This document shows positions 1 to 23,287 of a stretch of 23,287 nt of DNA, one piece after another (position 1 is the first letter of the stretch; each line of letters opens with the position of its first letter). A program made the position numbers and the translations under genes. The notes beneath the pieces were generated by a model, which saw only the letters and a program-made list of their open reading frames with translations, made no database searches and was not told the origin of the DNA. The stretch comes from a virus, in the IMG/VR virus record IMGVR_UViG_3300018420_000123, positions 1 to 23,287 of that record, one strand, 5' to 3'.

Positions 1-513
1 ATCAACAAAGTCTACGACTCTGAATGCAAAACCTGAAGTTGTGTTAACGGTTGCATCTAATGCTGTATTAGAGTTACCTGTAGTTGTAGAACCAGTTGAA
101 CTAGACTGAACTGCTGCTAAATGAGCATTTGAGCCTAATGTAGCTTGGGCCATAGAGCCGTCAGCTTGTACTTGTAATACAACGTCTGGATCATCAACAA
201 CATAAGCAACTGCATCGCTTGCCACTGTGCCTGTTGGCCAGTATTGTGCAAACAATTTTTGCTTAGTATTTGGGTCTGTATATGAACATCCTACAAACAC
301 ACCAATAGTTCCCGCTGGGAATGGTGTCGAGTTATCTCCGTTTGTAGTAACCAATTCAACAGTACCTGCAGCTACAATAGATACAATTTGACCGTTGAAA
401 AGATTTGATGCATAGCCAGACGCAATTTTAATTTGGCGAGTAGAACCAGCATAAGGCTGTCCACCTACCAAGTTTACGGGCTTAAACCCGTAAGGGGCGG
501 CTGTGCTTGCCAT
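1..513 (-). CDS. Phage head structural protein (coat or decoration), N-terminal part
   Basis: The frame is open from an ATG at 511-513 to the window edge, giving the first 171 residues; the C-terminus is outside. The start has a good ribosome site, AAGGAG, about 8 bases upstream. The protein begins MASTAAPYGFKPVNLVGGQPYAGS and is rich in G, T, V, A and S with almost no charged clusters, as expected for a beta-rich virion protein. I recognise this N-terminal style from structural proteins of uncultured marine phages, from memory only. Its place after the scaffold-like gene is where P22-like phages keep the coat protein. A decoration or other head protein is the alternative. Cleavage or assembly features cannot be judged from the part shown. 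Confidence 0.7.
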   Translation of the reverse strand, partial: MASTAAPYGFKPVNLVGGQPYAGSTRQIKIASGYASNLFNGQIVSIVAAGTVELVTTNGDNSTPFPAGTIGVFVGCSYTDPNTKQKLFAQYWPTGTVASDAVAYVVDDPDVVLQVQADGSMAQATLGSNAHLAAVQSSSTGSTTTGNSNTALDATVNTTSGFAFRVVDFVD

Positions 514-538
514 AATATCATCTCCTTAAAGAATATTA

Positions 539-985
539 TTAACCTTTGCCAAAAGAAGTAGTAGATTTTTTTTCAGAGAATAATGGCATTCTAGGATCAT
601 TCTGTCTCATTAAACTATTATCAACAGCTTTTTCTTGAGCTTCAGCTTTATCCTTATAGTATTTATTTCTCTGGTCTACCATTTCTTGCGGCATTTTACA
701 AAGTAGTAAGCCACCAACTTCAATACAATCTTTAAAGTTTGAGGTAGAGCTTACCGGTAAATTTACTTCTGGGTGATCTGAATGTTTCACAGGTTCCCAG
801 CCTTCACGCATTTTTGAAGATACATTTAGGTTATCAGCCTCGTTAGCCAATGAAATCCTAATCCATCTATATGCCCAACCTGGTTGTTTCTTAATTTCAG
901 GTAGTAATGATGGGGGAGCCCATTGTTTATCACGTACTTGAGTTTCATCACGTGCTTCTAATTCTCTATCTTGTCTTTTAACCAT
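539..985 (-). CDS. Conserved-looking phage head-module protein, function unknown
   Basis: This encodes 148 aa with a charged N-terminus (MVKRQDRELEARDE) and a basic, flexible C-terminus ending TSFGKG. The middle holds GWAYRWIRISLANEADN and EVGGLLLCKMPQE, which look like a small folded domain. GGAG lies about 7 bases before the start. The first 8 bases overlap the end of the scaffold-like gene, so translation is probably coupled. No membrane segment or signal peptide is visible. Its location between the scaffold-like and head-protein genes suggests a minor head or assembly role, but nothing in the sequence proves it. Confidence 0.75.
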   Translation of the reverse strand: MVKRQDRELEARDETQVRDKQWAPPSLLPEIKKQPGWAYRWIRISLANEADNLNVSSKMREGWEPVKHSDHPEVNLPVSSTSNFKDCIEVGGLLLCKMPQEMVDQRNKYYKDKAEAQEKAVDNSLMRQNDPRMPLFSEKKSTTSFGKG

Positions 986-2021
986 TTGCGTTCTCCGTTT
1001 TAATTAATTCGCGTGCATATTGCTCTGGAGTTAGCTTGAATTTCTTTGCTAAAGCTAACTGTGTCTTAGTCAATCTAATTTTTTTAGGACCAGTTGACCG
1101 CGTTGCTGGAGCAACAACAGTTGAGGGTTTGCGCTGAGTTTTTACCTCAGTCGATTCAGTATCATCCCCGAAATATTCTGGGAAGCGTTTATGCATCGTT
1201 TCATCTATACGACGGTAATATTGGTCGGATGATGGATCAACTCCACTACTAACCAACTTTTCATGCAGACCTAAAGCTAAAGATGTCATTTCTTGATCTT
1301 TACCAAACCACTGATTATTTTGTTGCCAATCTAATGCTCTTTGGTCTGGCTTATTAACTCTAGGCTGTAATAATTTTGCTTGCTCTGAAGATACACTATT
1401 TTGATCTTCTTGTAAAGCTTCTTTACTATATTGAGGCTTCATTCCTTGAGCCTGACCTAATTTATATTGAGCTTCATTCATTTTAGTTTGAGCTTCTATA
1501 AGTTTGTCAGTGTCTCCATTAGCATGAGCTTCTCTATAATCTCTCTGAGCAATAGCTAAATCAGATTCATATTTCTCTTTTAATGTTTTAAGATAATCTT
1601 CTTCACCAGTAGACAAAGTAGTTTTAAGCTTATTATTTTCTGCAATAATCCGTTGTGCATATCTAATAGCTTCTTCTCTTTCTCTTGATTCAGCTTCTTT
1701 AGCACGCCTTTCATCATGCCAAGCTTTCTTCAACTGAGCCATTCTTTCTTTAACTCTCGCTGAATACTCTTCAAGATTATCATTTTCTAGTTCATCTTTT
1801 ACTTGATCTGGTAGAGGATCGCGGTTTCTATCTTGCGGTGGGGTGTCGTCTTCCTCTTCAATTTCAAATTCAGGTTCAGCTTTGGTTTCTTTTTTAGACT
1901 CTTCTACTTTAGCTTTCGCCGCCGCTTCATAATCTTCTTTGTCTTCCTTAAGCTCAATTTCTTGGCTTTCATCTTTTTCATCTTGCAGTTCTTCAGGAAT
2001 CTCATTTATGATTTCTGCCAT
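978..2021 (-). CDS. Probable head scaffolding protein
   Basis: The product has 347 aa. Residues 1-90 are extremely acidic (runs of E and D). Residues about 85-200 form long charged helices with coiled-coil character (ERMAQLKKAWHDERRAKEAE and following). The last 50 residues are basic and end in KKIRLTKTQLALAKKFKLTPEQYARELIK, probably a helix-turn-helix-like tail. An acidic helical body with a basic C-terminal helix is the usual plan of phage scaffolds, in which the C-terminus binds coat protein; this is family knowledge, not proof here. AAGGAG lies 8 bases before the ATG. The order portal, co-chaperonin, scaffold, head protein fits a procapsid assembly operon. Sequence identity to a known scaffold was not tested. 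Confidence 0.72.
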   Translation of the reverse strand: MAEIINEIPEELQDEKDESQEIELKEDKEDYEAAAKAKVEESKKETKAEPEFEIEEEDDTPPQDRNRDPLPDQVKDELENDNLEEYSARVKERMAQLKKAWHDERRAKEAESREREEAIRYAQRIIAENNKLKTTLSTGEEDYLKTLKEKYESDLAIAQRDYREAHANGDTDKLIEAQTKMNEAQYKLGQAQGMKPQYSKEALQEDQNSVSSEQAKLLQPRVNKPDQRALDWQQNNQWFGKDQEMTSLALGLHEKLVSSGVDPSSDQYYRRIDETMHKRFPEYFGDDTESTEVKTQRKPSTVVAPATRSTGPKKIRLTKTQLALAKKFKLTPEQYARELIKTENANG

Positions 2022-2032
2022 CTGTTTTCTCC

Positions 2033-2461
2033 TTATGCGCGTTCGTATCCGCGTGGGTCATCGACCACTGCTTCTACGGTATCATCGTTTATAATGCGAA
2101 ACTCTTTACCATGTATTTTGATACGAGTTCCAGAATATGCCCTAGTAATAACGAAGTCACCTTCTTTACACCAGGGTCCTGTAGGAAATCTGTCTTTGTC
2201 TTGATAAGCCATGTCTCCTAGTTTGATAACAAATAAAACTACAGTTGAGTGTTCCTCAATATGTTTTGTTTTATCTGATTTAAGTATTCCACTTTCATAC
2301 TTATCGTCAACGTGAGGCACAGCACATAAAATGCGATACCCTCTGACTTCTGGTAATTGAGTGGGTTTTTGTTCTTCTACAGGAGCTTCCTCCTTTTTAC
2401 TGCTAATTGGTTTGCCATCAAGCGTAACAATATCTTTTTTAAGTGTTGCGATTTCACTCAT
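2033..2461 (-). CDS. GroES/Cpn10-like co-chaperonin
   Basis: About 40 polar residues precede a domain from about residue 38 that resembles Cpn10. It opens with VRGYRILCAVPHVDDKYESG, where GroES has its first strand and roof-loop region. It then has KEGDFVITRAYSGTRIKIHG, equivalent to the GroES segment KVGDIVIFNDGYGVK, and ends IINDDTVEAVVDDP, like the GroES C-terminal strand. It probably caps host GroEL to fold a phage capsid protein, as phage T4 gp31 does. Two starts exist. ATG at 2461 (142 aa) is preferred because AAAGGG lies 6 bases before it, whereas that site abuts the ATG at 2467. It overlaps the preceding 65-aa gene. The mobile loop that binds GroEL should lie near residues 50-65 (YESGILKSDKTKHIE). 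Confidence 0.75.
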   Translation of the reverse strand: MSEIATLKKDIVTLDGKPISSKKEEAPVEEQKPTQLPEVRGYRILCAVPHVDDKYESGILKSDKTKHIEEHSTVVLFVIKLGDMAYQDKDRFPTGPWCKEGDFVITRAYSGTRIKIHGKEFRIINDDTVEAVVDDPRGYERA

Positions 2462-2651
2462 CGTCATCCCTTTCTACGTTCTTTGCAAGGTCTGCGAGTA
2501 AACCTTGTACTATATCAAAGCCTCTTATAATCCCGCACGCATGCATATACTGTGCATGTTCTTCGGCTCTCCCCATTGCTAAGTCTTCCACAAATACTTC
2601 GCGCTCTTCTGCTATTTTATTTGCAAGAAATTTAATTTCATCTAATGTCAT
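2454..2651 (-). CDS. Small acidic helical phage protein
   Basis: This encodes 65 aa (MTLDEIKFLANKIAEEREVF...). It starts directly after the portal stop codon (TAA then ATG) and overlaps the co-chaperonin start, so it is part of the head operon. The sequence predicts two or three helices with a central HAQYMHACGIIRGFDIVQGL segment and an acidic tail ERDDDE. There are no membrane or metal-site patterns. Function is unknown. A helical adaptor or assembly factor acting next to the portal would fit but is only inferred from position. Confidence 0.75.
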   Translation of the reverse strand: MTLDEIKFLANKIAEEREVFVEDLAMGRAEEHAQYMHACGIIRGFDIVQGLLADLAKNVERDDDE

Positions 2652-5117
2652 TTATTGTCCTTTCGGTTTAGTTTGCGGATTATTCCGTTTTTGCATAACA
2701 GCTTGAGCTCCTAGTTTAGTTCCTTCTACAAACTGTTTACTATTTAGTTCTTTCTCTTGTGATACTGCATCGGCACCAATCTTAGCCCCTGCAATACGTT
2801 CTTGAGAATCCATACGCATTTTCTCAAGTTCAAGTTTTGCTTTATCAAGCTCTGTATCATCTGCCATTTTCTTAGCTTTAGCAGCTGCTTCCATTTGCTT
2901 AATCTGTAGTTCTTGTTTTTGCATTTGAAGTATTGGGTCTTCTTCTTGCTGTTGAATCTGTTGTTGTTTAGCTTCAGTATTATTTTTCTGTAATAGTTGT
3001 TCTGCAGCTTTAGCAACTACTCTAGATAAATCTACTTCAACGTCTTCTGGTAATATTTCTTTAGGATCAGGTAATTCTGCTCCTAATTGTTCTTCTAGCT
3101 GTTTTCTATATTCAAATGCTATGTGTTCAGCAACATGCGCTTCCATTGCTGCTTGGATTGCGTTTGCTTTAGTACTTTGTCCTACCATTTCTAAAATTTT
3201 AGGGTCTTGAGCAAATGCCATATGTGCAGTTATATGAGCTTGGTGGTCTTGATAAATAAAAGCTTTTACAGGTATACCATTTATAATCGCCATATTTTCT
3301 GACACAGGATTCATTGGTTTAATATCTTCTTTATTAGGTATAAGTTTTTCTACATTTTTAACTCCTAATACGTCTAACATTTGACGATTAAGTTCAGGTA
3401 GGTCATAAATATCTGGATTCTGTTGTGCTAACTGCATAACTGCTTGATACTGCACAACTTTCTGTGACATAGTCGCAGCATTAGGGTCAGATACAGGAAT
3501 GACTTCAACTAAATCATAGTCACCTCGTTTAGCTTCTCTATTTCCTGTTGCTGGTTCATACGCGTAGTCTGCAGGAGTGTAATCTCTAATGATAGTTTTA
3601 AGCAATTTAAATTCTTGTTTCATTGCATAGTGAATGCGACTTTGTACTGCAGACATTACTTTCAGTGTACGTTCTAAAATAGCAAGAGTTGTACCGACAG
3701 GTGCCTGAGCGGACATATCTGAAACTTTTAAATCAGCTGCTGAAGCAAAGCGTCTACCTTCTTCAATAATCTGATTCATTAATTGATTAAGAACTTGTGA
3801 GGGTTCTTTATAAGGAAGTGGTAAAATATTATCTCTTATAGTACCGGAGGGTACGTCAACATCGCGGAACTCTGCTGGTGAGATTGGAGTATCGTCACCT
3901 TTGATGCGTAGACCTCTAGATTTAAAACCACCAGGAAGATTAGATAATGTACCCGCGTCTACCAATTGTCTTAATATCATTGTGCCTGATTTTGCAAACG
4001 CGCCTATTAAATGAATTAAACCAAAACAGTAAAAACCAAATCCTGGGACATATCCGTAGTGAACAAAGTGTTGACGTTTTTGTTTAGTGTCATCATCTGG
4101 GTTCCAGTTACGTCTAATCGATAAAATAGTTGATGTAGATTTTTCAATGGTGACAACATAAGGTAATGCAATACCTGTCTTCTTACCATCTTTTTCATCT
4201 TCGTAACCTTCTAAGTCAAGATCAACATGCATCTCAAGAATTTTCCAACGATCATCTGTTGTGGCACTAAAGCCCATCTTCTCTGCAATCTTTTTCTCAA
4301 CTTCATCTAAGTCATAAGTAGGTTCACCTAAATCAACATCTAAGTAAAACCCTGCGACTTGTAATTTGCGTAATTCGTTCTGTGTCTTACGCATGACATG
4401 AGTGACACGCTGTGCAGACTCCAAGTCTGAAGCACCGTATGGCACTACGATGTCTTCAGCTGGAACGTACATAGAGACTTGTCGCTCTAAACTTGGATCA
4501 TAATAAACTTTCTTAAATGCATTACCTGCTAAACCTAAGCCCCATAACATTCTTTCATGTTCAGGTCTATACTCAACCATCTTCTCTGTAAGTTGATAGT
4601 TCATGTTTTCTTGTACACGAGCAGATGCTTCTTGATTCTCTTTTGTTTCTTTACCAATGATTTGTGTTTTGACAGGACCTCGAGCTGGAAATGTCTCGGT
4701 CATGGTTTCTGCTTGGAATTTAACTAGCGTTTCTGTCATGAGTGGGTGATACACATTACATGCACCTTCCCACGGTTCTGAGCGGTCTTCGAGTTTAAGA
4801 CCTAAGAGTTCTAATCCATCAACATAAGTATCTAACCAGTCTTTACGAGAACTTATATCGCCTTCAAAATCTTCAAGAAGTTCACTTGCTAAATTTTCTA
4901 AATCACCCTCATCAATTTCTTCAGCTAAGTTTTTGTTAAACTCATCATCACTCATACGGTCTGGATCAATCTCAATCTCCATACCACCAGCTCGAATAGT
5001 AACTTCTTCTGGATCTTCAATTTCAATTTCTAAATCAGGCTCCATACTAGCTAACTCTTCCATACCTTGAGGAGCTGCATACAACCCTTTATCTACATTA
5101 TTTATATCTTGTGCCAT
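2652..5117 (-). CDS. Portal protein, P22-type
   Basis: The product has 821 aa, long for a portal but normal for the P22 class, in which an extended C-terminal barrel adds length. The acidic N-terminus is followed by the body (RKDWLDTYVDGLELLGLK, EPWEGACNVYHPLMTE, FPARGPVKT), which is characteristic of P22-like portals. The last 130 residues are a long Q- and K-rich helix (KQQQIQQQEEDPILQMQKQE), matching the barrel. It forms the dodecameric ring through which DNA enters. The ATG at 5117 (MAQDINNVDKGLYAAPQ) is chosen because AGGA lies about 8 bases upstream. Extending to 5180 adds 21 basic residues with no ribosome site. It follows large terminase, as expected for the packaging motor. Confidence 0.9.
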   Translation of the reverse strand: MAQDINNVDKGLYAAPQGMEELASMEPDLEIEIEDPEEVTIRAGGMEIEIDPDRMSDDEFNKNLAEEIDEGDLENLASELLEDFEGDISSRKDWLDTYVDGLELLGLKLEDRSEPWEGACNVYHPLMTETLVKFQAETMTETFPARGPVKTQIIGKETKENQEASARVQENMNYQLTEKMVEYRPEHERMLWGLGLAGNAFKKVYYDPSLERQVSMYVPAEDIVVPYGASDLESAQRVTHVMRKTQNELRKLQVAGFYLDVDLGEPTYDLDEVEKKIAEKMGFSATTDDRWKILEMHVDLDLEGYEDEKDGKKTGIALPYVVTIEKSTSTILSIRRNWNPDDDTKQKRQHFVHYGYVPGFGFYCFGLIHLIGAFAKSGTMILRQLVDAGTLSNLPGGFKSRGLRIKGDDTPISPAEFRDVDVPSGTIRDNILPLPYKEPSQVLNQLMNQIIEEGRRFASAADLKVSDMSAQAPVGTTLAILERTLKVMSAVQSRIHYAMKQEFKLLKTIIRDYTPADYAYEPATGNREAKRGDYDLVEVIPVSDPNAATMSQKVVQYQAVMQLAQQNPDIYDLPELNRQMLDVLGVKNVEKLIPNKEDIKPMNPVSENMAIINGIPVKAFIYQDHQAHITAHMAFAQDPKILEMVGQSTKANAIQAAMEAHVAEHIAFEYRKQLEEQLGAELPDPKEILPEDVEVDLSRVVAKAAEQLLQKNNTEAKQQQIQQQEEDPILQMQKQELQIKQMEAAAKAKKMADDTELDKAKLELEKMRMDSQERIAGAKIGADAVSQEKELNSKQFVEGTKLGAQAVMQKRNNPQTKPKGQ

Positions 5118-5164
5118 TATCTTTTTCCTAATAGTTTTTGTACTTGTATCTCGCCTAAGTACCA

Positions 5165-5188
5165 TAAAATTAACAAACAAGTGTTAAT
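5165..5188 (-). terminator. Weak hairpin between large terminase and portal
   Basis: On the minus strand ATTAACA and TGTTAAT form a 7-bp stem with a 6-base loop, followed by TTTA. The stem is AT-rich and the U-tract short. At best it is a leaky attenuator reducing transcription from terminase into the portal gene, or a chance palindrome. Confidence 0.25.
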
Positions 5189-5201
5189 CATTCTAAATAC
5201 T

Positions 5202-6725
5202 TTATACAGCGTATAAGCGCTTCTGATTAGAACTTTTAAAATACTGAATATCATCCTCTTCATCACTTGGTAGCCTTATAAATCCGCCTTGTCTAAACCG
5301 CATCAAAGCAAGTGTTGTAGCGTCGACCATGTCATCATTCGCACCAGATGGAAAATCATTACACTCCTCAATTACTTCGTGTGCCCATCGTCTATCCGGT
5401 GCCCATACAATACCTGAACTAAATAAATCAGATACTGCATTGACTCGACTTATTTTATCCTGACCTTTACCTGGAGTAAATTCTCCAACGGGTATACCCA
5501 TCCGTCTGAACTCTTGGTAGAGTGCAGCCCCGTTAGATTTTTTCTCTACAATAAACGCATCAGGTTCCCAATCTTTATATTCTTCTATGCAAAGTTGCTT
5601 TAACTCAGGAAATTCTAGTCGCTGCTTTACTGCATTAAGTAATATTATATTATAATTATCAGTTTCTTCGTTAAGAAATACGCCCCACGTAGTTAAAGCA
5701 TTGTAGTCTGCTCTGTTATTAGCTTCTTGCGCAGCATCTAGTGTCATAATAATAAATTCACAACTAGGTGGATTTTCTTCTTCCCACATATTCCACCATT
5801 CTCGTTTAATCAACGCTCCTTCTTCAGATACAGGGTTTTGTAAATACTGAGCATTCCAATACCTAATATCTAATGCAGCACGTCTTGCTTGTAGTTCTTC
5901 TAGTGGCCAGAACTCAGGCCATAATGGTACTTCTTCACCATCTTTTTCAATAATTGCTGGAAACTCAACTACTTCCCAGTCATCTACCTCATCATTTTTA
6001 ATCATCTGGTTAACAATCTGCCCAGTTAAGTCTAATTTAGACCATCTTGTCATCACAACTATGATTGCTCCACCTGGCATTAGACGCTGCAGTGGACCGG
6101 ATTGGAACCATTCCCAAGCAGGTAAGAACACATCGGGTTTTCCCAACTTTGCGTCTTGTTCAGAGTGGGGGTCGTCGATGATAAAGAGGTCAGCCCCGCG
6201 TCCAGCAAGTGCGCCGCCAGCACCAATAGCAAAATACTCACCATTATAATTAGTACCCCATCTCGATGCTGACTTAGAATCTGCTTGGAGCTCAACATTA
6301 GGGAATATATCTTTGTATTGATCCGAACCCACAAGGTTCCTAACCCGTCTACCAAAATTAACAGCCAAATCAGCGGTATGTGAAGCCATAATAACTTTCT
6401 TCGCTGGATGCTTACCCAAGAACCAAGCAGGGGCGAGGTACGATATAAGTTCCGACTTCCCGTGTCGCGGAGCAATATTAACAATAACTCTTTTTCTTTT
6501 TCCTTCTGCAATTTCTTCAAATAATTTAGCCAACCTAGCATGGTGTGCTCCTACTTTGTAGTCTGGATAGACATGTTTTATAAATTCAAGGAAGGTTTTA
6601 CCTCCTGCAACCTTCACAAGTTCTGCTTTGTAGTCTGTGAGTAGTTTGAGGTTACGTTGTCGCTCTGATTCTGACATCGTTGGTAGGGCTTTTTCTAAAA
6701 TAGCAAGGTCTTTTTGACTAATCAT
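5202..6725 (-). CDS. Terminase large subunit (packaging ATPase and nuclease)
   Basis: This 507-aa protein powers DNA packaging and cuts the concatemer. Visible motifs, numbered from the ATG at 6725: Walker A APRHGKS at about 85-91, Walker B LFIIDDP at about 180-186 and a coupling motif MTRW near 227. The RNase-H-like nuclease acids are D330 (TLDAAQ), E394 (IVEKKSNG) and the DDMVD cluster at 464-468. The APRHGKSE form of Walker A is typical of the Terminase_6 type. ATG at 6725 is preferred over 6731 because GGAGG lies 6 bases before 6725 and directly abuts 6731. It overlaps the end of the small-terminase gene by 8 bases, implying coupled translation. Confidence 0.95.
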   Translation of the reverse strand: MISQKDLAILEKALPTMSESERQRNLKLLTDYKAELVKVAGGKTFLEFIKHVYPDYKVGAHHARLAKLFEEIAEGKRKRVIVNIAPRHGKSELISYLAPAWFLGKHPAKKVIMASHTADLAVNFGRRVRNLVGSDQYKDIFPNVELQADSKSASRWGTNYNGEYFAIGAGGALAGRGADLFIIDDPHSEQDAKLGKPDVFLPAWEWFQSGPLQRLMPGGAIIVVMTRWSKLDLTGQIVNQMIKNDEVDDWEVVEFPAIIEKDGEEVPLWPEFWPLEELQARRAALDIRYWNAQYLQNPVSEEGALIKREWWNMWEEENPPSCEFIIMTLDAAQEANNRADYNALTTWGVFLNEETDNYNIILLNAVKQRLEFPELKQLCIEEYKDWEPDAFIVEKKSNGAALYQEFRRMGIPVGEFTPGKGQDKISRVNAVSDLFSSGIVWAPDRRWAHEVIEECNDFPSGANDDMVDATTLALMRFRQGGFIRLPSDEEDDIQYFKSSNQKRLYAV

Positions 6726-7287
6726 TGTCATCCTCCACTATTTCCCCTTCAATGACCTTACCTTTTAACTCTTCAATAGTGCGTTTTAGCTCTTCTTCTA
6801 GCTCTTTACCACTCTTTGTTATATGAGTAACCTCAGTTTTCTTCTTAAATGCGTCAACTCCGTCAATTTCACCTATCTTTGACCAGGCTGAGATGCGTTC
6901 ACGTGATGATTTAGCTAATGCTGCCTCTTGAAGTAACCCGTTGAGTACGGAAAGTTTGATGTCTGCCAAGTCTTTAGCTACCATATGACTAGTTTGCGAG
7001 ACTAAGCCGGCTAAGTAAGCGATTGTTTCATTAGGATAATTAGCGAACTCAGGTTTTAGAGAGGGATTTTTCATCATCTCCTTGGCGATTGTTTCAGCTG
7101 TTTCCATTTCATCATCACTTGGTTCTATAGCTTCGCCTTTTATGTCAGAAATAACTTTAACTGTATTAGCTCTAACTTTTAATTCTTCATCAGGTGTAAG
7201 TTCTGGTAATGCTTCACGCGCATTTTTAGGTATAGGGATATTATCCTCTATATGAGGTACGACTATGGTTTGATTTGATTCTGTCAT
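6718..7287 (-). CDS. Probable terminase small subunit
   Basis: This 189-aa helical, acidic protein is encoded directly before, and overlapping, the large terminase. The first 45 residues are polar. Residues about 85-150 hold helices (ANYPNETIAYLAGLVSQTSH, LNGLLQEAALAKSSRERISA) that could form the oligomer core. The C-terminus is a charged helix (GKELEEELKRTIEELKG) followed by an acidic tail. Small terminases recognise the packaging site and stimulate the ATPase. The assignment rests mainly on position and size; the DNA-binding motif is not obvious. It is the first gene of the leftward operon, about 50 bases after the proposed promoter start. Confidence 0.7.
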   Translation of the reverse strand: MTESNQTIVVPHIEDNIPIPKNAREALPELTPDEELKVRANTVKVISDIKGEAIEPSDDEMETAETIAKEMMKNPSLKPEFANYPNETIAYLAGLVSQTSHMVAKDLADIKLSVLNGLLQEAALAKSSRERISAWSKIGEIDGVDAFKKKTEVTHITKSGKELEEELKRTIEELKGKVIEGEIVEDDND

Positions 7288-7325
7288 GTGTCGCTGTTTA
7301 CACCTTGGTTAATTAATTTGCAGCA

Positions 7326-7353
7326 TTGTAATTCTTTCGGCTAAGTATATAAT
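7326..7353 (+). promoter_or_regulatory. Rightward sigma-70-like promoter for the SprT-like gene
   Basis: TTGTAA (7326-7331), a 16-bp spacer and a perfect TATAAT (7348-7353). The predicted start falls at about 7360-7361, on or next to the ATG of the downstream gene, which suggests a leaderless message. It overlaps the leftward promoter, so the two probably cannot fire together. Confidence 0.5.
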
Positions 7354-7372
7354 AAATAAAATGCAAAAACAA
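7344..7372 (-). promoter_or_regulatory. Leftward sigma-70-like promoter for the packaging/head operon
   Basis: On the minus strand TTGTTT (7367-7372) is separated by 17 bp from TATACT (7344-7349), placing the transcript start near 7337 and a leader of about 50 bases before the small-terminase gene. It is the only good candidate in the divergent gap. Its -35 lies inside the first codons of the rightward gene, and its -10 overlaps the opposing -10. Middle or late phage promoters can differ, so this may be a basal promoter only. Confidence 0.5.
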
Positions 7373-7711
7373 CTTCTCACTGCAGATAATCTTAGACTAC
7401 TCTATAAAACATTTATCAGGTTACCCCCTTTTTTAGAGTTAGCTATGCCTGAAGCATGTGATATAAAGTTTAAAGTTATACGTGACGAAGAATTATTAGG
7501 CCTGTTTGAACCAGAACCTTTGACATTGATGATAAGTAGTGGACGATGTTCTTACTTTGATACTATATGTAAAACTCTCTTACATGAAATGGCCCATATG
7601 CATTGTTATTTAGAAGACCAAGCAAACTATGAGCAACACAACAATCGTTTATTCAAAAAGATTATCAGACAAATAGCACTTACCTACGGGTTTGATCCTA
7701 AAGAGTTATAG
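7361..7711 (+). CDS. SprT-like zinc metalloprotease domain protein
   Basis: The product has 116 aa. The active-site motif HEMAH is at residues 75-79 (LLHEMAHMHCYLED), with a likely third zinc ligand at H93 in EQHNNRLFKKI. This HExxH plus HxxxF arrangement is the signature of the SprT family, whose eukaryotic member cleaves proteins crosslinked to DNA. The phage target is unknown. Only the catalytic core is present; the C-terminal zinc ribbon of full-length SprT is missing. No Shine-Dalgarno sequence precedes the ATG, and the promoter -10 lies 7 bases upstream, so it may be translated from a leaderless mRNA. It stands alone between the leftward operon and a long non-coding region. Confidence 0.85.
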   Translation: MQKQLLTADNLRLLYKTFIRLPPFLELAMPEACDIKFKVIRDEELLGLFEPEPLTLMISSGRCSYFDTICKTLLHEMAHMHCYLEDQANYEQHNNRLFKKIIRQIALTYGFDPKEL

Positions 7712-7778
7712 AAAGACAATATAACGCCAAAGTTATAGTCGCAGAAAACACCCAAATAAATATATAAAAATAGTCCAT

Positions 7779-7806
7779 ACCCAAATTCTATCGGGTTTTG
7801 TTTTTC
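7779..7806 (+). terminator. Weak candidate terminator after the SprT-like gene
   Basis: ACCC (7779-7782) and GGGT (7793-7796) could form a 4-bp stem followed by a TTTTGTTTTT tract. The stem is very short, so this is only a possible end point of the SprT-like transcript. Confidence 0.2.
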
Positions 7807-7830
7807 CATGTGGTAGTGAGAATCATTCGT

Positions 7831-7855
7831 AATAAAAGCCCCGCAGAAGCGGGGC
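7831..7855 (-). terminator. Rho-independent terminator on the minus strand
   Basis: GCCCCGC (7838-7844), loop AGAA, GCGGGGC (7849-7855) is a perfect 7-bp GC stem. Read on the minus strand it is followed by TTTTATT (7831-7837). On the plus strand it is followed by purines, so it is oriented to stop leftward transcription. No leftward gene is recognisable to its right. It may block readthrough toward the packaging operon or end an antisense RNA. Confidence 0.6.
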
Positions 7856-7876
7856 CGAGAGAGGAGGAGTTATACC

Positions 7877-8017
7877 ATGCATGTGCACTTTTGCATGATT
7901 CTTAGATTATACACTACTTTTAGGTACCATCAAGGGGGCATGACACTATATAAGAGGGGGTGGGGGTCGCTGGTTTTCAATTTTTGTCTGGTGATTTGTG
8001 TAAATCATAGTGCGTAG
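7877..8017 (+). CDS. Possible small ORF (46 aa)
   Basis: The ATG at 7877 follows GAGGAGGAG with a 7-base spacing. The leader AGGAGTTATACCATG closely resembles that of the gene at 14147 (AAGGAGATATACCATG), which argues that it is really translated. The peptide (MHVHFCMILRLYTTFRYHQG...) is hydrophobic and aromatic with a C-terminal stretch LVFNFCLVICVNHSA that could insert in a membrane. It runs through a G-rich tract, which makes its codon use odd. No family is recognised. It could equally be a chance frame. Confidence 0.3.
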   Translation: MHVHFCMILRLYTTFRYHQGGMTLYKRGWGSLVFNFCLVICVNHSA

Positions 8018-8045
8018 CACGCTGTCGGAGTCCCTGTTTGGTTTT

Positions 8046-8066
8046 GGGGGGTTGGGGGGCGGTGGG
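8046..8066 (+). other. G-rich tract with quadruplex potential
   Basis: Two G6 runs (8046-8051 and 8054-8059) are followed by GG and GGG within 21 bases, in an otherwise AT-rich genome. A second G-rich block lies at 7952-7967. A two-tetrad quadruplex is possible on the plus strand. A strict four-run, three-tetrad motif is not present. Confidence 0.35.
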
Positions 8067-8079
8067 TTTGATAACCTAA

Positions 8080-8096
8080 CCTGACACTATGTCAGG
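8080..8096. repeat. 17-bp palindrome copy 1
   Basis: CCTGACACTATGTCAGG, 7-bp arms and 3-base centre. Its right arm overlaps the -35 region of the promoter at 8089-8117 and it abuts TTAGTAAAC. Confidence 0.85.
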
Positions 8097-8117
8097 ATTA
8101 GTAAACTTAAATATACT
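8089..8117 (+). promoter_or_regulatory. Probable promoter of the 249-aa gene
   Basis: ATGTCA (8089-8094), 17 bp, TATACT (8112-8117). The -35 lies in the right arm of the palindrome, and the spacer contains TTAGTAAAC (8098-8106) at nearly the same distance from the -10 as in the two strong promoters further right. A protein bound to the palindrome would cover the -35. Confidence 0.45.
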
Positions 8118-8219
8118 ATTCTTGGCTTTCATCTATCATTTAAGACATAATTACATCATGTCAGTGGTTATTACATTCTGTTCTAATCATGTTGGCATAA
8201 TTTAATTATGGAGTCAGTT

Positions 8220-8969
8220 ATGACACAATTAAATAAAGTGGTCTTAGCGTCACTAAAAACTAATGCTAAGAATTGGACGCTAGCAGAGCAATCAGCTAGC
8301 GAGTTAGCAACCACAATGGCTTGTGATATTGAGCCATTCATTGACGCTAAGCTTAAAGCTAAACGCACTAAGCACGGCAAGCTTCTCGCAGAGTATCGCG
8401 ATGAGGTGGACAGCGTCATTGATAACGTGCCTGAAATCACTGAAAGCCTAAAAGGTGGTGTGATTGACGGCGTGCTTGAGGGTAAGTCATACAAGGACTT
8501 TGCTCTTGAGGTTTACGATAACGGCGTTGAATACCTAGCCGTTGATACTGCCAAGGTTAGCCTAGGCGATAGGTTTGATAGCAAGGCTGTCAAGTCATTC
8601 TCAATGGGTTATATCTTAGCCCAAGACTTTGGCAAGCTTGACTTGACCGAGAACAAAGAGGGCGTGAACAATAACCCTCTTGGCTCACATGGTCCGAGTT
8701 TCAAGGCACTTGCCAAGGCTGACCAAGTCAAGTGTAAGAACACTATCGACAAGGCTTGGTCAAGGCTCAAGGGCAGAATGGCTAAAGCACTAGCCACCAT
8801 GTTCGGTGAAATCAAGCTTGATGTTGATGTGCTTGAGAAAGCCACCAAGCGAAGTGTTGACTACTTCAAGTCTATGCAATCCTTGACTAAGGATATGTCA
8901 GCTAAGGATAGCAAAGCAGTCATGGCTTGGCTGACTGATATCGAGAAGTCTTATCCTCTCGGTAAGTAA
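8220..8969 (+). CDS. Unrecognised 249-aa protein, monocistronic
   Basis: I do not recognise the family. The protein (MTQLNKVVLASLKTNAKNWT...) is helical and rich in K, A and D, with no membrane segment or cysteine pairs. There is a flexible GVNNNPLGSHGPS linker at about 147-159, and a basic C-terminal helical part (AWSRLKGRMAKALATMFGE) that could bind nucleic acid. ATG at 8220 is chosen because GGAG (8210-8213) is 6 bases upstream; ATG at 8208 has no ribosome site. Base use differs from its neighbours: 29 of 60 bases at 8701-8760 are G or C, and Lys is AAG about twice as often as AAA. It has its own probable promoter and a strong terminator, so it is a separate unit and possibly recently acquired. 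Confidence 0.85.
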   Translation: MTQLNKVVLASLKTNAKNWTLAEQSASELATTMACDIEPFIDAKLKAKRTKHGKLLAEYRDEVDSVIDNVPEITESLKGGVIDGVLEGKSYKDFALEVYDNGVEYLAVDTAKVSLGDRFDSKAVKSFSMGYILAQDFGKLDLTENKEGVNNNPLGSHGPSFKALAKADQVKCKNTIDKAWSRLKGRMAKALATMFGEIKLDVDVLEKATKRSVDYFKSMQSLTKDMSAKDSKAVMAWLTDIEKSYPLGK

Positions 8970-8977
8970 CACCCCGT

Positions 8978-9010
8978 CCCTCACGGCTCACGCCGTGGGG
9001 GATTTTTTTT
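8978..9010 (+). terminator. Strong rho-independent terminator after the 249-aa gene
   Basis: A 10-bp stem (8978-8987 with 8992-9001, one T-G wobble) with loop TCAC is followed by A and eight T residues. It starts 8 bases after the stop codon at 8967-8969 and ends this transcription unit. Confidence 0.93.
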
Positions 9011-9076
9011 GCCTTGAATATCTGTATTGTATCATAGATACCAGTTCCCCACGCGAGCACGCGAGCGAGATTTCAC

Positions 9077-9093
9077 CCTGACACCCTGTCAGG
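9077..9093. repeat. 17-bp palindrome copy 2
   Basis: CCTGACACCCTGTCAGG, perfect 7-bp arms, centre CCC. It lies in the non-coding region rather than next to a start codon. Confidence 0.85.
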
Positions 9094-9107
9094 TTCGTAG
9101 TCTGTGA

Positions 9108-9124
9108 GCTAAGATAGTTCTAGC
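9108..9124. repeat. Degenerate GCTAAGA palindrome
   Basis: GCTAAGATAGTTCTAGC has the same 7-3-7 layout as the perfect copy at 9742-9758 but with two mismatched pairs. It could be a weak operator or coincidence. Confidence 0.3.
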
Positions 9125-9205
9125 TGATACAAATCACAGTCGCTGCGACAAAGTGAAACCAGTTCTGACCGCGAGGGCGTGGACGTGTCGTCTAATTAAG
9201 TCATA

Positions 9206-9222
9206 CCTGACACCCTGTCAGG
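9206..9222. repeat. 17-bp palindrome copy 3
   Basis: CCTGACACCCTGTCAGG, identical to copy 2, located just before the first GGAACA-type box. Confidence 0.85.
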
Positions 9223-9226
9223 GTCG

Positions 9227-9703
9227 TGTTCCACGCTGTTTGACCTTGTTCCAATTTAGTCAACGTAGTTGGAACATGATTTTACTTTGTAAATCAAGTG
9301 GTTAGGTCACTTTGTTCCAATGTTCCAACGATTTTAGACATGATATGTGGGTTTGTAAACTTTGTGAAAGAAAGAGTCCCTTTTTTGCAGTGCAACATAA
9401 TTTACTAAACCCCCACCGTCCTACAAAACCACTGGAACATTGGAACAAAACACTAACTATACTAATACTATATAATATAATATATAATAAAAACAATAAC
9501 TTAGCCTTTTGCAAATTCTCTTGTTCCGTTCTTTTAGTAAACTTAGACCCCCCTCGACACTGGAACATTGTTATAAATCAAGCACTTACCTCGAAAAACA
9601 GCGTTATTAGTAAACTATTTTGGAACAAGAAATACCCCGTTGGAACAAAACCTACCCCGTGTTCCATTAGTAAACCGACGTTGGAACAAGACCTTTTGGA
9701 ACA
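9227..9703. repeat. Array of 14 GGAACA/TGTTCC boxes
   Basis: TGTTCC occurs at 9227, 9247, 9313, 9321, 9522 and 9660. GGAACA occurs at 9271, 9434, 9442, 9562, 9622, 9642, 9683 and 9698. Most extend to TTGGAACA or TGTTCCAA. Two sites are tandem 8-bp repeats (9313-9328 and about 9433-9447). Several neighbours are about 20 bp apart, close to two helical turns. The boxes flank an AT-rich core near 9461-9500. This looks like a multi-site protein-binding array such as an iteron origin, partition site or large operator. Confidence 0.75.
9534..9675 (+). repeat. Cluster of three TTAGTAAAC boxes
   Basis: Exact copies lie at 9534-9542, 9607-9615 and 9667-9675, each within about 20 bases of a GGAACA-type box. 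The same 9-mer lies in the spacers of the promoters at 8089, 9840 and 10591. A degenerate inverted copy is near 9400-9408. Confidence 0.6.
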
Positions 9704-9741
9704 AAATTAGCCTCGCTTTGCATCTCGCATAAACCCTATCA

Positions 9742-9758
9742 GCTAAGAATATCTTAGC
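9742..9758. repeat. GCTAAGA palindrome
   Basis: GCTAAGAATATCTTAGC has perfect 7-bp arms and a 3-base centre, the same geometry as the CCTGACA family but another sequence. It lies at the right border of the GGAACA array and may bind a different regulator. Confidence 0.5.
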
Positions 9759-9839
9759 GGAAACCATACTCATACTAGAAGCGGTGTCCTGAATTTGAAA
9801 ATACAACAATAATCTCTACCTCATAAATCGCTATATCAC

Positions 9840-9868
9840 TTGATTTATTAGTAAACTTATGGTATAAT
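9840..9868 (+). promoter_or_regulatory. Strong sigma-70 promoter P1
   Basis: TTGATT (9840-9845), 17 bp, perfect TATAAT (9863-9868). The spacer holds TTAGTAAAC (9848-9856). From -35 to the start of -10 it is identical to promoter P2 at 10591. The predicted start is near 9875. It drives the small genes beginning at 9884 and 9993. Confidence 0.85.
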
Positions 9869-9883
9869 TATATATAATGAGAG

Positions 9884-9976
9884 ATGAAACTATATCTGTC
9901 TGTTTTTGTGTTTTTAAGTGTGTTAGTTCCGTTTCTCGTTTTCAGTCCTGACATAGTGTCAGGTTTCATTAATTAG
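9884..9976 (+). CDS. Possible small hydrophobic leader peptide or membrane protein (30 aa)
   Basis: A frame starts about 9 bases after the predicted P1 transcript start, with GAG just before the ATG. The peptide begins MKLYLSVFVFLSVLVPFLVF and ends with a part encoded by the palindrome (SPDIVSGFIN). It would span the membrane once. It ends 16 bases before the next start, within reach of coupled translation. The ribosome site is poor and the length short, so it may be a chance frame. Confidence 0.33.
   Translation: MKLYLSVFVFLSVLVPFLVFSPDIVSGFIN
9947..9963. repeat. 17-bp palindrome copy 4
   Basis: CCTGACATAGTGTCAGG with perfect 7-bp arms, preceded by AGT and followed by TTTCATTAATTA and the ribosome site of the gene at 9993. 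Confidence 0.85.
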
Positions 9977-9992
9977 TTTGAGGAGACATATC

Positions 9993-10169
9993 ATGTATGT
10001 AGATACAAACGATCAAGACAAAGCTAGACGTTTCAGACAAAATTGGCTTTGGAAAGTGCAGTTTCAACGCGAGGCAAGAGGTAAGATGGTACTTTGCTTT
10101 GCGGTTGGTTTTGGCATTGGCTTTGCATGTTGCACCATGTTAGTTGCCATGCTTGAGAGGGTATCGTAA
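9993..10169 (+). CDS. Small membrane protein (58 aa)
   Basis: A basic, soluble N-terminal half (MYVDTNDQDKARRFRQNWLW) is followed by one hydrophobic segment at about residues 32-54 (MVLCFAVGFGIGFACCTMLV), so it should be a single-pass inner-membrane protein with a cytoplasmic, positively charged N-terminus. GAGGAG lies 7 bases before the ATG. An in-frame TTG at 9978 lacks a site. Its stop overlaps the next start (TAATG). Function unknown. Confidence 0.75.
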   Translation: MYVDTNDQDKARRFRQNWLWKVQFQREARGKMVLCFAVGFGIGFACCTMLVAMLERVS

Positions 10170-10369
10170 TGGCTACATGTTCAGAGTGTGGTGAAAGCTA
10201 TGCAGATGAACGCAAAGCTATTGGTTATGATACTTGTTTATCATGTGGAGATGATAGGGCTAACCTAGTTAAGCACACAGTTGCACCTATGCACAAAAGT
10301 AACTATTTGGTTATCACTAATCTCACTGACCTTAAAGGTCTAAACAATAAAGGGGGTCGTTATGGCTAG
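10169..10369 (+). CDS. Small zinc-ribbon protein (66 aa)
   Basis: Two CxxC pairs, CSEC at residues 4-7 and CLSC at 23-26, with glycine after each (CSECGESY, CLSCGDD), form a probable zinc ribbon of the kind used for nucleic-acid or protein contact. The tail is polar and ends NNKGGRYG. It is coupled by TAATG to the membrane-protein gene and overlaps the next gene by 8 bases. Its specific role is unknown. Confidence 0.75.
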   Translation: MATCSECGESYADERKAIGYDTCLSCGDDRANLVKHTVAPMHKSNYLVITNLTDLKGLNNKGGRYG

Positions 10370-10550
10370 AACATTTAAAGACATACCCATACCTAGAAAT
10401 GTTTATGAAGATGAAGAAAGAATTAGAAAGGGACGGGGTGTCTCTGAGGAGTCCGACATTGAACCTGTGTTTGATTTGGAACAAGAGTTGGACGAGTTAT
10501 TAACTAAAGTTCAGCGATTTGCTGAGAAAGGGGGTCGAGACGATAGATAA
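10362..10550 (+). CDS. Small acidic protein (62 aa)
   Basis: The protein (MARTFKDIPIPRNVYEDEER...) is charged, with an acidic helical C-terminal half (DLEQELDELLTKVQRFAEKG). There are no cysteines or membrane segments. GGGGG lies about 7 bases before the ATG, inside the previous gene. It is the last gene of the P1 unit, before promoter P2. I do not recognise the family. Confidence 0.7.
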   Translation: MARTFKDIPIPRNVYEDEERIRKGRGVSEESDIEPVFDLEQELDELLTKVQRFAEKGGRDDR

Positions 10551-10590
10551 ATTTTACGGAGAATAATGGTGTCATATTATTATATATCTA

Positions 10591-10619
10591 TTGATTTATT
10601 AGTAAACTTATGGTATACT
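10591..10619 (+). promoter_or_regulatory. Strong sigma-70 promoter P2
   Basis: TTGATT (10591-10596), 17 bp, TATACT (10614-10619), spacer with TTAGTAAAC (10599-10607). The -35, spacer and first four bases of the -10 equal P1. The predicted start is near 10626, about 200 bases before the gene at 10831; that leader holds two palindrome copies. Confidence 0.82.
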
Positions 10620-10650
10620 ATATGTATATGATGAAAGATTATCATTATTC

Positions 10651-10770
10651 ATGTCATTTTTACTTTACGAGCCTGACACTATGTCAGGGCTGAAACTTAG
10701 TGAATCCAACAGACCATACGAAGATGAGTATAAGTATGCGAGGGTATCTAGTGAAATTATCTGTTACTGA
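10651..10770 (+). CDS. Doubtful small ORF (39 aa) in the P2 leader
   Basis: A frame begins MSFLLYEPDTMSGLKLSESN and ends SSEIICY. The palindrome at 10672-10688 encodes PDTMSG, read in the same phase as the palindrome inside the gene at 15688. No ribosome site precedes either ATG (10651 or 10681). It may be a translated leader peptide, a remnant of an older gene, or chance. Confidence 0.2.
   Translation: MSFLLYEPDTMSGLKLSESNRPYEDEYKYARVSSEIICY
10672..10688. repeat. 17-bp palindrome copy 5
   Basis: CCTGACACTATGTCAGG in the P2 leader, about 50 bases after the predicted transcript start. Confidence 0.85.
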
Positions 10771-10789
10771 ACTAGAACTTAATCTCAGT

Positions 10790-10806
10790 CCTGACCTAGT
10801 GTCAGG
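10790..10806. repeat. 17-bp palindrome copy 6
   Basis: CCTGACCTAGTGTCAGG has one mismatched pair next to the centre. It is preceded by AGT and followed by TTCACTTTATTTGGAG, the ribosome site of the next gene. Confidence 0.8.
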
Positions 10807-10830
10807 TTCACTTTATTTGGAGAAGTTATT

Positions 10831-11790
10831 ATGTATGCAGAAACAATGGAAGTAAGTAATACAAGTAATACAAGTAATACAAGCACGGAACTTCAAACAC
10901 CAAACCATTTGACATCGTTGGCTACATCAGCAGTTTTAGTAACAGTTGACGTCAATGTTTGGTCAGCTACAAAACAAGACCGAACCATATCAGGTGAGGT
11001 AACATCAAGCAAGAAAGCAGACCCGAACGCGGGTAGGTTTGTTAAGAATCTTTTGGCAAACAACGTCCATCACAAGGACTTAGTGAACTATCGTCAGACT
11101 ATATATAATTGGGTGAAAGCCAAAACATATCGCTGGAATAATTCGCAAGACCTTTTACCAACCATAGAATTAGAATCATTTAAGCAAGAGTATGATAAGC
11201 ACGAGAAAGAGTTTAATCGCCTGCTATCTGAGTTTTGTGATAAGTATGATTCTATTAAATCAAACATGGCATTTGCACAAGGTGACATGTATAACATACA
11301 AGACTATCCGAGCGTTGAGGAAGTAAGACGTAAGTTTGGGTGTAAGTTATACATATCCGAAGTGCCATCACACGACTTTCGTTGTTCAGTTGCACAAGAC
11401 TTAGCTGACGACTTGAAAGTTAATTATCAACGACAATGCGAGGAGATTGTTAAAAATGTTTTACATCAACAAACAGATAGAATCGTCAATGTCATGGAAA
11501 GTATCTCACACTGTTGCGGAACACAAGAGATTACTACCAAAGAGGGCGAAGTTAAATCAAAGAAACGAAAGATATATGATACAACCATCGAAAAGGCGAA
11601 AGAACTATGCAGAACGATAGGTGCGTTTAAGTATGTCAATGACGAACATAGTCAACGATTACGCTCAGTTGCGAAACAATTAGATGATACCTTGTCAGGT
11701 GTATCTAGCGAGGCTTTGCGTGAGAGTGACTATACGAGAGATAGAGTTAAATCTGATATTGATAACATTCTATCTAAATTTGCAATCTAG
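10831..11790 (+). CDS. DUF3150-like protein, partner of the AAA/VWA pair
   Basis: The product has 319 aa. After a low-complexity N-terminus with SNTSNTSNTS, residues about 27-50 (LTSLATSAVLVTVDVNVWSA) resemble the start of DUF3150 proteins, which in phages and mobile elements are often encoded beside a CobS/MoxR-type ATPase and a VWA protein. This family call is from memory and moderate. The rest is long and helical, with YDKHEKEFNRLLSEFCDKYD and a C-terminal helix. No catalytic motif is seen. GGAG lies about 10 bases before the ATG. It is the first gene of the four-gene block driven by P2. A substrate adaptor for the ATPase is a reasonable but untested idea. Confidence 0.7.
   Translation: MYAETMEVSNTSNTSNTSTELQTPNHLTSLATSAVLVTVDVNVWSATKQDRTISGEVTSSKKADPNAGRFVKNLLANNVHHKDLVNYRQTIYNWVKAKTYRWNNSQDLLPTIELESFKQEYDKHEKEFNRLLSEFCDKYDSIKSNMAFAQGDMYNIQDYPSVEEVRRKFGCKLYISEVPSHDFRCSVAQDLADDLKVNYQRQCEEIVKNVLHQQTDRIVNVMESISHCCGTQEITTKEGEVKSKKRKIYDTTIEKAKELCRTIGAFKYVNDEHSQRLRSVAKQLDDTLSGVSSEALRESDYTRDRVKSDIDNILSKFAI
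10855..10881 (+). repeat. Tandem 9-bp repeat in a coding region
   Basis: AGTAATACA occurs three times in a row and encodes the SNT repeats near the N-terminus of the DUF3150-like protein. The copy number could vary by slippage without a frameshift. Confidence 0.8.
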
Positions 11791-11791
11791 T

Positions 11792-11808
11792 CCTGACACT
11801 ATGTCAGG
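11792..11808. repeat. 17-bp palindrome copy 7
   Basis: CCTGACACTATGTCAGG two bases after a TAG stop, followed by TTCATTTATTTA and AGGAGATATATC before the ATPase gene. Confidence 0.88.
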
Positions 11809-11838
11809 TTCATTTATTTATATCTTAGGAGATATATC

Positions 11839-12906
11839 ATGCACATAAATACACAGCGTGTAACAATTAAAGAGTTAGTAAGATTAATTCCAACCATCGG
11901 TGAAAGTCTAACACCTATCATTCAGTCAGAACCTGGGTGTGGCAAGACCTCACTACTTAAAATGCTAGAAGAAGACATGGGTGATAAGTATGACTACATC
12001 TATGTTGATTGTCCTGTGAAAGACATGCAAGACATCGCTATGACTATACCGAACCATGATACCCGCACACTCGAAACCTATGTTGGTTCATTGTTCAAAC
12101 TAGATTCACCAAAACCAAAAGTAATATTGCTTGACGAGTTTATGAAAGCACCGAAACTACTTCAGGTTATATTCACAAGGCTAATGCTAGAGAGATTCGT
12201 AGGTGATACACCATTACCACAAGGCAGTATCGTCTTTGGTACATCAAACAACCAATCGGACGGAGTGGGTGACACCATGTTAGCACACGCAAGTAATCGT
12301 GTTTGTATTCTTAACATGGCAAAACCTAGCGTTGAAGATTGGTTAGTATGGGCAAGTGAGAACGCAATCAGTCCATTGATTAGAGCGTGGGTTCACATGT
12401 TTCCTCGTTGTCTTAATAGTTACTTAGATGATAGTCAAGACGACAACCCATACATATTCAAACCGAGCAAACCACAGTTGAGTTTTGTTTCCCCTCGATC
12501 GTTGGCAAAGTCATCTGTCATCGTGGAGAACCGAGACACACTAGGAGAGGTAGCCACAATGTGTGCATTGTCAGGCACTATCGGTCACAGTGCGAGTGCA
12601 GACATGAGTGCGTTCTTGAATCTTGAAAAGTCATTACCATCACTAGATAGTATCTTATCTCAACCTGATACTGCGAAGATACCGAACGAGATATCAGCAC
12701 AGTTGATGGTCATGTTTCAAGCAACAGATAAGATTAAAACACAGGACGAGTTGACATCGTTTATGAAGTATATCAAGCGTATTAATTCATCTGAGATTCA
12801 AGCAATATTCTTTACTATGCTTGTGCGTAACAAGAACACAAGACATTTGGCTAGGGGTAATCAGGACGTAGCAACATGGGCGACTGATAACTACGAATTA
12901 TTCTAA
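11839..12906 (+). CDS. MoxR/CobS-like AAA+ ATPase
   Basis: The product has 355 aa. Walker A is EPGCGKTS at residues 31-38, Walker B is VILLDEF at 95-101, the sensor-1 region is GTSNNQ at 134-139 and an arginine-finger-like SNRV is at 152-155. These place it among MoxR/CobS-type AAA+ proteins, which act as rings remodelling a partner complex, typically with a VWA protein. The next gene encodes exactly such a partner. The C-terminal half is helical and family-specific. AGGAGATATATC lies before the ATG. Marine phages often carry a cobS-labelled ATPase of this kind. True cobaltochelatase activity is unlikely to be its role, since no cobalamin genes are seen here. Confidence 0.88.
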   Translation: MHINTQRVTIKELVRLIPTIGESLTPIIQSEPGCGKTSLLKMLEEDMGDKYDYIYVDCPVKDMQDIAMTIPNHDTRTLETYVGSLFKLDSPKPKVILLDEFMKAPKLLQVIFTRLMLERFVGDTPLPQGSIVFGTSNNQSDGVGDTMLAHASNRVCILNMAKPSVEDWLVWASENAISPLIRAWVHMFPRCLNSYLDDSQDDNPYIFKPSKPQLSFVSPRSLAKSSVIVENRDTLGEVATMCALSGTIGHSASADMSAFLNLEKSLPSLDSILSQPDTAKIPNEISAQLMVMFQATDKIKTQDELTSFMKYIKRINSSEIQAIFFTMLVRNKNTRHLARGNQDVATWATDNYELF

Positions 12907-12913
12907 AATCAAC

Positions 12914-12930
12914 CCTGACACTATGTCAGG
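12914..12930. repeat. 17-bp palindrome copy 8
   Basis: CCTGACACTATGTCAGG between the ATPase and VWA genes, directly followed by TAGGAG, the VWA ribosome site. Confidence 0.88.
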
Positions 12931-12944
12931 TAGGAGAATAAATT

Positions 12945-14111
12945 ATGAATCAAGAAACAAGACTCAAGAAAGCACACATCGCTCTCATGCGTCACCCTGA
13001 GACCGCACTATACTCAGGCATTATGATGATGGGTGATAGCACTGTGGTAGATGATTGTCCTACCGCATACACTGATGGTGTGAATAAAAAGTATGGGCGT
13101 GCGTTCATGGAGAAGTTGGAAGATGATGAACTACGAGCATTGATACTACATGAGAACTTACATGTGGCATTGAAACATATCCAACGATTCAAGAAAGAGT
13201 GGGAGAAAGATCCCATGTTGGCAAATGCGTCAGCAGATTATGTTGTAAATGACATCATATGCAATCTGGAAGACACTAACTTTCTACGACTACCGAAAGG
13301 TGGACTGTATGACCCTAAGTATCATAATTGGTCGGTGCGAGAAGTCATGAATGATTTACGTCAGCAACAACAGAGTGGTCAACAACCACAAGGTAGCATG
13401 GACGAGCATGACTTTGAATCAGGCGAGATGGGTGAGGGTGGTCAACCAATGACAGCCAAAGAGCAACAGGAACTATCGAAACAGATTGATAAAGCGTTGC
13501 GTGAGGGTGGCATACTCGCAGGCAGATTAGGTGCAAACATACCTAGAAACATCACCGATTTGCTTGAACCTAAAATCGACTGGAAGACTGTCTTGCGTGA
13601 CTTTATTATGTCTCAGATGAAAGGCACAGATGAATATACATGGCGGAAGTATAACAAACGACTTGTTGCCAATGATATATACATGCCTAGCATGGAAGAT
13701 GAACGAGTGGGTGAGTTGACTATTGCGATAGATACATCAGGTTCTATCGGTGCGGACGAGTTGTCAGCGTTCGCGTCAGAACTGGTTTCCATATGTCAGA
13801 CCTCTACCCCTGAAAAAGTCCGAGTTATTTGGTGGGACATGTCCGTTCATGGTGAGCAAGTATTTGAAGAACATACATACAATGACATAGCAAGACTACT
13901 CAAACCGCAAGGTGGGGGTGGGACTGACCCTGAATGTATCATAGAACACATCAAGAAAGAGAATATTAATTCACAAGCAATCGTTGTGTTCACTGACGGA
14001 TACTTTGATACACCGAATTGGAATACATCTATACCTACATTGTTTGTTGCAACAGAGATAGAGAAATACATTCCAAGTAACTGTAAAGTAGTTAAACAAA
14101 ACCTATCCTGA
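12945..14111 (+). CDS. VWA protein with HExxH-type N-terminal domain
   Basis: The product has 388 aa. The N-terminal domain carries HENLH at residues 69-73, a metallopeptidase-like zinc motif as in DUF2201-type proteins. A glutamine- and glycine-rich linker follows at about 138-168. The C-terminal VWA domain has a complete metal site: DTSGS at 263-267, T327 in GGGTDP and D351 in FTDG. VWA proteins with MoxR-type ATPases form chaperone-like or chelatase-like machines. Here the ATPase gene is immediately upstream. TAGGAG precedes the start. The TGA stop at 14109-14111 lies inside the next palindrome. Whether the HExxH site cleaves protein is unknown. CobT-like is the nearest alternative label. 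Confidence 0.87.
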   Translation: MNQETRLKKAHIALMRHPETALYSGIMMMGDSTVVDDCPTAYTDGVNKKYGRAFMEKLEDDELRALILHENLHVALKHIQRFKKEWEKDPMLANASADYVVNDIICNLEDTNFLRLPKGGLYDPKYHNWSVREVMNDLRQQQQSGQQPQGSMDEHDFESGEMGEGGQPMTAKEQQELSKQIDKALREGGILAGRLGANIPRNITDLLEPKIDWKTVLRDFIMSQMKGTDEYTWRKYNKRLVANDIYMPSMEDERVGELTIAIDTSGSIGADELSAFASELVSICQTSTPEKVRVIWWDMSVHGEQVFEEHTYNDIARLLKPQGGGGTDPECIIEHIKKENINSQAIVVFTDGYFDTPNWNTSIPTLFVATEIEKYIPSNCKVVKQNLS

Positions 14112-14123
14112 CACTATGTCAGG
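14107..14123. repeat. 17-bp palindrome copy 9
   Basis: CCTGACACTATGTCAGG; its left arm supplies the TGA stop of the VWA gene. It is followed by TTCATTTATT and the ribosome site of the gene at 14147. Confidence 0.88.
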
Positions 14124-14133
14124 TTCATTTATT

Positions 14134-14146
14134 AAGGAGATATACC
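14134..14146 (+). promoter_or_regulatory. Very strong ribosome binding site
   Basis: AAGGAGATATACC directly before ATG matches the well-known phage T7 gene 10 translation signal. Related versions precede the genes at 9993 and 11839. It sets the start of the 298-aa gene and predicts high expression. Confidence 0.75.
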
Positions 14147-15043
14147 ATGTTTGAACATGTAACTTTTGACAAACTAAAAGATATAACTAAGAAAGTTAAA
14201 CCATACAGAGGAAGTAACAACCACTATCCTGTATTTCCGCATTACAGACATCAGTCGTATAAGAGATTCTTTGCTCATGGGAAACTGTATGACTTAGCTG
14301 ATAACAACAAAGAAGCATTTATCATTGAGTATCAAGGTCGACCATTGATTGTGGTCAATGAAGATAATGTAGTCGAGTTTCTACAAGATCATTACTATCA
14401 AGGTGACAGAATGTTTCTTACTCAATTATGTGATAACCCATCAGGATACTATCGTCAAGGGTGGTGGCACGAGGGACAGTTAGTGTGTAACGATGAGAGA
14501 CGAGGCGGTAACGTGTGGGTGAATGTGCTAGACGCAAAAGGTCATTATGCACAATTCAGACCGATACACCCTAAGATACGATACAACATGCTGACCAACG
14601 AACCACTTGTCGCTTATGACATTATTTCACCACGCGTGGACAGAACCAAGAACATAGATATTACTGACAAACTTAACAGTGTATTCAAGCAAGTCGAAAC
14701 ATTTTGGAGAGCGTCAGGTGATAAGTTTCACGAGTTGGTTCAAGAGTTGGCTAAAGAGGGTAAAGCAAAGTATGAAGACCACTCATGGCGAAACTCGTAT
14801 GAAACTATGTATAAAAGAGGTGAGATAGATTTGCTATCAGCCATAATATTAGATACGGAATATTCGTATTGGGTATGGCATGACGGCAAGAATGTAGAGG
14901 GGGCTATCAAAGGTGTTAAGCAGAAACTTAAAGAAATGATATGGGAGTGGGAACAAGCCTATAACGAGAGCATAACACCATGTGAGTTAGCTTATATACC
15001 AACAAATGACAGACTACAAATCAGATTGAGAGGTGAGAAATGA
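14147..15043 (+). CDS. Unrecognised 298-aa protein, fourth gene of the ATPase/VWA block
   Basis: I do not recognise the family. The protein is rich in aromatic residues, H and R in its first half (PYRGSNNHYPVFPHYRHQSY, YYRQGWWHEGQLVC). It has a helical second half (LNSVFKQVETFWRASGDKFH; GVKQKLKEMIWEWEQAYNES). There is no ATPase, nuclease or membrane signature. It follows the VWA gene after a palindrome and an unusually strong ribosome site, and its end overlaps the next gene (ATGA). Its shared control suggests it works with, or is a target of, the upstream ATPase/VWA pair. This is inference from context. Confidence 0.8.
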   Translation: MFEHVTFDKLKDITKKVKPYRGSNNHYPVFPHYRHQSYKRFFAHGKLYDLADNNKEAFIIEYQGRPLIVVNEDNVVEFLQDHYYQGDRMFLTQLCDNPSGYYRQGWWHEGQLVCNDERRGGNVWVNVLDAKGHYAQFRPIHPKIRYNMLTNEPLVAYDIISPRVDRTKNIDITDKLNSVFKQVETFWRASGDKFHELVQELAKEGKAKYEDHSWRNSYETMYKRGEIDLLSAIILDTEYSYWVWHDGKNVEGAIKGVKQKLKEMIWEWEQAYNESITPCELAYIPTNDRLQIRLRGEK

Positions 15044-15276
15044 GTATGCCAAGTAGAGAAGAAGAAAGACATAATTACTTTGTTAACGAACTGCGGTCAA
15101 GGTTCACCAATGTCGAGATATTAAAGCACTTTGCTGATTTAATGCGACAACGCATGAAAAAAGGTGATGAGGTTATGATAGATTGGGCTTTGGATTATAT
15201 GATTGAACACATTGACCCAAGTGACGCACTAGATGAAGTTGCTGACGCAATAGGATTTGAGGAGATAAATGTATGA
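15040..15276 (+). CDS. Small acidic helical protein (78 aa)
   Basis: The start overlaps the previous stop by four bases (ATGA) and the stop runs into the next ribosome site, so it sits in a coupled gene chain. The sequence MSMPSREEERHNYFVNELRS and the later DYMIEHIDPSDALDEVADAI form two or three helices with a strongly acidic C-terminus. No cysteine pairs or membrane segments. Function unknown. Confidence 0.75.
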   Translation: MSMPSREEERHNYFVNELRSRFTNVEILKHFADLMRQRMKKGDEVMIDWALDYMIEHIDPSDALDEVADAIGFEEINV

Positions 15277-15288
15277 AGGAGAATCGTG

Positions 15289-15525
15289 ATGTTAGTTAAA
15301 CATTTAATTAAAGAATTACAGAAAATGAACCCTGAACTACATGTTGAAGTTGATTTAACGAATGATACAGGTGAATCAATTAACCATGATTTTTCAGACT
15401 TTCCACTAACTACATATGTAGCACAAGATTTTCACGAAGTAGTCGAATGTGAAAATAATTATGGAAGTTGGGTTCGGCTATCTTTTAATAATTTTAGTAG
15501 AGTTAATTATGGAGATGAAGAATGA
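15289..15525 (+). CDS. Small phage protein (78 aa) beginning MLVKHLIKELQKM
   Basis: The N-terminus (LVKHLIKELQKMNPELHVEVDL) follows a pattern seen in many short phage proteins of unknown function, with a helix then a strand ending in alternating hydrophobics. ATG at 15289 is chosen over GTG at 15286 because AAGGAG (15276-15281) is 7 bases upstream. The tail is acidic and aromatic. Its stop overlaps the next start (ATGA). Confidence 0.75.
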   Translation: MLVKHLIKELQKMNPELHVEVDLTNDTGESINHDFSDFPLTTYVAQDFHEVVECENNYGSWVRLSFNNFSRVNYGDEE

Positions 15526-15701
15526 AAACGTATCGAGTTTATATCACGCAATACTGTGAACCAATAGTTGTTCGAGCGAAAGATGAAGATGACGCTAGAA
15601 ATAAAGCAACCGAAGACCACGTTTGGGAAGTAACAGACGTGGATTTTAGAATCGAAGATGATTCAGAACCAACGTGGGAGGAACAAAATGGGCTATCGTA
15701 G
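15522..15701 (+). CDS. Small phage protein (59 aa) beginning MKTYRVYITQYCE
   Basis: The short frame starts in an ATGA overlap with the preceding gene and ends inside the next one, so it fills what would otherwise be a 160-base gap. The sequence MKTYRVYITQYCEPIVVRAK followed by DEDDARNKATEDHVWEV has the strand-then-helix pattern of small phage proteins in which an Ala-rich helix follows a VxAxDxDxA motif. The tail is acidic. The layout makes it a confident gene despite its size. Function unknown. Confidence 0.75.
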   Translation: MKTYRVYITQYCEPIVVRAKDEDDARNKATEDHVWEVTDVDFRIEDDSEPTWEEQNGLS

Positions 15702-16131
15702 CGAAGTAGCAATAGGTATAAGAATGCAACCTGACACCACGTCAGGTCAGGATTACCTTGATAAGAAGAAACTTTGGAATACGTTTGTAGCAGAGTGTAA
15801 GACAAGACACCCTCTAGCTTTCGACAACAAAGACTTATGTTTTACTATCTTTAACGATAAAAGAATGATGGGTTTCACTCAGTATGAACTAAAGTGGTAC
15901 CCTGATTTTAAAGATGTTCAAGCGTTTATGGGAGTTATTGATATCGCTAAAGATTATAACGAGCAACACGAGTCAGAGTTGTTTGAAACCGCATACGTCA
16001 GAGTTGGAGAAGAATCTGACGATGTAGAAGTTGACTATACAGGTAGTGGGTGGGAGATGTTTCAACCATACTCAGGTATTGGCGGTGAGTTATATGATGA
16101 ACTTTATGAGGACAAGAAAAATGGACTATGA
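15688..16131 (+). CDS. MGYRSEV-type phage protein (147 aa) with embedded palindrome
   Basis: The N-terminus MGYRSEVAIGI is a recurrent opening of phage proteins of unknown function. ATG at 15688 is used because GGGAGG lies about 7 bases upstream; the longer frame from 15658 has no site and would not give this conserved start. Residues 14-21 (PDTTSGQD) are encoded by a 17-bp palindrome copy that appears inserted in frame. The rest mixes strands and helices, with FQPYSGIGGELYDELYEDKK at the C-terminus. It overlaps both neighbours. Confidence 0.82.
   Translation: MGYRSEVAIGIRMQPDTTSGQDYLDKKKLWNTFVAECKTRHPLAFDNKDLCFTIFNDKRMMGFTQYELKWYPDFKDVQAFMGVIDIAKDYNEQHESELFETAYVRVGEESDDVEVDYTGSGWEMFQPYSGIGGELYDELYEDKKNGL
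15730..15746. repeat. 17-bp palindrome copy 10, inside a gene
   Basis: CCTGACACCACGTCAGG, arms of 6 bp with a 5-base centre, followed by TCAGGA. It encodes PDTTSGQD in the 147-aa protein. Confidence 0.75.
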
Positions 16132-16285
16132 CATAAACGAAATCAAACTACCAATTACACTACGCACGGACAAAGATACAATCGTGCAATTCACATTAGA
16201 TAGTGGAGTGTTATCGGACGAGACATTATCTATGATATTCAAAGACATTGACAAAGAACTAGAGAGAAAGGGGTATGCGTCATGA
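16121..16285 (+). CDS. Small phage protein (54 aa)
   Basis: The start at 16121 overlaps the previous gene by 11 bases. GAGG lies about 7 bases upstream, and the frame before it is only a shadow of that gene. The protein (MDYDINEIKLPITLRTDKDT) starts with two strands and ends in a charged helix (DETLSMIFKDIDKELERKGY). Coupled to the next gene by ATGA. Function unknown. Confidence 0.7.
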   Translation: MDYDINEIKLPITLRTDKDTIVQFTLDSGVLSDETLSMIFKDIDKELERKGYAS

Positions 16286-16521
16286 GAGTGCAAGACGGAG
16301 TAAGTTATGGTGATATGTTCTTAGGTGTAGTTATGGGCATATTAATTGGGTGGGGGGTAACATATTTGTGGCAAGAATTAGAACCACTGATTAACCCACT
16401 ACCACCTGATTATGTATGTCAGAAAGGTATAGCTTTCCAAGCTACCGAGTATGGCAGTAATATTTATTTAAAAACAGGTCAAGCATGTATTGACACAACC
16501 TTTGGGGAGGAAATGAAATGA
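16282..16521 (+). CDS. Small membrane protein (79 aa)
   Basis: A hydrophobic segment at about residues 10-30 (GDMFLGVVMGILIGWGVTYL) is followed by a polar region with two cysteines (YVCQKGIAFQ and GQACIDTTF) that could form a disulfide on the outer side of the membrane. It starts and ends in ATGA overlaps. Size and topology would suit a phage membrane or lysis-associated protein, but no specific family is recognised. Confidence 0.75.
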   Translation: MRVQDGVSYGDMFLGVVMGILIGWGVTYLWQELEPLINPLPPDYVCQKGIAFQATEYGSNIYLKTGQACIDTTFGEEMK

Positions 16522-16703
16522 ACCAATGTGATAAATGTGGTGCAAGAGATAATCATGAAGATAAAAATAGTATGTTTTATGCGACTGATTTCTTTTGGCA
16601 CGGTGATATAAAAGAAGACTATGACATGGGTGATTACTCTTGTCTATGTAGAAAATGTTTTGATGAGGGTAATTATTGGATTAATAAAGGGGAAATGAAA
16701 TGA
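16518..16703 (+). CDS. Small zinc-binding protein (61 aa)
   Basis: CDKC at residues 4-7 and CLCRKC at about 43-48 give two cysteine pairs around an acidic, aromatic middle, fitting one zinc-binding knuckle fold. GGGGAGG precedes the start inside the previous gene, and both ends overlap neighbours by four bases. The C-terminal codons GEMK and their bases (GGGGAAATGAAATG) repeat at the end of neighbouring genes, so the overlaps share a common ribosome site sequence. Confidence 0.72.
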   Translation: MNQCDKCGARDNHEDKNSMFYATDFFWHGDIKEDYDMGDYSCLCRKCFDEGNYWINKGEMK

Positions 16704-16936
16704 TGTTTTTAGATTTAAAAAACGAAGATCATGCAAATGTGTTTAACAAGGTATGTTCAGGGGAAATAACCGAGTTACACCCATGCCCACATGGACATGA
16801 TTATGAGAGCCAACAAACTTGTTCTCATTATGAAGAACAAGACGAAAGTGACTTTGGTGAATGCTCTACATGGCTTGTTAGAAACACAAAATGTTACTGT
16901 GAACTACAACCTATAAATTTTTATGAGGGGAAATGA
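16700..16936 (+). CDS. Small cysteine/histidine-rich protein (78 aa)
   Basis: It contains C19, then CPHGHDYESQQTCSHYEEQD and CSTW, followed by CYC near the end. The seven Cys and four His residues suggest a metal site or disulfides. It is acidic with no membrane segment. It starts in an ATGA overlap, and its final codons contain the ribosome site GAGGGG for the next gene. Function unknown. Confidence 0.7.
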   Translation: MMFLDLKNEDHANVFNKVCSGEITELHPCPHGHDYESQQTCSHYEEQDESDFGECSTWLVRNTKCYCELQPINFYEGK

Positions 16937-16937
16937 A

Positions 16938-17945
16938 ATGAATGCACAGAAGTTTAATTACTTTAGAAATGATAGTATCACAATAGATTCAGGACTTGAG
17001 CCACTCATCGGTGAATTATGTCATAGGTATGACATGAAAGTTTTGAACAAAATTAATATCAGACAACAATGGGGAGGACAGTATTGGACATACACTGAGA
17101 CCTCTCGTGGAGGTAGTGAAAAATACTATGATGGTTATGTTTTAAGCAGAAGTGGTTTTCCTGAGATAGTAGCATGGACTGATGGTGAGACATACTACAT
17201 GTCGGCTGATACTCAATTAAAAGAAAGAAGTGATGGCAAGTTTCTCAATGCTAAAAGATTATCTGACTTGATGAAGAAGTTTGATAAGCGAGTTGACACA
17301 GGACGACATAATCCACATGACTTAAAACATTGGGTTACAGGCGGTCAATATGCAGACACAGTTGTTCAAGATGTTTCATCATCAAGTAAGTTGACAAGAT
17401 CATACTCAGACATATCAATGAATGGTGCTGAGTTACACCTATTGTTAGATAGTTTCATAAATCATGCAGATATGTCTTCATCACAAAGACAGTCATTTGA
17501 AATTAAACTACAAGACTTAGACAACAAATATAATGCAGTGCAGAACGCTAGTAATATTGTTAGAGAAAAACTAGAGAAACCTTTTTATGTTGTAGGTAAA
17601 TCTCTGATGTCACACTCTGATGAATCATGTGTTGTATGGAAAGCTAAGATAGAAAATAATCAATTTATTTTAGTTGAAACACCAAAAGCATACAGACGAT
17701 TTGAAGACTGTCCTGTTCACGACAAGCTAAGACCCATTACAACAATGTTTGCTATCGCTCATGAGGATAAATCTAGAGAATATAACAGAAGCACAAAATG
17801 GTTACTAGATAAAGTTATACCACAAACAGAACATTACAGTCAGACCCATACGTTTGACGCTGACACAGGTGTTGGATACTTTGACTATATGAGATGTCAC
17901 AACGATTTCAAAATGGTATATACTTATATACTAGATGTCGATTAA
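16938..17945 (+). CDS. Unrecognised 335-aa phage protein
   Basis: I do not recognise the family. ATG at 16938 is chosen since GAGGGG (16925-16930) is 7 bases upstream, while ATG at 16923 has none. The first 120 residues are rich in Y, W and G (QQWGGQYWTYTETSRGGSEK). A helical middle follows (NHADMSSSQRQSFEIKLQDL). The C-terminal part (FDADTGVGYFDYMRCHNDFK) is mixed. No ATPase, nuclease or membrane motif is seen. Its size stands out among the tiny neighbours. It overlaps the next gene by 11 bases. Confidence 0.8.
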   Translation: MNAQKFNYFRNDSITIDSGLEPLIGELCHRYDMKVLNKINIRQQWGGQYWTYTETSRGGSEKYYDGYVLSRSGFPEIVAWTDGETYYMSADTQLKERSDGKFLNAKRLSDLMKKFDKRVDTGRHNPHDLKHWVTGGQYADTVVQDVSSSSKLTRSYSDISMNGAELHLLLDSFINHADMSSSQRQSFEIKLQDLDNKYNAVQNASNIVREKLEKPFYVVGKSLMSHSDESCVVWKAKIENNQFILVETPKAYRRFEDCPVHDKLRPITTMFAIAHEDKSREYNRSTKWLLDKVIPQTEHYSQTHTFDADTGVGYFDYMRCHNDFKMVYTYILDVD

Positions 17946-18318
17946 ATTAGAACCTATACCCCACTTTGTGATGACGGACTATATCCGTGTCCCTGTCAAA
18001 AGAGACGGAGAGAACTTTATCGTTTACTTAGAGAAGAACTATGTTAGACGATACACTCTCTCCACTCTCCCTGATTTTATATCATCTAAGATTACCATAG
18101 CTAATGTATTAACAAACGAAATAAAACAAGACCACGAACTACAACACTACGATATTTTTATTTGTGATTCGGATAACGGAGACCCTGACATTGGGTGGCG
18201 GGCAAGTGAATCTATTTATGTCGTCATCTTACATTTAAAAGAGTATGCTAAGTTATTAGGAAAAACAAATGACTCCCGAAAAGAAAATAAAAGAGAAAGT
18301 AAAAAAGATACTGACTAA
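17935..18318 (+). CDS. Unrecognised 127-aa phage protein
   Basis: It opens MSIKLEPIPHFVMTDYIRVP, then alternates strands and short helices up to about residue 105. The C-terminus is highly charged (NDSRKENKRESKKDTD). There are no metal or membrane motifs. Its last 50 bases overlap the VRR-NUC gene in another frame, so the basic tail may partly be a by-product of that overlap. Function unknown. Confidence 0.7.
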   Translation: MSIKLEPIPHFVMTDYIRVPVKRDGENFIVYLEKNYVRRYTLSTLPDFISSKITIANVLTNEIKQDHELQHYDIFICDSDNGDPDIGWRASESIYVVILHLKEYAKLLGKTNDSRKENKRESKKDTD

Positions 18319-18577
18319 ACTTAACTGCTATTACTGTATGCCCGCAACGGGAGGTTATGGTGCTAGTGGTGTTCCTGATATTCTAGCTTGTCATCAAGGC
18401 ATGTTCATAGGTATAGAAACCAAAGCCAACGGCAACAAACCCACTGCACTCCAACAGAAACATCTAAGAGATATTAGTATCTCAGGTGGTAAATCTTTAG
18501 TTATTGACGAAACGAATATAGATATGCTAGAGTTTTATATCAAGGGTAAGAGAATATACAATATAGATGAAAAATAG
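18269..18577 (+). CDS. VRR-NUC domain nuclease
   Basis: The product has 102 aa, the size of a stand-alone VRR-NUC domain. The nuclease core shows E4, GVPDIL with D37, GIETK with E50 and K52, and LQQKHL with Q62, followed by GGKSLVI. This is the PD-(D/E)XK arrangement of phage VRR-NUC proteins, which cleave DNA junctions or flaps in this superfamily. A role in replication or recombination intermediates would suit its place before the polymerase. The start is deep inside the preceding gene. Confidence 0.88.
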   Translation: MTPEKKIKEKVKKILTKLNCYYCMPATGGYGASGVPDILACHQGMFIGIETKANGNKPTALQQKHLRDISISGGKSLVIDETNIDMLEFYIKGKRIYNIDEK

Positions 18578-18824
18578 AAAAACCAACCTGACATCAGGTC
18601 AGGACGATAAAGTAAATCACCCATCACATTACACTCAAGGTAAGGTCGAGTGTATTGACGCCATCGAGTCAGCAACCACTAATCTTATCGGTATCGTAGC
18701 CGTGTGTGTAGCCAACGTCATTAAGTATGTGTGGCGATTCGCATTGAAGAATGGTATTGAAGATTTAGACAAAGCTGATTTTTATTTACAAAAATTACGC
18801 AAGAAAGTGAGAAAAAAACAATGA
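18567..18824 (+). CDS. DUF3310 protein with embedded palindrome
   Basis: The product has 85 aa. The core VNHPSHYTQGKVECIDAIES, the later NVIKYVWRFALKNG and EDLDKADFYLQKL form the DUF3310 pattern found in many phages; phage T7 gp1.7, a nucleotide kinase, belongs to this group, so a nucleotide-related role is possible but not shown. The family normally begins close to VNHPSHY. The extra N-terminal residues NLTSGQDD are encoded by a copy of the 17-bp palindrome. The start overlaps the nuclease gene by 11 bases, with no good ribosome site. Confidence 0.88.
   Translation: MKNRKTNLTSGQDDKVNHPSHYTQGKVECIDAIESATTNLIGIVAVCVANVIKYVWRFALKNGIEDLDKADFYLQKLRKKVRKKQ
18587..18603. repeat. 17-bp palindrome copy 11, inside a gene
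   Basis: CCTGACATCAGGTCAGG, arms of 6 bp with a 5-base centre, in the 5' end of the DUF3310 gene. It shares the TSGQD-coding part with copy 10. Confidence 0.75.
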
Positions 18825-19078
18825 GTCAAGATTTGTTTAGACGAGTCAGAAGTTTATTACAAGACCATGTTCGATTACTTAATCAACATAGCTTAGGTGA
18901 CACACATGTGCAAGAAGCAGAGTCTATCATTGATGAGATTAATATTTTGTTGCAGTCAGACGAAGTTAAAAATATTGAACATCAGATTGATGAGGCGGAA
19001 CGCAAGCTCGTAAGCGAAGACATCGCTGAAGAAATACTTAACGGAAAGTATTGTGTCGGCGGCAATTGTGAAGACTAA
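18821..19078 (+). CDS. Helical 85-aa phage protein
   Basis: The protein (MSQDLFRRVRSLLQDHVRLL...) is nearly all helix. Its heptad-like middle (EAESIIDEINILLQSDEVKN, IEHQIDEAERKL) suggests a coiled coil or helical hairpin. Two cysteines close the chain (YCVGGNC). The start overlaps DUF3310 by four bases (ATGA). Function unknown. Confidence 0.72.
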   Translation: MSQDLFRRVRSLLQDHVRLLNQHSLGDTHVQEAESIIDEINILLQSDEVKNIEHQIDEAERKLVSEDIAEEILNGKYCVGGNCED

Positions 19079-19105
19079 GAACTGGTATCAATTTTCACCA
19101 TTAAT

Positions 19106-19297
19106 ATGCGAAAGCGTCATTTTATAATTTTAGATTTTGAGAATGAACCGTTGCGAACTTTTTATACAAAAGTAGACGCAGAGTGGTTTATTAAAGATAA
19201 GCCTGACTGCACCATTAAAACGATTCTAACTGAACAACCATCTACCGAATTGAGCCATGAAGAATTTACGGCCAAATACGGTGAACCACTTTTTTAA
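19106..19297 (+). CDS. Small phage protein (63 aa)
   Basis: The sequence MRKRHFIILDFENEPLRTFY then TKVDAEWFIKDKPDCTIKTI follows the common small-phage-protein pattern of a strand pair, an FxTKxxAEWF helix and another strand. No ribosome site is evident before the ATG, and it is one of the few genes in this run not overlapping its upstream neighbour. Function unknown. Confidence 0.7.
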   Translation: MRKRHFIILDFENEPLRTFYTKVDAEWFIKDKPDCTIKTILTEQPSTELSHEEFTAKYGEPLF

Positions 19298-19308
19298 GAA
19301 AGGAAAAC

Positions 19309-19554
19309 ATGGGTAACAAATATACACAAGACCAATACAATGAGTTTTTAGAAAGAGCCATACGGTTCATGAAAGAAAACCCAAACGCCTCAAGAGCAAA
19401 GGTAGCTCTCTATGCCGGTGTAGGCGTTGCTGTATTGGAAAGATTTGAAAAAGAGGGTAAACTAAAACTTCCTCCAGTTATGACAAGTAAACAAGCAAGG
19501 GCAAGAAATAATTGGGCAACAACATTAGGACAATTAAGTGGCAGACGAGGCTGA
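19309..19554 (+). CDS. Probable helix-turn-helix protein (81 aa)
   Basis: Residues about 26-55 (NASRAKVALYAGVGVAVLER then FEKEGKLKLPP) have the spacing of a helix-turn-helix in which ASRAKVALYAGV is helix-turn and VAVLERFEKEG is the recognition helix. The C-terminus is basic (SKQARARNNWATTLGQLSGR). AAGGAAA lies 5-8 bases before the start. DNA binding is inferred. It is a candidate ligand for one of the repeated palindromes, though nothing links them directly. Confidence 0.7.
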   Translation: MGNKYTQDQYNEFLERAIRFMKENPNASRAKVALYAGVGVAVLERFEKEGKLKLPPVMTSKQARARNNWATTLGQLSGRRG

Positions 19555-19738
19555 TTTAGCAAATGATGAGGCGCAACGACAATTAGACGTTACACTAAGA
19601 TCAATCAAAACAGATGTTCCCACTAATGATACGCATAAGTGTATTTGGTGTGGCGAATCTATTAAACAAGATGATGGACGTCGTTGGTGCTCAGTTGAAT
19701 GCCGTAACGAACATGAATTATATGCAAATAAACTATGA
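19538..19738 (+). CDS. TraR/DksA-like RNA polymerase regulator
   Basis: The product has 66 aa with a GTG start. From this start it begins MADEADLAND, which aligns without gaps to F-plasmid TraR (MSDEADEAYS), including D6 and A8, the tip residues that enter the RNA polymerase secondary channel. A single helix follows to about residue 25. A four-cysteine zinc finger comes next, C35, C38, C51, C55 (CIWCGESIKQDDGRRWCSVEC). TraR is 73 aa with the same plan, although its last pair is CxxC. TraR-type proteins alter host promoter choice without ppGpp. It overlaps the upstream gene by 17 bases and the next by four. Confidence 0.8.
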   Translation: MADEADLANDEAQRQLDVTLRSIKTDVPTNDTHKCIWCGESIKQDDGRRWCSVECRNEHELYANKL

Positions 19739-19926
19739 CAACCAAATCACCATGCAAAAACTATTGTCGATACGAACAATTCGAGGGCGAACAAGTGTGC
19801 GAAGCTTGTGGAAGAACATATGATGATCTTGACGTTTGGCTTACTGCCTCCGATTCTACCAAAAAAGATATTAAAAAACACGCAAGAGAAAGACTTAAAA
19901 GGCTCAAACATGCTAAAAGTAGGTAA
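19735..19926 (+). CDS. DUF1289 protein (63 aa)
   Basis: SPCKNYCRYE at residues 5-14 and VCEACGRTYDDLDVWL at 21-36 match the DUF1289 pattern SPCxxxC...CxxCgRTxxEixxW, with four cysteines (C7, C11, C22, C25) probably binding zinc. A basic helix follows (KKDIKKHARERLKRLKHAKS). It starts in an ATGA overlap with the TraR-like gene. Family function is not established. The adjacency of two small zinc proteins may point to joint transcription control. Confidence 0.82.
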   Translation: MTTKSPCKNYCRYEQFEGEQVCEACGRTYDDLDVWLTASDSTKKDIKKHARERLKRLKHAKSR

Positions 19927-20062
19927 AGCAATTTGTCACAAGTGTGGAGACACTGCTCATTTCCATCAGAAAGTTTGGTGGTGTGGGTATAGGTCTGAGA
20001 TGGGAACATATAACATAGTAGGTTATTGCAAGAAAGAAGAGGAGAAAAATGACAAACGATGA
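19910..20062 (+). CDS. Small cysteine-pair protein (50 aa)
   Basis: ATG at 19910 lies inside the end of the DUF1289 gene and gives MLKVGKAICHKCGDTAHFHQ, with CHKC at residues 9-12 and two further single cysteines (WWCGY, GYCKK). This is enough for one zinc site. AAGG lies about 9 bases upstream. The longer frame from 19808 is a shadow of DUF1289. It overlaps the next gene by 14 bases. Function unknown. Confidence 0.62.
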   Translation: MLKVGKAICHKCGDTAHFHQKVWWCGYRSEMGTYNIVGYCKKEEEKNDKR

Positions 20063-20231
20063 GTTTATTAAACTATTTAAAGAAGCACTACGAAAATTAA
20101 ATTTAGAAACAGAAATTAAAATAAATGAAAAAGAAGTTGTATTTCCAGTAGGAAAATGGAGTCCTGATGAAACAGAAAAAATACTTACAACCATATCTGA
20201 CTATATAAAACACGGAAAGAATTCTCATTGA
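20049..20231 (+). CDS. Small helical protein (60 aa) before DNA polymerase
   Basis: The protein (MTNDEFIKLFKEALRKLNLE...) has a charged N-terminal helix, a short strand region (INEKEVVFPVGKW) and a C-terminal helix (DETEKILTTISDYIKHGKNS). AGAGG lies 8 bases before the start. Its stop overlaps the polymerase start (TGATG), so the two are translated together. A polymerase accessory role is possible but rests on position only. Confidence 0.7.
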   Translation: MTNDEFIKLFKEALRKLNLETEIKINEKEVVFPVGKWSPDETEKILTTISDYIKHGKNSH

Positions 20232-22117
20232 TGAAACAGATAGTAACACTTGACTTTGAGACATTCTACGATAAGGGATTTAGTCTTTCAAAGTTAACAA
20301 CAGAAGAATATATACAAGACCCACAGTTTCAAGTCATTGGCTACGCAGTCAAGATTAACGACGGTTCTACAAAATGGTACACAGGGTCGCACGAAGAACT
20401 ACATGATGAACTTCTCAAAATAGATTGGGATAATTCAATGTTGCTTTGTCATAATACTTTGTTTGATGGAGCAATTCTTAGTTGGACGTTTGGTCTACAA
20501 CCCTTCGCATACTTAGATACTTTATGTATGGCTCGTGCTCTACACGGTGTCAATGCGGGCGGGTCTCTCAAAGCATTAGCAGAAAGATATAGCTTAGGGC
20601 AGAAAGGCACAGAAGTATTAGACGCATTAGGTAAAAGACTAGAAGATTTCAAACCTCATGAACTACACCAATATGGTGAGTATTGTAAGAATGATGTAGA
20701 ACTTACACACAAACTATTCCAGGAGTTATCTAAAACCTTTCCTGTAGAAGAATTAAAACTGATAGATATTACACTGCGCATGTATACGAATCCTGTGCTA
20801 AGAGTTGATGATGGACTTTTAGTATCAAGGCTCGAGGAAGTCACAGACGAAAAGCAAAAGCTATTGGCTGGTCTAAAGAACAGATTAGAATGTGAAGATG
20901 AAGAATGTGTCCGTAAGAAATTAGCAAGTAATAAACAATTTGCGGAGTTACTTACAGAGTTAGGTGTTGATGTTCCTTTAAAAATATCTCCGACGACAGG
21001 TAATGAAACTTATGCGTTAGCTAAGAACGATATAGGATTCCAAAGATTATGTGAACATGAAGACTCTTTTATACAAGAATTATGCTCAGTCAGATTAGGT
21101 ACTAAGTCTACAATGGAAGAGTCAAGAATAGAGAGATTCTTAGACATTGGTGCTCGTAACAGGGGCCTACTACCAATCCCACTTAAATACTACGGTGCTC
21201 ATACAGGACGATGGTCAGGTGTAGATAAAGTAAACTTCCAAAACTTACCTTCTCGTGACGTTAAAAAGAAAGCACTAAAGAATGCAATCCTACCCCCCGA
21301 AGGGCATGTAATATTAAACGTCGACTCATCACAGATTGAAGCAAGGATACTTGTGTGGCTGGCTGGTCAAGAAGATATAGTTAAACAATATAGAGAAGGT
21401 CAAGATGTTTATTCTAATTTTGCAGGGACAGTTTATGGTAGACACATTGACAAACGTAATAAAAAAGAAAGGTTTATTGGTAAGACTTGTACACTAGGTC
21501 TAGGCTATGGTACAGGGTGGCAGAAACTACAACACACATTAAAAACTCAACCTCCTGGAGCAGACTTACCTGACCATGAATGTCAACGTTTAGTTAAAAG
21601 GTATCGTGAGATTAATTATAAAGTTATAGATTTATGGTCAAGATGTGATAGAGCATTAGAATATCTATGTAATTGGGAACAGCTTATGACTCAAGGATAT
21701 GGTAAACCTTATTATTTAGATACTCATAATGTTATAAGAGTTACACCAAAAGGTCTAGAACTACCAAACGGATTGTATATTCAATACCCACAGCTAAGAT
21801 GGGATACATCAGAAGCAAAAGGTAAATTCTTATATAAAAACAGATATGGTGAAACATCTATATGGGGCGGTTCAGTAGTAGAAAATGTAGTCCAAGCATT
21901 AGCTAGAATTATCATAGGTGAACAGATGGTTCGTATTAACGAAAGATATAAACCTGTATTAACTGTTCATGACGCAGTTGTTTGCGTGGCTGCCGAGTCA
22001 GAAAAAGACGAAGCATTAAAATTTATAATGGATGAAATGTCCAAAGCACCTGAGTGGGCACCTGATTTACCCATAGCCTGTGAAGGTGCGTATGCTACAA
22101 ACTATGGGGATTGTTAA
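20231..22117 (+). CDS. polA: DNA polymerase A with 3'-5' proofreading
   Basis: The product has 628 aa, lacking the 5'-3' exonuclease as in phage family-A polymerases. Exonuclease sites: D8 and E10 (DFETFYD), HNTLFD with D79, and YCKND with Y151 and D155. Polymerase sites: GRWSG, motif A VDSSQIEAR with D365, and the O-helix from R414 through K418 to Y426 (RFIGKTCTLGLGYG), ending in motif C HDAVV (H580, D581). The residue matching E. coli Pol I F762 is L422. ATG at 20231 is used; the TTG at 20228 adds one residue. It replicates the phage genome. No helicase or primase lies in this window. Confidence 0.95.
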   Translation: MKQIVTLDFETFYDKGFSLSKLTTEEYIQDPQFQVIGYAVKINDGSTKWYTGSHEELHDELLKIDWDNSMLLCHNTLFDGAILSWTFGLQPFAYLDTLCMARALHGVNAGGSLKALAERYSLGQKGTEVLDALGKRLEDFKPHELHQYGEYCKNDVELTHKLFQELSKTFPVEELKLIDITLRMYTNPVLRVDDGLLVSRLEEVTDEKQKLLAGLKNRLECEDEECVRKKLASNKQFAELLTELGVDVPLKISPTTGNETYALAKNDIGFQRLCEHEDSFIQELCSVRLGTKSTMEESRIERFLDIGARNRGLLPIPLKYYGAHTGRWSGVDKVNFQNLPSRDVKKKALKNAILPPEGHVILNVDSSQIEARILVWLAGQEDIVKQYREGQDVYSNFAGTVYGRHIDKRNKKERFIGKTCTLGLGYGTGWQKLQHTLKTQPPGADLPDHECQRLVKRYREINYKVIDLWSRCDRALEYLCNWEQLMTQGYGKPYYLDTHNVIRVTPKGLELPNGLYIQYPQLRWDTSEAKGKFLYKNRYGETSIWGGSVVENVVQALARIIIGEQMVRINERYKPVLTVHDAVVCVAAESEKDEALKFIMDEMSKAPEWAPDLPIACEGAYATNYGDC

Positions 22118-22737
22118 TGGAACATAAGTTATTTAAGTTAAACATTGATACTGATGATATAACTGAAAGAGTTTATGAATTAACTGAAAGATGGATTAGT
22201 CGGTCGCAAGAGTTTCCATTCTTTACTATTGGTCGTAGTGCATATCTTGATGGTAAAACTCCTGAGTATAATAAAGATATAAGATATGATAATGTACTTA
22301 TACTTGGTAAATTTGGTGACTTACATGAACAAGCATTACAAACTTTAGAAAACTATTTTAATGAGCCTATTAATCTTTCCTGGGATTTACGATGTCCAGG
22401 ATTTCATATCTTTCCTAGTGACCCTGTGTTTATAGAAAAAGGTATTGCTGGAAATTGGCATCAAGACTATCCTCACGAAACATTGGGGCTTGGTTCACAA
22501 GATCCTTGGACATTTACTATACCTATTGAGGTACCTAAGTCGGGTGCTGGTATAGACTATATTGATGAGTTTAATTGGATACAACACATACCTTATAAGA
22601 AATCTATGATGATATTACATGATGGAAAAAATATACATAGAATTGCGGGGCTCAAAGAGTATATACCTAATGAATATAGAATTACTATGCAAGGACATTT
22701 AATAAGACGTAAAGGAAGACTAGAGGCTTTTTGGTAG
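22117..22737 (+). CDS. 2-oxoglutarate/Fe(II) oxygenase-like protein
   Basis: The product has 206 aa. A facial-triad pattern is visible: H115 and D117 (NWHQDYP), H174 (GKNIHRI), and R188 (EYRITMQ) as the likely 2-oxoglutarate anchor. Spacing and length fit the double-stranded beta-helix dioxygenases that marine phages often carry. Substrate could be protein, nucleic acid base or small molecule. The start overlaps the polymerase stop (TAATG), tying its expression to replication, and it abuts a second oxygenase gene. The N-terminal 90 residues are family-specific. Confidence 0.75.
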   Translation: MEHKLFKLNIDTDDITERVYELTERWISRSQEFPFFTIGRSAYLDGKTPEYNKDIRYDNVLILGKFGDLHEQALQTLENYFNEPINLSWDLRCPGFHIFPSDPVFIEKGIAGNWHQDYPHETLGLGSQDPWTFTIPIEVPKSGAGIDYIDEFNWIQHIPYKKSMMILHDGKNIHRIAGLKEYIPNEYRITMQGHLIRRKGRLEAFW

Positions 22738-23225
22738 AAGATATATCTAAATTTCCATTTTTAAAACCTATTAAAGATAACTGGAAAGTTTTACTTGAGG
22801 ACTACCATCGTATTAATAATCAGTTAATGCCTTGGCACGAAGTAGATATATATAATAAAGGGTGGGATATTTTTGGGCTAATACATAAAGACTACCATAT
22901 TAAAGAAAACCAAATGTTAGTGCCTAATACAACGAAAATAATAAAGCAGATTCCTTTTTTATATATGGCAGGGTTTTCAATATTAAAAGGGGGAACAAAA
23001 ATTTATCCTCACAATGGGTATACAGGAGAAGTATTTAGATGTCATACAGGACTATCATGCCCTGAAGATTGCTTTATTCAGATTGGGGAACATAAACAAT
23101 ACTGGAAAGACGGAGAGCAATTTGTATTTGATGATACTCAACTACATAGCGCAGAAAATAATTCTAATAAAGATAGAGTAGTTTTTATTGTAGATTTTTA
23201 TAAGGATAAATATGAAGCACAGTGA
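22731..23225 (+). CDS. Aspartyl/asparaginyl beta-hydroxylase-like oxygenase
   Basis: The product has 164 aa. The region from about residue 85 (GGTKIYPHNGYTGEVFRCHT, then GLSCPEDCFIQIG, YWKDGEQFVFDDTQLHSAEN and RVVFIVDF) follows AspH/LpxO-type hydroxylases, with H105 and H139 as iron ligands and R149 for 2-oxoglutarate. The frame has no ATG near its start; TTG at 22731 is used, with AGAGG four bases upstream, and overlaps the previous stop. The target may be an aspartyl or asparaginyl residue or a lipid. Confidence 0.82.
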   Translation: MVEDISKFPFLKPIKDNWKVLLEDYHRINNQLMPWHEVDIYNKGWDIFGLIHKDYHIKENQMLVPNTTKIIKQIPFLYMAGFSILKGGTKIYPHNGYTGEVFRCHTGLSCPEDCFIQIGEHKQYWKDGEQFVFDDTQLHSAENNSNKDRVVFIVDFYKDKYEAQ

Positions 23226-23287
23226 AGCTGGAAAAGGTAGTAAACAAAGACCAACAAATAACAAGGCATTTAACGACGGGTATGATA
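23212..23287 (+). CDS. KGSKQRPT-type small phage protein, 5' part
   Basis: The frame starts MKHSEAGKGSKQRPTNNKAF and continues NDGYD to the window edge. The N-terminus SxxGKGSxQRPT is common in small phage proteins of unknown function, and this one starts 14 bases before the preceding stop, in keeping with the local overlap style. The rest lies outside the window. Confidence 0.75.
   Translation, partial: MKHSEAGKGSKQRPTNNKAFNDGYD

Follow-up and report, generated by a model that had tools for sequence, protein, structure and literature searches.

The rightward (early) arm of the marine phage DNA analysed here (the window, a stretch of 23,287 nucleotides) carries a dispersed array of a 17-bp palindrome. 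In related phages this palindrome is replaced at orthologous positions by other, class-specific palindromes, and a hypervariable gene flanked by copies of the array co-varies with the replacement. Substitutions in the arms fit RNA pairing poorly. We consider it probable that the palindromes are dispersed, stoperator-like operators of a dimeric DNA-binding regulator encoded by the flanked gene. The most likely interpretation of the sequences is that the flanked protein would be the binder, would bind as a dimer and would affect transcription; a role of the palindromes in transcription is suggested by analogy with known phage systems.

The original prediction placed eleven copies in the rightward arm and none in the leftward head genes. 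All eleven were confirmed, and zero copies were found in the head genes of the window. The copies and the genes between them are as follows.

8080..8096, palindrome copy 1, CCTGACACTATGTCAGG, 5' of the flanked gene and followed immediately by a promoter-like TTAGTAAAC...TATACT stretch
8220..8969, + strand, hypervariable flanked gene, 249 aa from ATG 8220 or 253 aa from ATG 8208, with copy 1 on one side and copies 2 and 3 on the other
9077..9093, palindrome copy 2, with CCC as centre, past the 3' end of the flanked gene
9206..9222, palindrome copy 3, likewise with CCC as centre, 129 bp on from copy 2
9947..9963, palindrome copy 4, centre TAG (the copy 1 type reversed), 30 bp before ATG 9993
10672..10688, palindrome copy 5, centre CTA
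10790..10806, palindrome copy 6, with a single arm change (CCTGACC), ahead of the 319-aa gene
10831..11790, + strand, 319-aa gene (cluster c0), in all palindrome-bearing genomes having the region
11792..11808, palindrome copy 7, separating the 319-aa gene from the ATPase gene
11839..12906, + strand, MoxR-like AAA ATPase gene (phrog_1297)
12914..12930, palindrome copy 8, separating the ATPase gene from the VWA gene
12945..14111, + strand, DUF2201/VWA-like metallopeptidase gene
14107..14123, palindrome copy 9, extending over the VWA stop codon
15730..15746, palindrome copy 10, CCTGACACCACGTCAGG, within ORF 15658-16131, in its 5' part
18587..18603, palindrome copy 11, CCTGACATCAGGTCAGG, close to where the DUF3310 ORF 18567-18824 starts

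When the window was searched for CCTGACA-NNN-TGTCAGG with at most three mismatches, 12 matches were found against 0.70 expected, and none of 100 dinucleotide shuffles reached 12, which is not a chance density. Perfect 7-bp arms were present in 8 of the 11 window copies, and the copies at 10790, 15730 and 18587 had one change each, always in the innermost pair. The centre, described as variable, proved less so than first stated, since CTA and TAG are one site read on opposite strands. The asymmetric centre is used in both orientations, the counts in CCTGACA-class genomes being CTA 14 and TAG 5, CCC 5 and GGG 3, and CCA 3 and TGG 4. Copies had also been assigned to gene junctions, which is true of most of them but not of that at 14107, which holds the VWA stop codon, nor of those at 15730 and 18587, which lie near the 5' ends of ORFs. 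The palindromes favoured junctions immediately ahead of ribosome-binding sites and were confined to one transcribed arm; five window copies end 14-30 nt upstream of a start codon. Most sites were not at predicted promoters, and about a quarter of the copies in eight genomes (18/70) were located in coding sequence.

Relatives were scanned by an unbiased search for repeated inverted repeats, and each phage lineage had its own repeated palindrome, amounting to about 25 different sequences of 14-20 bp. These lineage-specific palindromes share gene junctions and even the position inside the same genes. Both arms are altered together and the palindromes keep their junctions across relatives, the two outcomes that had been named in advance as support. 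At the junction between the 319-aa and ATPase genes, relatives carry CCTAGAATATTCTAGG, CGTGGGAATTCCCACA or TCCGTGATATCACGGA, and class-specific palindromes also sit in the slot of copy 1. A pair like copies 2 and 3, spaced 126-146 bp, was found in G001, G002, L126, L130, L132 and L135. At nt 74-77 of the c4 gene, TGTATCGCATACGATACA, TCGTCGTAAGCTCACGACGA, TGTAGTGAACTCACTACA or TTCCCGTAAGCAAACGGGAA is present depending on the phage, and the encoded peptide changes at the palindrome while the remaining protein is conserved; the linker region of the VWA gene in relatives contains an in-frame class-specific palindrome. Copies were near identical inside one genome and unrelated between genomes, suggesting that a factor acting in trans recognises them. 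No array of at least three copies was found in three long relatives (L328, L344 and L345).

The flanked ORF encodes 190-260 aa in these phages. In a 27-kb comparison of close relatives, it was the only conserved-position gene that followed the motif, being 59-84% identical in same-motif phages and absent or unrecognisable in different-motif ones, and most other core genes were about 60-99% identical. Exclusion over whole genomes agreed that the flanked gene tracks the motif. Among 34 phages of 19 motif classes, which are related genomes whose pair counts are not independent, flank homology was observed in 24 of 28 same-motif pairs versus 49 of 533 different-motif pairs, and in 13 of 13 versus 10 of 58 when TerL identity was at least 90%. 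Different-motif phages mostly had no recognisable flank match, even with terminases 94-100% identical. The Mantel r was 0.57, and the partial r was 0.57 given TerL and 0.44 given MoxR (0/2000 permutations). One phage (L155) has the CCTGACA palindrome, yet its flanked protein is not recognisably related to that of the window. Neither the linked hypervariable gene nor the wholesale motif replacement in relatives was part of the original prediction.

Searches with the flanked protein gave no significant Pfam, PHROG, phage-isolate or fold match, and neither a Pfam HTH nor another recognisable DNA-binding domain was found. The window protein gave a confident helical model, for which fold searches returned no significant PDB or viral match (the best VIA Z was 5.8, over 50 helical residues). 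The long helix of this model, residues 155-197, is net positive in 13/13 aligned sequences. For the flanked protein of the TGTAGTGA class, the AlphaFold pLDDT was 41. Profile comparison of independent flanked-protein sets gave 47% (A7-A8), 2% (A9-A10) and 0.3% (A7-A9), and with such weak (47%) or no support we do not claim a single superfamily for all flanked proteins. Two other candidates for the specificity factor were rejected: the HTH protein c47 hardly differs between G005 and G006, whose motifs are different, and the HTH-like ORF 19309-19554 is missing from several palindrome-bearing genomes.

In the mechanism we propose, the palindromes would be bound as double-stranded DNA by a phage protein acting as a dimer, for which the product of 8220-8969 is the likeliest candidate. 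Binding to the sites upstream and downstream of its own gene would provide autoregulation, and the protein would also occupy some eight other sites where genes of the early/replication arm adjoin. The occupied sites may damp transcription much as stoperators do, serving as an array of combined operators and roadblocks, and protein and sites would shift specificity jointly, giving each phage lineage its own code. A further reading, possible but doubtful, is that lytic marine phages use a self-recognition code, in which a hypervariable DNA-binding protein with no recognised fold and about ten address sites per genome co-diversify under competition during co-infection. If so, each phage could govern its own genome, or keep others out, with no cross-talk between them.

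It is also conceivable, though we think it unlikely, that the flanked protein binds the palindromes for a purpose other than transcription, such as control of replication or packaging, nucleoid organisation, partition, or marking of self DNA against co-infecting phages. The many copies away from promoter-like sites and the quarter in coding sequence would suit such a purpose, as would the lack of an integrase in ten relatives, which makes a classic lysogenic repressor unlikely. Diversification of the palindromes has also been fast despite the 94-100% identical terminases, which suggests competition. However, the preference for junctions just before ribosome-binding sites and the restriction to a single transcribed arm are less easily accommodated, and no ParB_N domain was found in ten relatives (the control was detected in 10/14 genomes), although some records may be incomplete and centromeres can be bound by proteins of other folds.

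Three roles had been offered for the palindromes at the outset, and among them an operator, or dimer-binding DNA site, is the best supported. An RNA hairpin in 5' leaders that is processed, or is recognised by a phage RNA-binding protein as boxB is by N, and that controls translation or stability, is quite improbable. Every class consensus can be folded as a short hairpin (-4.9 to -9.4 kcal/mol), and the five window copies close to start codons would be well placed for this role. However, in copies with single substitutions, which come from related sequences and are hence not independent, 62 changes break pairing and 11 make G.U, A.C mismatches (29) being clearly commoner than G.U. The lack of a preference for G.U and the use of the centre in both directions suit a DNA site for a dimer better than an RNA hairpin. 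Also against the hairpin, its stability is not conserved, the dyad runs on into the loop in even-spaced classes, several copies lie within coding sequence or beyond the last gene, and Rfam gave no match for the palindromes.

Recognition by a host transcription factor, with differences between phages reflecting differences between hosts, is very unlikely. These phages are uncultivated, which leaves room for it, but G005 and G006 have terminases 97% and ATPases 94% identical and yet unrelated palindromes, and the palindrome switch is tracked by a phage gene. Even less credible is a role as intrinsic terminators or attenuators: the T-rich tails of the window copies led to their being flagged as terminator-like, but these tails are interrupted and contain no true U-run, those of other classes are A-rich or mixed, stems are 6-8 bp only, and sites occur upstream of and inside genes. 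Least plausible of all is the third role of the original prediction, a spreading element, considered here as REPIN/MITE-like with the flanked gene as mobilising enzyme. Copies do bracket that gene and are otherwise dispersed, but they occupy orthologous positions in phages with entirely different palindromes, which is not expected from insertion, and the flanked protein matches no transposase family.

Returning to the regulator-operator interpretation, its nearest known counterpart is the array of 17-bp palindromes in Cluster O mycobacteriophages (Corndog), of the form TGTTCGG-NNN-CCGAACA, which is present in 34 copies genome-wide with one sequence for all five phages and is known without a binder or function (PMC4351075). 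Both arrays have a 7-3-7 dyad, near-invariant arms, an asymmetric centre without meaningful orientation and many copies, intergenic and some coding, and dimer binding was proposed for Cluster O (PMC4351075). The Cluster O array, however, spans the whole genome rather than one arm and was described with a single palindrome, whereas here the sequence is replaced at orthologous positions with one gene tracking it; the Cluster O sequence was absent from all palindrome classes found here. Cluster A stoperators (L5, Bxb1) are likewise many short sites with few at promoters, and their consensus varies by phage in step with the repressor, as it would here if the flanked gene encodes the cognate protein (PMC6550527, PMC9283540). 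In contrast, stoperators are asymmetric and oriented with transcription, and their repressor has an HTH (PMC6550527, PMC9283540); the sites here are symmetric with centres both ways, the flanked protein has no recognised domain, and the relatives lack a detectable integrase. The start-associated sequences (SAS/ESAS) of Cluster K mycobacteriophages are also short repeats near translation starts, some with inverted repeats (ESAS) (PMC3203893), but SAS are tied to start codons (PMC4351075), whereas several sites here are inside genes or far off. Heteroimmune pairs of the lambda/434 type, as cited in PMC6550527, also have homologous circuits in which repressor and operators shift specificity jointly, but their operators lie at one or two control regions, compared with about ten sites over 10 kb here.

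These relatives constitute a natural experiment in which the palindrome has been exchanged at constant positions and a single gene has been exchanged with it, and they name a testable candidate binder for a dispersed phage palindrome array. The proposed pairs would supply, from a single phage group, about 25 naturally occurring specificities of protein for site, and with them a data set on how regulator and operator specificities co-evolve when ten sites must shift jointly. They would also point to a family of proteins with no known relatives, and could be useful as orthogonal DNA-binding pairs.

No relatives of the terminase or the flanked protein were found in bacterial genomes, and no host is therefore assigned. 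In isolated phages, terminase identity was at most about 52% (HTVC023P, HTVC027P, DSL-LC04 and 023Pt), and neither an array of an own palindrome nor the flanked or 319-aa protein was found. Further palindrome sequences named for other classes were TGTAGTGATATCACTACA, TCGTCGTGAGCTTACGACGA and CGTGGGAATTCCCACG.

The genes of this 23.3-kb IMG/VR virus record are arranged as follows:

Head genes, leftward
SprT-like gene, rightward
8220-8969, rightward arm, hypervariable gene bracketed by the first palindrome copies (the flanked gene)
Small genes, rightward
10831-11790, + strand, 319-aa protein gene
11839-12906, + strand, MoxR-like ATPase gene
12945-14111, + strand, DUF2201/VWA gene
18567-18824, rightward arm, DUF3310 gene
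Family A DNA polymerase gene, rightward

The original prediction that 11 copies of CCTGACA-NNN-TGTCAGG occupy 8080-18603, in the rightward arm only, was borne out; with up to three mismatches allowed, 12 matches were found in the window against 0.70 expected. The arms were perfect in eight of the 11 copies, the remaining three being changed at the innermost pair only, and the TAG centre is the CTA centre read in the opposite orientation, one and the same site. Nine copies were located at gene junctions, that at 14107 taking in the VWA stop codon, and two lay close to the 5ʹ ends of ORFs. A palindrome sits in the start of the DUF3310 ORF and adds LTSGQ ahead of the family's conserved start.

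Related loci were collected by the palindrome pattern and, blind to the palindrome, by the ATPase and terminase proteins, and every inverted repeat in each locus was counted with no sequence set beforehand. Each lineage had its own multi-copy palindrome, giving about 25 classes overall; in shuffled genomes, any repeat with 6-bp arms reached 2-3 copies at most. The copies in long records were restricted to a single 5-10 kb span. The half-sites, each followed after its spacer by the reverse complement, included CCTGACA-N3, CCTGTCA-N3, CGTGGGA-N2, CCTAGAA-N2, TCCGTGA-N2, CGTGACA-N2, CGTTACA-N2, TTCGACA-N2, TGTAGTGA-N2, TGTATCG-N4, TCGTCGT-N6, TTCCCGT-N6, AAGCGT-N8, ACGCGA-N4, ATCGGGA-N2 and TTCACG-N4. 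Where a viral contig had a single exact CCTGACA-N3-TGTCAGG match (loci within L007-L124), it was in most cases unlike the window by tblastx, and such matches probably arose by chance.

The closest isolates by terminase, HTVC027P, DSL-LC04, 023Pt_psg01 and HTVC023P (identity about 48-52%), had no palindrome array of this sort and, by our protein clusters, no 319-aa/ATPase/VWA block. This block (10831-14111) is conserved across the uncultivated phage group, and its 319-aa protein had no match among isolated phages. No integrase was found in ten related records.

Different palindromes occupied the same positions. At the 319-aa/ATPase junction, the palindrome was placed after the upstream stop codon and before the ribosome-binding site in the window (CCTGACACTATGTCAGG) and in the related loci L132 (CCTAGAATATTCTAGG), L134 (CGTGGGAATTCCCACA) and L138 (TCCGTGATATCACGGA). 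Within the gene of protein cluster c4, the class palindrome began at nucleotides 74-77, with four classes among five phages, and encoded NVSHTIH, FVVSSRR, IVVNSLQ (two phages) or VPVSKRE between conserved residues; it was likewise swapped in the VWA linker of four phages, where the reading frame across it varied. As the peptide varies, its neighbours are kept and the frame differs, selection acts on the palindrome rather than on the peptide. Both arms changed together between classes.

The flanked gene (190-260 aa), which adjoins the leftward head genes, tracked the palindrome. It was common to three related records of the TGTAGTGA class (G006, G007 and G010; 59-84% identity) and had no match at the screen's threshold in G005 (TCGTCGT) or G009 (TTCCCGT), and most conserved genes of these same relatives were about 60-99% identical; a whole-record exclusion screen singled it out too. 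In a comparison of 34 phages from 19 classes, the flanked proteins were homologous (E≤1e-3) in 24 of 28 same-motif pairs versus 49 of 533 different-motif pairs and, at terminase identity of at least 90%, in 13/13 versus 10/58. Flanked-protein identity correlated with half-site similarity (Mantel r 0.57; 0.57 given terminase, 0.44 given ATPase), which none of 2000 permutations matched. The sole exception among same-motif phages was L155, whose flanked protein resembles CCTGTCA-class proteins. Another candidate, the conserved 103-aa HTH protein c47 by the replication genes (19428-19739 in record G001, and homologues), was rejected because it is near identical between phages of different motif; it also occurs in G012, a record without the array.

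The flanked protein had no Pfam or PHROG family and no match in isolate phages or bacterial genomes. The model of the window protein, of good confidence (pLDDT 87, pTM 0.73), was mostly helical, with a long helix at 155-195 that carried net positive charge in 13 of 13 aligned sequences; no solved structure or viral model matched it significantly.

The array is most simply explained by a DNA-binding protein, dimeric and produced early, which would bind its own flanking sites and the early-arm junction sites, the bound sites acting as an operator and roadblock array. We infer from the co-variation that the flanked protein is the candidate binder; it would dimerise, and its binding would affect transcription, or the sites may instead serve replication, packaging or self-marking. 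Exchange of gene and sites together as a single block does not easily explain the co-variation, since the copies are dispersed over 5-10 kb among conserved genes. Asymmetric centres were found in both orientations, as expected of a dimer site. In even-spacer classes the dyad often continues across the centre. Hairpin folding was possible in every class, with variable strength. The 232 copies contained 73 single arm changes, of which 62 broke the pair and 11 gave G.U; A.C mismatches numbered 29 versus 11 G.U, an indicative count as the sequences are related, which argues against selection for RNA pairing, under which G.U should exceed A.C.

The array is a variant of known dispersed phage-site arrays. 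Cluster O mycobacteriophages carry 34 copies of a 17-bp palindrome of the same geometry, with binder and function unknown (PMC4351075). Cluster A stoperators are likewise dispersed and their consensus differs from phage to phage, but each site is asymmetric and has an orientation, unlike the window palindromes (PMC6550527). Beyond these precedents, the present phages offer a candidate for the binder and a naturally occurring series of specificities. Searches of open-access papers turned up no description of class-swapped palindromes with a tracking gene.

Two other repeats were noted. TTAGTAAAC occurred six times at 8098-10607, all on the + strand (0.32 expected), with two copies embedded in TTTATTAGTAAACTTATGGTATA(A/C)T and one immediately 3ʹ of the first palindrome copy, and looks like a repeated promoter element. 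TTGGAACA occurred nine times on both strands at 9247-9703, within 460 bp of mostly non-coding DNA (10 in the whole window, 1.2 expected), an iteron-like arrangement and a possible replication origin.
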